From assembly GCF_016925495.1 (NCBI RefSeq), contig NZ_CP070491.1:124001-188000 (forward strand): a stretch of DNA of 64,000 nt, read 5' to 3'. The notes below the pieces were generated by a model. That model ran no database searches. It saw only the letters and a program-made list of their open reading frames with translations, and was not told where the DNA came from. The position numbers and the translations under genes were made by a program. Shown piece by piece: positions 1 to 64,000 of the stretch (position 1 is its first letter; each line of letters opens with the position of its first letter). Origin of the DNA: Methylococcus sp. EFPC2 (GTDB taxonomy: Bacteria > Pseudomonadota > Gammaproteobacteria > Methylococcales > Methylococcaceae).

Positions 1-53
1 CCTCCGATAGCCTGGACTTTCATCGTTAAGGCGAAGACGCCGGCCAATTTCTC

Positions 54-1073
54 ATGACTCAAGACACACAGCTCGCCCAGGCGCGGGAGACAGCCCTACG
101 CCTCGAAGAAAACCTGAACGCCATCGTGCTCGGACAAGCGCGCGCGGTGCGCTTGTTGCTGATTGCCGTGCACGCACGCGGCCATGCCTTGCTGGAAGGC
201 GACGTGGGCATCGGCAAGACCACCTTGCTTCGCGGCCTGACCCGGGGGCTGGGGGGAGAAAGCGGCCGCATCGAAGGCAGCATGGACATGATGCCGACCG
301 ATTTGATCTATCACACCCAGCTAGACAGCCAGGGAAAACCCCGTGTCGAGCCCGGCCCCCTGCTGCGCCACGGCGAATCCCTGGCGACGTTCTTTTTCAA
401 CGAAATCAACCGCGCCCGTCCGCAGGTGCACGCCCAGTTGCTGCGCGTGATGGCCGAGCGCGCGGTCGGCGCATTCAACCGCGAATTCCGTTTTCCCCAT
501 TTGCTGGTGTTCGCCGACCGCAACCGGGTGGAAAAGGAGGAAACCTTCGAGCTGCCTGCGGCCGCCCGCGACCGCTTCATGATGGAGATACCGCTCGAAT
601 ATCCCGCCGACGATACCAGTCTGGAAGCCGTCATGTTCGATCCCCGCTTTCACGATACCGACGCGCTGGTCGCCGAGGTTACGCCGGGCATCCTGCCCTA
701 TGCGGGCCTCAACGCGCTCGGCGCCCGATTGCAGCAGGCGGTGAACGCCAGCCCCAGGCTGCGCGCCTATGTGCTGGACCTGTGGAAGGCCAGCCACCAT
801 CCCGCCGATTACGGGGTGCAATTGCCCGACGCCGACGGCATCCCGCCGGTACAAGTGGGTGCCAGCCCGCGCGGCATGAGTTTGCTGATACGCGCCGCCC
901 GCGTGCATGCCTGGCTGGCTGGCCGCACCTCCGTGCTGCCGGAGGACGTGCAGGCCGTTTTCCCTTCGGTGATAGGGCACCGTTTGACATTGGACCCGAT
1001 GCTGGAATATCGCCGGGCCGCGCTGGTACCGGTGCTGGTCAACAAACTGCTGAATGCCGTCGCTGCTCCGTGA
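54..1073 (+). CDS. mxaR: MoxR-family AAA+ ATPase MxaR of the methanol dehydrogenase operon
   Basis: This 339-residue cytoplasmic MoxR-type AAA+ ATPase has a Walker A loop GDVGIGKTT at residues 49-57 and a Walker B segment FFFNEINRAR at 113-122, with a MoxR lid-type C-terminus. In methylotrophs this gene sits between mxaI and mxaS in the order mxaFJGIRSACKLD. The genes that follow here match that order exactly, which fixes the name. MoxR ATPases work with von Willebrand A (vWA) partners as chaperones. The inferred job is helping methanol dehydrogenase mature and take up its calcium. The stop overlaps the next start (TGATG). Bases 1-53 upstream are too short to identify; mxaI is expected just outside the window. 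Confidence 0.93.
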   Translation: MTQDTQLAQARETALRLEENLNAIVLGQARAVRLLLIAVHARGHALLEGDVGIGKTTLLRGLTRGLGGESGRIEGSMDMMPTDLIYHTQLDSQGKPRVEPGPLLRHGESLATFFFNEINRARPQVHAQLLRVMAERAVGAFNREFRFPHLLVFADRNRVEKEETFELPAAARDRFMMEIPLEYPADDTSLEAVMFDPRFHDTDALVAEVTPGILPYAGLNALGARLQQAVNASPRLRAYVLDLWKASHHPADYGVQLPDADGIPPVQVGASPRGMSLLIRAARVHAWLAGRTSVLPEDVQAVFPSVIGHRLTLDPMLEYRRAALVPVLVNKLLNAVAAP

Positions 1074-1924
1074 TGCCCGTGCCTGAAATCGATTACCGCC
1101 TCAAGGATCGCGCACGCGGCCTACGCGCCGGCGCGCATCGCGGCGCGCACAGCGGATCGGGCTGGATATTCCAGGATTGGGCGCCTTTTCTCGCCCATCC
1201 CGACGGCCGTCGCCTGGATTTGCGGCGCAGTCTGGTCGATCCGCTGGAGACCTGCTGGGTGCGCCGATATCGGCAGCCTACCCGGATTCCGGTCTGGGTG
1301 GTGGCCGACTTGTCGGGCTCCATGGGTTATCGGGGCAACATCCGCAAGCTCGGTTTCCTGGCCGATTTGGTGGAATCCCTGGCTTATTCCAGCTATCGCC
1401 TCGGCGACCGGTTCGGCTTCGTCGGCTGCGCCGAACGCCCATTGAGCGCGCTTCATGTTCCCGCCCATCGCGGCCTGGCCGCGGCTTTGACGCTGGCCGC
1501 GCGTCTGCGCGACTGGGTGCCGTCCGGCAGCCACGCGCGAGGCTTGGCGGAATGCGCGCCGTATTTGTCGCAACATCGAGGGCTGGTATTTCTGATCTCC
1601 GACTTCCACCTGCCGGTAGGGACGATACGGCTGGTGTTCGAGCGTTTGCATCATCACGATCTGGTGCCGGTGGTGCTATGGGATGAGGCCGAACAGGGCC
1701 GGCAGTCCAGCGGAACCGGGCCGCGGCGGGTGGTCGACCTGGAAGGCGGCGGCGAACGTGTGTTATGGCTCCGCGGCGAACTGCGCCGGCGCCTGGAGTC
1801 GGCTTTCGAAGACCGCCGGCAGCGCCTGCAGGCTCTGGCCCGTGCACGCGGCTGTCAGCCCTTGTTCGTCGAAGGCGCGTTCTCGGCGGATGCGTTCAAC
1901 CGCTATTTTGCGTGGCGTTCATGA
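1073..1924 (+). CDS. mxaS: MxaS, DUF58/vWA-like protein of the mxa operon
   Basis: The product is a 283-residue DUF58-family protein. A MIDAS-like motif DLSGSMG at residues 79-85 follows a hydrophobic beta strand (VWVVA), as in vWA-like folds that bind a divalent metal. DUF58 proteins are the usual partners of MoxR ATPases, and here the gene follows mxaR directly. The ATG at 1073 was chosen because it overlaps the mxaR stop and starts the conserved region; the open frame continues upstream only antisense-like through mxaR. No membrane segment or signal peptide is evident, so a cytoplasmic location is inferred. The known role in the family is loosely defined: it is needed for, or associated with, assembly of active calcium methanol dehydrogenase. 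Confidence 0.9.
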   Translation: MPVPEIDYRLKDRARGLRAGAHRGAHSGSGWIFQDWAPFLAHPDGRRLDLRRSLVDPLETCWVRRYRQPTRIPVWVVADLSGSMGYRGNIRKLGFLADLVESLAYSSYRLGDRFGFVGCAERPLSALHVPAHRGLAAALTLAARLRDWVPSGSHARGLAECAPYLSQHRGLVFLISDFHLPVGTIRLVFERLHHHDLVPVVLWDEAEQGRQSSGTGPRRVVDLEGGGERVLWLRGELRRRLESAFEDRRQRLQALARARGCQPLFVEGAFSADAFNRYFAWRS

Positions 1925-2805
1925 AGCGGCGTGGCTTAGCGGTATTCGTCCTGGGGTGCGCGTCGGCTCTGCCGTACCGCGCGGATGCACGCGATCCGCT
2001 CGTGGAGTCGGAACCGGCACGGGCATTCGGCTATGTCATCGGCGACGAAATCCCCTTGGTGAATGTGGTGACGCTGCCGCAAGGGTGCCGGTTCTTGACG
2101 GAGTCCCTGCCCAAACCGGGAGCCTTTGATTATTGGCTGGATCTTAAACACGCTCGTCTGGAGGGCGCCGAGGGCCCGGTTGCGCGTATTGAACGGACCT
2201 ATCAGATTTTCTACGCGCCCTTGGAGGTAAAAGGACTCAGCGTGCCCGGCGTGAATCTGACGATGCAATGCGGGGGCGAGCGGCGCCCGCTGGAGTTGCC
2301 GGCCTGGGAGTTCAGCGCCGCCCCCTTGCGGGGCCTGCGGGTGGAGGGCCTGCACACGCTGCGCCCGGACCGGGTGCCCGCCGAGCTGTCTGTCGTCCCC
2401 GCCGCGTTGGCGCTGACCGGATCTTTGCTGCTGGCCTTGGCTAGCGGTTTGCGCTGGACTTGGCTGGCGGGCTGGTGGCCGCAAGCCGGCGTCTTTGCCC
2501 GCGCCGGGGCCGAGCTGGGGCGCCTGGGAGCGGGTCCCTGGGATACGGCGGCCGTCAAGCACGCCTGTGCCATCGTCCATCGCGCGTTCAACCGGTATGC
2601 CGGGCAGCCGGTTTTCGCCGAGCGGCTCGACGCTTTTTTCGCGGAACGGCAGGCGTGGGAGCCCCGGCGCGCGGACATCGAGGACTTTTACAAGTTTTCG
2701 TACGCCGTTCACTTCGATGAAGACGCCGTTGACAGCGACGGAACCCTGCCCGGGCGCCTGAAAGATCTGCTTGCCGCCTGCGCCCGGCTGGAGCTCGCGG
2801 AATGA
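1921..2805 (+). CDS. mxaA: MxaA, periplasmic/membrane factor for calcium methanol dehydrogenase
   Basis: The 294-residue product has a short signal-like N-terminus (LAVFVLGCASALPYRADA), a beta-rich periplasmic-looking half with two cysteines (at about residues 56 and 118), and one hydrophobic segment near residues 162-190. A charged C-terminal part follows. In Methylorubrum, mxaA, mxaK and mxaL mutants make methanol dehydrogenase that lacks calcium, so a role in calcium insertion is known for the family. The start ATG overlaps the mxaS stop by four bases (ATGA), indicating translational coupling. The assignment rests on position and gene order as well as general architecture; the sequence alone is poorly conserved. 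Confidence 0.85.
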   Translation: MKRRGLAVFVLGCASALPYRADARDPLVESEPARAFGYVIGDEIPLVNVVTLPQGCRFLTESLPKPGAFDYWLDLKHARLEGAEGPVARIERTYQIFYAPLEVKGLSVPGVNLTMQCGGERRPLELPAWEFSAAPLRGLRVEGLHTLRPDRVPAELSVVPAALALTGSLLLALASGLRWTWLAGWWPQAGVFARAGAELGRLGAGPWDTAAVKHACAIVHRAFNRYAGQPVFAERLDAFFAERQAWEPRRADIEDFYKFSYAVHFDEDAVDSDGTLPGRLKDLLAACARLELAE

Positions 2806-3794
2806 CGGGCATCCACATTCAGACCCCGGCCTTGCTTTGGCTGCTGCCCTTGGCCTTGCTGCCGTTGTGGCGGGGGACACTGGAGTCCGGCGCTTATTCG
2901 TCGGTAGCCATGTGGCCGTCGGACGGCTGGTCTAGGGCATTCGATTTTTCCCTCAAATTGGTCGGAGCCGGTGCATTTGCGGGATTGGTGCTGGGCATGG
3001 CGGGACCGACGCGCGAGGGTGGATGGTCGGAAAAGTCGGGCTACGGTGCCGACATCGTGCTGCTGCTCGACCGCAGCAACAGCATGGATCACAGCTTCGC
3101 CGGCCGGGCCCCGAGCGGCGGCGAGGAGTCGAAATCCCAGGCGGCTCGCCGCCTGCTCGGCGGTTTCGTGAATGCGCGGCGACACGACCGTTACGGCGTG
3201 GTGTCGTTCAGCACCGCTCCCTTGTTCGTGCAGCCTTTGACCGACAACCGCGAGGCCACCCTGGCCGCCGTCGACGCGCTGGCCACGCCGGCTTTGGCCT
3301 ACACCCATGTGGGCAAGGGACTGGCGATGGCGCTGAATTTTTTCCCCCCGTCCCATGAGCCGGGCAGCCGGGTGGTGCTGCTGATCTCGGACGGCGCGGC
3401 GGTGCTGGATCCGGCCGGCGAACGCTTGCTGCGCACGCAGTTTCTCGCGAGCAATACCCGGCTTTACTGGCTGTTTTTGCGTACCGCGAACACGCCCGGC
3501 CTGTTCGAGGCCTCGGAAAATCCGGACGACGACACACCGCAGAGTCGTCCCGAGCGCCATCTGCATCTTTTCTTCGAGAGCCTGGGTGTGCCCTACCGTG
3601 CGTTCGAAGCGGAATCGCCGGAGAAGCTGGCGGCATTCATCGCGGAAATCGACCGGCTCGAACGCGCGCCTCTGAAATACCGGGAGCGCGAGCCGTGCCT
3701 CGATCTGACGGGGTATTGCTACGGCTGGGCGGTGCTCTGCCTGGTCTATTTGGGCATCATGAAGTGGCTGGAAAGCCGCGGAGGCGGCTCCTGA
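2802..3794 (+). CDS. mxaC: MxaC, membrane-anchored von Willebrand A protein
   Basis: This 330-residue protein has hydrophobic segments at about residues 8-24 and 52-68, a vWA domain with MIDAS motif DRSNS at 90-94, and a C-terminal transmembrane stretch (YGWAVLCLVYLGIM) near 308-322. That is the BatA/BatB-like layout seen with MoxR systems. The vWA domain may face either side of the membrane; the sequence does not settle this. Start and stop both overlap the neighbouring genes (ATGA with mxaA, TGATG with mxaK). In the mxa operon, mxaC is required for active calcium methanol dehydrogenase, and metal binding through the MIDAS site is inferred. Confidence 0.9.
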   Translation: MTGIHIQTPALLWLLPLALLPLWRGTLESGAYSSVAMWPSDGWSRAFDFSLKLVGAGAFAGLVLGMAGPTREGGWSEKSGYGADIVLLLDRSNSMDHSFAGRAPSGGEESKSQAARRLLGGFVNARRHDRYGVVSFSTAPLFVQPLTDNREATLAAVDALATPALAYTHVGKGLAMALNFFPPSHEPGSRVVLLISDGAAVLDPAGERLLRTQFLASNTRLYWLFLRTANTPGLFEASENPDDDTPQSRPERHLHLFFESLGVPYRAFEAESPEKLAAFIAEIDRLERAPLKYREREPCLDLTGYCYGWAVLCLVYLGIMKWLESRGGGS

Positions 3795-4360
3795 TGAGAT
3801 TGCTTGGATTGCGGTGGTTTTGGCTGGCGGCGGCGGCCCTGTTCCTCATGCTCGCCGTTTACTCGTCCGTGCGAATTTATCGGTTGAACCTGTTCAACGC
3901 GGATTTGGCGGTATTAAGCGCGGGGAACGATTTGCCCGTCGAACGCCGCTTCGGTGCCGAAGCACCGGTGCTGTTGGCCAGAGCCGCTCATCTGGCGAGC
4001 CTGGGCCGTTACGACGATGCCTTGGATATTTACGCCCGTGTGAGCGACTCCGAAGAAGTCGAGGTGCGTCAGGCGGCGCTTTACGATTTGGGCAATTTAC
4101 AGTTGCGCCGCGCGGCCGAACTGGCCGAGAAACTGGAAACCCGGCGGGCGGTCCCGCTGCTGGAACTGGCCAAGGCGGCCTACCGGGGGGCATTGGCGCT
4201 GGATCCCGGCGACTGGGACGCTAAATACAACCTGGAATTCGCCATGCGCTTGTTGCCCGAGATGGCGCGGCGCAACTCGGGCGGCGACGAGACCCCGCCG
4301 GAGGAAGAGACGCGGCGCAACTGGACGACGCTGCCGGGCTTCCCGCGGGGGCTGCCGTGA
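3794..4360 (+). CDS. mxaK: MxaK, single-pass membrane protein with TPR-like region
   Basis: The product is 188 residues with one N-terminal transmembrane helix (WFWLAAAALFLMLAVYSSV, about 8-26). An alpha-helical region follows that resembles tetratricopeptide repeats, including LASLGRYDDALDIYARV near 60-76 and a second helix pair near 115-150. The ATG at 3794 overlaps the mxaC stop (TGATG), and an in-frame extension upstream would only read through mxaC. The TPR-like region suggests a scaffold for the vWA proteins on either side, MxaC and MxaL. Mutants of this gene in other methylotrophs make calcium-free enzyme. The C-terminus is acidic and proline-rich. Confidence 0.87.
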   Translation: MRLLGLRWFWLAAAALFLMLAVYSSVRIYRLNLFNADLAVLSAGNDLPVERRFGAEAPVLLARAAHLASLGRYDDALDIYARVSDSEEVEVRQAALYDLGNLQLRRAAELAEKLETRRAVPLLELAKAAYRGALALDPGDWDAKYNLEFAMRLLPEMARRNSGGDETPPEEETRRNWTTLPGFPRGLP

Positions 4361-5316
4361 TGGCCCGCGTCATGCGCAAGGCCTTGTTGGGCGTGGCCCT
4401 GGTTTCGGCCGCGATCGCGTGGTGGGGGCCGGTCCGCCCGGCCGGCCGGGAAATCGCCGATGCCTTGGTCGTAGTCGATATCACCCGCAGCATGAACGTG
4501 CGCGACTATCGGTGGGAGGGCCGCTCCGTCAGCCGATTGGAGTTCGTCGCCGCGGCCCTGAAACAAATATTGGCGGAACTGCCCTGCGGTTCACGCGTGG
4601 GGCTGGGGCTGTTCACCGAGCGCCGCGTCGCCTTGCTTTACCGGCCCATCGAAGTCTGCAAGGGCTATCCGGTGCTCGCGGCCAGCCTGGACGCCATCGA
4701 CTGGCGCATGGCCTGGGCCGCCGACAGCCGCATCGCCGATGGCTTGTACGACGGAATGAAGCTGTTGGCCGGCGGTGAGACCGATTTGCTGTTTCTGACC
4801 GACGGCCAGGAGGCACCGCCGCGCAATCCCCGCTACCGTCCCCCGTTTGCCGACATCAAGGGCAAAGCCCAGGGCGTGGTGGTGGGCGTGGGCGGTTTGA
4901 CGCTCTCACCCATACCCAAATTCGACGAAAAGGGCGAGCCGGCGGGCTTTTACGGCCCGGAAGAAGTGCCGCACCAGAGCCGTTTCGGCTTGCCGGAGCG
5001 GGCGCCCGAGGGTGCCGAGGGTTATCACGCCCGCAATGCGCCTTTCGGCGGCAACTGGGAACTGGGCCACGAGCACCTTTCGTCGCTGAAGGAAGACTAC
5101 CTGCGCGAACTGGCGCGCGTATCCGGCCTGGCGTACCGCCGCCTGGAACGTCCCGGCGATCTGCTCGACGAACTGCACAATCCTGCGCGCGCTCATCGGC
5201 AAACGCTCGATACCGATGTGGCCTGGTTGTACGCGGGTCTGGCGCTCGCCTCGCTGGCCGCGTTTTATCTCGCCGATCTCTACAGCCATGCGCCGCTCAA
5301 GCGGCATCGATTCTGA
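4360..5316 (+). CDS. mxaL: MxaL, vWA-domain membrane protein
   Basis: The 318-residue product has an N-terminal hydrophobic helix (about 8-22), a vWA domain with the variant MIDAS motif DITRS at 40-44, and a C-terminal transmembrane helix (WLYAGLALASLAAFYLA, about 286-302). It is the third vWA-type protein in this operon, after MxaS and MxaC. The start is the ATG that overlaps the mxaK stop (TGATG); a GTG three bases upstream is the alternative. Family knowledge links MxaL to calcium insertion into the MxaFI methanol dehydrogenase in the periplasm. Threonine for serine at the middle MIDAS position is chemically conservative and should still bind metal. Confidence 0.9.
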   Translation: MARVMRKALLGVALVSAAIAWWGPVRPAGREIADALVVVDITRSMNVRDYRWEGRSVSRLEFVAAALKQILAELPCGSRVGLGLFTERRVALLYRPIEVCKGYPVLAASLDAIDWRMAWAADSRIADGLYDGMKLLAGGETDLLFLTDGQEAPPRNPRYRPPFADIKGKAQGVVVGVGGLTLSPIPKFDEKGEPAGFYGPEEVPHQSRFGLPERAPEGAEGYHARNAPFGGNWELGHEHLSSLKEDYLRELARVSGLAYRRLERPGDLLDELHNPARAHRQTLDTDVAWLYAGLALASLAAFYLADLYSHAPLKRHRF

Positions 5317-5339
5317 AACCCGATAGAGGAGTATCCACC

Positions 5340-5867
5340 GTGCGTCTGCCCCGACTATTTCTGGCGATCTTGTGTTTTCCCCTGGCGGTCCATGCGCATG
5401 GACCCACCCCGCAGAAAATCGACGAGAGCGTGACCCTGCATGCGCCGCCCGACAAGGTGTGGGCGGCGGTCAGGGAGTTCGGCCGGCCGGATTTCTGGAA
5501 TCCCGCCGTGGCCAAGAGTGAGAGTTCCGGTGGCAATGCGCCGGGCGCCAGACGCGTGCTGACGCTGAAAAACGGCGAGAGCGTGGAAGAAGCCCTGGAT
5601 ACCTACGACGAGAGCCAATTCGAATACCGCTACCGCCTGGCCAAGGAAAATCTCAAAGCGCTGCCGGTGAGTTCCTACAGCGGCGGCCTCAAGCTTACCG
5701 CGATTGAGGGTGGCACCAAGCTGACCTGGTACGCCCGCGCCTACCGCGGCGACACCGGCAACGAGCCGCCGGAAAATCTCAGCGACGAAGCCGCCACTCA
5801 AGCCCTGAAGGCTTTGTTTCGGGCAGGGCTTGATCATCTCCGTAAGCAGTTGGAAAGCGGGAAATAG
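5340..5867 (+). CDS. mxaD: MxaD, periplasmic SRPBCC-family protein
   Basis: This 175-residue secreted protein starts with GTG behind a good ribosome-binding site (AGAGGAG, 5325-5331). A cleavable signal peptide (FLAILCFPLAVHA, cut near residue 19) is followed by a START/SRPBCC-type polyketide-cyclase-like fold (VTLHAPPDKVWAAVREFG). In Methylorubrum, MxaD is reported to improve electron transfer between methanol dehydrogenase and cytochrome cL. It is the last gene of the mxa operon here, 23 bases after mxaL. Its TAG stop is the outer edge of the inverted repeat that separates it from the convergent mxaB. Confidence 0.88.
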   Translation: MRLPRLFLAILCFPLAVHAHGPTPQKIDESVTLHAPPDKVWAAVREFGRPDFWNPAVAKSESSGGNAPGARRVLTLKNGESVEEALDTYDESQFEYRYRLAKENLKALPVSSYSGGLKLTAIEGGTKLTWYARAYRGDTGNEPPENLSDEAATQALKALFRAGLDHLRKQLESGK

Positions 5868-5929
5868 CCGTATCCCGGCCCGGACAGGCCGGTCGGGTTA
5901 GGCTGCAACCTAACCCGACGATACGGCTA
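5865..5929. terminator. Branched inverted repeat (REP-like) between mxaD and mxaB, likely bidirectional terminator
   Basis: The outer arms TAGCCGTATC (5865-5874) and GATACGGCTA (5920-5929) are perfect 10-base complements and contain the mxaD stop and the mxaB stop. Inside are two hairpins: CGGCC/GGCCG (5876-5880 with 5887-5891) and GTCGGGTTAGG/CCTAACCCGAC (5892-5902 with 5909-5919). Together they would fold as a three-way junction. The larger inner hairpin looks like a repetitive extragenic palindrome. It has no T tract, so a role as an RNA 3' end protector or Rho-assisted terminator is inferred. Confidence 0.7.
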
Positions 5930-6571
5930 GTGCTTGATGAGCCCGATCTGATAAGCCAGCCTGGCCATCTCGGCGCTGGTGCTTAGCGAAAGCTTGTTCT
6001 TCACCAGGGTTGCATAGTTGGACACGGTCTTGAGCCCCAGGCGCAGTTCTTCGGCGACTTCGCGGGTGGTGTAGCCGCGCGCCAGCAGGCAGAAGATGTC
6101 GAATTCGCGCGCCGATAGGCTGTTGAGCACGCTCATCGCATCGTTGCCGGTGGCCTTGGACAGCGCCAGGCGCTGGGCGATCTCCGGCTCTATGTAGGGC
6201 TGGCCGACCGCGATGCGGCGGACCGCTTCCACCAGGATGTCCGGCGCGCTGCTCTTACTGATGTAGCCCTTCGCGCCCGCCTCCAGGGCGCGGGCGACAT
6301 AGACCAGCTCGTCGTGCACGCTGAACACCAGGATACGGGCGTGCGCGTCGCGTGCCCGCAGGCGCGCTATGGTGGCCACGCCGCCTATGCCCGGCATGGA
6401 CAGATCCATCACTACCACGTCCGGCTGCAGGTCGGAATAGATGCCGCAGGCCACTTCGCCTCGCTCGGCCTCTCCCGCCACTTCCAGTCCGGGCGTTTGC
6501 GACAGCAGCAAACGGTAGCCCGCTCGGACCACCGCATGGTCGTCGACCAACAATATCCGGGTTTTACTCAT
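5927..6571 (-). CDS. mxaB: MxaB, NarL/FixJ-type response regulator
   Basis: The product is 214 residues: an N-terminal receiver domain with acidic pair D10-D11 and phosphoacceptor Asp56 (VVVMDLSMP), then a LuxR-type helix-turn-helix (SAREFDIFCLLARGYTTREVAEELRLGLKTV) in the last third. In methanotrophs, MxaB is a regulator needed for expression of the calcium methanol dehydrogenase operon. Its position converging on that operon supports the name. Its start overlaps the upstream kinase stop by 8 bases, so the two are co-translated and form an evident cognate pair. The gene is transcribed towards mxaD. Confidence 0.88.
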   Translation of the reverse strand: MSKTRILLVDDHAVVRAGYRLLLSQTPGLEVAGEAERGEVACGIYSDLQPDVVVMDLSMPGIGGVATIARLRARDAHARILVFSVHDELVYVARALEAGAKGYISKSSAPDILVEAVRRIAVGQPYIEPEIAQRLALSKATGNDAMSVLNSLSAREFDIFCLLARGYTTREVAEELRLGLKTVSNYATLVKNKLSLSTSAEMARLAYQIGLIKH

Positions 6572-7904
6572 CGCTATCGTCCTCGCTCTTGCAGGGCAGG
6601 GTGACGGAAATACGCACGCCGCGGCCGGGCTGCGTGCCCAAAACGAATTTTCCGCCCAGGCTCAGCGCCCGCTCGCGGATGCCGTACAAGCCGAAGCCGG
6701 TCGGTGGCCGGGTGGCGTCGAAGCCCTGGCCGTCGTCGGCAAAATCCAGATGTATCGTCCGTGTGCCGCCGGCCTCGGGCGCCGTCAGGCGGATGCGCAG
6801 GGTATTGGCCCCGGCGTGGCGGCTAACATTGGTCAGGCATTCCTGGACGATGCGATACAGGTGGATCTTGGCGGTCCCCGCGCTGGCTTCAACGGCCGGC
6901 TCGCAGTGAAAAGTCACCGCGCAGTCGGGATGGCGGGCCTTCCAATAGGCGATGAGGTCTTCCAGCGAGGCGGTGAGCCCGAGGTCTTCCAGCATCACCG
7001 GGCGCAGGCGGCGCATGAGGGAGCGCACCACCTCGAAGAGTTGATCGCAGGTCTGCGCGATGGTCGCCAGCGCCTCGCGTCCTTCCGTCAGCGGCACCAT
7101 GGCGCGTACCGAAACCGCCAGCACCTTGATGGCGCTCAGCGATTGGCCCAGTTCGTCGTGCAATTCCTGGGCGATGTAACGCCGCTCTTCTTCCTGTATG
7201 GCCAGGGAGCGCTGGGTCAGGGTGCGGTTTTCCTGCCGGGCTTTTTCCAGGGCCGCCGCCATGTGGTTGAAGGTATCGGCGATGCTGGCGAACTCCGGGA
7301 GCGCGAAGTGCGGAAGGCGGGCGCCGTAATCGCCGGTTTCTATGCCTTCGAGGCCGCGCAATATCACCCCCACCGAGCGGAAAGCGCGGCCCAGCATGAT
7401 GTGGATGATGCCGTAGATCGCCACGGCCAGCAGGCCCAGCAATTCCAGGAATCCCAGCGACTCTTCCCACACTTCGGCGATCTCGGCTTGGGGATCGGCC
7501 TGAATGACGACCCGGACGGGAACTCCGTTGGGCAGCGGAAAGCTCCGCTCCACCCACTGGGGGGTGGGCGTGACCCAACGGGCAAACCAAGCCGGCGCGG
7601 AATCGGTTGCCGATGCCGGGGGCGGAGTCGCGACCACAGCCTGCCCGTTGCGGAGCACCTGGATGCGCAGATGCCGGGTGCTTTGCGATTGCGCCAGGGG
7701 CAGCAGCCAGCGGCTGTAGGCCTCTTCGCTGGCCGGCTGGCCCGGGCTGCCGGCGTCCATCAGGTGGAGCGCCAGTTCGACCGACGAGCGGATCTCGCTT
7801 TCCACCGCCTGCCGGCCGTGATGGATGGAGAAAGCGGCTCCCATGGAAAGGATCACGATCAGGGTCAGCGCCAGGGTTAGATAGAGTCGGGTACGCAGGG
7901 TCAT
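6564..7904 (-). CDS. mxaY: MxaY/MoxY-type sensor histidine kinase
   Basis: This 446-residue NarX-class kinase has TM1 at about 8-24, a periplasmic domain of some 125 residues of the LapD/MoxY N-terminal kind, and TM2 at about 152-172. A HAMP segment follows (GLEGIETGDYGARLPHF), then HisKA_3 with phosphoacceptor His249 (AQELHDELGQS), and an HATPase domain ending near 437 (ADDGQGFD, GFGLYGIRERA). MxaY has been reported in Methylotuvimicrobium buryatense as a regulator of the lanthanide-dependent switch between XoxF and MxaF methanol dehydrogenases. The pairing with mxaB and the nearby mxa operon suggest the same job here, which is an inference. No metal-binding motif stands out in the periplasmic domain. 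Confidence 0.83.
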   Translation of the reverse strand: MTLRTRLYLTLALTLIVILSMGAAFSIHHGRQAVESEIRSSVELALHLMDAGSPGQPASEEAYSRWLLPLAQSQSTRHLRIQVLRNGQAVVATPPPASATDSAPAWFARWVTPTPQWVERSFPLPNGVPVRVVIQADPQAEIAEVWEESLGFLELLGLLAVAIYGIIHIMLGRAFRSVGVILRGLEGIETGDYGARLPHFALPEFASIADTFNHMAAALEKARQENRTLTQRSLAIQEEERRYIAQELHDELGQSLSAIKVLAVSVRAMVPLTEGREALATIAQTCDQLFEVVRSLMRRLRPVMLEDLGLTASLEDLIAYWKARHPDCAVTFHCEPAVEASAGTAKIHLYRIVQECLTNVSRHAGANTLRIRLTAPEAGGTRTIHLDFADDGQGFDATRPPTGFGLYGIRERALSLGGKFVLGTQPGRGVRISVTLPCKSEDDSDE

Positions 7905-8365
7905 CGAGGCGTCGGCGGAACGAAACGGATTCGATAGCCTGCCTAAAGCCTGCGCGTTTGCCTAGGGGATTTCTTCCTTAAAACCGGCCGGAGCGACCGC
8001 CCGAGTACGGACGTCGTTCCGAGTGACCGACAGCCTGACTCGTCGTTTGGGCATCAGCCACCAATTTTGGATGTCGTCTGTCTCGAGGCTAACAGCGGTG
8101 CCCGGCACGCCGCGGCAACCAGGGGATTGGCCGCCATAGGGTAAGGCAGCGTGTCCGCCGTATCCCTTCATAAACAGGCGCGCTTGCCTTCCGCAACGGC
8201 GCGCTCCTCGTCCGTAGCCCCCGCGGCATGATCGTTGCGCATAGGGCCGATGCTGCTCAGCGTTCCCTTTCCGACGTGCTCATCCCACGGCTTCCCATGC
8301 CCTTAATCGGTCGAAAGACAGGAACGGAGCGGTGTCTTTTACCTCAACGTTCGTGCAGGAATCCG
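7905..8365. other. Intergenic region between divergent mxaY and receptor 1
   Basis: These 461 bases should hold the promoters for mxaYB (leftward) and for the first TonB-dependent receptor (rightward). I see no strong sigma-70 match, terminator or RNA gene. A short open frame at 7962-8171 on the minus strand has no recognisable features and is not called. The receptor ribosome-binding site (GCAGGA) is at 8355-8360. Confidence 0.4.
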
Positions 8366-11263
8366 ATGAATAAGCAATTCAAATCCAACCCGCCGGCACA
8401 TCTACGCCGGACGGGTCTTCACTATGCACTCACCCCCATCATGCAGGGAATGCTGTTAGGACTTTCCACCTTCTCCGCTCATCCGGCCATGGCGGCCGGC
8501 AGCTATGCCGAATTGCAAGCCGAGAACGAAAGGCAGCGGCAGGAGATGGAACGACAGAGACTGGAAATGGAGCACCAGCGCGAAGAAATCGAAGCTCTCA
8601 AACGCCAGTTGCTGGGGCAGGCCAGACCCCAGACGGCCTCGCCGGCCGCCGAACCCGCCAACAATGCGGCTCAAAGCGAGGACGCGTTGAAAGTAAGCGA
8701 AGTCCCGCAAACCGCGAGCAGCGACGACGGAAGCGGCGCGACGCTGGGCGAAGTGGTGGTTAAACGGCGGAGCGTGCTGGAAAAACTGAAAGATACGCCC
8801 AAGTCGGTGTCCGTCGTCACCGGGCGGGAATTGGAAAAGTTTCAGGCCAACGATATGGCCAACATCCTTACGCGCATCGGCAGCGTCAAATGGCGTTCGA
8901 CCAATCCCCGCGAATCCAGCCTCAGCGTGCGCGGCATCGGCCATCTCGGTTCCGCTTCCACGGCGGCTGCCGAAGGTATGGATCCCAGCGTGGGCATAGT
9001 CGTCGACGGCGACAGTTATGCCTCGATCCCGCTGGCTTCGTCGGTGAGTTTTTCCGATCTGGAGTCGGTAGACGTGACGCGCGGGCCGCAAGGTGCTCAG
9101 GGCGGCATGCATTCGAGCGCCGCACGGATTTCCATCAAGACCCGGGCGCCGAGCTTTACCCCGGAGGCGGAAGCGTCCATCGGTTACGGCCAGTGGAATA
9201 CCTTGATCGCCAAGGCCGCCGCCGGCGGATCCATCTTCGACGGATTATTGGCCTGGCGCGGCAGCTTTCTCAGGGAGCAGGCCGACAGCCCCTTCGAGAA
9301 CGCTGCGCAGACGAATACTTATTTCAACAAGGACCGTACGTCCGGCCGATTGCAGTTCCTGCTGACGCCTACCGACAGTTTTACCGCTCGGGTCAAACTC
9401 GACTATACCCCGGCCGGAGGGGAATACGTGACCGGTCAGGCCGGGTTCTACAACCGGCCGACACCTGCATATTACGACAGCGTCGATGCGACGGGTCAGC
9501 GTATCGCGGTAAATCAGGCCAACGAGCCGGTAGGTAAGCTCAACCGCCGCTGGTTCAAGCAGGAGGCCAATTACACTTATGCCGGCAATTATTTGCGGCA
9601 AAGAATCGAGAAAAGTGTCGTATTACCGACCCTGAACAAGACGGAAGGAGCGGGTATCAACCTCGATTGGGATTTGGGCAGCCATACCCTGAGTTCGATC
9701 ACCGGTTTTCATAATTACTTCTTCGAATTCCAGTCGGGCCAGGCCACGGTATTCGATATCACTCGCCCGCCAACCGCCGGGAAAGCGCGCCAGCAGCAGG
9801 TGAGCCAGGAATTGAAAATCGCGTCGAAACCGGGCGGTTTAGTGGACTATCAGGTCGGTACTTATTATCTCAGTTTCAATCGCCAGCATTGGGGCACCAA
9901 TATACGCGGCGGTTCGGATGCCGGCGCCTATAACGCCAACGCAGCACAATATGCCCGCCTCGATGCCGACGGCAATGGCCGTTATTTGATGATCAATTCG
10001 CTGGATCGTCTGGTCACCGAAACCAAGAACGATTTCATGGGGGAAAGCCGGTCCATCTATGCCAATGCCGATTGGCATTTGTTCGAGCCTTTGACCGTCA
10101 ACAGCGGTTTGCGCCTGTCATGGGAGCATAGGCAGAACGTCCGATCCTCGATACGCATCGTCGATGAAGGTTATGGTGCCGAGTTGGATCCGTCGTCGAG
10201 GAACAATGTGCGGCTGGGCGGATTCAACAGCAATGCGAGCGGCAATCTGACCAGCAATAATGCCGCTCAGTTGGCGGTGGCGAATTTCGTGGCGCAGAAA
10301 TACTTCGGCATCGCCAATTATTCGGCATTGAACAACACGCAAAAACAGCAAGTGGCCGACGCCAAGGCGGTACGCCTGGCATCCATAGGCGGCTTGTACC
10401 AATCCACCGACGCGGAAGCGTTCGACGGGATGCTGCCGACCGTCAATATCAGTCCCAGCTATAAAATCACCGACAACCACACGACTTATTTCGCCTGGCA
10501 GCACGGCGAGAAAGCGGGGGTATCGCAAATCGTCGGTGCGACGCTCAACGGGGGCAAGACGTTCACGCTCAAGGAGGAAAAAACCGATTCCTACGAAATC
10601 GGTTTGAAATCGACGTTCTTCGATAAAACTCTGGCCATCAATACGACGGCATTCCTGCAGGACGTCAGCGATTACATACAGCCGATGTATTTCTACGACG
10701 AGGCGCAAACCATCGTCAATAATAACGGCTTATTGGCATATACCGCCGGTCTCGGCAATGTTCCCAAGGTCCAAGTCAAGGGTTTGGAATTGGATGCCAG
10801 CTATACCGGTTTGCCTTTTACCACGATACGTTTTGCCGGCGCTTACAACGATGCTCGCTACGAGGACTTCAAATTCAGCGCCAAACCCGCGGAGTTGGGA
10901 GGAACGGCGGTACCTTATTACGACGTCAGCGGAAGAACGTTGCCGGGCGCCGCGAAATTCACGTTCAACCTGTTCGCCGAATATGCCCGGCCGATATTCG
11001 ACGACAATGAGGTTCATGCGAACGTCAACTACAACTACACCAGTTCCTATAACCCGGATATCTCCTTGTCACGCTATACGGTGGTCGACGGTTATGGTTT
11101 GACCGATGTGGCGGTAGGCTTTGGACGCAGGGATAAACTGTTCGACGTGAATTTGATCGTCAGAAACCTGTTCGATACCAATTACGGGAATCTGTCGGTA
11201 TGGAACTCGTATAAGCCGAGCATACCGCGCTGGATAGGCGTCACGGTCAGTACCCAGCTTTAA
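8366..11263 (+). CDS. TonB-dependent outer-membrane receptor 1 with N-terminal coiled coil
   Basis: The receptor is 965 residues from the ATG at 8366, preceded by GCAGGA; the open frame runs further upstream without a signal peptide. A signal peptide ends near HPAMA (about 43). It is followed by a heptad-like coiled coil (AELQAENERQRQEMERQRLE onwards, about 48-85), an Ala/Pro/Gln linker, and a TonB-box-like LGEVVVKRR. The plug comes next (VSVVTGRELEKFQ, LSVRGIGHLG, VDVTRGPQGAQGG), then a barrel ending in VTVSTQL. It should import a scarce ligand across the outer membrane using TonB energy. The ligand cannot be read from sequence. Closeness to receptors 3 and 4 indicates local duplication. Confidence 0.88.
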   Translation: MNKQFKSNPPAHLRRTGLHYALTPIMQGMLLGLSTFSAHPAMAAGSYAELQAENERQRQEMERQRLEMEHQREEIEALKRQLLGQARPQTASPAAEPANNAAQSEDALKVSEVPQTASSDDGSGATLGEVVVKRRSVLEKLKDTPKSVSVVTGRELEKFQANDMANILTRIGSVKWRSTNPRESSLSVRGIGHLGSASTAAAEGMDPSVGIVVDGDSYASIPLASSVSFSDLESVDVTRGPQGAQGGMHSSAARISIKTRAPSFTPEAEASIGYGQWNTLIAKAAAGGSIFDGLLAWRGSFLREQADSPFENAAQTNTYFNKDRTSGRLQFLLTPTDSFTARVKLDYTPAGGEYVTGQAGFYNRPTPAYYDSVDATGQRIAVNQANEPVGKLNRRWFKQEANYTYAGNYLRQRIEKSVVLPTLNKTEGAGINLDWDLGSHTLSSITGFHNYFFEFQSGQATVFDITRPPTAGKARQQQVSQELKIASKPGGLVDYQVGTYYLSFNRQHWGTNIRGGSDAGAYNANAAQYARLDADGNGRYLMINSLDRLVTETKNDFMGESRSIYANADWHLFEPLTVNSGLRLSWEHRQNVRSSIRIVDEGYGAELDPSSRNNVRLGGFNSNASGNLTSNNAAQLAVANFVAQKYFGIANYSALNNTQKQQVADAKAVRLASIGGLYQSTDAEAFDGMLPTVNISPSYKITDNHTTYFAWQHGEKAGVSQIVGATLNGGKTFTLKEEKTDSYEIGLKSTFFDKTLAINTTAFLQDVSDYIQPMYFYDEAQTIVNNNGLLAYTAGLGNVPKVQVKGLELDASYTGLPFTTIRFAGAYNDARYEDFKFSAKPAELGGTAVPYYDVSGRTLPGAAKFTFNLFAEYARPIFDDNEVHANVNYNYTSSYNPDISLSRYTVVDGYGLTDVAVGFGRRDKLFDVNLIVRNLFDTNYGNLSVWNSYKPSIPRWIGVTVSTQL

Positions 11264-11797
11264 GCGTAAACACCTTGCGATCGAAACTCTCACGGCCGAG
11301 TTCGCGAGTAGTTCCTGCCCCTGCCCGGCGTATTCGCGCCTGGTAGTCCAAGCAGCCCGTAGCCGGGAGTTTCGACGCCTATTCCCCCCACAATGCCGGG
11401 CATCATTTGGATATATCCATTTCGTCCGGCGTTTCCTTTCGGCTGTTTTCTTAGGTGCATACGCTGCACGCGCCATGCCTCTTGAGCAGCTTGCGGCAAG
11501 ATTTAGGGTCGCGAATCAAGTGTTCCCGATCTGCAATTGCACGAAATCCCAGTTACGACCGGTCCGGCTTGCTGCATCGGGTATGCGCTTATCCCGCAAC
11601 GGGAAGGTGCGGCATGATAGTTGCCCTATTAGACACGCGTCCCGTCTACCAGCGTTTGTGGCAGTAAGCCCAGCGTATTTTGTGGTGGTTATAGGCAGGC
11701 CGACGGCGGTTTTCGATAGCGGGGAAAATGCGGTCTTCTCGGCTATGCCATGGGATGGATAAAGAGATTTTAAAGAAGGTTTATTAAGGATATAAAT
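11264..11797. other. Intergenic region between receptors 1 and 2
   Basis: This 534-base gap contains no convincing gene. The last 50 bases are AT-rich and carry the receptor 2 ribosome-binding site AAGGA at 11786-11790. A gap this long suggests that receptor 2 has its own promoter. I could not pick a reliable -35/-10 pair or a terminator for receptor 1. Confidence 0.4.
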
Positions 11798-14425
11798 ATG
11801 GATAGCACCGTGATATCAAAACCCGAAAAACGTCATTCTCATTTCCCCGTTACGATACCGTTTTCTAGGATCGTTGGGGGTATGCTGCTGGGATTTTCCG
11901 TCGTTTCAAATGCTCAGGCTTATGCGGCGGATGACGCACGCACCATCGCCGAGCTGAAAGCCGAGAACGAGGCCTTGAAGCGCTTGCTGCAATCGAAGAA
12001 CGCCGAGGAGCCGAAGACGCTGCCGCTAGCCCCTGTAGCGGCGCCGCCCGATCAGCAGGAGCAGTCCGGGCCGCTCGCAGCAGCCGGAGCGGACGGCTCC
12101 GCGACGCAAGGCGATGCGGAGGTCGACACTCTGAATGAGGTCGTGGTGACCGGCTCGCGCCAGACTGGCATCAAGGCGCGCGCCAGTGCTTCGCCGGTCA
12201 CCGTGATTTCTTCCAGCACATTGAAAGGAACCGGCCAGGTCAACCTGATCGACGCGCTCAACAAGCTCGAGCCGTCGTTTTATGTGCCGGCGCGCAGCGG
12301 AGACGTGGGCAATTTGACCCGACAAGTGCAGCTGCGCCAACTGGGGCCGAACCAGACCTTGGTGCTCATCAACGGCAAGCGCCGGCACTCCACGGCCATC
12401 GTCAATGCCTCGGGCACCTTCGCCGGCGCCACCGCGGTAGATCTCGCTCAGATACCGGTTTCCGCCATCGACCATGTCGAAATCCTCAAAGACGGCGCGG
12501 CCGCGCAGTACGGCACCGACGCTATCGCGGGCGTGGTCAACATCATCTTGAAGTCGGCCAACCATGGGGGCTCGGTGACGGTGGGCTATGGACGCTACGA
12601 CCAGAGCGACGTCAATCCGCAAAGCAAGGACAACGGCCAGACCGAGAATGTCGCGGTAAACGGCGGGTTCAAGCTGGGCGATGCCGATCAGGGTTTTTTG
12701 AACCTGAGCGCGGAATGGACGGACAAGGATTACACCAATAATTCCGGCCAGCATCCCACCATCAAGGCCGCCAATATTCCCAGTCCGGGATGGGTGAACC
12801 GCATCGCCGGCGAGCCGGCTTACCAGCTTTACGATCTGGGATTCAATGCCGGATTCAAGCTGACCGACGACATCGAACTCTACGGCTTCGGCACGGCCGG
12901 TCACCGCAAGGCCGACGCCCAGCAGAACTTCCGGCGCTACAACCTGTTGCCGGCGGTCTACCCCACCGGTTTCGTGCCGACCATAGGCATAGAAGAAACG
13001 GATCTGGCACTCACCGCAGGTGCAAAAGGCGCTTTTCTGGGCGATGGACGGTGGGATTTCAGCAGCACTTACGGCCGCGACGACGCCGACATTATCGTGG
13101 AGCACTCGGCCAATCAGGGGCTGTATCGCGACAAGGGGTTCACCCCCACGAAGTTCGAGAACGGAACGTTCAAGAACAGCCAGTGGACCACCAACCTGGA
13201 TTTGACCAAGCCGGTCGACGTGGATTTTCTGCCCGCGCCTTTGAACGTCGCTGGCGGCGTGGAATTCCGCCGCGAGACCTATCAACTGATTGCCGGCGAT
13301 GCGGCGTCCCGCTACAAGGAGGGTTCGCAGGCCTTTCCCGGCTATCAGTTCAGCGACGCGCGCAACGAATCGCGGCATGTTGAAGCTATCTACGTCGAGC
13401 TGGGAACCAAATTCACCCCCGAATGGCAAACCTCACTCGCCGGCCGCTTCGAACATTACAGCGACGCCGGGGATACCGCCATCGGCAAGGGTTCGACCCG
13501 GTACGATTTCAATCCCCGCTTGGCCATACGCGGCACGGCCAGCTCGGGCTTCCGGGCGCCGACCCTGGCGGAGCAGAACTTTTCGGCCACCAACGTGAGC
13601 CCGAGTTTTTCCAATATCCAATTGGCGGTCAATTCACCCGCGGCCCAACTGCTTGGCGCCCCCGCCTTGAAGCCGGAAGAGTCGAGCAACTTCAGCGTGG
13701 GCTTGGTTTTCGAACCGATCCAGAAGGTTTACGCATCGCTCGATATCTACCAGATCAATATCTCCGACCGCATCGTCAATACCGGAAACCTGAACGGCCC
13801 GGCCGTGCGCAACGCTATCGCCGCCAACGGCATCTTTTTCCAGGGTTCGTCGGCCAATCTGAACTTCTTCACCAACGGGGTGGACACCCGCACGCGAGGG
13901 GTCGACGCCGCGGCGGATTGGGCTACGGAATTCGACGAGTACGGTCGCATCAAGTGGAATTTCACCGCGTCCTATATCGATACCAAGGTCACCGACATCA
14001 AGAACGCATCGGCCCAATTGGGCGGAGGCGCCTTGATTACCCCGGTGATCGTTTCGGGACTGGAAGACAGCAACCCGAAGTACAAGCTATCGCTCGCGGC
14101 GAATTATTTCATCAGCGACTGGAGCTTTAACGCGCGAGTGACGCATTACGGCGAGTCGTCGCAGCTGACGTCGGATGCTGGCACCGGCCTCGCCCCATTC
14201 ACCCGCAATACGATCAAGGACACGGCTCTGCTCGATCTTTCTGTCGGCTACGATCTCACGTCCAGCCTGAACTTCGTGGTGGGCGCCAACAACGTCTTCG
14301 ACACCCATCCCAACAAGACCAAGCCCATCACGCGGGGCTCGACCAACGCGGCCGTGTACCCGACCTTTTCGCCATACCCGGTTGATGGCGCGTTCTACTA
14401 CGCCAGGGCCACGTTCCACTATTGA
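11798..14425 (+). CDS. TonB-dependent outer-membrane receptor 2, different plug type, with N-terminal coiled coil
   Basis: This receptor has 875 residues and a ribosome-binding site (AAGGA) seven bases before the ATG. Its signal peptide ends near AQAYA. A coiled coil related to that of the neighbouring receptors follows (TIAELKAENEALKRLLQSK), then a TonB box region (LNEVVVTGSRQTG). The plug is of the siderophore/sugar-receptor type (VQLRQLGPNQTLVLINGKRR, VEILKDGAAAQYGTDAIAGV), and the last strand ends in ATFHY. Plug and barrel are clearly unlike receptors 1, 3 and 4, so only the N-terminal extension is shared. It carries the canonical C-terminal aromatic residue for BAM-dependent insertion. 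The ligand is unknown. Confidence 0.88.
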   Translation: MDSTVISKPEKRHSHFPVTIPFSRIVGGMLLGFSVVSNAQAYAADDARTIAELKAENEALKRLLQSKNAEEPKTLPLAPVAAPPDQQEQSGPLAAAGADGSATQGDAEVDTLNEVVVTGSRQTGIKARASASPVTVISSSTLKGTGQVNLIDALNKLEPSFYVPARSGDVGNLTRQVQLRQLGPNQTLVLINGKRRHSTAIVNASGTFAGATAVDLAQIPVSAIDHVEILKDGAAAQYGTDAIAGVVNIILKSANHGGSVTVGYGRYDQSDVNPQSKDNGQTENVAVNGGFKLGDADQGFLNLSAEWTDKDYTNNSGQHPTIKAANIPSPGWVNRIAGEPAYQLYDLGFNAGFKLTDDIELYGFGTAGHRKADAQQNFRRYNLLPAVYPTGFVPTIGIEETDLALTAGAKGAFLGDGRWDFSSTYGRDDADIIVEHSANQGLYRDKGFTPTKFENGTFKNSQWTTNLDLTKPVDVDFLPAPLNVAGGVEFRRETYQLIAGDAASRYKEGSQAFPGYQFSDARNESRHVEAIYVELGTKFTPEWQTSLAGRFEHYSDAGDTAIGKGSTRYDFNPRLAIRGTASSGFRAPTLAEQNFSATNVSPSFSNIQLAVNSPAAQLLGAPALKPEESSNFSVGLVFEPIQKVYASLDIYQINISDRIVNTGNLNGPAVRNAIAANGIFFQGSSANLNFFTNGVDTRTRGVDAAADWATEFDEYGRIKWNFTASYIDTKVTDIKNASAQLGGGALITPVIVSGLEDSNPKYKLSLAANYFISDWSFNARVTHYGESSQLTSDAGTGLAPFTRNTIKDTALLDLSVGYDLTSSLNFVVGANNVFDTHPNKTKPITRGSTNAAVYPTFSPYPVDGAFYYARATFHY

Positions 14426-14933
14426 CGGCGGCCCCGGTTCACGCCGGAGGGCGGCTGCATCGCATGCCGCTCGACCGCCGCGTTCTTCGCCGCCAGGCAC
14501 GGCGGTTCTTCCGGCAGCCGCGGCCCGAACAAACCGGGTTGCGGCCGCCTCTCCCGTCTGGTCCTGCATACGCACGATGGTCCGCTTCTGCCCCGCATTC
14601 AGCATCGGCGGCCTCACTGTTTGATCCCGCTGCTTTCGTGACCTGCCCGGCGTTGCCGCCCGGCATCGAGCAAGTTCAGGAAATATTCCCCATTTCCATA
14701 TTAGGCGGCGCTCGCTCGTCGAGTCTGAGTTGTTGGCACATCGGTTGCTCACTGCCGATATCACCCGATCTTATTCGAAAAACTGTTCGATCTATCGCCG
14801 AGCGTTGCCAGGTTGGTGCGCAGGGAATGTAAGGAAGACACGGTTCAAGGGAGGACGGTGAGGAGCCGGACGCGCACGAATCCAAATGGAAAGGCGCGGG
14901 CGGTATTTCGAACAGTTTCATAGGACTTCGGGA
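14426..14933. other. Intergenic region between receptors 2 and 3
   Basis: The gap is 508 bases and GC-rich, with no gene, clear terminator or strong promoter that I can support. An in-frame extension of receptor 3 starts at 14886 but lacks signal-peptide character. The ATG at 14934 is preferred, with AGGA about ten bases upstream. Confidence 0.4.
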
Positions 14934-17807
14934 ATGAATCAGATCGCTATCCCCCGGCATGCGCAACGCGGCCGTGAAAACACCGCATGCTTCCGCCTCA
15001 CGCCCATCATGCGCGGCATACTCCTGAGCGGAGTCGTCGTTTGCAGTGGGCCCTCCTACGCGGCGGACGAGGCCGCGACCATTGCGGAATTGAAGGCGGA
15101 GAACGAGAAGCAGCGCAGGGAGATCGAGGCCCTCAAGCAAATGCTGCTGAAGTCTCAATCCGGAGGCGCGGCGGCAAACTCCACTGCGGTTGCCGGAACA
15201 CAAGCCGTTCAGGCGCAGGAGGCGGGTGTTGCGACGACGCAGGCGCCGGCGCGCGAAGAGAACGCTAAAGCGCCTGAGACCGTCGCGGCCACAGGCGAAG
15301 AGGAGAAGGACACGACCCTGGGAGAGGTCGTGGTGAAGCGCCAGAGCCCTCTGGAAAAGTTGAAGGATACGCCCAAATCGGTTTCGGTCGTGACCGGTGC
15401 GGAACTGGAAAAATTCCAGGCCAACAATTTTCAGTCGATAGTCCAAAAAATCGGCAATGTGGGGATGACGATCGGTAATCCCCAAACGGCAAGCACGTTT
15501 ATTCGTGGCGTGGGCGTCACGGGTAAGTTAAATGGTTTGGACCCTAGCGTGGGCGTATCCATCGACGGCGTCAGTTACGCAACCTCCGCCATGGTTTCCT
15601 CTTTCAGTTATGTCGACCTGGCGACCGTCGACGTTACGCGCGGGCCAACCGGCACGCTCGGCGGCAAGAACGCCAATTTGGGACAAATCAATATCACAAC
15701 CAAAGCGCCCGGCTTTACCCCGGAGGCATACGGCTCGATTGCATACGGCGATTTTAATACCCTGATTACCCGGGGCGCGCTGGGCGGAGCGGTACTCGAT
15801 AACTTACTCGCGTGGCGGGGATCGTTTTACCGGGAGCAGTCGGATAGTTATTTATACAACAAATACGATCCGGACTACGCCTACCGAAACAAGGATCGTA
15901 CTTATGGGCGCATACAATTCCTGCTCACGCCGACCGACAATTTCAGTGCGCGCGTCAGCATGGATTACACGCCCAGGGCTAAGGAAGGGTCGGATAACGC
16001 CTCGACATTCCCTACGCCTACACCGAATTATTACGATACCGGCAGGCCCGTCGATCAAACCAACGAGGCGGCGGGTAAGTTGAGCAGACGTTGGTTCGGG
16101 CAAGAGCCGAATTATTCGCCCAGCCAGTATCTGAGTAATGAAATCAATATCGCTAATCAACGTTACACTTATTACGGCACCAAGGGCGGCTCCCTGAATT
16201 TGAGTTGGGATGTGGCCGATCACAACTTGGCCTCGATCACGGGCTACAAGGATTATTACTTTTCATCCGGTGGCGCAGGCGATAATCCATTTGACGTTTC
16301 CAGACCTCCGGCTTCGGGTCAGGTCGATAACTATCAATTTAGCCAGGAGTTGAACGTCAGCTCGAAGCCCGGTGGTTTCGTGGATTACAAGGCCGGCGTG
16401 TACCTACTAAAAGTAAAAGTGCCCAGCCGGACGAATTTGACCCGGTTCGGTTCCGATGCCGGCGCTTTCAGGGCAACCACGGCCCAGTACAATATCCTGG
16501 ATCCTCTGAATAACGGAGCCGATACTCCCTTAAACCGATCGCTTTCCGTGACTGGTCGTGGCCTGCTATTAAATTCGGTGGATAGGTTATCTACCAAGCT
16601 CAAGGAGGAATACGATAATGAGAGTGGCGCTATTTTCGGTCACGCAACCTGGCATCCTATCGAACCCCTGACGATTGCTACGGGCCTGCGCTTGACCCAC
16701 GAGCAGCGTACGTCCACGGCCGCGTCGCGGGTGCTGGATAACGGATTCGGCGCAGAACTAAACCCCGTATCGAAAAATGACGTGAAGTTGGGCGGCTTTG
16801 CTTCCAATAGCAACTCAGGGGCTTTGATCGCCGGGCAGAACAACGCGGCGCAACTGGCACTGGCGGACTTCGTCGCACGGAAATATTTCGGCGTGGCGAG
16901 TTACGGCTCGCTTAGTACGGATCAGAAAAAACAGGTGGCTGCCGCCAAGTCGATCCGCAATTCAGCCTTGGGTACTCTATTTCAGACAACCGAGGCCGAA
17001 CCTTTCAACGATCTTCTGAAAAGCTGGAATATCGGTCCGAGCTGGAAGTTCAATGAACGTCAGACGGCCTATTTTTCATGGCAGCATGGCGAAAAGGCCG
17101 GCGTTTCGCAAATCATCGGCGCTACGGTATTGGGCGGCAAGTCCGTCCCCAATAAGGCGGAAACCAGCGATGCTTACGAACTAGGTCTCAAGTCGGTATT
17201 GTTGGATAGGACGCTAGTCGTAAATGCGGACATTTATTTGAACGACATCACCGATTATATACAGCCGATGCTGTTCGAGGATAAGGTTCAAACAGCCATT
17301 AATAACGATGGTAAGACCGCATATACCTCGGGGCTCGGCAATGTGCCCAAGGTGCAGAGTAAGGGGGTGGAGTTCGATTTGACTTATACGGGCTTGCAAT
17401 ACACGACGTTCCGCCTGGCTGGCGCCTATACCGATGCGCGGTATGAGGACTTCAAGTTCTTGGCGAAACCGGCGGAGCTTAATGATGGTACGGGGGTGGC
17501 TTATTACGACGCGAGTGGAAAAACCTTGCCGTATGCCTCTAAGTTTTCGGCAAACTTGTACGCCGAATATGCTCGCCCGCTACCGTTTGCGGACACATTG
17601 CAATTCCATACCAATGTCAATTATCGGTACCAAAGCCGATTCAATACCGACCAGTCATTATCCCGATACGCGTGGAAGGACTCCCTCGGGACTACGGATT
17701 TTGCTATCGGTATCGGTCGTAGGGACAGGCTGTTCGATGCGAATCTAATCATCAAGAACGTATTTGACCAAGATACTTCCTATACCCCAAGCTGGAATAC
17801 CTATTAA
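14934..17807 (+). CDS. TonB-dependent receptor 3, 3'-truncated by an IS630 element
   Basis: From ATG 14934 the frame encodes 957 residues: signal peptide ending near PSYA, coiled coil (TIAELKAENEKQRREIEALK), TonB box (LGEVVVKRQSP), plug (VSVVTGAELEKFQANNFQ, TFIRGVGVTGKLNG, VDVTRGPTGTLGGKN) and most of the barrel. It ends at WNTY because the IS630 insertion supplies a TAA at 17805-17807. The missing last 16 residues, YPTDKRWVGVTVSSSL, are encoded beyond the element at 18919-18966. They align with the ends of receptors 1 and 4. The lost piece is the final beta strand with the outer-membrane sorting signal, so the product is probably non-functional or degraded. An upstream in-frame start at 14886 exists but seems less likely. 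Confidence 0.87.
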   Translation: MNQIAIPRHAQRGRENTACFRLTPIMRGILLSGVVVCSGPSYAADEAATIAELKAENEKQRREIEALKQMLLKSQSGGAAANSTAVAGTQAVQAQEAGVATTQAPAREENAKAPETVAATGEEEKDTTLGEVVVKRQSPLEKLKDTPKSVSVVTGAELEKFQANNFQSIVQKIGNVGMTIGNPQTASTFIRGVGVTGKLNGLDPSVGVSIDGVSYATSAMVSSFSYVDLATVDVTRGPTGTLGGKNANLGQINITTKAPGFTPEAYGSIAYGDFNTLITRGALGGAVLDNLLAWRGSFYREQSDSYLYNKYDPDYAYRNKDRTYGRIQFLLTPTDNFSARVSMDYTPRAKEGSDNASTFPTPTPNYYDTGRPVDQTNEAAGKLSRRWFGQEPNYSPSQYLSNEINIANQRYTYYGTKGGSLNLSWDVADHNLASITGYKDYYFSSGGAGDNPFDVSRPPASGQVDNYQFSQELNVSSKPGGFVDYKAGVYLLKVKVPSRTNLTRFGSDAGAFRATTAQYNILDPLNNGADTPLNRSLSVTGRGLLLNSVDRLSTKLKEEYDNESGAIFGHATWHPIEPLTIATGLRLTHEQRTSTAASRVLDNGFGAELNPVSKNDVKLGGFASNSNSGALIAGQNNAAQLALADFVARKYFGVASYGSLSTDQKKQVAAAKSIRNSALGTLFQTTEAEPFNDLLKSWNIGPSWKFNERQTAYFSWQHGEKAGVSQIIGATVLGGKSVPNKAETSDAYELGLKSVLLDRTLVVNADIYLNDITDYIQPMLFEDKVQTAINNDGKTAYTSGLGNVPKVQSKGVEFDLTYTGLQYTTFRLAGAYTDARYEDFKFLAKPAELNDGTGVAYYDASGKTLPYASKFSANLYAEYARPLPFADTLQFHTNVNYRYQSRFNTDQSLSRYAWKDSLGTTDFAIGIGRRDRLFDANLIIKNVFDQDTSYTPSWNTY

Positions 17808-17827
17808 CCCGGCCAAATAATACCGTA
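17804..17827 (+). repeat. Left terminal inverted repeat of the IS630 element
   Basis: It begins TTAACCCGGCC and ends ACCGTA. Compared with the reverse complement of the right end it differs at two positions. Its first bases create the TAA that truncates receptor 3. Confidence 0.9.
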
Positions 17828-17849
17828 CTGAGTCTGGTAAAATTCGAGC

Positions 17850-18887
17850 ATGGAAGCAGAACGAATCGATACTCGAAAACTGGAGCCGGCGGCACGAGAG
17901 CAATTGCGCCGTACGGTCATCCGCTTGCACCGGCGAGGGCATAGCCAGGCGGCGATTGCGCGGGAGTTGGGTTTGCGCCGTCCCACGGTGACGCTCTGGC
18001 TGCTTAAAGCCGAAGCCGGGCATGGCGTGAAAGAGGCCCAGCGTGGTCGGCCCGCAGGCAACGGTCGCCGTCTCACGCCCGCTCAGGAAAGCGTTCTCCA
18101 GAAAGACCTGGTGGACAAAACGCCGGATCAAGTGAAACTGCGCTTCGCCTTATGGAGTGCGCAGGCGGTGCGAGCGCATATCCAGGCGTGTTTTGGGCTG
18201 AACCTGCCAGTGCGCTCGGTCAGAAACTATCTGAAGCGCTGGGGATTCACGCCGCAGCGCCCGCTCAAACGCGCCTTCGAGCAACGACCGGCGGCGGTGC
18301 AAAAGTGGCTCACAGAGGACTACCCAGCCATCGCCCAACGGGCCAAGGCCGAAGGGGCGGAAATTTGCTGGGGCGATGAAACCGCTGTCAGTTCGGTCGA
18401 GCATTATCCGCGCGGTTACGCGCCGCGCGGCAAAACGCCGGTGCTGGTGTTGTCCCAGTCCAAGCGGGAGCGCATCAACCTCATCTCCGCCATCACCAAC
18501 CAAGGGAAGATGCGCTTCATGATGTATCGAGAAACGCTCACCGCCGATGTCTTCATCCAGTTTCTCCAGCGCCTGGTCCGTGAGGCGGGGCGCAAGGTGT
18601 TTCTGGTCCTCGACAACCTGCGGGTTCATCACAGCCAAACGGTCAAAGCATGGCTGGCAGACAAAACCGACCAGATCGAGCTGTTTTTCCTACCCAGCTA
18701 TTCCCCTGAACTCAATCCGGACGAATACCTCAATGCCGACCTCAAGGCACGGATGAGTGCCGCCGAACCCGTGCGCGACGGCTCTCACCTGAAGCGCAAG
18801 GTGACTTCGCACCTGCGTTCGATCCAGAAACAGCCCGCCCGCATCCGCGCCTACTTCAAAGCCGCCCCCATCAAGTACGCCGCTTAG
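17850..18887 (+). CDS. IS630-family transposase
   Basis: This 345-residue DDE transposase has an N-terminal helix-turn-helix (GHSQAAIARELGLRRPTVTLWL, about residues 30-51) and a second winged-helix-like part (RSVRNYLKRWGFTPQRPLKRA). The catalytic triad motifs are WGDETAV, LVLDNLRVHHS and YSPELNPDEYLN, all intact. The single uninterrupted frame needs no programmed frameshift, unlike some IS630 relatives. It nearly fills the element, ending five bases before the right inverted repeat. It has no functional link to the receptor it interrupts. Confidence 0.95.
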   Translation: MEAERIDTRKLEPAAREQLRRTVIRLHRRGHSQAAIARELGLRRPTVTLWLLKAEAGHGVKEAQRGRPAGNGRRLTPAQESVLQKDLVDKTPDQVKLRFALWSAQAVRAHIQACFGLNLPVRSVRNYLKRWGFTPQRPLKRAFEQRPAAVQKWLTEDYPAIAQRAKAEGAEICWGDETAVSSVEHYPRGYAPRGKTPVLVLSQSKRERINLISAITNQGKMRFMMYRETLTADVFIQFLQRLVREAGRKVFLVLDNLRVHHSQTVKAWLADKTDQIELFFLPSYSPELNPDEYLNADLKARMSAAEPVRDGSHLKRKVTSHLRSIQKQPARIRAYFKAAPIKYAA

Positions 18888-18891
18888 AACG

Positions 18892-18915
18892 TACGGTATT
18901 TTATGGCCGGGTTAA
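18892..18915 (-). repeat. Right terminal inverted repeat of the IS630 element
   Basis: On the plus strand it starts TACGGTATTTTATGG and ends CCGGGTTAA, directly before the duplicated TA at 18916-18917. It matches the left end at 22 of 24 positions. Confidence 0.9.
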
Positions 18916-18969
18916 TATTATCCCACCGACAAGCGTTGGGTTGGCGTTACCGTTAGTTCGTCGCTTTAG
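18916..18969 (+). pseudogene. Severed 3' end of TonB-dependent receptor 3
   Basis: Read in frame from the duplicated target site, this fragment encodes Y-YPTDKRWVGVTVSSSL and a TAG stop at 18967-18969. The RWVG-x-x-VS-x-x-L pattern matches the C-termini of receptor 4 (RWVGFMVSTKL) and receptor 1 (RWIGVTVSTQL). The first Tyr codon repeats the one left at 17802-17804, as expected from the TA duplication. It has no start or ribosome-binding site and is not expressed on its own. Confidence 0.92.
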
Positions 18970-19326
18970 TCGCTCATTACAGGGGGCGACGGTATTCCAT
19001 AAAGTTTCGGGGAAGGCAGATGGTTTTGTCTGCGCAATTTGCGCGGACGCTGCCTCGTCACGTGCATTCAAGGGTGGGCAGGGGCATGTTGGGGCTGTGC
19101 TGAGACACCGAGTTGCCTCGCGCGAGGGTCCCGGTACGCCCTATGGATATGCCGAGCGGTGCTGCAAGGCCATTTTTCCGGAGTGGTGGCATGGCGGTTG
19201 CCTGTGGGGGACATCACCCAACTCGTTCAAATAAAGATCATTGAACGTGGCATGGGGGTGCAGGCCTGTCTGAGCGTCAGAAATGACCGCGTAGACAGCA
19301 TTCCGAGCGGATTTCAGGACTATTGA
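18970..19326. other. Intergenic region between the receptor 3 remnant and receptor 4
   Basis: The gap is 357 bases without a supported gene. A hairpin at 19028-19048 (GTCTGCGCAA/TTGCGCGGAC) could be the 3' end of the original receptor 3 transcript, though no T tract follows. The receptor 4 ribosome-binding site (AGGA) is at 19316-19319. Confidence 0.4.
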
Positions 19327-22191
19327 ATGCACGAACTCTCCCCAGCACGGTCTCCACAATATATGCAGGCCAAGACAAACCGTTTTCCCCTCAATCTTAT
19401 TACGCAGGGGGTGATATTGAGTTTGTACCTAGCGTGCGACGGCCAAGCGTTGGCGGCGGACGATTCCCAGGTCGCCGAATTGAAGGCCGAAAACGAACGG
19501 CAACGCAAGGAAATGGAGCACCAGCGTCAGGAAATCGAGGCCCTCAAGCAATTGTTGCTGAAATCGCAAACCCATGCGGAGGCGAACACCACGGCGACTC
19601 CGCCGGCGCAAGCGGCACAAAGTACGGAGGTCGCGACCCCTGTGGCGCAAACCGAACCAGCGCAGCAAGCTGAAGAGGAGTCCGCCAAGACCCTGGATGA
19701 CGTTGTGGTACGTCGAAAAACTCCACTGGAAAAACTGAAAGATGTTCCGAAGTCGGTCTCTGTCGTGGCCGGGACGGAACTGCAAAAGCAGGACACCGTC
19801 AATTTCCGCGACATCATTACCCGCGTCGGCAATGTCGGAATGGGATACAGCAATCCGCAGGCGGCAAGCTTGACCATTCGTGGGGTAGGATGGGCGAGTG
19901 GCGTAGGCCAGCTCGATCCTAGCGTAGGAATGAATGTCGACGGAGTAGCTTACGGCACCGGTGCGATCGCGGCATCCACGAACTTTGTGGATCTCGAAAG
20001 TTTCGACGTTACCAGAGGCCCGCAAGGAACCTTGGGAGGGAAAAATTCCAGCATCGGGCAAATTACCATCACATCGAGGGCGCCGACTTTTACCCCCGAG
20101 GCCAATGCGTCCATCACCTACGGGCAACGCAACACGATCCGGACGCAGGCCGCGGTCGGTGGCCCGGTGATCGATGGATTGCTTGCCTGGCGCGGAACTT
20201 TTTACCGCGAGCAGGCCGATGGACAAGAAAGGAACCTCGACGACCAGAAAGGTACTTTCCAGAATCGCGATCGCACTTTCGGACGCCTCCAACTCTTATT
20301 GACGCCGAGTGATACGTTTACGGCCAAGCTCAACGTGGAGTTCACGCCCACGATTAATGAAAATGTTAACTTTCTCAACTTTTGGAGGGCGACACCGGAT
20401 TATTACGATACCCGAGACGCGTCGGGGAATCCCATTGCCGTCAACCAGGCCCTTGAGCCTACGGGCAGGCTAAGCCGACGCTGGTTTGCACAGGAGAGTA
20501 ATTATTCGGTCAGCGGCAATTACCTTGCAGATCAGGTCAATCGGCTAAACCAACTCCCCCATCGCTATAGTACCAAGGGTGGGGCATTGAATCTGTCGTG
20601 GGACGTAGCTAACCATACTCTCAGTTCGATCACCGCCTATAGGGATTACTATTTTGATGCCGGTAGCGGACCGAATACCGTGTTTGACATCGATCGTACC
20701 CGCTCCGCCGGTCACGTCGAATACGAACAATACAGCCAAGAATTCAAGCTGAGGTCACAATCGGGTGGTTTCGTCGATTACCAGACCGGAGTTTATCTGT
20801 ACAGAAACTACATGCCCGAGCGGTGGAGCCAAAACAGATACGGCTCCGATGCCGGGGCTTACTATGCCACTGTTGATCAATATAATCGGCTGGATGCCGA
20901 CGGCAATGGGCGGTACCTGATGCTGAACTCGATAGACCGGCTATTTACCAAGACCAAAGATGTTCTTCGTAATGAAAGCGTGGCGGGTTATGGCAATATC
21001 AATTTCCACCTGTCCGAACCGTTGACGATCAACGCTGGCTTGCGTCTGACGAGCGAAGATCGCCGGACTAGTTCGCTGCGCCGAATCGAAGATCAGGGTT
21101 TTGGTGCGGAGTTGAATCCGGCATCGCGGAATAATGTGCAATTGGGCGGATTCAACAGTAATGCGAAAGGGGGACTTACGAGCAACTCGGCGGAGCAATT
21201 AGCCCTGGCCAATTTAGTCGCGCAGAAATACTTTAAGCAGTCTTCCTACGCGAAACTAACCGACGCACAAAAGCAACAGGTGGCGGACGCCAAAGCGATA
21301 CGTCTCGCTCGGTTGGGCGGACTTTATCAAAACACGGACGCCGAACCGTTTGAGAAGGTGCTGCCGACCGCGACGTTCAGCCCCATCTACAAGTTTAACG
21401 AGAACCACACGGCTTATTTCACTTATCAACACGGCGAAAAAGCAGGCATTTCGCAAGTCGTCGGCGCGACCGTCAATGGAGGCAAGTCAGCGCCCGCCAA
21501 GGAAGAGATAAGCAATAGCTTTGAGCTGGGGTTCAGGTCGTCTCTGTTCAATCGCTCCCTGTTCGTCGCTGCCGATGTCTTCTTCACCAAAATCGACGAT
21601 TATCTCCAGCCGATGTATTTCGAAGACCAGGCGCAAACCCTCGTGAACAACGATGGCAAGATTGCTTATACCAGTGGCTTGGGCAATGTGCCTGAGGTTC
21701 ATACCAAAGGGGTGGAGCTGGATCTTACCTATTCCGGGATTGAATATACTACCTTGCGCTTTGCCGGGGCCTACAACGATGCCCGCTACGAAGATTTCAA
21801 ATTCTTGGCCAAGCCTCTGGAACTTGGCGGCAGCTCGATACCCTATTACGACGCGAGCGGTAAAACCTTGCCCGGCGCGCCCAAGTTTACGTTCAATCTC
21901 AACGCCAACTATGCGCGGCCGATATCCGATAGCCTCGACTTTCATGCCAACGTCAATTATCGGTTCACCTCCAGCTATAATAACGACCCATCGCTGTCCC
22001 GTTATGCCATGGTGGACCCTTACGGTATAACCGATGTCGCGATCGGATTTGGCCGACGGGACAGGCTCGTCGATGCAAGCTTGATTGTGAATAACCTCTT
22101 CGATACCGACTACGGCTTCAATGCGAACTGGAACACCTATGTTCCCAGTCTGCCGCGGTGGGTAGGTTTCATGGTGAGCACCAAGCTTTGA
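19327..22191 (+). CDS. TonB-dependent outer-membrane receptor 4 with N-terminal coiled coil
   Basis: The receptor is 954 residues and intact. Its signal peptide ends near GQALA, followed by a coiled coil (VAELKAENERQRKEMEHQRQ onwards), a Gln/Ala/Thr linker, a TonB-box-like LDDVVVRRK, and a plug with LTIRGVGWASG and FDVTRGPQGTLGGKN. The barrel ends RWVGFMVSTKL. It shares long identical stretches with receptors 1 and 3, for example the YFTYQHGEKAGISQVVGATV region and AGLGNVP/SGLGNVPEV. All three evidently arose by tandem duplication. An ATG at 19363 is an alternative start; 19327 has the better spaced AGGA. The ligand is unknown, and the genomic setting beside mxa genes makes a metal complex plausible. 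Confidence 0.88.
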   Translation: MHELSPARSPQYMQAKTNRFPLNLITQGVILSLYLACDGQALAADDSQVAELKAENERQRKEMEHQRQEIEALKQLLLKSQTHAEANTTATPPAQAAQSTEVATPVAQTEPAQQAEEESAKTLDDVVVRRKTPLEKLKDVPKSVSVVAGTELQKQDTVNFRDIITRVGNVGMGYSNPQAASLTIRGVGWASGVGQLDPSVGMNVDGVAYGTGAIAASTNFVDLESFDVTRGPQGTLGGKNSSIGQITITSRAPTFTPEANASITYGQRNTIRTQAAVGGPVIDGLLAWRGTFYREQADGQERNLDDQKGTFQNRDRTFGRLQLLLTPSDTFTAKLNVEFTPTINENVNFLNFWRATPDYYDTRDASGNPIAVNQALEPTGRLSRRWFAQESNYSVSGNYLADQVNRLNQLPHRYSTKGGALNLSWDVANHTLSSITAYRDYYFDAGSGPNTVFDIDRTRSAGHVEYEQYSQEFKLRSQSGGFVDYQTGVYLYRNYMPERWSQNRYGSDAGAYYATVDQYNRLDADGNGRYLMLNSIDRLFTKTKDVLRNESVAGYGNINFHLSEPLTINAGLRLTSEDRRTSSLRRIEDQGFGAELNPASRNNVQLGGFNSNAKGGLTSNSAEQLALANLVAQKYFKQSSYAKLTDAQKQQVADAKAIRLARLGGLYQNTDAEPFEKVLPTATFSPIYKFNENHTAYFTYQHGEKAGISQVVGATVNGGKSAPAKEEISNSFELGFRSSLFNRSLFVAADVFFTKIDDYLQPMYFEDQAQTLVNNDGKIAYTSGLGNVPEVHTKGVELDLTYSGIEYTTLRFAGAYNDARYEDFKFLAKPLELGGSSIPYYDASGKTLPGAPKFTFNLNANYARPISDSLDFHANVNYRFTSSYNNDPSLSRYAMVDPYGITDVAIGFGRRDRLVDASLIVNNLFDTDYGFNANWNTYVPSLPRWVGFMVSTKL

Positions 22192-22318
22192 GTTCGGGGG
22201 GTAGGTCCCGGCGCGACGCGAGAAGCGCTGATTGCAGTCATATCCCGCCGTTGCCCCGGTGTCGGCCGGCGAAATGTCAGGGACGGCCGCAGGGAGGCAA
22301 CGCCGGCTTCGCTTAGCT

Positions 22319-22348
22319 TTGACAGAAATTGTTCCGAGTCGGTATCAT
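22319..22348 (+). promoter_or_regulatory. Strong sigma-70-like promoter for the yceD-rpmF-plsX-fab operon
   Basis: A perfect -35 TTGACA (22319-22324) is followed after 18 bases by TATCAT (22343-22348). Transcription would begin near 22355, only a few bases before the YceD start at 22358, so the first message would be leaderless or nearly so. Confidence 0.6.
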
Positions 22349-22357
22349 TTGTCGATT

Positions 22358-22870
22358 ATGTTCGACCATTTGCCCGAGTTCGTCGATCCCACGGTCATGG
22401 CGGAAAAGCAGCGCCGGTTCTCGGGCGCCTTGCCTTTCGCCCGCATGGCGCGCCTGGTGGACGCCGTCGCGAACCGGGACGGTTCTGCGGCATTCGAGCT
22501 TGGTTTCGCCAAAGAAGGCCGGCATGTGACCGTAACGGGCCGGGTCAGGGCGGAACTGGCACTGATTTGCCAGTGCTGTTTGGCGCCGATGAGCGTGAAC
22601 GTCGATGTGGCCGTGAGCCTCGCCGTCGCACGCACCGTCGACGAGGCGAATCTGCTCCCCGAGCGCTACGAGGCGCTGATGCTCGAAGACGACAAGGTCT
22701 CTCTGGTCGAGTTGGTCGAGGACGAGTTGCTGCTGGCGGTTCCCTCGGTGCCCCAGCATGAGTCCTGCGTGTCGGCCATTCAGAAAGCGCAGGAGCCGGA
22801 GCCGGCCCCGCCGGTCGAGGCACGCAAGAATCCGTTCGCGGTATTGGCAGAGTTAAAGAAAACGCATTAA
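22358..22870 (+). CDS. yceD: YceD/DUF177 family protein, 23S rRNA accumulation factor
   Basis: The product is 170 residues of the DUF177 family, which in bacteria and plants is needed for normal 23S rRNA accumulation and is almost always encoded beside rpmF. A central CQCC pair ([12 protein letters not shown]) and the acidic [20 protein letters not shown] segment are family hallmarks. The ATG at 22358 begins [11 protein letters not shown], matching the usual N-terminus. A longer frame starts upstream but crosses the promoter. It is the first gene of the rpmF-plsX-fab operon, with rpmF 17 bases downstream. Confidence 0.9.
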
Positions 22871-22887
22871 TTACACCGGAGTTAGCT

Positions 22888-23082
22888 ATGGCTGTTCAAC
22901 AGAATCGTAAAACCCGTTCCAAGCGCGGCATGCGCCGTTCTCACGATGCGCTGAGCGCGAGCGCGCTGTCCATCGAGCCGACCACCGGCGAAACCCATCT
23001 GCGTCACCATGTGAGCCCCGAAGGCTATTATCGTGGCCGCAAAGTCGTAGACGTCAAAGGCGAAACCATCTCTGAAGAATAA
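22888..23082 (+). CDS. rpmF: 50S ribosomal protein L32
   Basis: The sequence is short (64 residues) and strongly basic, starting [21 protein letters not shown] after the initiator Met, which is diagnostic for bacterial L32. The C-terminal part ([20 protein letters not shown]) is the non-zinc version, with no CxxC pairs. A ribosome-binding site (GGAG) precedes it. It lies between yceD and plsX as in Escherichia coli. Confidence 0.98.
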
Positions 23083-23206
23083 GCGCGGGCTTTCTGCCCC
23101 GCTTCCGCTTCGCGTCCATCCCGCCCGTCCATCCTGTGTGTGCGACGGGCGTTTCCGATCTCGAATTCATAATGCTCAACCCTGTTGATTGCTTACGGAG
23201 CGTCGC

Positions 23207-24235
23207 ATGAGCGACAGTTTGGTCATCGCGCTCGACGCCATGGGCGGTGATCACGGGCCCAGTGTCGTGGTGCCCGCCGCGCTTGATTGCCTGGAGGCGA
23301 ATCACCGCCTCAATCTGATACTGGTCGGCGACGAGACGACGCTGAAATCCGTTCTGGCCGGTGCCGGGAGTCGGTTTGGTGATCGTCTGCGCATCCACCA
23401 TGCCTCCGAGCAGGTGGAGATGCACGAATCCCCGTCCAAGGCCTTGCGCAACAAGAAAGATTCGTCCATGCGCGTGGCTATCAATCTGGTCAAGGAGGGC
23501 GTGGCCGGGGCCTGCGTCAGCGCCGGTAATACCGGGGCGCTGATGGCCATCGCCAAGTTCGTCCTGAAAACTATCCCCGGTGTGGACAGGCCGGCGATTA
23601 TCGCTACCGTGCCCTCGCATGCGGGACACACCCACATGCTCGATTTGGGGGCGAACGTCGATTGTACCGCCGAGCATCTGCGCCAGTTCGCGGTGATGGG
23701 TTACGAGTTGGTGCGAGCCGTGGAAGACAACCCCAATCCCACGGTTGGCCTGCTCAATATCGGCGAGGAAGAAATCAAGGGCAACGAACAGGTCAAGCAG
23801 GCGGCCAAGCTGATCGCGGAGTCCCACATCAACTTCATTGGTTATGTGGAAGGCAACGATATCTATACCGGCGATGTGGACATCGTGGTGACCGACGGTT
23901 TCATCGGCAACGTGGCCCTGAAGAGCAGCGAAGGCTTGGCCAAGATGATAGGTCAGGAAATGAAGGACGCTTTCCAGAAAAATTGGCTGACCCGCATCGC
24001 CGGGCTCGTGGCACTGCCGGTGCTGCGTTCCATACGGCGCAAGTTCGACCCCCGCCAATATAACGGCGCCAGCCTCGTGGGCTTGCGCGGCATCGTGGTC
24101 AAGAGCCATGGCAATGCCGATCGACTCGCCGTCGCGCGCGCCATCCATATCGCCGAGCTGGAAATAGAAAAAGACGTCCCCCGGCGCATAGGCGAGCGGG
24201 TCGAGGAGATCTTTGCCGAGAGGACAAACGCGTGA
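23207..24235 (+). CDS. plsX: Phosphate acyltransferase PlsX
   Basis: This 342-residue enzyme makes acyl-phosphate from acyl-ACP and phosphate, the first committed step to phosphatidic acid in the PlsX/PlsY route. Typical motifs are [17 protein letters not shown] at the start, [10 protein letters not shown] near the first third, and [17 protein letters not shown] later. The ATG at 23207 follows ACGGAG (23195-23200); an upstream TTG in frame is less likely. The stop overlaps the GTG of fabH, indicating coupling to fatty-acid initiation. Confidence 0.97.
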
Positions 24236-25188
24236 CCCGATATGCCCGCATCACCGGCACCGGCGGCTACCTGCCCGCCGAGGTCAAAACCAACGATGAC
24301 ATCGCGCAAACGGTGGATACTTCGGACGAGTGGATATTCGAGCGTACCGGGATACGCTCGCGCCATATCGCCGCCCCAGACGAAACGGCTTCCGCCATGG
24401 CGGAGATCGCGTCGCGCCAAGCCATGGAAGCCGCTGGTGTCGGTCCCGAGGACATCGATCTGATCATACTGGGGACCAGCACCCCCGATCGCATCTTCCC
24501 CAGTACGGCCTGTTTGCTGCAACAGCGTTTGGGGGTCCGTCAAGGTGCCGCCTTCGACGTGCAGGCCGCCTGTTCGGGTTTCATATTCGCCTTGAGCATC
24601 GCCGATCAGTATGTGCGCACGGGTACCGCCAAGCGCGCCCTCGTGGTCGGAAGCGAGCTGAATTCGCGCGTGGTCGACTGGAACGATCGGGCCACCTGCA
24701 TCCTCTTCGGCGACGGGGCGGGCGCGGTGGTGCTGGAAGCGGCCGAGCAGCCCGGCATCCTGAGCACCCACATCCATTCCGACGGCCAGTTCCAGGACTT
24801 GTTATACCTACCCAACTCCGATGTCGGCATCGACGACGAGCGCTACATCCAGATGCAGGGTAACGAGGTGTTCAAGGTGGCCGTCAACACGCTAGGCCGC
24901 ATCGTCGACGATACCCTGGCGGCCAATGGCATGGACAAGTCCGAAGTCGACTGGCTGGTGCCGCATCAGGCCAATATCCGCATCATCGGCGCGACGGCCA
25001 AGAAACTGAAACTGCCCATGGATCGGGTCGTAGTGACGATCGAAAACCAGGGCAATACCTCGTCCGCCTCCATTCCCCTGGCGCTCAACGAAGCGATCCG
25101 CGATGGGCGCATCCAGCGCGGTCAGGTGGTGCTGATGGAGGCCTTCGGCGGCGGCTTCGCCTGGGGTTCGGCGTTGATACGCTATTGA
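24232..25188 (+). CDS. fabH: 3-oxoacyl-ACP synthase III (FabH)
   Basis: The 318-residue ketoacyl-ACP synthase III condenses acetyl-CoA with malonyl-ACP to start fatty-acid synthesis. The Cys-His-Asn catalytic triad is visible in [17 protein letters not shown] and [10 protein letters not shown]. The GTG start at 24232 overlaps the plsX stop by four bases. The length is normal for the family, and the C-terminal [13 protein letters not shown] is typical. It is co-transcribed with plsX and fabD. Confidence 0.98.
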
Positions 25189-25202
25189 TCCGGGAGTAAT
25201 CC

Positions 25203-26153
25203 ATGAGTGTGACAGACAACGGCCTGGCTTTCGTTTTTCCCGGCCAGGGTTCGCAATCGGTCGGCATGCTGCAGGAGCTCGCCGCCGAACACGCGGAAGT
25301 GCAGGAAACCTACGCGGAAGCCTCCGATGTGCTCGGCTTCGATTTATGGCGGCTGGTTGTAGACGGTCCGGCCGAAGAACTTAACCTCACCGAAAACACC
25401 CAGCCCGCCATGTTGGCGGCGGGGGTCGCCGTCTGGCGGGTGTGGCGCAAGGTGAGTGAAGTGGTGCCCGCTTGGTCGGCGGGGCACAGCCTGGGCGAGT
25501 ACACCGCCTTGGTCTGCGCCGATGCCATCGCTTACCGGGATGCGGTGTCGCTGGTGAGGGAGCGTGCCCGGCTGATGCAGGCGGCGGTCGCGCCGGGAGT
25601 GGGCGCGATGGCGGCCATCCTGGGCCTGGACGACCATGTGGTGGTGGAGGTCTGCAGCAGCGTTTCGACGGCCGAGCAGGTCGTGACGCCGGCCAACTTC
25701 AATGCGCCCGGCCAGGTTGTCATCGCCGGTCATGCGGCCGCGGTCGAAAAAGCCATCGAAGCCGCCAAGTCTCACGGTGCCAAACGCGCGGTAATCTTGC
25801 CGGTGAGTGTGCCTTCACATTGCCCCCTCATGCAGGAGGCCGCGGAAAAATTCCATGCGATCTTGGCCGGCGTCAAGATCGAGAGTCCGGCGATTACCGT
25901 CATTCATAATGTCGATGTCGCCCCGCATCCCGCGCCAGAGGTGATCGCCTCTGCCCTGGAAAAACAACTCTACGGCTCGGTGCGCTGGGCGGATTCGGTG
26001 CGCTTCATGTACGAGCAGGGCGTGCACCGCTTCGTCGAATGCGGTCCGGGCAAGGTTTTAGCGGGGCTCACCAAGCGCATTGCACCCGAGGCCCGGGCCG
26101 AGGCTGTTTTTAGTCCCGATTCCCTGAACAAAGCCCTGGAGCTTGTGAAATGA
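25203..26153 (+). CDS. fabD: Malonyl-CoA:ACP transacylase (FabD)
   Basis: This enzyme of 316 residues loads malonyl groups onto ACP. The nucleophile elbow GHSLGEYTAL (Ser near residue 92), the N-terminal FVFPGQGSQSVGM loop and the His motif VPSHCPLM are all present. It starts 14 bases after fabH, with a GGAG ribosome-binding site, and overlaps fabG by four bases (ATGA). Confidence 0.98.
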   Translation: MSVTDNGLAFVFPGQGSQSVGMLQELAAEHAEVQETYAEASDVLGFDLWRLVVDGPAEELNLTENTQPAMLAAGVAVWRVWRKVSEVVPAWSAGHSLGEYTALVCADAIAYRDAVSLVRERARLMQAAVAPGVGAMAAILGLDDHVVVEVCSSVSTAEQVVTPANFNAPGQVVIAGHAAAVEKAIEAAKSHGAKRAVILPVSVPSHCPLMQEAAEKFHAILAGVKIESPAITVIHNVDVAPHPAPEVIASALEKQLYGSVRWADSVRFMYEQGVHRFVECGPGKVLAGLTKRIAPEARAEAVFSPDSLNKALELVK

Positions 26154-26887
26154 GTGGACAAATTGCTGTAGTGACCGGCGCCAGCCGTGGCATCGGCCAT
26201 GCGATCGCCTTGCGGCTGGCCCGCGACGGCTTTACCGTGATCGGCACGGCGACGAGTGAGTCCGGCGCGGACGCTATCGGTGCCGCGTTCGCCAGCGCCG
26301 GCCTGCAAGGCCATGGCAAGGTGCTCGACGTTGCGGAACCCGCGTCCATCGAGTCTTTCGTCAAGGCGGTCAGCGACGAATTCGGGCCGGTCACCGTGCT
26401 GGTCAACAATGCCGGCATCACGCGCGACAACTTGATGTTGCGCATGAAGGACGAGGAGTGGGACGCCATCATACTGACCAATCTGACCTCGGTTTACCGT
26501 TTGAGCAAGGCCTTCCTGAAAGGCATGGTCAAGGCCAGGACCGGTCGCATCGTCAACATCACCTCGGTGGTCGGTGCGACCGGTAATGCCGGTCAAGCGA
26601 ATTACGCGGCGGCTAAGGCGGGCGTGATAGGTTTCACCAAATCGCTGGCGAAGGAATTGGGTTCGCGCAACATCACGGTCAACGCGGTGGCGCCAGGATT
26701 CATCGACACGGATATGACCCGCGACCTGCCCGAGGAACATAAAAAGGCCTTGTTGGGGTCTATTCCCCTGGGGCGTTTGGGTGAGTCCGAGGAAATCGCC
26801 GCCGCGGTGGCATTTTTGTCTTCTGCGGAGGCCTCCTATATCACGGGCGAGACGCTGCATGTCAACGGCGGAATGTATATGGCTTGA
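26150..26887 (+). CDS. fabG: 3-oxoacyl-ACP reductase (FabG)
   Basis: A short-chain dehydrogenase of 245 residues, this NADPH-dependent enzyme reduces 3-oxoacyl-ACP in the elongation cycle. The cofactor motif TGASRGIGHAIAL, the NNAGIT motif and the catalytic Ser (ITSVVGA) and Tyr-x3-Lys (NYAAAKAG) are intact. The C-terminus GETLHVNGGMYMA is standard. It is the last gene before the acpP promoter region. Confidence 0.98.
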   Translation: MSGQIAVVTGASRGIGHAIALRLARDGFTVIGTATSESGADAIGAAFASAGLQGHGKVLDVAEPASIESFVKAVSDEFGPVTVLVNNAGITRDNLMLRMKDEEWDAIILTNLTSVYRLSKAFLKGMVKARTGRIVNITSVVGATGNAGQANYAAAKAGVIGFTKSLAKELGSRNITVNAVAPGFIDTDMTRDLPEEHKKALLGSIPLGRLGESEEIAAAVAFLSSAEASYITGETLHVNGGMYMA

Positions 26888-26998
26888 CCGGCGCTCCGTT
26901 TCCGCGCTGGCGCTATCGTGGTATCGTACGCGCCGCCGCGTGGAGGCCTACGCGAGGATTTCAAACTGATAAGAAAATCCCGCGAGCGCAGATAAAGC

Positions 26999-27026
26999 TT
27001 GTAATGAGCACATTTCAAATTAAAAT
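26999..27026 (+). promoter_or_regulatory. Candidate acpP promoter
   Basis: TTGTAA (26999-27004) and TAAAAT (27021-27026) are separated by 16 bases in the AT-rich 183-base gap between fabG and acpP. Acyl carrier protein is very abundant, and a separate promoter before acpP is common in other bacteria. Confidence 0.45.
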
Positions 27027-27070
27027 TCACCGGCTTTAAATTTACGAGTAACCTTCGAGGAAACAATACA

Positions 27071-27301
27071 ATGAGTGACGTTGCAGAGCGTGTTAAAAAG
27101 ATCGTTACCGAGCAGTTGGGCGTGAAAGAAGAAGTTTCCAACGAAGCTTCCTTCGTAGACGATCTCGGAGCCGATTCCTTGGACACGGTTGAACTTGTAA
27201 TGGCTCTGGAAGAAGAATTCGAATGTGAGATCCCGGACGAAGATGCCGAGAAGATCACCACGGTGCAGCAGGCTATCGATTACATCGAAAGCCACAGCTA
27301 A
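27071..27301 (+). CDS. acpP: Acyl carrier protein
   Basis: This acidic 76-residue acyl carrier protein has the phosphopantetheine attachment Ser in [20 protein letters not shown] (Ser near residue 37). It carries growing acyl chains for the Fab enzymes encoded on both sides. The GAGGAA ribosome-binding site lies upstream of the ATG. Codon use and its own promoter fit high expression. A strong hairpin follows 15 bases after the stop. Confidence 0.99.
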
Positions 27302-27315
27302 TAAAACGCCCCGAA

Positions 27316-27355
27316 CGCCCCACCGGATCCCAGATCCGGTGGGGCGCGTTTTTTT
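27316..27355 (+). terminator. Intrinsic terminator between acpP and fabF
   Basis: The stem CGCCCCACCGGATC (27316-27329) pairs with GATCCGGTGGGGCG (27333-27346), with a three-base loop, followed by a run of seven T at 27349-27355. It probably ends most acpP transcripts and lets a fraction read on into fabF. Confidence 0.85.
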
Positions 27356-27376
27356 GTTTGTAGCAGGGTGCCTATC

Positions 27377-28618
27377 TTGAGTAAGCGTCGTGTAGTGATC
27401 ACCGGCCTGGGCATGGTTACGCCCGTGGGCCTGAATGTCGCCGATTCCTGGGACAACGTGTTGAACGGTCGGAGCGGTATCGGCCCGATCGAGCATTTCG
27501 ACGTATCGGACTTTGCCACGCGTTTCGGTGGTTCGGTTCGCGGCTTTGACGTCAGCCAATACATCGCCGAGAAAGAAGCCAAGAAGATGGATATCTTCAT
27601 CCATTACGGGCTGGCGGCCGGCAGCCAGGCGATCGAAGACTCCGGGCTCGAAGTGACCGAGGACAATGCCGAACGCATCGGCGTGGTGATCGGATCGGGC
27701 ATAGGCGGCATCACCGGCATCGAGCACGGTCACGCGGCTTACCAGAAAGGCGGTCCGCGCAAGATCTCGCCGTTCTTCGTGCCGAGCAACATCATCAACA
27801 TGATATCCGGCAATCTGTCCATCAAATATGGACTGAAAGGACCGAATTTCGCCATCGTTACCGCCTGCGCGACGGCCACCCACAGCATCGGCGATGCCGC
27901 GCGCCTGATCGCCTACGGTGATGCCGACGTCATGGTCGCCGGCGGGGCCGAAATGGCGACCTCGCCGACCTCGCTGGGCGGCTTCGCCTCGGCGCGCGCT
28001 TTGTCTCGCCGCAACGACGAGCCCACGCGCGCGAGTCGTCCCTGGGATCGGGGCCGCGACGGCTTCGTGCTGAGCGACGGCGCCGGTGTGGTGGTTTTGG
28101 AGGAGTTGGAACATGCGCAGAAGCGCGGCGCGCGCATCTACGGGGAGTTGATCGGCTACGGATTGAGCGCCGATGCGTATCACATGACCATGCCGCCGGA
28201 GAGCGGGGAAGGGGCTGCGCGCTGCATGAAGTCGGCGCTGCGCGACGCCGGTATCAATTCCGATCAGATCGATTACATCAACGCGCACGGCACCTCGACC
28301 CCGGCCGGCGACTTGGCGGAAACCCGCGCGGTTAAAACGGCGTTCGGCGATGCCGCTTACCGTACTCCGGTGAGCTCCACGAAGTCCGTTACCGGTCATT
28401 TGCTGGGGGCGGCCGGTGGCATCGAGGCGATATTCTCGGTACTGGCCCTGCGCGACCAGGTCATTCCGCCCACCATCAACCTGGACGATCCGGATCCGGA
28501 GTGCGATCTGGATTATGTGCCGCATACCGCCCGCCAGGCCAAGCTGGACATCGTCATGTCCAACTCCTTCGGCTTCGGTGGCACCAACGGCACCCTGATA
28601 TTCAAGCGTTACGGCTGA
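27377..28618 (+). CDS. fabF: 3-oxoacyl-ACP synthase II (FabF)
   Basis: The 413-residue elongating ketoacyl-ACP synthase has the Cys-His-His triad in [21 protein letters not shown] and [12 protein letters not shown]. Translation most likely starts at the TTG at 27377, giving the usual [14 protein letters not shown]-terminus; an in-frame GTG at 27368 would add three residues. A weak start just behind a terminator suggests lower expression than acpP. The downstream genes pabC to pilZ appear to be on the same transcript. Confidence 0.97.
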
Positions 28619-28731
28619 TCAGCCGGAGTTCGTGCGGGCTCGCTTCGAGCGGCGGCCCGCATTTTCGTCCTGACACGCTCGGTTTTCTCCACCGTTCAAC
28701 TCCCGTCGGATTGCTTCCAAGGACCACAGCC

Positions 28732-29586
28732 TTGCCACACGCCGGTTCGGTATTGATCAATGGATTTCCCGAGCGGACCGTAGACATCGCCGATCGCGGC
28801 TTTCAATACGGCGATGGAATATTCACCACGCTCGCCGTATCGCGCGGCCTTCCCCTGTTCCTGAGCGAACATCTCGAGCGGCTGCAGCGCGATGCCGTCC
28901 GCTTGGGCATGGAATCCCCGGATCCCGAACTCCTGGCCGGGGAAGTCGCCCGGCTGGCGGTGGGCGTGAGCGCAGGCGTCATCAAGATCATCCTGACCCG
29001 CGGTTCCGGCGGGCGTGGCTATCGTGTTCCCGTGCCGGCTCAAACGACGCGCGTCGTCAGCCTGCATCCTTATCCCGCAATTCCTTCGAGTAGGGATAGC
29101 GTAGGGATTGCCGTGCGCCTATGCCGGTTGCGCCTCGCGGTGCAACCGCGCCTCGCCGGCGTCAAACATTTGAATCGCCTGGAGCAGGTGCTGGCGCGGG
29201 CGGAATGGGAAGACGAAACCATCCTGGAAGGGTTGTTGCTGGATGTGGACGGCCATGTCGTGGAGGGTGTCATGAGCAATCTGTTCGTGGTCAAGGACGG
29301 TGTCGTGCGCACCCCCTTGCTGGACCGCTGCGGCGTCAGCGGTGTGATGCGGGGCGTGGTCATCCGTTTGGCCACGGCTCTGCATGTGCCGGTCGCCGAG
29401 ACCCGGCTCGGCCTGGAGGAAATTTACGATGCGGACGAATTGTTCCTGACCAATTCGGTCACCCGCATCCGGCCCATCGGTCGCTTCGAATCCCGCGATT
29501 ATCGGCCGGGCCCGCTGACGGGACGATTGATCGCGCAACTGGACGCGCACATCGAGAGCGAGATCGCCAGGGCATGCGGCGCCTGA
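28732..29586 (+). CDS. pabC: Aminodeoxychorismate lyase
   Basis: This 284-residue PLP-dependent fold-type IV enzyme converts 4-amino-4-deoxychorismate to 4-aminobenzoate for folate synthesis. Lys in LAGVKHLNRLEQV is the cofactor-binding residue, and RGFQYGDGIFTT and FLTNSVTRIRPI are family motifs. The likely start is the TTG at 28732 with AAGGA at 28719-28723, giving PHAGSVLINGFPE; the long upstream frame is not coding. The fabF-pabC-mltG-tmk-holB order matches Escherichia coli. The end overlaps mltG by 13 bases. Confidence 0.93.
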   Translation: MPHAGSVLINGFPERTVDIADRGFQYGDGIFTTLAVSRGLPLFLSEHLERLQRDAVRLGMESPDPELLAGEVARLAVGVSAGVIKIILTRGSGGRGYRVPVPAQTTRVVSLHPYPAIPSSRDSVGIAVRLCRLRLAVQPRLAGVKHLNRLEQVLARAEWEDETILEGLLLDVDGHVVEGVMSNLFVVKDGVVRTPLLDRCGVSGVMRGVVIRLATALHVPVAETRLGLEEIYDADELFLTNSVTRIRPIGRFESRDYRPGPLTGRLIAQLDAHIESEIARACGA

Positions 29587-30569
29587 CCGGCATCTTCGTC
29601 GTTCTGGCCAGCTTTTACTCCGGCTGGCTGTGGATGGATTATCGCGCCTTTCCCGCGCGTCAGGTTGCCAACGCCCAGACGGTCGTCATCGAGATTGCGC
29701 GCGGGCGGGGCCTGAAAGCCATCGCCGAACAACTGGAGCAGGCCGGCGTCTTGGATCGCCGGCTATGGTTCACGCTCTACGCCTATGTCCAGGGCGTGGC
29801 GGGGAAGCTCAAGGCGGGCGAATATGAGATCCCTGCGGGGCTGGGCCAGACTCAGGTCCTGGACATGCTGGTGGCGGGCAGGGTCAAGCAGTATCCGCTC
29901 ACCGTCCCGGAAGGCTGGCGTTTTGCCCAGATGCTCGAAGCCATGGACAGGCAAACCGCGTTGCTGCAAAACGTGCGGGAAAAAAGCGGCAAGGATTTGA
30001 TGACGCTATTGGGCATGCCGGATCACGTGCCCGAAGGCTGGTTTTATCCCGATACCTATTTCTACCATAAAGGCATGGCGGCGCTGGAACTTTTGCGGCT
30101 GGCCCAGCGGAAAATGCAAACGATATTGGCGCAGGAGTGGCAGGGCAGGGCGCCCGAACTGCCGCTCGCATCGCCGTACGAAGCCTTGATACTGGCCTCC
30201 ATCGTCGAGAAGGAAACCGGCCTGGCCGAGGAGAGGCCGAAGATCGCCGGCGTATTCCTGCGCCGGCTGGCCAGGAACATGCCGTTGCAAACCGATCCCA
30301 CCGTGATCTACGGCATGGGGGACGCCTACCGCGGGAACCTGCGCAAGGAGGACCTGATGCGCGATACGCCCTACAACACCTACGTCCATCACGGCCTGCC
30401 GCCGACTCCCATCGCATTACCCGGCCAGCAAGCCATCCGTGCCACCCTGCATCCGGAACCCGGCGAGAGCCTTTATTTCGTGGCGCGGGGTGATGGCGGC
30501 CATGTATTTTCCGACACCCTCGATCAGCACAACCGCGCCGTCGAACTCTATCAGCGACATCAGCCATGA
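29574..30569 (+). CDS. mltG: Endolytic murein transglycosylase MltG
   Basis: The protein is 331 residues and YceG-like. It has an N-terminal membrane anchor (LTGIFVVLASFYSGWLW), a LysM-like region (IEIARGRGLKAIAEQLEQAG), and the catalytic domain with the Glu of ILASIVEKETGLAEERP. It cuts newly made glycan strands in the periplasm and sets their length. The ATG at 29574 lies inside the pabC 3' end. The stop overlaps the tmk start by four bases. Confidence 0.95.
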   Translation: MRRLTGIFVVLASFYSGWLWMDYRAFPARQVANAQTVVIEIARGRGLKAIAEQLEQAGVLDRRLWFTLYAYVQGVAGKLKAGEYEIPAGLGQTQVLDMLVAGRVKQYPLTVPEGWRFAQMLEAMDRQTALLQNVREKSGKDLMTLLGMPDHVPEGWFYPDTYFYHKGMAALELLRLAQRKMQTILAQEWQGRAPELPLASPYEALILASIVEKETGLAEERPKIAGVFLRRLARNMPLQTDPTVIYGMGDAYRGNLRKEDLMRDTPYNTYVHHGLPPTPIALPGQQAIRATLHPEPGESLYFVARGDGGHVFSDTLDQHNRAVELYQRHQP

Positions 30570-31186
30570 CACGTGGAAAGTTCATCACCCTGGAAGGCGG
30601 CGAAGGCCTGGGCAAGAGCACCAACCTGGCGTTCGTGCGGGATCAGGTCGAAAAGGCCGGCCATCCAGCGATAGCCACGCGGGAGCCGGGTGGAACCCGA
30701 CTGGGCGAGGCGGTGCGGGCGCTGTTGCTGGGGAGTGATGCCATCGACCCACGGGCCGAACTCCTGTTGCTGTTCGCGGCGCGTGCCCAGCATATCCATG
30801 AAGTCATCGAGCCGGCGCTCGCGGCGGGGCATTGGGTGGTCTGCGACCGCTTTACCGACGCCAGCTACGCCTATCAGGGTGCCGGGCGGGGTCTGGAACG
30901 GGCTTTCATCGAATCGCTGGAACGGCATGTTCAAGCCGGCCTGAGCCCCGATCTCACCCTCTTGTTCGATGCGCCCGTGGATATCGGTCTGGCGCGCGTG
31001 CGGGCCCGCGGGGAGTCCGACCGCTTCGAGCGCGAGCGGGTCGATTTTTTCGAGCGGATACGGGCCGCCTATCTGGATCAGGCGCGGCGGTTTCCCGGGC
31101 GGGTGCGGCTGGTCGATGCGTCCCAGCCCCTGGCGTCGGTGCAGGACGCCATCGCCCGTCACCTGAACCCGTGGCTGGGCACATGA
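30566..31186 (+). CDS. tmk: Thymidylate kinase
   Basis: The enzyme is 206 residues and phosphorylates dTMP to dTDP. The P-loop GGEGLGKST is at about residues 11-19, the DR motif in VVCDRFTDASYAYQG binds substrate, and REPGGTRLGEAVR is the typical dTMP-binding stretch. The lid segment RARGESDRFERE is present. Start and stop overlap mltG and holB by four bases each. Confidence 0.97.
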   Translation: MTRGKFITLEGGEGLGKSTNLAFVRDQVEKAGHPAIATREPGGTRLGEAVRALLLGSDAIDPRAELLLLFAARAQHIHEVIEPALAAGHWVVCDRFTDASYAYQGAGRGLERAFIESLERHVQAGLSPDLTLLFDAPVDIGLARVRARGESDRFERERVDFFERIRAAYLDQARRFPGRVRLVDASQPLASVQDAIARHLNPWLGT

Positions 31187-32181
31187 GTCTGGCGGACGAC
31201 CTGCCCTGGCTGGCGCCGGCCTGGCAGCGTCTGATCGCTTATACGGCCAACGATCGCCTGCCCCAGGCCTTGCTGGTCACCGGCAAGCCGGGTTTGGGCA
31301 AGATGCGCCTGGCTTTGGCTTTCGCCCAGCGTCTATTGTGCCGATCGCCGTCCGATGAAGCGTGCGGCATTTGCGCGAGTTGCCTGCTTTTTCAGGCCCA
31401 GACCCATCCCGACCTGCAACGGGTCGAACCGATCGAGGCCGGCAAACCGATCATCGTCGATCAGATCCGCGGCCTGATCGAAAAACTGGCGCTCGCGCCT
31501 CAATATGGCGGGAAGCGGGTGGTCATCATCGCTCCGGCCCAAAGCATGAATATTTCAGCCGCCAACAGCCTCCTGAAAACGCTGGAGGAGCCCGATGCCC
31601 ATACGCTCATGCTGCTGTTGAGCGATGACCCGCACAGCTTGCCGGCCACGATACTGAGTCGTTGCCAGCGCCTGAACATAGTTCCGCCGACGCGCGATCT
31701 GGCGCTGGCCTGGCTGAGTCGCAAAGGCGTGGCGCAGGCCGATGCCTTGCTGACACTGGCCCAAGGCGCGCCGTTGCGGGCACTGGCCCTGGCCGGCGAG
31801 GACGCGATCGAGCGCCGCAGCGGTTTTTTCTCGGCTTGGCAAGCCGTAGGGGCGAAGCGGCAGGACCCGCTGAGCGTGGCCGACCGATGGCAACCGTCCA
31901 GCACGAAGACGCCGCCGGTGAGCTGCGAGTCGCTGACGGAATGGATGCTGTCCTGGACTCAGGACCTGATCCGCTTACGGGCTGCGTCCGCGCAGGCCGA
32001 CCTGGATAACCCGGACCTGCGGCCCGGTTTGCAAGCCCTCAGCGAAAAGCTAGACTTGAAGGCGATTTACGCCTTTTTGGATCGCCTCCTGGCGGCGCGG
32101 CAAATGCTGACGGGGCAGGTCAACCGCCCCTTGCTGCTCGAAGAGTTGCTGATCCTATGGTCACGTCTGCAACGCCATTGA
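31183..32181 (+). CDS. holB: DNA polymerase III delta' subunit
   Basis: A clamp-loader subunit of 332 residues, it has a modified P-loop GKPGLGKM (Met where a nucleotide-binding Thr or Ser is usual), consistent with delta' not hydrolysing ATP. The zinc module is visible as C-x8-C-x2-C-x2-C (LLCRSPSDEACGICASC). SLLKTLEEPDAHTLMLL and LSRCQRL are standard sensor-region motifs. The ATG at 31183 overlaps the tmk stop; the frame opens earlier but only inside tmk. Confidence 0.95.
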   Translation: MSLADDLPWLAPAWQRLIAYTANDRLPQALLVTGKPGLGKMRLALAFAQRLLCRSPSDEACGICASCLLFQAQTHPDLQRVEPIEAGKPIIVDQIRGLIEKLALAPQYGGKRVVIIAPAQSMNISAANSLLKTLEEPDAHTLMLLLSDDPHSLPATILSRCQRLNIVPPTRDLALAWLSRKGVAQADALLTLAQGAPLRALALAGEDAIERRSGFFSAWQAVGAKRQDPLSVADRWQPSSTKTPPVSCESLTEWMLSWTQDLIRLRAASAQADLDNPDLRPGLQALSEKLDLKAIYAFLDRLLAARQMLTGQVNRPLLLEELLILWSRLQRH

Positions 32182-32194
32182 AACGAGTCATCCC

Positions 32195-32560
32195 ATGAGC
32201 GAAGCCACACCCGCACCCAGCCCCATGCGTCAGGGTCTCTTGTCGCTCACCATCCGCGAAAAGAACGCCTTGTATGCCGCCTACATGCCTTTCGTCAAAA
32301 ACGGCGGCTTGTTCATCCCCACCGGCAAGCCTTATCAACTGGGCGACGAGGTCTTCATGCTGCTCAATCTCATGGATGAGACCGAGCGTATTCCCATCGC
32401 CGGCAAAGTTATCTGGATTACGCCCAAGGGTGCAGAAGGCTACCGTTCCACCGGTATCGGCGTGCAGTTCAGCGAACAGGACGGCGGCACGACCCGCAGC
32501 CGGATCGAAAATTACCTGGCTGGCGCGGTGGAGTCGGACCGGCCCACGCACACGCTGTGA
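32195..32560 (+). CDS. pilZ: PilZ-domain protein, type IV pilus type
   Basis: This small 121-residue protein is encoded directly after holB, the place where the original PilZ of Pseudomonas and Xanthomonas is found. It is of the type that lacks the c-di-GMP-binding RxxxR motif. The domain includes KNGGLFIPTGKPYQLGDEVFMLLNL and IAGKVIWITPKG. The family member is needed for type IV pilus assembly, acting through FimX/PilB. Presence of pili genes elsewhere is inferred. A terminator follows 20 bases after the stop. Confidence 0.9.
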   Translation: MSEATPAPSPMRQGLLSLTIREKNALYAAYMPFVKNGGLFIPTGKPYQLGDEVFMLLNLMDETERIPIAGKVIWITPKGAEGYRSTGIGVQFSEQDGGTTRSRIENYLAGAVESDRPTHTL

Positions 32561-32579
32561 TACCCCGCACTTGCCCAAC

Positions 32580-32599
32580 GGCCCCGTACGGGGCCTTTT
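32580..32599 (+). terminator. Intrinsic terminator after pilZ
   Basis: The perfect palindrome GGCCCCGTACGGGGCC (32580-32595) is followed by TTTT. It would end the fabF-pilZ transcript ahead of the tatD gene. Confidence 0.75.
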
Positions 32600-32617
32600 C
32601 ATTTCCAATTTCCTATC

Positions 32618-33394
32618 ATGCTCATCGATTCGCACTGCCATCTCGACCGTCTCGACCTTGCACCCTACGGCCACGATTTTTCCCGCTTCGTCCAGGAAAC
32701 CCGGGAGGCGGGCGTGGGCCACATGCTCTGCGTTTCCATCAGTCTGGAAGCTTACCCGGCGATGAGGGCGCTGGCGGAAGGGCATGACGCCATCTCGGTA
32801 TCCGTGGGCGTGCATCCCAACGAAAGGGATTGCCACGAACCCAGCGTGGAAGACCTGGTTGAGAGGGCGACCGACCCGAAAGTGGTGGCCATAGGCGAGA
32901 CGGGGCTGGACTATTTCCGCAGCGAGGGCGATCTGGCCTGGCAGCATGAGCGCTTCCGCACCCATATCCGTGCCGCGCGGGCGGCCGGCAAGCCGCTCAT
33001 CATCCACACCCGCGAATCGCGGGAAGATACCTTGCGTATCCTGGAAGAGGAGGGCGCGGCCGAGGTCGGCGGCGTGCTGCATTGTTTCACCGAAGACTGG
33101 GAAACCGCCCGCCGCGCCCTGGACCTGAATTTCTACATCTCGTTTTCGGGCATCGTCACCTTCCGCAACGCCGCGCAGATCCAGGATGCCGCGCGCCGGG
33201 TGCCAGACGACCGTTTCCTGGTCGAAACCGATTCGCCCTACCTGGCGCCCATACCCCATCGCGGTAAACCCAACTATCCGGCCTATGTCCGCCATGTGGC
33301 GGAATTCGTGGCCGATCTGAGGCAAACCCGGTTTGAAACCGTCTGCGAGCTCAGTTCGGAGAACTATCGGCGCTTGTTCGGAACGGCCGCCTGA
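32618..33394 (+). CDS. TatD-family metal-dependent deoxyribonuclease (YcfH-like)
   Basis: The product has 258 residues and the TatD amidohydrolase fold: metal ligands in DSHCHLD, GETGLDY, IHTRES, LHCFTED and VETDSPYLAP. YcfH relatives lie in the same pabC-mltG-tmk-holB cluster of Escherichia coli, which supports this subtype over TatD itself. The exact substrate is uncertain, probably DNA or a small hydrolysable metabolite. The start ATG begins LIDSHCHL, the family norm. It converges with the pterin dehydratase gene 18 bases later. Confidence 0.93.
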   Translation: MLIDSHCHLDRLDLAPYGHDFSRFVQETREAGVGHMLCVSISLEAYPAMRALAEGHDAISVSVGVHPNERDCHEPSVEDLVERATDPKVVAIGETGLDYFRSEGDLAWQHERFRTHIRAARAAGKPLIIHTRESREDTLRILEEEGAAEVGGVLHCFTEDWETARRALDLNFYISFSGIVTFRNAAQIQDAARRVPDDRFLVETDSPYLAPIPHRGKPNYPAYVRHVAEFVADLRQTRFETVCELSSENYRRLFGTAA

Positions 33395-33412
33395 CGCTCC
33401 AGGGTTCGTATC

Positions 33413-33793
33413 CTATTTATCGTGCTTGATGTACTTGAACCGCGGGTCGTCCGGCGTGCCTTCGAAGATGCCGGCGCTTTCGGTTGCGGCATCCCAGCCT
33501 AGGACCTCTTCGATTTTTTTGGCCAATAGGAAGTCCCGGTCGGTGACGCCCTTGGCGGCGTGGGTGACCAGTTTCACGATCACGAAGGCGTAGGAAACGG
33601 TCAGGTCGGGATGGTGCCAGGCGGTTTCCGCGAGATGGCCCACCGTGTTGACCACCATCAGCGTGGCCTTCCATCCGGCGGTCTTGTATTTCCGCCTTAT
33701 CCAGCCGTTTTCGTAATACCAGTGCGGCAGTTCTTCCTTCAGCCGTTGCTCGATTTCCGCATCGCTATAAGTCTTGAGGTCTCTACCGCTCAT
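33413..33793 (-). CDS. phhB: Pterin-4a-carbinolamine dehydratase
   Basis: This 126-residue protein has the dehydratase signature: WHHPDLTVSYAFVIVKLVTH with the paired His residues, then GVTDRDFLLAKKIEE. The enzyme recycles 4a-hydroxytetrahydrobiopterin; in bacteria without a neighbouring phenylalanine hydroxylase it has also been linked to tetrahydrofolate and molybdopterin metabolism. No phhA is visible nearby, so the substrate pathway is open. The C-terminus (GIFEGTPDDPRFKYIKHDK) is longer than in the minimal enzyme. Confidence 0.9.
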   Translation of the reverse strand: MSGRDLKTYSDAEIEQRLKEELPHWYYENGWIRRKYKTAGWKATLMVVNTVGHLAETAWHHPDLTVSYAFVIVKLVTHAAKGVTDRDFLLAKKIEEVLGWDAATESAGIFEGTPDDPRFKYIKHDK

Positions 33794-33895
33794 GGCCGGA
33801 CTCCGGGTTGTTCGGGAAGGGCACAGCTTCGGTCCGCCGCCCGGCGTCTGTCAACGCGCGAGGGACTTTTGCAAATCCAAAGGTAATCCGCGCGC

Positions 33896-33924
33896 CTGAC
33901 GCGTCCCCGGCATTCCTCTAGAAT
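33896..33924 (+). promoter_or_regulatory. Candidate promoter for the acyl-CoA ligase/acetyltransferase gene
   Basis: CTGACG (33896-33901) and TAGAAT (33919-33924) are spaced by 17 bases, about 80 bases before the ATG at 34006. Confidence 0.4.
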
Positions 33925-34005
33925 GCGGCCAGCGTTTTTGTATTCCGGCGTCGCGCGTTCCGTGCAGCCGGTCCGAACCAACATCGACCATCCGAGACGA
34001 GTCCC

Positions 34006-36684
34006 ATGGGCAGGCATTATCTGGAGCATTTGTTCACGCCGCGCAGCATCGCGGTATTCGGCGCCAGTCCGCTGGCGGAAGCAGTCGGCGGACGGGTGTA
34101 TGAGAACCTGCTGAACGGCGGCTTCGCCGGGCCGGTTCATGCCATCAATCCCAAGTATCAAGCCATAGGCGAAAAACCTTGCTACGCCTCGCTGGACGAA
34201 TTGAACGAACGGGTCGATCTGGCCATCATCGCGACCCCGGCGGCCACGACGCCGGCGATCATCCGTTCCTGCGGGGAACATCAGATCAAGGCCGCCATCG
34301 TGCTTTCGGCCGGTTTCGGCGAATTGGAAGGCGCCGGCAAGGCGCTGGAACACACCTTGCTCGAAGAAGCGCACCGCAGCCGGGTCCGTCTACTCGGGCC
34401 GAACTGCCTGGGGCTGATGCGCACCTCGATCGGCATGAACGCCACCTTCAGCAACAACGTCGCCAAGCCGGGATCGCTGGCGCTGGTTTCCCAGTCGGGC
34501 GCGATCTGCACGGCCATCCTCGACTGGGCCAGCGCCCACGAGGTCGGTTTCTCCACCATGGTGTCGGTCGGCGATGCCGCCGATGTCAGTTTCGGCGACA
34601 TCCTGGATTATCTGTCCATGGACCCGGAGACCCGTAGCATCCTGATGTATATCGAGGGGGTGCGCGATGCGCGGCGCTTCATGAGCGGCCTGCGCGCGGC
34701 GGCCCGCCTGAAGCCGGTCATCGTCATCAAGGCCGGGCGCCACGCCGAAGGCTCGCGCGCCGCCATGTCGCATACCGGTTCGCTGGTCGGTTCCGACGAC
34801 GTGTTCGATGCCGCGCTGGAGCGCGCCGGCGTGGTGCGGGCCGACACCATAGAGCAATTGTTCGCCGCCGCCCAGTTGCTTTCCAATCCGCATCGCATCG
34901 GCGGCAACCGCCTGGCCATCATCACCAACGCCGGTGGGCCCGGCGTGATGGCGACCGACCGCGCGGTAGAGCAAGGGATAAAATTGGCCGAGCTGAGCCC
35001 CGATACCCGGACCAAACTGGATGCTGTGTTGCCCAAAACCTGGTCGCACAACAATCCGGTCGACATCCTGGGCGATGCCACGCCGGAACGTTACCAGGCG
35101 GCGGTGGAAGCCTGCCTGGCGGACGATCAGATCGACGGTCTGCTGGTGATGCTGACGCCGCAAGCCATGACCGCGCCCACCGAGGCGGCGAAGGCCGTCA
35201 TCAAGGCCGACAACCCCGAAGGCAAGCCCGTACTCGCCTGCTGGCTGGGCGAAACCCAGGTGCGCAAGGGACGGGAAACCTTCGCGCGCCATCACGTGCC
35301 CAGTTTCATCAACCCGGAAAGCGCGCTGGAGGCCTTCGGCTTTCTGGCGGCTTATCGTCGCAACCAGGAATTGTTGATGCAGGCGCCGGGCCCTTTGGCC
35401 GAACTGGAACCGCCGGATATCGAGGGTGCCAAGCTCATCATCGAAGGGGCCCTCGCGGAAAACCGCACGCTGCTCTCGGCCCTGGAAACCCGCGCGCTGC
35501 TGCGCGCATTCAGCATACCCATGCTGCCCGCGATGACCGCCCATTCGCCCAATGAGGCCCTGGCCGCGGCGGAATATCTGGGTTTCCCGGTGGCGCTGAA
35601 GATCCTGTCGCCGGACATCACGCACAAATCCGATGTCGGCGGCGTCCGCCTCAATGTCGGCCGGGCGCAAGCGGTGCGCCATGTCTACAGCGAAATGCTG
35701 GAGCACGTACGCGAACTGCGGCCTGAGGCACGGCTGGAAGGCGTGAGCGTGGAGAAGATGTATCGCGGCGGCAGCGGGCGCGAACTGCTGGTCGGCGTCA
35801 TCGACGATCCGGTGTTCGGGCCGGTGGTCAGTTTCGGCGCCGGCGGGGTGACGGTGGAAATCCTGCAGGATCGCGCGGTCGCGCTGCCGCCTTTGAACGA
35901 TTACATCGCCCGCTCGATGATAAGGCAGACCCATATTTCCAGGCTGCTGGAGAAATTCCGCAATCTGCCACCGGCGGATCTGGATGCCATCGTCCACGTG
36001 CTCCTGCGGGTCTCGGAAATGGTCTGCGAACTGCCGCAGATCAAGGAAATGGACATCAACCCGCTGACCGTGGACGAAAGCGGCGCCTGGGCGCTGGATG
36101 CACGCATCGTCGTGCAATACCAGCCGCCGGGGCGGCATCCCTACGACCACATGGCCATCCATCCTTATCCCAGCCACCTGGTCACACACTGGCAAATGCC
36201 CGATGGCGTCGATGTCACCATCCGCCCCATTCGTCCGGAAGACGCGGAGATGGAACGCGATTTCGTCCGCCGGCTGTCGCCCGAGGCCAAGTATTTCCGC
36301 TTCATGGAGACCCTGCACGAACTCAGCCGGGAAATGCTGATCCGCTTCACCCAGCTCGATTATTCGCGCGAACTGGCTTTCATCGCGGTCGTCAAAAAAG
36401 ACAATCAGGAGCTGGAGGTCGGCGTGGCGCGTTATTTCAGCAATCCGGACGGCGAAAGCGGCGAAATCGCCCTGGTGGTCGCGGACGACTGGCAGAGCAA
36501 GGGCATAGGCACCCGGCTGATGACTTGCGTGATCGATGCCGCGCGGGAAAAGAACTTCCACACCCTGCAGGGCGAGGTGCTGGCGAACAACGTCAAGATG
36601 CTGCACCTGATGAGCAAGCTGGGCTTCACCCAGAGCAAGAAGATCGACGAGCCGGGCGTGGTGGTGGTGACCAAGCCTTTGTAA
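34006..36684 (+). CDS. ADP-forming acyl-CoA ligase-like protein fused to GNAT acetyltransferase (PatZ-like)
   Basis: The protein is 892 residues with the layout of protein acetyltransferase PatZ/Pat. A CoA-binding Rossmann domain comes first (SIAVFGASPLAEAVGGRVYENLL), then succinyl-CoA-ligase-like domains with LLGPNCLGLM and VSQSGAICTAI, and an ATP-grasp region (GFPVALKILSPDITHKSDVGG). A C-terminal GNAT domain starts near 735 (TIRPIRPEDAEMERDFVRRLSP, VADDWQSKGIGTRLM). PatZ acetylates lysines and controls acetyl-CoA synthetase. The phosphoacceptor-type His region looks partly retained (AMSHTGSLVGSDD), so residual ligase activity cannot be excluded. It is a single gene with no evident operon partners. 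Confidence 0.9.
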   Translation: MGRHYLEHLFTPRSIAVFGASPLAEAVGGRVYENLLNGGFAGPVHAINPKYQAIGEKPCYASLDELNERVDLAIIATPAATTPAIIRSCGEHQIKAAIVLSAGFGELEGAGKALEHTLLEEAHRSRVRLLGPNCLGLMRTSIGMNATFSNNVAKPGSLALVSQSGAICTAILDWASAHEVGFSTMVSVGDAADVSFGDILDYLSMDPETRSILMYIEGVRDARRFMSGLRAAARLKPVIVIKAGRHAEGSRAAMSHTGSLVGSDDVFDAALERAGVVRADTIEQLFAAAQLLSNPHRIGGNRLAIITNAGGPGVMATDRAVEQGIKLAELSPDTRTKLDAVLPKTWSHNNPVDILGDATPERYQAAVEACLADDQIDGLLVMLTPQAMTAPTEAAKAVIKADNPEGKPVLACWLGETQVRKGRETFARHHVPSFINPESALEAFGFLAAYRRNQELLMQAPGPLAELEPPDIEGAKLIIEGALAENRTLLSALETRALLRAFSIPMLPAMTAHSPNEALAAAEYLGFPVALKILSPDITHKSDVGGVRLNVGRAQAVRHVYSEMLEHVRELRPEARLEGVSVEKMYRGGSGRELLVGVIDDPVFGPVVSFGAGGVTVEILQDRAVALPPLNDYIARSMIRQTHISRLLEKFRNLPPADLDAIVHVLLRVSEMVCELPQIKEMDINPLTVDESGAWALDARIVVQYQPPGRHPYDHMAIHPYPSHLVTHWQMPDGVDVTIRPIRPEDAEMERDFVRRLSPEAKYFRFMETLHELSREMLIRFTQLDYSRELAFIAVVKKDNQELEVGVARYFSNPDGESGEIALVVADDWQSKGIGTRLMTCVIDAAREKNFHTLQGEVLANNVKMLHLMSKLGFTQSKKIDEPGVVVVTKPL

Positions 36685-37042
36685 GGGCCGAGTCGAGGCT
36701 TGCCGGTGCGCAAGTCCGCCATTCGCATTTCAAAGGCACGGTGGCCGAAATCGAAGCAGCCTGAATCTCCCTGCTGAGGGATCGGTTGCCGTCCAGCGGT
36801 CCGCAGCTGGATGCCCGCCTATGTTTCGAACATTACCCGATGGAGTCGCTCTACGATCCGGACGGCGGGTCTTCGCCTGCGAGATCTGCATAGCCTCCCG
36901 TTAGACTCGGGGACCGGTCCCGAGAGTTTCCCGCTTCCCGTCGATTGACGCCGTTTCGGCGCGGGCGCATTCTGGGTTCGCGACGGGCGCCCGTCTCGTC
37001 GTGCTTCCCGAGCTGATGACCGTTAATCCATCGGAGTTAGCC
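36685..37042. other. Intergenic region before the Met/His-rich protein gene
   Basis: The 358-base gap holds no supported gene, and no clear terminator or promoter was found. The sequence directly before the ATG at 37043 contains a GGAG ribosome-binding site (37033-37036). Confidence 0.4.
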
Positions 37043-37411
37043 ATGAACAAATCCGTCAGTATGTTCGCTTTTTCAGCCTGTATCGCCACGTTCGGTGCGT
37101 TCGCGTTCGCGGAGGAGAAAGAGGCTCCGCCGCCCATGCCAGCTCATGAAGGCATGGGTGGAATGGGGGGCATGGGAGCCATGCACGGCATGAGCGAAGA
37201 GCAACGGGACGCCCATATGCGGCAGATGCAGGAATTCATGCTGAAGAGTCACGACTTCATGCATCAGATACGCGATGCCAAGGATGAAAAGGAGCAGGCG
37301 CGCTTGAAGGACGAGTGGCTGCAGGCGATGAAGCAACACATGAAGTCCCATCAGGTGCCGCAACAACTCAAGATGCACGGCATGCCCGAACACGGCAGTC
37401 CCAAGAAATAG
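37043..37411 (+). CDS. Secreted Met/His-rich small protein, possible copper binder
   Basis: The 122-residue protein has a clear signal peptide (SMFAFSACIATFGAFAFA). The mature part is about 99 residues and contains 14 Met and 9 His. It has a GMGGMGGMGAMHGM run followed by an amphipathic helical region (QRDAHMRQMQEFMLKSHDFM) and a Met/His tail. Such composition is typical of periplasmic proteins that bind copper or silver. Methanotrophs have a heavy copper demand for particulate methane monooxygenase, which makes that reading attractive but unproven. No named family is recognised and there is no obvious operon partner. Confidence 0.8.
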   Translation: MNKSVSMFAFSACIATFGAFAFAEEKEAPPPMPAHEGMGGMGGMGAMHGMSEEQRDAHMRQMQEFMLKSHDFMHQIRDAKDEKEQARLKDEWLQAMKQHMKSHQVPQQLKMHGMPEHGSPKK

Positions 37412-37580
37412 CCTCCCGCGCCCGAAGCGCGCCGGAATTCGGCAGGCCGCGAATTCCGGCGCGTTTCGGGCCGCTGTCTCGCTTCCGAGCCGATGCGCGA
37501 CTCGGCCGATTCAGGTCTCCGCGGCGCCTATGGTAGATTGTCCCCTCGCGCGCAGAAGTTGGACGTGGAGGGTCGGACAG

Positions 37581-38612
37581 GTGGCTGAATATCGGCGGGA
37601 CATAGAGGCGTTTCTTGCGGTCGACGAGCCGGTCTTATTGCAGCTCAAGGTCGCCAGCCAGTCGGGACAGCGCTACCGGTCCGTGGTGCGCGGCTGGGTC
37701 AAATCGCAATACATCATGCTGGATCGCCCCCGCACGGAGGCGCACTATGTCTATATGGAACGCCGCGACCGGTGCGTCGTGCGTTTCGTGACCCAGGGCA
37801 AGGCCTGCGGATTCGAGTCGACCATCCTGGACTGGGACGAACGCCCCCACATTTCCTATTGCCTGGTGGCATGGCCCGAGAGTCTGGAACTGGTCGCGTT
37901 CCGCAAATCCCAGCGCATCGATCTGTTCGTTCCGTGCCGCGTCACGCTGGAGGGCAAGGAGTTCGAGGGGGAGGTCCGCGACCTCAGCCTCGACGGATGC
38001 CGCGTCTCGACCGCCGTCGTGGTGGCGAACAACGAGAAGGTCGAACTGGCTTTCACGCTTCCCAACGGCATCCCCGTGGAACGGCTGCGCGCCAATATAC
38101 GCAACACCCACGTCACCGACGCGGGCTCGGTTTTCGGTTGCGAATTCCTCGGGAATCAGGAGTACGTGCAGAGCGATCTGGCGTTTTATGTGGCGGCGAC
38201 ACTCGAGCGCCCGACGGCCGATCACAAGGTGGCGCCGCGTCTGCTCATCGTCGAACAGAACCAGGAGCGCGTCGCGCAGCTGCGCAAGGCATTCACGGAC
38301 AAGGGATGGCATGTCTTCAACACGCCCAGTTCGATCGAGGCCCTCCTGCGCCTGCGGATGATGCCGCCGACGGCCGTGTTGGTAAGCCAGGAGCAATCCG
38401 ACGTCGCCGGCGTGCAGTTCATGGATCTTCTCAAGGCCGCACGCTGGGTCGAGACCATCCCCGTCTATTTCTACGGGCCCGGCGGAAAACCGCTGCCCGG
38501 CGGTGCCATGGGCCATTTTTCATCCGACGCGAGTGCGCAGGAAATGCGCGACGAGATGGAAGCTGCGCTGGCGGCGTCGGGTCCGTCGGCCGGCATTCCC
38601 CCAGCCAGATAG
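37581..38612 (+). CDS. PilZ-domain protein with degenerate receiver domain
   Basis: From GTG 37581 (GGAGG at 37567-37571) the product is 343 residues. It has an N-terminal YcgR-like flagellar-brake domain (about 1-100), a PilZ domain with RKSQR at 108-112 and DLSLDG at 134-139, the residues that bind c-di-GMP, and a C-terminal CheY-like fold (about 219-330). The receiver-like part lacks the phosphoacceptor Asp (VLVSQEQSD), has EQ instead of the acidic pair (LLIVEQNQ), and lacks the usual Lys. It should therefore be a protein-binding pseudo-receiver. A role in c-di-GMP control of motility or surface traits is inferred. An in-frame ATG at 37530 is the alternative start. Confidence 0.83.
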   Translation: MAEYRRDIEAFLAVDEPVLLQLKVASQSGQRYRSVVRGWVKSQYIMLDRPRTEAHYVYMERRDRCVVRFVTQGKACGFESTILDWDERPHISYCLVAWPESLELVAFRKSQRIDLFVPCRVTLEGKEFEGEVRDLSLDGCRVSTAVVVANNEKVELAFTLPNGIPVERLRANIRNTHVTDAGSVFGCEFLGNQEYVQSDLAFYVAATLERPTADHKVAPRLLIVEQNQERVAQLRKAFTDKGWHVFNTPSSIEALLRLRMMPPTAVLVSQEQSDVAGVQFMDLLKAARWVETIPVYFYGPGGKPLPGGAMGHFSSDASAQEMRDEMEAALAASGPSAGIPPAR

Positions 38613-38645
38613 CCCGTGTAGATGCGCCTCCCTGCGGGCACCGGC

Positions 38646-39275
38646 TTAATTCCCGGGGTGTGCCCGTATCAGCCTGACCAGGCCGTTCGCCGTCATGTTC
38701 TCGACCGATTCCACGGCCAATCCGGCGAGGCGGGCATTTTCCAGCGTCCGCCGGTTGATGTGCGCCCCCACCATGCGGACGATCACGGGGTCGATCAGGT
38801 CCATGAGCCGGCCGATCAGGGGCTGTTCGAGGCGCACATGTTCCAGCAGGAGGACTGTGCCTCCCGGCTTGACCACGCGGGCCAGCTCCGCCATCCCGAG
38901 TACGGGGTCGGGAACCGAGCAGAATACGAAAGTGGCCACGGCCGCGTCGAAGGACCCGTCCGGGAAGTCCAGGGACTGCGCATCCATCTCCCGCAAATCC
39001 ACGGCGATGTGCTCGCGCTCGGCCCGGCGGCGCGCCCGCTCCAGCATGCGATCGCTCAGGTCGATTCCGCAGACCTCGGCGCCCTTGGGATAATACGCCA
39101 TGTTTTTCCCGGTCCCCACGCCCACTTCCAGTATCTTTCCCGGCCCGACCTGATCCCATAAGCGCTGTCGCCAGGTCTTGGCGCGGAGTTCCATCAGCGC
39201 TTCCAGGCCATCGAAGATGCGTGCGATGCGGTTGTAGCGCGCCTTGGCCAGCGCGGTTGCCTGCGGGTCTATCAT
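38646..39275 (-). CDS. Class I SAM-dependent methyltransferase (UbiE/PmtA-like)
   Basis: This 209-residue methyltransferase has motif I LEVGVGTGKNMAYYP, motif II GIDLSDRMLERARRRA, and FPDGSFDAAVATFVFCSVPDP, followed by LARVVKPGGTVLLLEHVRLE. The pattern and the RYNRIARIFDGLE start resemble phospholipid N-methyltransferases of the PmtA-UbiE type, such as those making phosphatidylcholine precursors, but other small substrates are possible. The start MIDPQATALAKARYN at 39275 was preferred over a longer frame because it begins the conserved region. It ends 34 bases from the convergent PilZ gene. Confidence 0.85.
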   Translation of the reverse strand: MIDPQATALAKARYNRIARIFDGLEALMELRAKTWRQRLWDQVGPGKILEVGVGTGKNMAYYPKGAEVCGIDLSDRMLERARRRAEREHIAVDLREMDAQSLDFPDGSFDAAVATFVFCSVPDPVLGMAELARVVKPGGTVLLLEHVRLEQPLIGRLMDLIDPVIVRMVGAHINRRTLENARLAGLAVESVENMTANGLVRLIRAHPGN

Positions 39276-39325
39276 GCCGGACTTATTCCGCTGGATGCCC
39301 GACCGGAAATCCGCCTGCGCTCCAT

Positions 39326-41671
39326 TCACGCTTTCTGCAACTGATCGCGTATCGGCAGGCTGCGTATGCGCTTGCCGGTGGCGGCGAATATCGCATTGCA
39401 CAGCGCCGGGGCGATGGGCGGCACGCCGGGCTCGCCGAGGCCACCGAGGGGGGTGTCGAATTGCTCGGTGGGCAGCAGGTGTACCCGGATTTCGCGCGGC
39501 GCATTATCCATGCGGGTGATCTGGTAGGTGTGGAAGTTGTCCTGTTCCACCGCGCCGTTCTTGAAGCTGATTTCGCCCAGCGTCGCCAGGCTGACGCCCA
39601 TGATGCAGGCCCCTTCGATCTGCGCGCGTATGCGTTCCGGGTTGACCTGCGGGCCGCAGTCCACGGCCACGTCGACACGGGGTATGCTCAGTTCGCCGTC
39701 CTTGCCGATGGCCACTTCCACCACCGCCGCAACATAGGTGACGAAGCTGTAGTGGGCGGCGATGCCCAGTCCGCGGCCCTCGGGCAAGGCACGGCCCCAG
39801 CCGGCTTCGTGGGCGGCGGTTTCGGCCACCCGGCGCAGGCGTCCGGTATCGATGGGATAGAGTTCCGGCGATTCGCCGTGGTTCCAGGTGTCGCCCAGGG
39901 TGCGCGGATCGATGTGGCGCGGCGGGCCGATCAGATCCAGCAGGAAATCCTTGGGATCGCGTCCCGCCGCGTGGGCCAGTTCAGCCACGAAGGACTGGAT
40001 GGCGTAGGCATGGGGTATGTTGGACACGGAACGGAACCAGCCGATGCGCGTGTGGGCTTCGGCTTCCGGGTTTTCGATGCGCAGGTTGGGGATGGCAAAG
40101 GGCACGTTGATGACGCCCAGGCCCAGTTCCACCGGCATCTCGTGTTTGTTGTCCGGTCCGAAGGTCGAGCCGATGCTGGGTGCGACCGTACGGTGCAGCC
40201 AGGCCGTCGGTTTGCCCTGGGCGTCCAGGCCGGCTTCCAGGCGCTCGACCGAAACCGTGTGGAAATAACCGTGGCTCAGGTCGTCCTCGCGCGTCCAGGT
40301 TAGCTTGACCGGCTTGCCGTTCACGGCCTTGGACAGCAGAGCCGCCTCGACCACGAAGTCGGGCTTGGATTTGCGGCCGAAACCGCCGCCCAGCAGGGTG
40401 ACGTGCACCGTGACCTTGTCCGCCGGCAGCCCGAGCCACTTCGCTACGCGGTCGCGGGCGGCCTGGGGCGACTGGATGCAGGCCCAGACCTCGCATTTCC
40501 CGTTGGCGATGCGCGCGGTCGCGGCCGGCGGTTCCATGGGCGCCTGGGCGAGATGCGGAACGTAGTATTCCGCTTCTGCCCGTTTGGCCGCGGATTTCAA
40601 AGCCGCATCGGCATCGCCTTCGTTGCGCACCACCTGGCCCGGTTTGCGCGCGGACGCTTCGAGCTCCGCCCGATAGGCGACCGAGTCGTAGGCGCCGTGC
40701 GGCCCTTTGTCCCATTCGATCTTGAGCGCCTTGCGTCCCTGGATGGCCGCCCAGGTGGTGCGGGCGATCACCGCCACGCCGCCCAGCGGATTGAATTCGG
40801 CCGGTGGCGGACTGCTGGGGATTTCGACGATCTTGACCACACCCGGCACCTTGAGGGCAGCGTCGGCGTCGAAGCGCAGGACTTTTCCGCCGACGTTGGG
40901 CGGCCGGGCCACCACGGCGTAGCGCGTGTCCTTGAGCCGGGTGTCGATGCCGTATTGCGCCTTTCCGCTGACGATATCGTGGCCATCATAGAGGCCGGTC
41001 TGGCCCTTGCCGATATAGCGGAATTCGCTGGGATTCTTCAGGCGCAGGCTTTCCCGAGCCGGCACCGGCAGTTTCGCCGCCGCCTTGGCCAGTTGGCCGT
41101 AGCCGAGTTTCCGCCCGCTGCTCGTATGGACCACCTGATGCGATTCGGCGCGGACTTCCTCCACCGGCACTTTCCAACGGGCCGCCGCCGCCGATTCCAG
41201 CATCTGGCGGGCCGCCGCGCCGACCCGGCGCATGGGCAGGAAGAAATGGCGCAGGCTGCGCGAGCCGTCGGTGTCCTGGTTGCCGTAACGGATTTCGTCG
41301 CCGGGCGCCTGCTCGATGCGCACCTTCTGCCAGTCGGCTTCGAGCTCGTCGGCCACCGCCAGAGGCAGGCTGGAGCGCACGCCCTGGCCCATCTCCGAGC
41401 GGTGGCAAACGATGGTCACCGTGCCGTCGGCGGCAATGGCGACGAACACCAGCGGATTGTCCACCCAGCCGTGCGGCATGCCGTCGGCGCCGAATTTGGC
41501 CGCTTCCTTGGGCGCGGCCGTTTCGTCGGCCAGGGTGAAGGCCGGGAATCCGCCGGCCAGCACGAAGCCGGTCAGCGCCAGGTCCTTGAGGAATTCGCGC
41601 CGGCTGACGTTGACGATGCTCAGGCCGTCGGTAGCGGTGTCGCGGCGATAGGCTTGTGATGAGTTGCTCAT
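39326..41671 (-). CDS. Tat-exported molybdenum hydroxylase large subunit (IorB/xanthine dehydrogenase family)
   Basis: The 781-residue protein has a Tat signal ([19 protein letters not shown], about residues 23-41). It shows the molybdopterin-cytosine-dinucleotide-binding architecture of aldehyde/isoquinoline 1-oxidoreductase beta subunits: [38 protein letters not shown] and [20 protein letters not shown], with the late Glu of GLGEPG. It probably oxidises an aldehyde or N-heterocycle in the periplasm. It forms a two-subunit enzyme with the [2Fe-2S] protein encoded immediately upstream; their genes overlap by four bases. No FAD subunit gene is present, as is normal for the Ior type. The electron acceptor would be a cytochrome c, not seen here. 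Confidence 0.9.
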
Positions 41672-42231
41672 GACCGGTCTCCTGTCGAGGAAATCGCCGC
41701 TAGGCGGGCTGGGCGTTCTCCGTCAGCTTCTTCCGGCGGAGGGGAGGCGAGCACCGTCGTGGTGGCTGTGCCGTGTCCCGTGTGGCCGGCGGCCAGCTTG
41801 ATGGCGGCGCGTATGCGGGGATAGGTGCCGCAGCGGCAGATGTTGCCGCTCATCGCCGCATCGATGTCGGCGTCGCTGGGTTTGGGGGTGCGCTTGAGCA
41901 GGGCGGTCGCCGCCATCACCTGGCCGGGCTGGCAATAACCGCATTGCGGCACTCCTTGCGCGAGCCAGGCTTCTTGTATGGCATTGCCGGTCGGGTCATC
42001 GCCTATGGCTTCTATGGTGACGACATTCTTGCCGGCCAGGGACGCGATCGGCGTGATGCAGGCGAAGGCCGGCTGTCCGTCGATGTGCACCGTACAGGCG
42101 CCGCACTGCGCGATGCCGCAGCCGTATTTGGTCCCGGTGAGCCCCAGGTGGTCGCGCAGAGTCCAGAGCAGCGGGGTGTCGCCGGGCAAGTCGACCGAAT
42201 GGCGTTTGCCGTTGATGGTGAGGGTGATCAT
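41668..42231 (-). CDS. [2Fe-2S] small subunit of the molybdenum hydroxylase (IorA-like)
   Basis: The product is 187 residues from the ATG at 42231. Two [2Fe-2S] clusters are visible. The plant-type one uses [21 protein letters not shown] and the second uses CGYCQPGQ...NICRCGTY. It passes electrons from the large subunit. It has no signal peptide, so it is expected to ride out with its partner through the Tat system. The C-terminal 35 or so residues ([20 protein letters not shown] and beyond) are longer than the standard subunit and look disordered. A longer upstream frame is not conserved in character. Confidence 0.9.
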
Positions 42232-42540
42232 ACGGATACCTGCGTAAGTCGGGGCGCCCGGCTGCTTGAAACCGGCCTGGCGCGGTGGTCTCCGGGGCAT
42301 CTTAACCACCGGTTCCGGTAAAACCAAATAATTCCGGCCATGCGGCACGGATGCCGATCAAGGGGGCGGGCGCGAAAAATCCGGGTTCAAGAACCCGTAA
42401 CCGATTTGTAGCGTAACCGTAACGGAGCGCGCGCTTAATTGCCCGCGTGCTGCGGTGGCACTTGAACACCGCGCTGAAGTCAGGAACGGACCCGGATCGT
42501 CCGCCGTCCTTCCACGCTCACCCAACCGGAATCAAGCCCT
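42232..42540. other. Divergent intergenic region between the hydroxylase genes and the phosphoesterase gene
   Basis: These 309 bases must carry both promoters. A small hairpin (CGGGTT/AACCCG at 42382-42397) is followed by GTAACC-type repeats, but I found no convincing -35/-10 pair. No gene is supported. Confidence 0.35.
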
Positions 42541-43557
42541 ATGAAATTCATCCAGTCCTTGCTTTTCACCGCCGCCTGCGCGGCCATGACCGTCCAGGCC
42601 GCTGCCGCCGCACCCGAGCATCAGGATGCCCGCGGCCACGGCCGATTCGAGTTCGCCCTGATCGGCGACGTTCCCTATGCGCCGGCCGACTTCTGGAAGC
42701 TCGACAACGTGATCGCGGAGATCAACGCCGATCGGAAACTGAAATGGGTTTTGCATGCCGGTGACATCAAGAACGGCTCCACCTTGTGCTCGGACGAGGT
42801 ACTGGAGGACCGACTACAGCGCTTTCAGCGTTTCGAGATACCCTTCGTTTTAACGCCCGGCGACAACGAATGGACCGATTGCCACCGCGCCAACAACGGT
42901 TCCTATCCGCCGCTGGAACGTTTGGCCAAGCTGCGCGAACTGTTTTATCCGGTACCGGGCCAGACGCTGGGCCGGAAGACCATGACGGTCGCAACCCAGG
43001 CGGCCGATCCCGACTATGCGGAATTCGTCGAGAACACGCGCTGGACGGAGCAGCACGTCGTGTTCGCGACGCTGCACATCGTGGGCAGCAACAACGCCCT
43101 GGCGCCGTTTGCGTCCCGCACCGCAGCCGACGACGAGGAAGTGGCGCGCCGCATCGCGGCAGCCCGCGCCTGGATCCAGGAGACTTTCGCCCAGGCGAAG
43201 GCGGAAGACGCCAAGGGCGTGTTGCTGCTGTTCCAGGCCGATCCCGGTTTCGAACTGGCCAAAGGCAGCGCCGGCCGGCGCGGTTTCGAGGAAGTGCTCG
43301 CGGATCTGGAGGCCGAAGCCGTCAGGTTCAAAAAGCCGGTCGTGCTCGCGCACGGCGATTCGCATTATTTCCGCGTGGACAAGCCGGTGCTGGGCAGCCT
43401 CAGCAAGCGGCGCATCGAAAACCTCACCCGCGTGGAAACCTTCGGTGCCGATGACGTCCACTGGCTGCGGGTAGTCGTCGACCCGAATTCATCCGAGGTC
43501 TTCTCGGTCCATCAGGAAATCGTCGAGAAGAATCTGGAGCAGCATCCGCTGCCCTAG
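42541..43557 (+). CDS. Secreted calcineurin-like metallophosphoesterase
   Basis: This 338-residue exported protein has a signal peptide ending near AAAAA (about 24). The calcineurin-like metal-site motifs are GDVPY (Asp43), HAGDIKNG (Asp75), TPGDNEW (Asp108-Asn109) and a late AHGDSHYF. The first motif lacks the usual His after Asp (DVP), so the metal site may be incomplete or altered. It likely releases phosphate from an organic ester in the periplasm or outside. The phosphatase gene downstream and a terminator between them suggest separate transcription in one functional region. The substrate is not known. Confidence 0.82.
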   Translation: MKFIQSLLFTAACAAMTVQAAAAAPEHQDARGHGRFEFALIGDVPYAPADFWKLDNVIAEINADRKLKWVLHAGDIKNGSTLCSDEVLEDRLQRFQRFEIPFVLTPGDNEWTDCHRANNGSYPPLERLAKLRELFYPVPGQTLGRKTMTVATQAADPDYAEFVENTRWTEQHVVFATLHIVGSNNALAPFASRTAADDEEVARRIAAARAWIQETFAQAKAEDAKGVLLLFQADPGFELAKGSAGRRGFEEVLADLEAEAVRFKKPVVLAHGDSHYFRVDKPVLGSLSKRRIENLTRVETFGADDVHWLRVVVDPNSSEVFSVHQEIVEKNLEQHPLP

Positions 43558-43603
43558 TTCGCTGCGAGGCCGCCTGGGAGAAATCCCGGCGCAAGTTGCC
43601 CAC

Positions 43604-43630
43604 AAAAAGGACCGCTCAGCGGTCCTTTTT
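43604..43630 (+). terminator. Intrinsic terminator after the phosphoesterase gene
   Basis: AAAAAGGACCG (43604-43614) pairs with CGGTCCTTTTT (43620-43630) around a five-base loop. The flanking A and T tracts make it able to work in both directions. Confidence 0.88.
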
Positions 43631-43722
43631 GGTTCGGCCGGTTTCGCCGACGGCAAACCGGTCGATCGACGCCGCGGCATAGTGGGCTTCGCTACCGGGC
43701 CTTTTCACGACCGCGCCCAGGC

Positions 43723-43773
43723 ATGTCATGAAGTCGTCACAAACTGTTAACCGAACCTAAACCCATTTGTCAT
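43723..43773 (+). promoter_or_regulatory. Candidate PHO box upstream of the PhoX gene
   Basis: ATGTCAT (43723-43729) and TCGTCAC (43734-43740) are two PhoB-type half-sites 11 bases apart, close to the CTGTCAT consensus. A third copy, TTGTCAT (43767-43773), lies 44 bases (four times 11) from the first. A -10-like TACAAA (43784-43789) follows 10 bases after it. Together with the phosphatase downstream this suggests phosphate-starvation control. The rest of the 351-base gap (43558-43908) holds only the terminator upstream. Confidence 0.5.
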
Positions 43774-43908
43774 CTGCTTAGCCTACAAAGGCAGCGCTCC
43801 GGCGTTTTGGAATTTTCTTAGAGGGAAAAGCCGGCCGGAGCGACAGGAATCCTTGCCGCGGCTTCGAGTATCGAAGCCTACCGTTAACTGCTCGATCAAG
43901 AGGCCTAC

Positions 43909-45360
43909 ATGAGCACTCCTTACGTTACCACCAAGATCGCTGCGGCGATCGCCTTGCTGTTGGCCGGCCCGTCCGCTTTCGCCGCCGACACCCTGTTCGA
44001 CGACTTCACTCCCCTGGTCGGAGACACCACGCCGCTCAATCCGGGGTCGGATAAGCCTTACCGGCTGTCTTCGCCGAATTTCAGCCAGGAAACCATCGCC
44101 GACCGCGCCACCCAGAACACCCTGGTTCCCGGTTCAAATTCCGGCAACTGGGACATGATTGCGGCCAACGAAACCGGTCCTAACGCCGGCCGCTACCTGT
44201 TCGCTCCGTTCGAGACCGGCACCGGCGGCGTGCAGCGCATCGACTTGTGGGACGGCAACTACAACACGCGCACCACGACGATCGTCGCTCCGGGTACCCA
44301 GGGCTTCGTTGCCGGCGACGCATCCCGCTGGACGCCTTGGGGCGGCTATCTGACCGCCGAGGAGTCCTGGGGCGCCGGCAGCACCAAGGGCCGTCTGTTC
44401 GAGGTGACCGACCCGACCACGGCCACCGCCAGCGGCGCCAACTTCGTGCAGCGCAGCGTCATCCCGCGCGTATCCCATGAAGGTTTGGCCTTCGACGCAT
44501 CCAAGGCCTTGTATTTCGTGGACGAACTGAACGGTGGCTCGATCTATAAATATGTTTCCGCCAATCCGAACGCCACCAGTGGCGCCGACTTTTTCGCGGC
44601 CGGCCAGACCTTCGCGCTGAAGGTGGGCGCGGGCGGCCAGTTCGAAGGTAACAATGGTCCGGCGATCACCGGTATCGGGAGTTGGGAAGCCATCACCGAC
44701 CTCAACGGCGGCGCCCTGGCCGGCATTTCCACCGTGCTGGCCGACGGCACCGTCGACGGCCGCGCCACGGCCGACAACGCCAGTGTCCTGGGAACCGGCT
44801 ACAACCGTCCGGAGGATCTGGAAATCCAGACGCTGGCCAATGGCAACCAGTTCCTCTATTTCACCACCACCGATTCCGACGACGACGGCGTCAGCAGCAA
44901 CGGTCGCGGACGCGTCTACTCGCTGAACGTAGGCACCAACGAGGTCAAGCTGTTCGCCGGTACCGACACGCTCGACCTGGCCACCGGCGGCTCTGCCGGC
45001 GCGGCGGGTTTCAAGAACCCCGACAACCTAGCCATCGACGCTGCCGGCAACATTTACATCGTCGAAGACCAGGACGGCGGCGTGGAAGACGTCTGGTTAG
45101 CCAAGGACGAGAACCATGACGGCGTGGCCGAAGGCATCGGCAAATGGATCAGCCTGACCACGGCGGGTGCGGAAAGCACCGGTCTGTACTTCGACCTGTT
45201 CAACCCGAACAAGGCTTATATCAACGTGCAGCATCCGGCCGACGGCATCGACCGCACCATCGCACTCACCGCGACCGCGCCGGTTCCCGTTCCGGGCGCC
45301 GTCTGGCTGTTCGGCTCGGCCCTGGCCGGCATCGTCGGCCTGCGTCGCCGCAAGGCCTAA
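43909..45360 (+). CDS. PhoX-type (DUF839) phosphatase with PEP-CTERM-like sorting tail
   Basis: The 483-residue protein has a Sec signal peptide (AAAIALLLAGPSAFA) and a DUF839 beta-propeller body. Family motifs are GGYLTAEESWG, SHEGLAFDASKALYFVDE, NPDNLAIDAAGNIYIVEDQ and a late AYINVQHPADG. Two calcium-loop-like motifs, DSDDDG (322-327) and DENHDG (400-405), fit the calcium/iron chemistry of PhoX. The last 25 residues are a VPVPG motif, a hydrophobic helix (AVWLFGSALAGIVGL) and RRRKA, the form of a PEP-CTERM/exosortase signal. It would release phosphate from monoesters at the cell surface. Pseudomonas PhoX uses Tat, whereas this one uses a Sec-type signal. Confidence 0.82.
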   Translation: MSTPYVTTKIAAAIALLLAGPSAFAADTLFDDFTPLVGDTTPLNPGSDKPYRLSSPNFSQETIADRATQNTLVPGSNSGNWDMIAANETGPNAGRYLFAPFETGTGGVQRIDLWDGNYNTRTTTIVAPGTQGFVAGDASRWTPWGGYLTAEESWGAGSTKGRLFEVTDPTTATASGANFVQRSVIPRVSHEGLAFDASKALYFVDELNGGSIYKYVSANPNATSGADFFAAGQTFALKVGAGGQFEGNNGPAITGIGSWEAITDLNGGALAGISTVLADGTVDGRATADNASVLGTGYNRPEDLEIQTLANGNQFLYFTTTDSDDDGVSSNGRGRVYSLNVGTNEVKLFAGTDTLDLATGGSAGAAGFKNPDNLAIDAAGNIYIVEDQDGGVEDVWLAKDENHDGVAEGIGKWISLTTAGAESTGLYFDLFNPNKAYINVQHPADGIDRTIALTATAPVPVPGAVWLFGSALAGIVGLRRRKA

Positions 45361-45387
45361 TCGTACAAGGGCAGAGAGCGGTCCCAG

Positions 45388-45414
45388 CGAAGCCCGGCCT
45401 CGTGCCGGGCTTCG
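45388..45414 (+). terminator. Hairpin after the PhoX gene
   Basis: CGAAGCCCGGC (45388-45398) pairs with GCCGGGCTTCG (45404-45414) around a five-base loop. No T run follows, so termination may need Rho or the hairpin may only protect the 3' end. Confidence 0.6.
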
Positions 45415-45648
45415 TCCATGGGCTCACGGCTTTAAGCGCGCAGACTTTGGTTTCGTAGGCCCAGGGGGTGCTTGCAGCCGGGGCACCGGTCGACGGGGCG
45501 AGAGGCTCTATGAGCATGCCGTCCGCTTTGTCGCAGCGGCGACCGGCATGACGGCGACAGGTTTTAAGCGTCGCCCATGTCAACGCGGCCCGGCAAGTCT
45601 TGCCGAGCCGTCGCCCGCATGAAAGCGGGCGTTGAGCGGCGGTGGGAT

Positions 45649-46140
45649 TCAGCCCTTGGCTTTGCTTTCCGCCAGACGGGCCAGCACCTGCGCGCGGGCC
45701 AGTTCCCAATCCTCGGCTTCATAACCGGGGGCGAAATTTCTCTTTTCCGCCAGATAATACGCAGCTTCCTTGATCCAGGCGTCGATCTCCACCGCTCCTG
45801 GTTCGCCGCCCGGGGCGCTTGTGCTCTTGGCTTTGCGCGTGGCCGTCCGTTTCGGCGCGGTTTTCGGCTTGGCTTCATCGGACTTGGCTGATTTGGCCGG
45901 CGCTTTGGCCTGAGGCTTAGGGGCCGTCTTTGCGGCAGGCGGTGTTTCGACGGTTTGGGTGACGACGGGGGATACGACGGGTTTCGCCGCCGGTTTCGGC
46001 TCAGCCGGGCTGGCCGGGGCCTTGGCAGCCGCTTTCGTTGCTGCCGGGGTGGCGGCGGCTTTCGACTCGGGGACCTCGCCGGTCGTCTCCGTTTTGCCGA
46101 TTACTGCGTCCTTAGATGAGGGAAGTGAATTCTTGGCCAT
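45649..46140 (-). CDS. Ala/Lys/Pro-rich protein with C-terminal DUF2934 domain
   Basis: This 163-residue protein has a long low-complexity N-terminal part rich in Ala, Lys, Pro and Thr, resembling histone H1-like or AlgP-like tails. A short C-terminal DUF2934-type segment ends it (IDAWIKEAAYYLAEKRNFAPG, then YEAEDWELARAQVLARL). The basic repeats could bind nucleic acid, but this is only inferred from composition. The function of DUF2934 is unknown. It has no evident operon partner; the nearest gene on the same strand is 244 bases away. Confidence 0.75.
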   Translation of the reverse strand: MAKNSLPSSKDAVIGKTETTGEVPESKAAATPAATKAAAKAPASPAEPKPAAKPVVSPVVTQTVETPPAAKTAPKPQAKAPAKSAKSDEAKPKTAPKRTATRKAKSTSAPGGEPGAVEIDAWIKEAAYYLAEKRNFAPGYEAEDWELARAQVLARLAESKAKG

Positions 46141-46384
46141 GGCTTGGTATCCGTATGATGGTGATCGACGATGACAATTTAACAGACAAATTGTGAAATT
46201 TTATAGTCACCCTCAGCCGTAACGGGCTCGCGCAAGCAAAAAAGAGGGTGGCTTCGTCGTATACGGAACGCATCTCGCGAAAGTCAGCGCGGGGATGGGG
46301 GCCTAGCGCGCGAGACGGTGGTGTCTAATCCGACCACTGGAGGGTGCGGCGTAACCGGGGCAGGCAACACCGGCCCATGCCGTA

Positions 46385-46861
46385 TCAAAGGAGCCGTCGC
46401 GAGCCGGCCCGTTCCACCGCCGACAACAGGGCGCGCAAGGACTCTGCGTCGGCCAGACGATGGTCGTTGCCGACGCTGATCAATGACGAGTCTGGCAGAC
46501 CGCTGTTTTTCAGCAGTTCCACGGAGTCCGCATACGGGATCACGTCATCGGCCGGGGCGTGCAGGATCAAGGTGCCGGGTTCGACGGTGCTTGCTACGCC
46601 CCAGCGCTTCCAGGCGGGGCATAACAGAACCAGAGGCCTGCCGCCGGCGGAGAGGTTCATGGCGACGGCGCCGCCCCGGCTCGAACCGACCACGAGGTCG
46701 GAATGGTGGCTATCCAACTCGGCCTGGGCGATCCGCACCGCCTCGTCGAAATCGTCGGCGGGCAGGGCCGGTTGCTGGAGTTCGTGGCCGTGCTCGACCA
46801 GATAGCCCGGTTTGACCCCGCCAGGGACGGACTGCCAGCCATGCAGATAAAGTATTTTCAT
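46385..46861 (-). CDS. Small alpha/beta hydrolase (YqiA/RBBP9-like)
   Basis: The product is 158 residues and a minimal alpha/beta hydrolase: N-terminal LYLHGWQSVPGG, nucleophile elbow GSSRGGAVA (Ser near 60), the acid in HAPADDVIPYADS, and the catalytic His in VGNDHRLAD. The missing lid and short length match YqiA/YcfP-type esterases. The substrate is unknown. It lies 61 bases downstream of ppx on the same strand and may share its transcript. Confidence 0.82.
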   Translation of the reverse strand: MKILYLHGWQSVPGGVKPGYLVEHGHELQQPALPADDFDEAVRIAQAELDSHHSDLVVGSSRGGAVAMNLSAGGRPLVLLCPAWKRWGVASTVEPGTLILHAPADDVIPYADSVELLKNSGLPDSSLISVGNDHRLADAESLRALLSAVERAGSRRLL

Positions 46862-46922
46862 GGGATTTCCGCGTTCAGGTGCAGCGCTTGCGGGGCCGCG
46901 CTCCGCTGTTTGAGGTCTGAAG

Positions 46923-48458
46923 TCAACTGTAATCCAGCGTTTCGCCGGCGGCCTTCAAATATTCCGCCTCCCGCTCCAGGTCGGCGGCGGTGAGCGGGTG
47001 CTCGTCCAGCCAGCCGGCCGGGAAGCGCAGGCTCAGGTGTTTGTCGGTCAGGTCGATCCGGATGTGTGGCAGTTTGGCGATGTTGCGGCTGCGGTGCAAA
47101 AGCACGGACAGCCTCAAGGCCAGCGCGATTGGGCGGGCGGCGGTATTCCAGGGAGCCACGAGTTCCTTGAACAGCTTTTGGGGAAATTTGCGCCGATGCG
47201 CACGGACGATGGTGGCGACCAGCTTTTGATCCTGGCGGGAGAAGCCGGGCAAGTCGGCGTTTTCCACGATGTAGGCGCTGTGTTTGTGGTATCCGCTGTG
47301 GGCGATATCCAGGCCGATCTCGTGCAGTTCGGCGGCCCAGTCCAGCCATTGCTCGCCGGCTTCGCGGACGATGCCTGCTGAGGCGGCGACCTGGGACCAG
47401 AAATCGCGGGCGGTTTGACGGACGCGCGCCGCGTGTTCGCCGTCCACGTGATAACGGGCGGCCAGCGCGTTGACGGTGCGCGCCCGTACGTCTTCGTGCT
47501 TGATGCGCCCGAGAAGGTCGTAAAGCAGGCCTTCCCGCAGGGCGCCATCCGCGACCTTCATGTGCGGAATCCCCAAGCTCTTGAACGTGGCGTAGATGAT
47601 GGCGACACCGCCGGGCAGTATCGGTTTGCGGTCCAGGCTGAGTTCGGCGAACGGCAGCTTGTCGATGTGGCCGGCGGCGAGCAGCGCGTCGACCAGTTTG
47701 CCGAGGCCATCCAGCGTGATGCCGTCCTTGCTCCAGCCGTGGGCCATCAGCAGCTTTTCCACCGTGCGGAGCGTGCCGGAGGCGCCCACGGCTTCATTCC
47801 ACGCACCGTGACGGAAGGTATGCTGGAGCGGCTCCAGCTCCATTTGCGCGGCGATCACCGCCCGTTTCATGCGTTTGGGCGTGAGCTTGCCGTCGCCGAA
47901 GTGAGAGAGACTCATCGACACGCAGCCCATGTGCGTGCTTTCTTTCTGCAAGGGCGTCTTGTCGACGCCGATGATGTATTCGGTGCTGCCGCCGCCGATG
48001 TCCATCACCAGACGTCGCTGGCCGTCGGTCGCCAGGCTGTGGGCCACGCCCTGGTAGATCAGGCGGGCTTCCTCGATGCCGGCGATGACTTCAATGGGAT
48101 GGCCCAGAGCCCGTTCGGCCAGTTCCAGGAAGGCGTCCGCGTTGCGGGCGATGCGCAGGGTGTTGGTACCCACGGCGCGCACGCTGCCCGGCGGCATGTC
48201 GCGCAGGCGTTGGCCGAAGCGCTGCAGGCAGTCGATGGCTTTTTGCTGGGCTTCGATCGTCAGGCTACGGTTCGGCGTCAGGCCGCCGCCGAGGCGAACC
48301 ATCTCGCGCAGGCGGTCGACGATGACCAGTTCGCCCTTGCGCAGGCTGGCGACGATCATGTGAAAGCTGTTGGAACCCAGGTCGATGGCGGCGACGAGTT
48401 CGGGGGGAGTCTGGTTGCTCACGGTCTGGTGGTTCCACGCGGATTGAGAAGGAGGCAT
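46923..48458 (-). CDS. ppx: Exopolyphosphatase (Ppx/GppA family)
   Basis: The enzyme is 511 residues with the actin-like/HSP70 fold: phosphate-1 motif VAAIDLGSNSFHMIVASL near residues 22-39, DIGGGSTEYIIG near 150-161, and a C-terminal HD-like region (LHEIGLDIAHSGYHKHSAYI). It releases phosphate from polyphosphate ends; GppA activity on pppGpp cannot be excluded from sequence. The length and HD region favour Ppx. No ppk gene is adjacent. It is divergent from the ABC exporter genes, with 67 bases between the starts. Confidence 0.92.
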   Translation of the reverse strand: MPPSQSAWNHQTVSNQTPPELVAAIDLGSNSFHMIVASLRKGELVIVDRLREMVRLGGGLTPNRSLTIEAQQKAIDCLQRFGQRLRDMPPGSVRAVGTNTLRIARNADAFLELAERALGHPIEVIAGIEEARLIYQGVAHSLATDGQRRLVMDIGGGSTEYIIGVDKTPLQKESTHMGCVSMSLSHFGDGKLTPKRMKRAVIAAQMELEPLQHTFRHGAWNEAVGASGTLRTVEKLLMAHGWSKDGITLDGLGKLVDALLAAGHIDKLPFAELSLDRKPILPGGVAIIYATFKSLGIPHMKVADGALREGLLYDLLGRIKHEDVRARTVNALAARYHVDGEHAARVRQTARDFWSQVAASAGIVREAGEQWLDWAAELHEIGLDIAHSGYHKHSAYIVENADLPGFSRQDQKLVATIVRAHRRKFPQKLFKELVAPWNTAARPIALALRLSVLLHRSRNIAKLPHIRIDLTDKHLSLRFPAGWLDEHPLTAADLEREAEYLKAAGETLDYS

Positions 48459-48470
48459 TCTGCTAGAATC

Positions 48471-48479
48471 GCCGGCCCG
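48471..48479 (+). promoter_or_regulatory. Extended -10 element upstream of the ABC exporter genes
   Basis: TGCTAGAAT (48471-48479) matches the extended -10 form TGnTATAAT with one change, 47 bases before the ATG at 48526. No good -35 is seen, as expected for extended -10 promoters. Confidence 0.4.
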
Positions 48480-48525
48480 AACGCCATTTTAACCCAAGGA
48501 CCCGTTCCGAAAATTTGATCCCGGT

Positions 48526-49461
48526 ATGAATGCCCTGTCTCTGAGATCACTTTACAAACGTTATCCCAATGGCTTCGAGGCGCTCAAAGGCATCAGCCTG
48601 GACGTGCCGGCCGGGGATTTCTTCGCCTTGCTGGGGCCTAACGGCGCCGGCAAGTCGACCACTATCGGCATCGTCTCCTCGCTGGTCAACAAGACCGCCG
48701 GCACGGTGACGGTGTTCGGCCACGACCTGGACCGCGAGCGCGATGCGGCCAAGCGTTGCATCGGCCTGGTGCCGCAGGAAATCAATTTCAACCAGTTCGA
48801 GAAGGTTGGCAACATCGTCGTCAATCAGGCCGGCTATTACGGCATAGCGCGGCGCGAGGCCAGGCGGCGGGCGCAGGCCAGCCTGGAACAACTGGATTTG
48901 TGGGATCGGCGCGATCAGGTCTCGCGCCAGCTCTCGGGCGGCATGAAGCGGAGACTGATGATTGCCCGCGCCCTGGTGCACAGCCCTAAGTTGTTGATCC
49001 TCGACGAACCGACGGCGGGTGTCGATATCGAAATCCGCCGTGCCATGTGGGATTTTCTCCGGCGCATCAACGGCGAAGGCACGACCATCATCCTCACCAC
49101 GCACTATCTGGAAGAGGCTGAAAATCTGTGCCGCAACATCGCCATCATCGACCACGGCGTGATTGTCGAACACAGCGACATGCCGGGTTTGCTGGCCAAG
49201 CTCACGACCAACCGGTTCATCCTGGAATTGCAAGGTCCGCTGGATGCCGCGCCGGAAGTGCCGGGTTATGTCTTGCGCCGGCTGGATGCGCTGACCCTGG
49301 AAGCGGACGTGCCGACGGCGCTCGGCGTGCACGGCTTATTCGACGCCCTCGGTGCCCACGGCGTGCAGGTCGCTGGACTGCGCAACGCTTCCAATCGCCT
49401 GGAGCAGCTTTTCGTCAATCTGCTGGATAAGCGCCCGTCACCGAATCGGCATACGTCATGA
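48526..49461 (+). CDS. ABC-2 type transporter ATP-binding protein (YadG-like)
   Basis: This ATPase subunit of 311 residues has Walker A GPNGAGKST, Q-loop region VPQEINFNQF, signature LSGGMKRR and Walker B LLILDEPTAGVD, with the switch His in TTHYLEEAE. It pairs with the permease encoded directly after it, overlapping by four bases. The pair resembles YadGH of Escherichia coli. The exported substrate is unknown. The C-terminal extension after residue 230 is typical of the family. Confidence 0.92.
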   Translation: MNALSLRSLYKRYPNGFEALKGISLDVPAGDFFALLGPNGAGKSTTIGIVSSLVNKTAGTVTVFGHDLDRERDAAKRCIGLVPQEINFNQFEKVGNIVVNQAGYYGIARREARRRAQASLEQLDLWDRRDQVSRQLSGGMKRRLMIARALVHSPKLLILDEPTAGVDIEIRRAMWDFLRRINGEGTTIILTTHYLEEAENLCRNIAIIDHGVIVEHSDMPGLLAKLTTNRFILELQGPLDAAPEVPGYVLRRLDALTLEADVPTALGVHGLFDALGAHGVQVAGLRNASNRLEQLFVNLLDKRPSPNRHTS

Positions 49462-50222
49462 GCTACCGCGTCGTTCTTCAAGCCATCCTGTACAAGGAGA
49501 TACACCGCTTCGTCCGCATCTGGCCGCAGACCGTGCTGCCGGCGGCCATCACCACCTCCCTGTATTTCCTCATTTTCGGCACCCTGATCGGCGAGCGCAT
49601 AGGCCGGATGGACGGCCTGGCCTACCGGGATTACATCGTGCCGGGCGTGATCCTGATGACGGTCATCACCAATGCCTACAGCAACGTGGTGTCGTCGTTC
49701 TATTCGACCAAGTTCCAGCGCCACATCGAGGAACTGCTGGTCGCCCCGGTGCCCGATTGGGTCATCCTGGCCGGCTATGTGGGCGGCGGTATCGCCCGCG
49801 GCCTGGTGGTGGGCGGCGTGGTGGCCGCGGTGGCGATGAGTTTCAGCAGCTTCAGGCCGGCTCATCCCGAGATCATCCTGGCGGTGTTTGTCCTCACGGC
49901 CACCTTATTTTCGCTGGCGGGTTTCATCAACGCCATCTTCGCCAACAGTTTCGACGATATTTCCATCATCCCCAATTTCGTGCTCACCCCCCTGGTTTAC
50001 CTGGGCGGGGTGTTTTATTCCATCGAACTGTTGCCGCCGTTCTGGCGTACCCTTTCGCTGGGCAATCCCATCCTCTATATGGTGAATGCATTCCGCTACG
50101 GCTTCCTCGGCGTGAGCGACGTGCATCTCGGCCATGCCTTCGCCATCACCGGCGGCTTCATTCTTGTCCTGACCGTCTGGGCCTTGCTATTGCTGCGGCG
50201 GGGGACCGGGCTAAAAAACTAG
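49458..50222 (+). CDS. ABC-2 type transporter permease (YadH-like)
   Basis: The 254-residue membrane protein has about six hydrophobic helices (AAITTSLYFLIFGTLIG, YIVPGVILMTVITNAYSN, GLVVGGVVAAVAMSF, ILAVFVLTATLFSLAGF, VLTPLVYLGGVFYSIELLP and FILVLTVWALLLLRR). It has the ABC-2 permease signature around GNPILYMVNAFRYGFLG. It forms the exporter with the ATPase encoded just upstream. The end is followed by a strong palindrome shared with the convergent rne gene. Confidence 0.92.
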   Translation: MSYRVVLQAILYKEIHRFVRIWPQTVLPAAITTSLYFLIFGTLIGERIGRMDGLAYRDYIVPGVILMTVITNAYSNVVSSFYSTKFQRHIEELLVAPVPDWVILAGYVGGGIARGLVVGGVVAAVAMSFSSFRPAHPEIILAVFVLTATLFSLAGFINAIFANSFDDISIIPNFVLTPLVYLGGVFYSIELLPPFWRTLSLGNPILYMVNAFRYGFLGVSDVHLGHAFAITGGFILVLTVWALLLLRRGTGLKN

Positions 50223-50246
50223 CCGGATTATCGGGGGGCAAAAACG

Positions 50247-50282
50247 GCAAACCCCGACACGGCATGCCGTGTCGGGGTTTGC
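50247..50282. terminator. Perfect 36-base palindrome between the ABC exporter and rne, bidirectional terminator
   Basis: Positions 50247-50264 (beginning GCAAACCCCGACAC) and 50265-50282 are exact reverse complements. The flanking AAAA on the left gives a T-rich tail for leftward transcription from rne. It sits between two convergent stops at 50222 and 50311. Confidence 0.85.
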
Positions 50283-50310
50283 GTTGAGAGGCGCTGAGCC
50301 GGTTTTCCGA

Positions 50311-53208
50311 TCAGTCTTCGGTTTGCGGCGGAATCGTCCTCGGTTCTTCTGGCGTCGGGGCCGGAGCCTCCCCGCCGTCTGTGGTTTCCGCAGCCGGTTC
50401 CCCGCCGGTTTCGCCCTCGGGGCGCGGGAGGCGGCGCCGTTCGCCACCGCGCCGGCCGCGTCCGCCACGTCGACGATTCGACGGACGTCGTTCGCGCACG
50501 GGGCTTTCTTCGGCGTCGGTGCTTTCGGCCTCGTCCGCCGCTTCCGTGGACTCGAAGGTCTGCTCTTCCTGCTCGTCGCCGAATTCACCGCTTTCCGTTG
50601 CCGCCTCGGGCGGATACGCCAAGGGTTCGGCGTGCTCCGGCAGCGGCCACTCGACGTCCGTGGCGGTCGATTCCGTCACGGTTGCGGGTCCTTCATCCGC
50701 CTCGGTGGGGCTCGGGGTTTCGTCGGCAGCGGGAGGTAGCGGCCGCTCTTGGGGTGCAGCTTCCTCCGCGACGGGCTCCGGGATTACGGCTTGTGCGCCG
50801 GCTTCAGCCGGTGCCTCGGCTCTTGCTTCGGCTGCGTCCACGCTGGGTTCTACCCAGTCGATATACGTGTGCGGTTCGCGACGGACGTGACGATCGCGGG
50901 GCGGCCGCCGGCGCGGAGCGGCCTGGGGTGATACGGTGTCCGCGGAGATGGGCGCCTCGGCTTCGCCTTCGGCGACGAAAGGCGCGGGCGGAACAAATGC
51001 CCGCGGGGCCTGTTCTGTGTCGACGGCGCGGCTTTCCGACGCGTCGGCATCCTCGCTCGGTTCCGCGTCTAAGGTTTCGACGTTCTCGGTTCTCTCACCC
51101 CCGCCGTTGCGGCCGTAAGCGCCTTCGCCCCGCCGACCGCGCCGGCGACGCGAGCCGCGCCGGAGGCCGTCGCGGCGGTCGCGCCCTCGGCTGTCTTCGC
51201 TTTCGGGTGAGGTGTCGGTAGCAGGCAGGTTATCGACTTCAACCAGGCCGACGGCGGTGGGAACAAAGGCGTGAGCCGGTGCATGTGCGACGGTTGCGGG
51301 CACCGGCTTCGGCGGGCGACGATCCTGACGTTCTGGACGTTCTGGACGTTCTGGACGTTCTGGACGTTCCTGGCGTTCCGGCCGCTCGCGATGCGGGCGT
51401 TCCGGACGGCTCGGTCGTCCGCCGCGTTCGCCCGCGGTCTCCGCAGACGGTGCGCGTCGCGGGGGGAGGGCGGCGGCGGGTTCGGCCGGCTTGGCTTCCT
51501 CGTCCTCTTTTCCGCCCGTGAATATGTTGAGGAAGCGCTTGATCAGGCCGCCGCCGGCTGCCGGCTGTCCCGCTTTGGCCGGGGCCACCGGGGCGGGGGA
51601 GGGCGGCAGGATGCCGCGTACCGTCGGTTGCTCGGCGCCGGCGGGGCCGGTCCCCCTCGAATAAGTGGGGAGGGAGGGCTCTTCCTTCTTGATGAGCTGG
51701 TAACTGGGCTTGCGCTCCTGCTCTTCCTCGGGTGCCGAGCTGCGGATGCGCTGGATGTCGAAGGCGGGGGTTTCGAGGTGGCGGCTGGGGATGATGACGA
51801 TGGAAACTTCCTGCCGTTTTTCGATCTGCTCGATGATGGAGCGCTTCTCGTTGAGCAGGAAGGTGGCCGACTCGATGGGCAGCTGCGCGATGATCTTGTC
51901 GGTGTTCTTCTTCATCGCCTCTTCTTCGAGCAGGCGCAGCACCGACAGGGCCAGGGATTCGACGTTGCGTATGCTGCCCTGCCCCTTGCAGCGCGGGCAG
52001 GTGATCAGTGTCGCTTCACCCAGCGAGGGACGCAGGCGCTGGCGCGAAAGTTCGAGCAGGCCGAAGCGGGAGATGCGGCCGATCTGGATGCGCGCGCGAT
52101 CGGACTTGACCGCGTCGCGCAGGCGGTTTTCCACCGCGCGCTGGTTGCGCGCGGCCATCATGTCGATGAAGTCGATGACGAACAGGCCGCCGAGGTCGCG
52201 CAGCTTCAACTGGCGGGCAATCTCGTCGGCCGCTTCCAGGTTGGTGTTGAGCGCGGTTTCCTCGATGTCGCTGCCCTTGGTCGCGCGCGCCGAATTGATG
52301 TCGATGCTGGTCAGCGCCTCGGTGTGATCGATCACGATGGCGCCGCCGGAGGGCAGGGGCACCTCGCGGCTGTAAGCCGTCTCGATCTGGGCCTCGATCT
52401 GGTAGCGGCTGAACAGCGGTACGGCATCCTGGTACAGCTTGGCCTTGTGGATGAACTGCGGCATGACCTGCTGCAGGAAGCTCAAGGCCAGCTTGTGCGT
52501 AGCCGGGTTGTCGATCAGGATTTCGTCGATGTCCGCGCGCAGGTGATCGCGCAGGGCGCGGATGATGACGTTGCTTTCCTGGAAGATCAGGAAGGGCGCG
52601 GACTTTTCCTGCGCCGAGCGGTCTATCGCTTCCCACAGTTGCAGGAGGTAATTCAGATCCCACTGCAGCTCTTCCGGCGTCTTGCCGCCACCGGCAGTCC
52701 GCACGATCAGGCCCATGCCCTCGGGGACTTCCAGCGCGCTCATCACTTCCCGCATGTCGCTGCGGATGTCGCCTTCGATGCGCCGCGAGATGCCGCCCGC
52801 GCGGGGATTATTGGGCATCAGCACCAGGTAGCTGCCCGCCAGGCTGATATAGGTGGTCAGTGCGGCACCCTTGCTGCCGCGCTCCTCTTTTTCGATCTGG
52901 ACGACGACTTCCTGACCTTCCCTCAATAAGTCCTTGATGTCGCGGCGGCTGTATTCCTCGTCGGGCGAGTGTTTGAGATAAGCCGGGGAGATTTCCTTGA
53001 AGGGCAGGAAACCGTGGCGTTCGGAGCCGTAATTGACGAAGGCGGCTTCGAGGCTGGGTTCGATGCGGGTGATGGTGCCTTTGTAGATATTGGATTTTTT
53101 TTGTTCTTTGGAAGGTATCTCTATATCGAAGTCGTACAGTTTCTGTCCGTCCACCAGGGCAACCCGGATTTCCTCGGGCTGGGTGGCGTTGATTAACATT
53201 CTTTTCAT
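50311..53208 (-). CDS. rne: Ribonuclease E
   Basis: This 965-residue enzyme is the main endoribonuclease for mRNA decay and rRNA/tRNA processing. The catalytic half carries an S1 domain ([23 protein letters not shown]), the metal-binding aspartates in [13 protein letters not shown] and [10 protein letters not shown], and the zinc link TCPRCKGQG. From about residue 520 the protein is a low-complexity scaffold rich in Arg, Pro and Glu, with a tract of ERP repeats near 620-650 and an acidic/Ala-rich end. Such tails recruit degradosome partners and membranes; the specific microdomains cannot be matched here. It is the only long, clearly conserved frame in the region, and a long open frame on the opposite strand is rejected. 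Confidence 0.97.
51327..51371. repeat. 9-base tandem repeat inside rne
   Basis: Four perfect copies of GACGTTCTG (51327-51362) plus a fifth variant copy. On the coding strand they give repeated Pro-Glu-Arg triplets in the RNase E tail. Length change in whole units would keep the frame. Confidence 0.9.
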
Positions 53209-53753
53209 TCGGCTGTTCCTTTAGCGCCTGGCCGAGAAAGCGGGCGAGCTTTACGCGCGGGGATTTCCTCTGGAATGGGGGCTGTCCGTCGTGATTAAGA
53301 TATTGGGCATAACTGGACGCAGTCTTTATTCGTTGGAGTTTTGGAAATCCACCAGCATGCGGATCGATACGCGGGCCCCGGTTCTTGAAGCAGGACCCTG
53401 CTCTCCCTGGCCTAGACGCTGGTTACGCTCATCATGGGTCGAGCGCTTGAACCCTTAGTTCTTGTAAATTGTTCTTCTCGAGTGCAGCAATTCATCCGTT
53501 CGGGAGCATCCGGCCGGTTTACCGGCCCGTTCGGGTATGTTCTGTTGTTTCGAAGAGCCGCGCGGGCAATACCCGTGGCTCTGGACCGCTTACGCAGCGC
53601 GTCCCCGCCGGGTAAAAAGTTTTCGTTGGTTGACAAGGAAAACAGGAGGGGATCGCAGGCCAAAACAGCGAGTCGGGAGGGCGTATCGCGCGGGGGCGTA
53701 ACTCGCCGCCGGATGCACACAGCCGGTTTCACCTAATTGGCGCTGTTCAAAGC
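53209..53753 (-). other. Long 5' leader of rne, no gene seen
   Basis: This is the 5' part of the 626-base gap 53209-53834. If the promoter at 53760-53788 is used, the leader is about 545 bases. Escherichia coli rne has a 361-base leader through which RNase E regulates its own mRNA. The low-quality open frames here are not supported. Confidence 0.5.
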
Positions 53754-53759
53754 GGCGAA

Positions 53760-53788
53760 ACTATAACAATCTTGAGAAAAAGCATCAA
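53760..53788 (-). promoter_or_regulatory. Candidate rne promoter
   Basis: On the minus strand TTGATG (53788-53783) and TATAGT (53765-53760) are separated by exactly 17 bases, a strong sigma-70 match in an AT-rich patch. rne is the only minus-strand gene downstream. Confidence 0.6.
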
Positions 53789-53834
53789 TTTATGGGGCGG
53801 GGTGATGATACGGTTCACGCCGCGGCTCACCGGA

Positions 53835-54761
53835 TCAGCCGCCGATTCTTTCCATGACCACGGCGACCGCCGCGCTGCGGGTTTCCACCCCCAGCTTCTC
53901 GAATATATGTTCCAGATGCTTGTTCACCGTGCGAGGACTGCAGCCGAGGATCAGACCGATATCGCGGTTGGTCTTGCCGCGGGAGATCCACATGAGCACC
54001 TCGGTTTCCTTGAAGGTCAGCCCCAGGCTGCCGCGCACGGCGTCGATGTCCCAATCCGCTGACCGCCGTTGCAGCAATACCAGGTATTCCCCCGAGTTTT
54101 GGCAGGGTGCGATCGCGGCGGAGTAGCGGACTCCATCCCGCAATAGCGTGCAGATTTCCGGCGCGGCGGCATCGCAGCGCATCTCCCGCCTGGCCCAATC
54201 ATGCAGCGGCGCCGGCAGGACACCGGCCAAGCCGTCGCGGTCGCCGGCCAGGTCGTGCAGATATTGCGCGGCTTCCGCCGTGAGCCACGTGATCCCGGCG
54301 TTCGCGTCGACGGCGAGGGCGGCGAATCCGCCTTGCGACAAGGCCTGCTCCGCCCGTTGCGCGGCCCGCGCCTGGGTGAGTTGAGCGCCGACGCGGGCCA
54401 GCACCTCCTCGTTGCGGAAGGGCTTGACGATGTAATCCACGGCGCCTTCGTTGAAGCCGCGCAACAAATTGTCCAGATCGCTCAAGGCGGTCATGAACAG
54501 TATGGGAATGCGCCGGGTCGCGGGATTCAGCTTGAGCCGGCGGCAGGTCTCGAAGCCGTCCATGCCCGGCATGATGCCGTCCAGCAGGATGATGTCGGGC
54601 GTCGCGTAGGCCAGTTGTTCCAGCGCGGAAATCCCGTCGGTGGCGATCAGCACCCGATAGCCGGCTTCCTGCAGGGCGTCCGACAGCAGGGCGAGATTGC
54701 CCGGCGCATCGTCGACGATCATCACCGTGCCCGGGCCGTTCGCGGAAGAGAAGCTGCTCAT
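53835..54761 (-). CDS. Response regulator with receiver, PAS-like linker and LuxR-type output
   Basis: The 308-residue protein has a receiver domain with D17-D18 and phosphoacceptor Asp61 (PDIILLDGIMPGMDG), then a middle region that looks PAS-like (FAALAVDANAGITWLTAEAA). The C-terminal LuxR helix-turn-helix reads LGLTFKETEVLMWISRGKTNRDIG onwards (about 245-300). The ATG at 54761 overlaps the stop of the hybrid kinase gene by four bases, so they are a cognate pair. The neighbouring urea transport genes suggest that these are its targets. No DNA-binding site was identified. Confidence 0.88.
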   Translation of the reverse strand: MSSFSSANGPGTVMIVDDAPGNLALLSDALQEAGYRVLIATDGISALEQLAYATPDIILLDGIMPGMDGFETCRRLKLNPATRRIPILFMTALSDLDNLLRGFNEGAVDYIVKPFRNEEVLARVGAQLTQARAAQRAEQALSQGGFAALAVDANAGITWLTAEAAQYLHDLAGDRDGLAGVLPAPLHDWARREMRCDAAAPEICTLLRDGVRYSAAIAPCQNSGEYLVLLQRRSADWDIDAVRGSLGLTFKETEVLMWISRGKTNRDIGLILGCSPRTVNKHLEHIFEKLGVETRSAAVAVVMERIGG

Positions 54762-57700
54762 CCCGCACCGAGCAATTGCTTGATGTCGGCCAGCCGGAAT
54801 GCCTTCGCCATGCCCTGTACCCGCATGGCGAAGGGCAGATAGGCGAAATCGTCCGCAGCCAGTCGCTGGAGATGGTCGGTCAGGCCGCGCAAGTCGCCGA
54901 TGCGGGCATATTTGGCGAGTTGCGCGAGCTCCGCCGCTGGCGGCATGAGGAGGGGCGCGACCGCTTCGGAGCGGGCGGGCGCCGGCGCCGAGCCGTGGCC
55001 GATCCAGTCCAGACTCAGGTGCAGACGGATCTTGGCGAGCAATTCGCCGATTTGCAGCGGCTTGGCGATGAAATCGTCGCATCCGGCGGCCAGGGCGCGT
55101 TTGCGATCCGTCGCGTAGGCCTTGGCGCTGACCACGACGATGGGCGCCGCGTAACCGGACTGTCGCAGCTTCCGCGCCACCTCGGTGCCGTGCAGGTCGT
55201 CCAGTTGCAGGTCCAGCAGGATCAGATCCGGCGGTTCCAGTGCCGTCAACGCCAGGCAGCGCCGTCCGGATTCCGCCTCGCTCAGCACAAAACCCAGTGG
55301 CTCCAGGACCGAGCGGAGCAGGGTGCGCTGTTCGCCTTGGTCGTCGACCACCAGTATGCGCCTCCGGCGTCCCGAGTAGCCGGCGATGTGCTCTTCTTCC
55401 GGGCTTTCCACCGCCAGCAGGTCCGGCAGAAACATTTTCACCCTGAAGGTGCTTCCCTGTCCGGGCACGCTCTTCACGCTGAGCTCGCCGCCCATGATTT
55501 CGGTGAGTATCTTGCTGATGGTCAGGCCCAAGCCGCTGCCGGAAACCGCGTTGCCCCGTCCCCCGCGCAGGCGGCTGAAAGGTTGGAAGATGGCGTCGAA
55601 GGCGTCCTCGGGTATGCCTTCGCCGCTATCGGCGACCTCGAACACGGCGACTTCGCCGCCATAGCCGACGCGTAGCACCACCTCGCCGGTCCGGGTGAAC
55701 TTGATCGCGTTTTGCAGCAGGTTGATCAGCACCTGGCCGATGCGCTTTTCGTCCCCGCGTATGCGCCGGGGCAGGCGGTCGGAAACCTGGCAACGGAACG
55801 CCAGCCCCTTGGCTTCCGCCTGCGGCTTGAACATGCGGATCAGATGGTCGAGCAAGGCGGGAAGATTCACGGGTTCGCGCTTGAGGTCGAATTTGCGCGC
55901 CTCGATGCGGGCGATGTCCAGGATGTCCTCGATCAGCTGGGACAGGTGTTCGCCGCTGCGCTCGATGATGTCGACCGCTTCGCGCCGGTGCGGCGGGATG
56001 GCGGCGTCTTTTTTCATCAATTGCGCGTAACCCAGGATGCTGTTCAAGGGAGTGCGGAATTCGTGGCTCATGTCGCTGAGGAAACGGCTCTTGGCCCGAT
56101 TGGCCCGGTCTGCCAAAGCCATGGTTTCCTTGAGTTTCGCATCCGTCTTGCCATGCTCGGCTATCTCCTTGAGCAACAGCCGGGTTTGCCGGGTCGATTC
56201 CTCCTGGGCCACGTGGCGGCTTTCGTTGTTGAGCACCAGCCACCAGGTACCCAGCCCCAGGAATACCAACAAGCAAGCGATGACCTTGACATAGCTTCCG
56301 TACAGCACGGCGGCCATAGGTGCGTTACCCAAAGCCAGGATGTCCTGGTAATAAATCACGCCCACGAACACGCCCGTCACCGCGGCCAGCAGCAGATAAA
56401 CCAGGGTGTACTTGAGCATGCGCAGCTTCAGCGCGGCGCTCACGCCGATCCAGCCGAGCCAGCGTTTGGCGAACTGGCGCAACTGGTCGTCCAGCCGCGC
56501 GTTGGGCTTGCAACTGTCGAGACAGCGGGCGTCCAGACTGCAGCACAGCGAGCAGATGTTGCCCTGATAGGTCGGGCAATAAGCCTTGTCCTCCGCCTCG
56601 AAGGTGTTGCCGCAGATGCAACAGCCGGCATCCGTCACCGCGCTTTCGCGCGCCGCCCGGTCGGGCACCAGATAATGCTGTCCGCGCGTAATCCGGGCGA
56701 TCACCGGGGCGAGCAGAAAGGCGATGCCCAGGGCGAGAAAGGGCGAAAACGCCTGGGCGGTAGTGCCGAACGCGCCGAGAAAGGCGGCGATGGATATGAC
56801 CGAAGCGGCCAGGGTCGACACCACGCCCACCGGATTGATGTCCGGCAGATAGGCGCGCTTGAATTCGACCAGGGGCGGGCTCAGTCCCAGCGGCTTGTTG
56901 ACGACCAGATCGGCCACCACCGCGCCGATCCAGGCGATCGCCACGTTGGAGAACAGGCCGAGCACGCGCTCCAGTGCGCCGAACAGGCCGAGCTCCATCA
57001 GCAGCAGCGCGATCATCACGTTGAACACCAACCACACCACGCGGCCCGGATGGCTGTGGGTCAGGCGGGAAAAGAAGTTCGACCAGGCCAGCGAGCCGGC
57101 ATAGGCATTGGTCACGTTGATCTTGATCTGCGAGATCACCACCAGCAGGGTGGTGGCCGCCATGGCCCATTCCGGCTGGCCCAGGAGGTCCAGGTAGGCG
57201 GCCAGATACATCTGGGTCGGCTCGTGGGCATGCTCGACCGGCACGCCGCTTTGTATGGCCAGGTAGGCCAGCAGCGCGCCACCCAACTGGCGCGCCATGC
57301 CCATGACCACCCAGCCCGGACCGGCCAGGATGGTTGCGGTCCACCAGCGCCCGCGGTTGGCCGGGGTCTTGTCCGGCAGAAAGCGCAGAAAATCCACCTG
57401 TTCGCCGATCTGCGCCACCATGGAGAAGGCCACGGTCGCCGCCGCCCCGAACTTCAGCCAGTCGAATTCCGCCGGATGCGCGCCGTGTCCGCCGAAAGCG
57501 GCGAGTCCGGCCAGGGCTTGCGGATCCCTGTGGAATACCGCCCAGTAGGGCGCTATCAGCAGCAGCAGCCAGACCGGCTGGGTCCATAGCTGCAGGCGAT
57601 TGATGTTGGTGATGCCGTAAGTCACCAGGGGAATGATGACCAGCGCGCTCACCAGGTGGGCGACGGCGAGGGGGATGCGGAAATACATCTCCAGCGCCAG

Positions 57701-58150
57701 GGACATGATGGAGGCCTCGAGCGCGAACAGGGTGAAGGTGAAGGCGGCATAGATCAGCGAGGTCAGGGTCGAGCCGATATAGCCGAAACCGGCGCCGCGC
57801 GTGAGCAAGTCCATGTCCACGTGGTGGCGGGCGGCGTAATAGGCGATAGGAAAGCCGGTGAGGAACACGATCAGGCCCACCGCGAGGATGGCCCAGCAGG
57901 CGTTGGTGAAACCGTAGCTGAGGGTCAGCGCCCCGCCGATCGCCTCCAGAACCAGGAAGGACACCGAGCCGAAGGCGGTATTGGCGACGCGGAATTCCGA
58001 CCATTTGCGGAACGACCGGGGCGCGTAGCGCAAGGCGTAGTCTTCCAGGGTTTCGTTGGCGACCCAGGTGTTGTAGTCGCGGCGGATCTTGGCGATGGAT
58101 TGTTGGCTATGGTTTCCCACGCTTAGGTTCCCGTGTGGGTCGTGAGGCAT
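54758..58150 (-). CDS. NCS1 permease fused to hybrid sensor histidine kinase
   Basis: The 1130-residue protein carries a transporter and a kinase in one chain. Residues 20-490 are an NCS1-type nucleobase permease with about 12 hydrophobic helices. A Cys-rich stretch (Cys 510, 511, 513, 525, 533, 536, 537, 543, 547) follows, then two more helices (about 580-600 and 615-640), a HisKA domain with His696 (SDMSHEFRTPLNSI), and an HATPase domain (NLLQNAIKF 810-818, DSGEG 841-845). A receiver with Asp980 (DLILLDLQLDD) and a C-terminal helical piece end it. It may sense a transported ligand such as urea, a purine or a pyrimidine. Adjacency to the urt genes and a LuxR-type regulator points to control of nitrogen-compound uptake. 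This function is inferred. Confidence 0.9.
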   Translation of the reverse strand: MPHDPHGNLSVGNHSQQSIAKIRRDYNTWVANETLEDYALRYAPRSFRKWSEFRVANTAFGSVSFLVLEAIGGALTLSYGFTNACWAILAVGLIVFLTGFPIAYYAARHHVDMDLLTRGAGFGYIGSTLTSLIYAAFTFTLFALEASIMSLALEMYFRIPLAVAHLVSALVIIPLVTYGITNINRLQLWTQPVWLLLLIAPYWAVFHRDPQALAGLAAFGGHGAHPAEFDWLKFGAAATVAFSMVAQIGEQVDFLRFLPDKTPANRGRWWTATILAGPGWVVMGMARQLGGALLAYLAIQSGVPVEHAHEPTQMYLAAYLDLLGQPEWAMAATTLLVVISQIKINVTNAYAGSLAWSNFFSRLTHSHPGRVVWLVFNVMIALLLMELGLFGALERVLGLFSNVAIAWIGAVVADLVVNKPLGLSPPLVEFKRAYLPDINPVGVVSTLAASVISIAAFLGAFGTTAQAFSPFLALGIAFLLAPVIARITRGQHYLVPDRAARESAVTDAGCCICGNTFEAEDKAYCPTYQGNICSLCCSLDARCLDSCKPNARLDDQLRQFAKRWLGWIGVSAALKLRMLKYTLVYLLLAAVTGVFVGVIYYQDILALGNAPMAAVLYGSYVKVIACLLVFLGLGTWWLVLNNESRHVAQEESTRQTRLLLKEIAEHGKTDAKLKETMALADRANRAKSRFLSDMSHEFRTPLNSILGYAQLMKKDAAIPPHRREAVDIIERSGEHLSQLIEDILDIARIEARKFDLKREPVNLPALLDHLIRMFKPQAEAKGLAFRCQVSDRLPRRIRGDEKRIGQVLINLLQNAIKFTRTGEVVLRVGYGGEVAVFEVADSGEGIPEDAFDAIFQPFSRLRGGRGNAVSGSGLGLTISKILTEIMGGELSVKSVPGQGSTFRVKMFLPDLLAVESPEEEHIAGYSGRRRRILVVDDQGEQRTLLRSVLEPLGFVLSEAESGRRCLALTALEPPDLILLDLQLDDLHGTEVARKLRQSGYAAPIVVVSAKAYATDRKRALAAGCDDFIAKPLQIGELLAKIRLHLSLDWIGHGSAPAPARSEAVAPLLMPPAAELAQLAKYARIGDLRGLTDHLQRLAADDFAYLPFAMRVQGMAKAFRLADIKQLLGAG

Positions 58151-58404
58151 GTCGAAAGGGCGGTCGGTCTAGCCGATCCGCGGGCCAGGATACAAACCAG
58201 CAAATAATGGACCCACGCCGGTGCGGCTAGCCTCCGGGCGGTCCGTGGCGGCCATGCGAGCCGTCGGGGCAAGTTGCGCTACACAACGGTGCGGAATGTC
58301 TCAAGCTTGGGCGCGAGGTCTTGACGGGAGCAGCCTTCAGGCCGCGACGCCGGCGGACTAAGGCCCGCTCCCGCGGTTCTGGCTCGATGAAGGAACGCCC
58401 CCGG

Positions 58405-59223
58405 CTATTTCCGTTCGTAGCCGAACTCCAGAATGATCGGGCTGCCCTGGTTGTGGATGATCATTTGCTTGCGGGTTTCACCTTGCTTCGTTTCGGTCCG
58501 CAGCGGCGGGTTTAGGTTATCCGAGGGTTGCTCCGCCGGTCGGGGCCACCCGCCGGTGGCCGGGGACGATGCGGGTGGGGGAGTGGATCCTTGGTCGGTG
58601 ACCTCGATGCGCACTTCCGGAAACCAGGTGCCCGTCGAGCCGCTTGGGGTGATCTGCGGGTCCGGCCGGCGGTGGCGGATCTTCAATTCGCCGAGGAGGT
58701 TGAAGCAGGTCGTGCCGATGTGGTCGACGTAGGCGTCGAACAGCGCTTGTTCGCCCTTGGCGCGAGCGCCTCGCTTGAGCACCTCGTCGGCGACGAAGGG
58801 CTCCTTGAGATAGGCGTTTTCCGTCGGGCGTCGAATGGCGCGCAGGGTGCAGACGACGGTCACCACCTCCGCCTTCTGGAAGCCCCGTGCCCGCGGGTCC
58901 GAGTCGCCGACGCTGAAAGAAAAGCCGGTGGGCGTGCCGCCACTTTCCACCGCGCCGACTTTCGCCTCCATGACATGGCTGTGATCGACGGATGCATCGG
59001 TCGTGACCGGATAACCCCACGCGGCGAGGTTGCCGCTTATTGCGGCGGCCAGCTTGTCGGCATCGAGCCGGGAGCCGCGCTCGGACAGGTTTTCCGGCGG
59101 CAGGCGCAAGAGGATGCGGCCTACCGTTTCGGGCCGGGGAGGCGAGCCCTCCGGTTTTAGCCCCGCGGCACAGCCGGTCAAGAGGAGGCCCGACGCCAGC
59201 GGCAACAGCCATCGCGTGTTCAT
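58405..59223 (-). CDS. Putative lipoprotein of unknown function
   Basis: The 272-residue product has a lipoprotein signal (LLPLASGLLLTGCAAG, lipobox LTGC with Cys near 18). The rest is not recognised. It includes an early beta-rich part (GRILLRLPPENLSERGSRLD), a helix-rich middle and a Pro/Ser/Thr-rich segment near 215-240. It ends with a beta-like GSPIILEFGYERK. It lies between the kinase and the urea porin on the opposite strand from the latter, and its link to urea uptake is unknown. It may be attached to the outer membrane. Confidence 0.75.
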   Translation of the reverse strand: MNTRWLLPLASGLLLTGCAAGLKPEGSPPRPETVGRILLRLPPENLSERGSRLDADKLAAAISGNLAAWGYPVTTDASVDHSHVMEAKVGAVESGGTPTGFSFSVGDSDPRARGFQKAEVVTVVCTLRAIRRPTENAYLKEPFVADEVLKRGARAKGEQALFDAYVDHIGTTCFNLLGELKIRHRRPDPQITPSGSTGTWFPEVRIEVTDQGSTPPPASSPATGGWPRPAEQPSDNLNPPLRTETKQGETRKQMIIHNQGSPIILEFGYERK

Positions 59224-59468
59224 GTCGTTTGCTCTCGTGTGTGCTGGGCCTAGGCGCCCGCTGACTGTCCCCGTGTCCGAGGCAACTTTACGGCCGAAAT
59301 CCGTGTTCAGGCATACGTCATTTGACTGATTGTTGAGATAAAGCCGCAGAAATCTAATGGACCCCGAACGGACGTGCGGCGGGCCGCCATTTCCCTAGCG
59401 GGAATCGCGGACTACCGGTACGGGCAAGGCGATGCCCAGGCGCCATATAACCATCCAGGGGATTCCAA

Positions 59469-60701
59469 ATGAAAAACGCAAACTTAGTCAACCGGCGGAC
59501 GGAGAACGGGCGCACGGTCGCCGTCGCGCTGGCGCTCGGGCTGCTGGCCGGCACGGGCTACGGGCCGGAATCGCAGGCCGGGGCTACCTTCAAGATCGAC
59601 GACACCAAGTGGGTGAGCGTAGGCGCGGGCCTGCGCACCAGCTTCACCACCACCGAAGAGGCCGCCCATGCCGGCAAGTGGAGCAACGACTTCAGCCTGG
59701 ACAATATCCGTCTTTATCTGAACGGCCAGATCCACAAATATCTCAAGCTGGAATTCAACACCGACTGCCAGACTTGCAGCAACGGCGGCGAGGTGCGGGT
59801 GCTGGATGCGATCGCCAAGTTCGAGTACGAGCCCTGGTTCAATGTCTGGGCCGGCCGCATGCTGGTGCCGGCAGAGCGGCGCGAGATGAACGGTCCGTTC
59901 TACAGCGCGGTGTACAACGTCTTCGGCGCCGGCACGCCGTTCGAGCCGGCCGACTTCAACCTGACCATCAAGTCCGACGGTACCTCCGCCGGCTCTTTCG
60001 GCCGCGACGACGGCGCGACCCTCTGGGGTTCGGTGTTCGGCGGCCGCTTCCAATACGCAGCGGGTTTCTTCCGTGGTCTGCGCGGCGGGGCCAACCGGGA
60101 CGACAACATCCTCTACGCCCAGCGCTTTGCGCTCAACTTCCTCGACGTCGAGAAAAATCCCGGCTACTACACCTCCGGCACCTACTACGGCAAGGGCGGC
60201 GATATCCTGACCCTGGCCGTTTCCAATCAATACCAGGAAGACGGCGCCGGTACCGTCGAGGACCAGGGACAATTCCGCGGCACCTCGGTCGACGTGCTGT
60301 ACGAGCAAAACCTGCCCGACAACTGGGGCGTGGTAACGGTCAACGGCGAATACAAGAACTACGGCATCAAGGGTTACGGCATGGCCTCACGTCTGGCCGG
60401 CGGCGGGTTCGCCATGTTCGAGGGCAACGCGTACGACGTCAGCGGCATGTACCTGATTCCCGAGAAAATCGGCATCGGACAATTCCAGCCTTACCTCCGC
60501 TACGTGAACGTCGCGCCGGTGGCCAGCCCGACGCGCGACGTCTACGAAGCCGGCCTCAATTACATCATCGACGGCCACAATGCCAAGGTCATGCTGTTTT
60601 ATGAATACGGCGACCTGTTGACCAAGGGGCTGGACTACAGCAGCAGCGCTTCCGGCGACCGCGTTTCGTCCATCAAGCTGGGTTTCCAGTTGCAGATCTA
60701 A
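59469..60701 (+). CDS. Outer-membrane porin upstream of urtA, probable urea/amide porin
   Basis: The 410-residue protein has a signal peptide (AVALALGLLAGTGYGPESQA) and a beta-barrel pattern of alternating strands (WVSVGAGLRTSFTTTEE, NIRLYLNGQIHKYLKLEFN), ending in SIKLGFQLQI. In other bacteria a porin of the FmdC (short-chain amide/urea) type is often encoded just before urtA. The position 28 bases before urtA supports that reading. A pair of cysteines in NTDCQTCSNGG at about 99-102 is unusual for a porin and may form a disulfide. It likely lets urea through the outer membrane. Confidence 0.78.
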   Translation: MKNANLVNRRTENGRTVAVALALGLLAGTGYGPESQAGATFKIDDTKWVSVGAGLRTSFTTTEEAAHAGKWSNDFSLDNIRLYLNGQIHKYLKLEFNTDCQTCSNGGEVRVLDAIAKFEYEPWFNVWAGRMLVPAERREMNGPFYSAVYNVFGAGTPFEPADFNLTIKSDGTSAGSFGRDDGATLWGSVFGGRFQYAAGFFRGLRGGANRDDNILYAQRFALNFLDVEKNPGYYTSGTYYGKGGDILTLAVSNQYQEDGAGTVEDQGQFRGTSVDVLYEQNLPDNWGVVTVNGEYKNYGIKGYGMASRLAGGGFAMFEGNAYDVSGMYLIPEKIGIGQFQPYLRYVNVAPVASPTRDVYEAGLNYIIDGHNAKVMLFYEYGDLLTKGLDYSSSASGDRVSSIKLGFQLQI

Positions 60702-60729
60702 GTCTTCTCCCCATTCCCAAGGAGTCATC

Positions 60730-62025
60730 ATGAAGAAGTTCAGCCTGCGTCATTTCGGCCTGCTGGCCGCCTGCGGCCTGTTCGCCGCCACGCTCGCGTC
60801 CACCGCCCGCGCCGAAGGCACCATCAAGGTCGGCGTCCTGCACTCGCTGTCGGGCACCATGGCCATCAGCGAAACCACCTTGAAAGACACCGTGTTGATG
60901 CTGATAGATGAGCAGAACAAGAAAGGCGGCCTGCTCGGCAAGAAGCTGGAGCCGGTGGTGGTGGACCCGGCTTCGAATTGGCCGCTGTTCGCGGAGAAGG
61001 CCCGCGAGCTGCTGCAGAAGGAAAAAGTGGCCGCCATATTCGGCTGCTGGACCTCGGTTTCGCGCAAGTCGGTGCTGCCGGTGGTCGAGGAACTGAACGG
61101 CCTGCTCTTCTACCCGGTGCAATACGAGGGCGAGGAATCGTCCAAAAACGTGTTCTACACCGGCGCCGCGCCCAACCAGCAGGCCATCCCGGCGGTGGAT
61201 TACCTGATGAACGACCTCAAGGTGAAGCGTTGGGTGCTGGCCGGAACGGACTACGTCTACCCGCGCACCACCAACAAGATTCTTGAGGCCTACCTGAAAT
61301 CCAAGGGCGTGAAAGACAAGGACATCCTGATCAATTACACGCCCTTCGGCCATTCGGACTGGCAGAGCATCGTGGCCGACATCAAGAAATTCGGCTCGGC
61401 CGGCAAGAAGACGGCGGTGGTGTCCACCATCAACGGCGACGCCAACGTGCCTTTCTACAAGGAACTGGGCAACCAGGGCATCGCCGCCGACAAGATCCCG
61501 GTGGTCGCATTCTCGGTCGGCGAGGAGGAGCTCTCCGGCATCGACACCAAGCCCCTGGTCGGCCATCTGGCCGCCTGGAATTACTTCATGAGCGTCGACA
61601 CGCCGGCGAATGCCGCCTTTATCACCCAGTGGCAGAAATTCATCAAGAATCCCAAGCGGGTGACCAACGACCCCATGGAGGCGCATTACATCGGCTTCAA
61701 CATGTGGGTGAAGGCGGTGGAGAAGGCCGGCACCACCGAGACCAACGCGGTGGAGAAAGCCTTGATCGGGACCGAGTTTCCCAATTTGACCGGCGGGGTG
61801 GCGAAGATGAACAAGGCGCATCACCTCTCCAAGCCGGTGCTGATCGGCGAAATCCAGGAGGACGGCCAGTTCCAGACCGTCTGGCAGACCAAGGGCCTGG
61901 TCGACGGCGACGCCTGGTCGGACTATCTGCCGGAGAGCAAGCCCATCATCGCCGACTGGACCCCGCCCATCAGCTGCGGCAACTACAACACCAAGACAAA
62001 GAAATGCTCGGGGCAGAAATACTGA
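60730..62025 (+). CDS. urtA: Urea ABC transporter substrate-binding protein
   Basis: UrtA, a 431-residue periplasmic binding protein of the branched-chain amino acid (HAAT) type. The signal peptide ends near STARA. Family-typical segments are VLHSLSGTMAISETTLKD, AAIFGCWTSVSRKSVLPVVE, NGLLFYPVQYEGEESS and the C-terminal WTPPISCGNYNTKTKKCSG. It captures urea for the UrtBCDE permease and ATPases; urtB and the start of urtC follow in the window. A GGAG ribosome-binding site precedes the ATG. Confidence 0.96.
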   Translation: MKKFSLRHFGLLAACGLFAATLASTARAEGTIKVGVLHSLSGTMAISETTLKDTVLMLIDEQNKKGGLLGKKLEPVVVDPASNWPLFAEKARELLQKEKVAAIFGCWTSVSRKSVLPVVEELNGLLFYPVQYEGEESSKNVFYTGAAPNQQAIPAVDYLMNDLKVKRWVLAGTDYVYPRTTNKILEAYLKSKGVKDKDILINYTPFGHSDWQSIVADIKKFGSAGKKTAVVSTINGDANVPFYKELGNQGIAADKIPVVAFSVGEEELSGIDTKPLVGHLAAWNYFMSVDTPANAAFITQWQKFIKNPKRVTNDPMEAHYIGFNMWVKAVEKAGTTETNAVEKALIGTEFPNLTGGVAKMNKAHHLSKPVLIGEIQEDGQFQTVWQTKGLVDGDAWSDYLPESKPIIADWTPPISCGNYNTKTKKCSGQKY

Positions 62026-62046
62026 AATCCTGGTTTGGGTCAGGTC

Positions 62047-62085
62047 GTAGGTCGGCTTAGCGGGAGTGCCCGTAAGCCGACTGCG
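62047..62085. repeat. REP-like hairpin between urtA and urtB
   Basis: GTCGGCTTA (62051-62059) and TAAGCCGAC (62073-62081) pair, with an inner CGGG/CCCG stem. The GTCGGxTTA...TAAxCCGAC pattern resembles the hairpin at 5892-5919. It may stabilise the urtA mRNA and lower urtB expression relative to urtA. The whole gap of 245 bases holds no gene. Confidence 0.65.
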
Positions 62086-62270
62086 GGCTTGGTGCTTCCC
62101 TCTCTCTTTGGGAGAGGGGCTCGGCTGCTTAGGAACTACGGACGAGTGTCCGACACGGATCAAGCTGCCAGGGATGGCTCTATACCTCGCGTACGCTCGG
62201 GCTATGGGCTGGGCGGACGCACGACGCTGTTACGAACCGCAACCCGGCCCGAGGTCGGGGAGGATGAAGC

Positions 62271-63914
62271 ATGTTATTGCTAACGACACGAATGCGCCGC
62301 TGGCTGGCGGGGCTGCTGTGGGCCCTGAGCCTGCATGCCGCCCACGCGGTGCCGGTGGAGGCGCCGGAACTGACAGCGGCCTTGACGCGGCTGAAGGATG
62401 CGCCGCTCGCCGAACTGGGCGATGCGGTGCAGGTCGTGGCCGCTATCCGCGACGACCGCGTACCGGGCTTGCTCAAGGCTTTGCTGGAAGGCCGGCTCTA
62501 TGCGGTCAAGGCCGACGGCCGGGTCGTCTACGCGACGCCGGCGGACGAGGGCTATGCCGTCAGCGACGCCTTGAGCGGGCAAAGCCTGGGTAGCAAAGGG
62601 CGCTTCGAGGTGAAGAAGATCGCCATCAACAACACGGTCAGAAATTCGCTCAACGGACTCATCGCCCGGCTGGAACTGAGTGTGGACGATCCCGCCCAGC
62701 GTCTGAAAGCGGTCGAAGCGATGAGTCAGAGCGCGGACGCAGCGGCCATCGAGTTGCTGCGCAAGCAGTTCGAAGTGGAAGCGGATCCCAAGGTGCGCGG
62801 AGCCCTCGTCCTCGCCCTGGCCTTGGCGGACATCGCCGGTGCAGACAAGGAAAAGCGGCTGGTGGCTATCCGCAGCCTGGAAGGCACGCTCGACCAGGAA
62901 GCGCGCAACCGGCTGAACGCGCTGGTCGAAAAGGACGACGAAGGCGAATACCTGGAATCGGATGAGGATATCCGCAACGCCGCCCTGGCCGTGATCAAGC
63001 ACATCGAGTTTGAACTGCAGCTCAACCGGCTGGCGGAAACCCTGTTCTTCGGCTTGAGCCTGGGTGCCGTGCTGGTGCTGGCGGGCATAGGCCTGGCCAT
63101 CACCTTCGGCGTGATGGGCGTGATCAACATGGCGCACGGCGAGCTGATGATGATAGGGGCGTATACGACCTACGTGGTACAGCGGCTGCTGCCGGATCAC
63201 CTGGATGTTTCCCTGTTCGTCGCGATTCCCGCGGCCTTCCTGATCTCCGGCCTGGTCGGCATCGCCATCGAGCGCGGCATCATACGCTTCCTCTACGGCC
63301 GGCCGCTGGAAACCTTGCTGGCCACCTTCGGCGTGAGCCTGTTCTTGCAGCAATCGGTGCGTTCGATCTTTTCCCCGCTCAACCGCAGCGTATCCACGCC
63401 GGCCTGGATGAGCGGTTCGGTGGAGATCAACCACGCGCTGGCGTTTACCCTCAACCGCTTCTACATCGTCGTGTTCAGCCTGCTGGTATTCGTCGCCTTG
63501 CTGGCGATCCTCAAACGCACCCGCCTGGGCCTGGAAGTGAGGGCCGTCGCGCAGAACCGTTCGATGGCCAGGGCCATGGGCATACCGACGGACCGGGTCG
63601 ACGCGCTGACCTTCGGGCTCGGCTCGGGCATCGCCGGGGTGGCCGGCGTGGCGCTCAGCCAACTCACCAACGTGGGACCCAATCTGGGCCAGTCCTATAT
63701 CGTTGACTCGTTCATGGTGGTGGTGTTCGGCGGGGTGGGAAATCTGTGGGGTACGCTGGTCGGCGGCATGTCGCTGGGCCTGGTCAACAAGCTGCTGGAA
63801 CCCTACGCCGGTGCGGTGCTGGCCAAGATCATCATCCTGGTTTTCATCATCCTGTTCATCCAGAAGAAGCCGCGCGGATTGTTTCCGCAGAAAGGCCGGG
63901 CGGCGGAGGGTTAG
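62271..63914 (+). CDS. urtB: Urea ABC transporter permease UrtB
   Basis: This 547-residue product has a signal-like N-terminus (LLWALSLHAAHA) and a periplasmic-looking helical extension to about residue 250. The membrane domain that follows has about eight helices, containing GIGLAITFGVMGVINMAHGELMMIGAY and VFGGVGNLWGTLVGGM. The extended N-terminal domain is typical of proteobacterial UrtB and distinguishes it from LivH. It works with UrtA and UrtC. A GGAGGATG ribosome-binding region lies just before the ATG. Confidence 0.94.
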   Translation: MLLLTTRMRRWLAGLLWALSLHAAHAVPVEAPELTAALTRLKDAPLAELGDAVQVVAAIRDDRVPGLLKALLEGRLYAVKADGRVVYATPADEGYAVSDALSGQSLGSKGRFEVKKIAINNTVRNSLNGLIARLELSVDDPAQRLKAVEAMSQSADAAAIELLRKQFEVEADPKVRGALVLALALADIAGADKEKRLVAIRSLEGTLDQEARNRLNALVEKDDEGEYLESDEDIRNAALAVIKHIEFELQLNRLAETLFFGLSLGAVLVLAGIGLAITFGVMGVINMAHGELMMIGAYTTYVVQRLLPDHLDVSLFVAIPAAFLISGLVGIAIERGIIRFLYGRPLETLLATFGVSLFLQQSVRSIFSPLNRSVSTPAWMSGSVEINHALAFTLNRFYIVVFSLLVFVALLAILKRTRLGLEVRAVAQNRSMARAMGIPTDRVDALTFGLGSGIAGVAGVALSQLTNVGPNLGQSYIVDSFMVVVFGGVGNLWGTLVGGMSLGLVNKLLEPYAGAVLAKIIILVFIILFIQKKPRGLFPQKGRAAEG

Positions 63915-63917
63915 GCG

Positions 63918-64000
63918 ATGGGCATTGCGAAATTGCTGGAAAACGATCCGGGCGGCCGCTGGTTTCTGGCCACTCTGGCCCTGGTCGCGGTGTTACTTCC
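63918..64000 (+). CDS. urtC: Urea ABC transporter permease UrtC, 5' part only
   Basis: The ATG lies three bases after the urtB stop (GGCG) and encodes GIAKLLENDPGGRWFLATLALVAVLL before the window ends. The position after urtB and the early hydrophobic stretch fit UrtC. Only 27 codons are visible, so the name depends on gene order. Confidence 0.75.
   Translation, partial: MGIAKLLENDPGGRWFLATLALVAVLL

Follow-up and report, generated by a model that had tools for sequence, protein, structure and literature searches.

A permease-like domain fused to a hybrid histidine kinase beside the urea transporter genes of Methylococcus sp. EFPC2 is a probable sensor of urea and short amides

Introduction

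We know of few transporter-fused kinases with a known ligand. A 64,000-nucleotide stretch of the Methylococcus sp. EFPC2 genome (NZ_CP070491.1, positions 124,001 to 188,000; hereafter the window) carries a transporter-like domain fused to a histidine kinase next to the genes of a urea ABC transporter, which raises the question of what this receptor senses and which genes it controls. The initial annotation described a nucleobase permease fused to a hybrid kinase and suggested urea or a purine or pyrimidine breakdown product as the ligand. Here we follow up this proposal by comparing domains, pocket residues, genomic neighbourhoods and upstream regions across relatives of the kinase.

Results

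Architecture of the kinase and its locus

The kinase is encoded by an open frame on the minus strand; on the plus strand, frame 1 across 54758-58150 is interrupted by stops. The features of the kinase and its regulator are:

53835..54761, minus strand: LuxR/NarL-type response regulator, 308 aa, receiver-LuxR, starting inside the kinase stop with a 4-base overlap (ATGA)
54758..58150, minus strand: fused sensor kinase, 1130 aa, stop codon at 54758-54760
55025..55357, minus strand: receiver (Response_reg, Pfam), residues 932-1042, Asp980 at 55211-55213
55430..55756, minus strand: HATPase_c (Pfam), residues 799-907
55898..56095, minus strand: HisKA (Pfam), residues 686-751, phosphoacceptor His696 at 56063-56065
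56222..56437, minus strand: two extra hydrophobic stretches before HisKA, residues ~572-643, from hydropathy and a low-confidence model
56504..56626, minus strand: eight-cysteine segment, residues 509-549 (C510, 513, 525, 533, 536, 537, 543, 547)
56687..58051, minus strand: NCS1-related permease domain, residues 34-488, from a weak NCBIfam match, profile-profile comparison and alignment

His696, Asp980 and the ATP-site residues examined are all present and invariant in 35/35 aligned receiver-bearing rows. With HisKA, HATPase and receiver recognised by Pfam in the same frame, the protein encoded at 54758-58150 is a hybrid histidine kinase, as had been proposed. Pfam recognised no Hpt domain in it, including the tail after the receiver. 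This tail (residues ~1072-1130) is helical and modelled with fair confidence (~79), and residues 1064-1129 are poorly conserved (24%). Where AmsS has 14 predicted helices (see below), the membrane segments of the window kinase overlap and merge in the hydropathy profile. Mean pLDDT was 37 and 44 in two AlphaFold models built with four sequences, most of the membrane part scoring below 50, and the pocket was therefore read from alignments. The initially described fusion of a transporter-like domain to a hybrid kinase holds, on the minus strand and with two additional elements that had been overlooked: the cysteine segment and the two hydrophobic stretches.

The genes upstream of the kinase are:

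58405..59223, minus strand: lipoprotein-like protein, 272 aa, between kinase and porin; related proteins (40%) in the corresponding position of L009 and L011
59313..59330, no strand: candidate operator ATACGTCATTTGACTGAT, ~140 bases before the porin start, best match of the matrix in the window
59469..60701, plus strand: porin-like protein with weak similarity to ExtI (67 bits, cut-off 150)
60730..62025, plus strand: UrtA, urea ABC transporter binding protein (580 bits, cut-off 493)
62271..63914, plus strand: UrtB permease (429 bits, cut-off 250)
63918..64000, plus strand: urtC, first 27 codons (363 aa in the genome)

The four-base overlap with the regulator was confirmed, its start at 54761 falling within the kinase stop. 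Porin, urtA, urtB and urtC do adjoin the pair as annotated, but they occupy the plus strand and point away from the kinase, with the lipoprotein-like gene in between, and urtC only begins in the window. Outside the window, urtC is followed by urtD, urtE, ureD, ureA, ureB, ureC and ureG. A search of the same genome for a PF03069 formamidase found none at E ≤ 1e-20. The porin-like protein shares 33% identity with the product of a gene next to urtA in Methylosinus OB3b. In Methylotetracoccus and Methylolobus, relatives of the lipoprotein-like gene occupy the equivalent place; the candidate operator falls into the gap between this gene and the porin.

The permease-like domain is a distant relative of NCS1

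Curated models place the domain below the NCS1 cut-offs (Pfam, NCBIfam). No Pfam transporter family matched kinase residues 1-660 even at E ≤ 10, TIGR00800 is absent from the NCBIfam matches of the window kinase, and the match to CodB (cytosine permease; residues 37-217, E 8e-7) scores 28 bits against a cut-off of 326. Profile-profile comparison detects the relation: 36 fused sequences aligned by hhalign to 12 NCS1-like proteins with a probability of 97.8% (E 1e-12, 386 columns), while the controls gave 7.1% (fused set versus SSF), 0.2% (fused set versus NCS2) and 12.6% (NCS1 versus SSF). These sets hold only proteins of 380-700 residues (12/13 for NCS1, 25/25 and 21/25 for the control sets), and 1 of the 13 source matches of the NCS1 set exceeds the curated NCS1 cut-off. 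A 43-sequence profile that includes four outgroup permeases matched only NCS1 structures in the PDB (CodB 3.7e-8, Mhp1 1.8e-4); a HMMER profile of the 36 fused sequences alone matched no PDB chain, and a PDB search with the window permease alone returned no match.

In Mhp1, we take W117 and W220 to be the aromatic residues that stack on the substrate and S312/T313 to be the Ser/Thr of the Na+ site. The two tryptophans align with residue 141 (F in 31, L in 6 of 37) and residue 244 (L in 34, M in 2, F in 1); the placement of residue 244 is that of hhalign, and the Mhp1 alignment from the PDB profile search shifts this second position by a few residues. Gln121 of Mhp1 aligns with Glu145, Asn318 with Asn348 and Ser312/Thr313 with Lys343/Ile344, and all four kinase residues are invariant in 37/37 fused and 3/3 stand-alone rows. 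By alignment, the aromatic sandwich and the Na+-site hydroxyls are thus replaced at the corresponding pocket positions. Permease core and cysteine segment match HisKA in conservation and exceed the receiver: among the 35 receiver-bearing rows, mean pairwise identity is 59% in the permease core, 67% in the cysteine segment, 59% in HisKA and 39% in the receiver.

Judged from profiles and alignments, the domain is a distant NCS1 relative and not a canonical member. It resembles CodB and Mhp1 in profile but differs from these NCS1 permeases in scoring below the cut-offs, in the replaced sandwich and Na+-site residues and in its fusion to a kinase. The labels "nucleobase permease" and "complete NCS1" could accordingly not be upheld.

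The segment that follows the permease core keeps all eight cysteines in 37/37 aligned fused proteins and in a stand-alone relative from Methylovirgula (560 aa), whereas two Acinetobacter stand-alone relatives keep only C510, 513, 533 and 536. C510/513 and C533/536 form a CxxC-CxxC pair as in zinc ribbons, and the segment may bind metal.

Relatives of the kinase lie among urea and amide genes

The sensor part was matched in 42 of 299 Pseudomonadota genomes (E ≤ 1e-5). We counted a fused kinase in 38 of these, leaving out three weak matches (G038, G175, G194) and a fragment (G236); four genomes hold two copies, giving 42 fused loci including the window. Because of these 42 copies in 38/299 genomes, the fusion is genuine and no accident of assembly. 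Close relatives (71-75%) come from Methylotetracoccus, Methylolobus and a Methylococcaceae MAG; the first two share the arrangement of the window, and the MAG contributes a 3.3-kb contig. In a plasmid collection, 530 records matched the sensor part, with no less than 80% of the query covered in 509, and 342 of the 530 are from Klebsiella. Fourteen plasmid records, picked by hand for variety, were inspected, and 12 carry a fused kinase. No relative of the sensor was found in viral contigs. In the one Klebsiella plasmid record inspected (L123), the kinase and urtABCDE-formamidase genes stand alongside drug-resistance genes.

Besides the window, 39 of 41 loci have urtA (33), FmdA formamidase (28) or urease (7) nearby, in stretches of up to 20 kb. 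The exceptions are L154, whose kinase is ~360 bases from the end of its contig, and L172, a 4.8-kb contig, both located at contig ends. A similar regulator stands beside the kinase in 39/41 loci, in two pieces in L133 and L134; no clear regulator was found beside the kinase in L167 and L169. The fused kinases of these two loci are shorter (885 and 879 aa) and come without receiver or operator, yet near formamidase. Ten of the 12 plasmid loci have urea or amide genes nearby; in the stretches examined around the A. baumannii (L119) and Tistrella (L126) copies we found no urtA, FmdA or urease. The gene tables of 11 annotated plasmid contexts, which are incomplete, list no gene for purine or pyrimidine breakdown. 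Since the loci are related, counts of loci are not independent.

Co-occurrence across genomes points the same way. PF03069 matched in 39 of 299 genomes (E ≤ 1e-20), near full length in 30 (E ≤ 1e-150). The kinase is present in 29 of these 30 and in 9 of the 269 others (Fisher p 3e-31, ignoring relatedness); one of the nine genomes with shorter PF03069 matches (G107) also has it. UrtA (E ≤ 1e-100) occurs in 37/38 kinase genomes versus 89/261 others (p 9e-15, likewise ignoring relatedness). On a quick tree of the sensor, with several long branches and context labels set by hand, the neighbourhood changes between urea-type and amide-type six times, at least four of them forced by well-supported branches. 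The common factor would therefore be a small amide.

Stand-alone permeases with the same pocket were found at a urease operon in Acinetobacter lwoffii and facing the kinase in A. baumannii. The former, a 535-aa protein of the kinase's permease family annotated as hypothetical (L130:9950-11554, on a plasmid), precedes ureE, F, G, a HupE/UreJ gene, ureD and ureA-C, and is a candidate urea permease. A stand-alone outgroup permease from Rhodococcus (31%) adjoins hydantoinase genes.

An inverted repeat shared by most kinase loci

Most kinase loci share the inverted repeat ATACGTC-N4-GACGTAT. We compared 43 regions, namely 41 divergent regions (from the kinase to urtA, ureA or formamidase) and two from the window. 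The commonest dyad, ATACG-N8-CGTAT, is exact in 18 of them; in 20 simple shuffles the top dyad attained counts of 2-3. At least 8 of the 10 dyad positions are matched in 36/41 regions versus 52/820 shuffled ones. A matrix was built from 34 distinct sites, excluding the window and L009-L011. Its best match in the 64-kb window (17.7 bits) lies upstream of porin-urtA, the next reaching 11.8 bits, and 1 of 60 simulated windows reached 17.7 bits anywhere. The fuller matrix is needed for this: with two mismatches, the plain seed pattern occurs in the window no more often than expected (15 observed versus 15 expected).

In nine of 15 held-out loci (the window, L009, L011, L119, L126, L154, L162, L165 and L166), porin, urtA, permease or kinase is preceded by a site scoring 17 bits or more. 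The independent cases are fewer, because L009 and L011 nearly duplicate each other and the training set includes close relatives of L154, L162, L165 and L166. No strong operator was found in L129, L164, L167, L169 and L170 (complete) or in L172 (truncated). Of the training loci that were scanned over their full length, L127, L159 and L171 yielded no site scoring more than 10 bits. In the Tistrella plasmid locus, which holds a kinase-regulator pair, a 27-bit operator lies upstream of the kinase.

Site positions bear on the target genes. In L162, L165 and L166, and more weakly in L140 (16.4 bits), the site precedes urtA away from the kinase; the first three favour direct control of urtA. The site before urtA in L121 (12.8 bits) is no better than chance. 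Sites precede both formamidase and an aliphatic amidase in L122, and a second site precedes formamidase in L133. A 15.6-bit match at the ureG start in L180 lies inside coding sequence and was not counted. With up to three mismatches, the consensus occurs at two places in the Methylococcus genome (the window site and C1:961954; one in the reversed-pattern control). Conservation beside the kinase-regulator pairs suggests that the LuxR-type regulator binds the repeat.

AmsS/StkS of Acinetobacter

The A. baumannii record encodes a fused homologue of the window kinase (51% over residues 4-660), a hybrid kinase (10016-13480) whose LuxR-type partner starts at 13477, again a 4-base overlap. A 3.66-Mb A. 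baumannii record in the plasmid collection (NZ_CP077849.1) is filed as a plasmid and looks chromosome-sized. For AmsS, a receiver and 14 predicted membrane helices have been described, without an Hpt domain and with a 4-base overlap with AmsR; the same paper equates StkSR with AmsSR (PMC10112286, available text). Because sensor homology, hybrid kinase, LuxR-type partner and 4-base overlap all match, AmsS/StkS very probably belongs to the family of the window kinase. The A. baumannii copy differs in the urea and amide genes missing from its examined stretch and in facing a stand-alone relative of its own permease domain.

Between this stand-alone permease and the kinase lies a 27-bit site, and we therefore predict the permease to be a target of AmsR. 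The exact pattern occurs at two places in the record (one in a control), in this gap and inside a coding frame; the latter is presumably arginyl-tRNA synthetase-like and its site likely a chance match. The available text of PMC10112286 reports that A. baumannii amsSR responds to CCCP and that mutants have an altered membrane potential. The words "permease", "symporter", "NCS1" and "urea" do not occur in the main texts of PMC10112286 and PMC9146086, nor does "amide" in that of the former.

Discussion

We consider it probable that the kinase and its regulator form a two-component system that responds to urea or short amides and controls the acquisition of urea and amides. This reading is favoured because 39/41 neighbourhoods hold urea or amide genes, FmdA and UrtA co-occur with the kinase, contexts switch on the sensor tree, candidate operators sit before uptake and amidase genes, same-pocket stand-alone permeases stand at a urease operon (A. 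lwoffii) and opposite the kinase (A. baumannii), and the aligned aromatic sandwich is replaced while Glu145 and Asn348 are invariant. It also gains from the fmdCABDEF genes of Methylophilus, which are reported to be induced by formamide and urea (PMC10781810, a review, and PMC5877670, both in part). We count against it the L119 and L126 loci without urea or amide genes, the loci without an operator, the fused-only profile that matches no solved structure, the low-confidence membrane models, and the AmsSR paper with its CCCP response and a main text free of "urea" and "amide". The previously noted link to the urea operon is backed by conserved neighbourhoods, co-occurrence and the common inverted repeat. 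Regarding the ligand, urea would fit the window genome and formamide or acetamide many relatives; the suggested purine or pyrimidine product fares worse, with the aligned sandwich absent and no breakdown genes named in the 11 annotated contexts.

In mechanistic terms, a small amide (urea; in relatives probably also formamide) would bind the permease-like pocket. Segment order and conservation suggest a route for the conformational change, via the cysteine segment and the two extra helices, to a signalling helix and the kinase. Phosphate would then reach the overlapping LuxR-type regulator, directly or via the kinase's own receiver, and the regulator, binding the conserved repeat, would switch on the porin-urtABCDE-urease genes, a target set that is based on gene order and site position.

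Three other signals have to be weighed. As suggested for AmsS, the permease part might sense the proton gradient or redox state, with the cysteine segment as a redox or zinc switch. We regard this as unlikely: it is in line with the CCCP response and the altered membrane potential of A. baumannii mutants (PMC10112286, available text), with the eight invariant cysteines and with a lysine at the aligned Na+ site, but leaves unexplained why urea and amide genes recur beside the kinase and why stand-alone permeases have the same pocket residues.

Ranked below it, and very unlikely in our judgement, is a sensor of purine or pyrimidine breakdown products (allantoin, hydantoin, uracil) in which the urea genes would represent the end of the pathway. 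The sandwich missing from the alignments and the 11 annotated contexts speak against it, as does formamidase, present in 29/38 kinase genomes and to our knowledge not part of purine breakdown; the distant NCS1 relation and the Rhodococcus outgroup permease beside hydantoinase genes speak for it.

Least credible is sensing of intracellular nitrogen status, such as ammonia, with the urea link reflecting general nitrogen control: nitrogen-supplying genes do surround nearly all copies and ammonia is reported to repress the fmd genes in Methylophilus (PMC10781810, in part), but such a sensor could do without a conserved transporter-like pocket (59% mean identity) and would not be expected to track formamidase so closely.

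Among known systems, the kinase joins CbrA, CrbS and KsAmt5 as a further variety of transporter-fused kinase. The SLC5-STAC kinases CbrA and CrbS, the latter a hybrid kinase acting through CrbR, likewise join a transporter domain to a kinase, and CbrA, a LeuT-fold transporter-kinase that uses protons, bears a lysine in the Na2 site (Lys196; PMC13022988, in part), comparable by alignment to Lys343 of the window kinase. They differ in their SLC5/SSF transporter and STAC domain; hhalign (7.1%) and Pfam (no match) revealed no SSF relation of the window permease. KsAmt5 also uses the transporter domain of a nitrogen nutrient as a receptor but has the Amt fold and ammonium as ligand (PMC5764959, PMC8534201, both in part). 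Methylophilus fmdCABDEF is comparable in combining porin, amide/urea ABC uptake and formamidase; the available text of PMC10781810 and PMC5877670 describes no fused kinase there, and the window genome differs from it in having urease and no PF03069 formamidase at E ≤ 1e-20. A hybrid kinase and a LuxR regulator beside a second urtABCDE set are reported in the accessible part of PMC13296017. In the literature that we searched, which leaves most subscription journals uncovered, we found no NCS1-type kinase and no urea or amide ligand of one.

More tentatively, and with some doubt on our side, a branch of NCS1 may have become a urea/small-amide receptor of Pseudomonadota: a proton-coupled transceptor (Lys343) with an eight-cysteine metal relay, whose stand-alone sisters would be unrecognised secondary urea/amide permeases. 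If this holds, Acinetobacter AmsS would be a urea or amide sensor.

For the family, which spans 38/299 Pseudomonadota genomes and whose sensor part also matches plasmid records, Klebsiella foremost (342/530 matching records), ligand class, target genes and candidate operator are here predicted jointly. It gives AmsS/StkS a signal that experiments can probe, and makes it possible to ask if transporter-like receptors have kept their transport activity.
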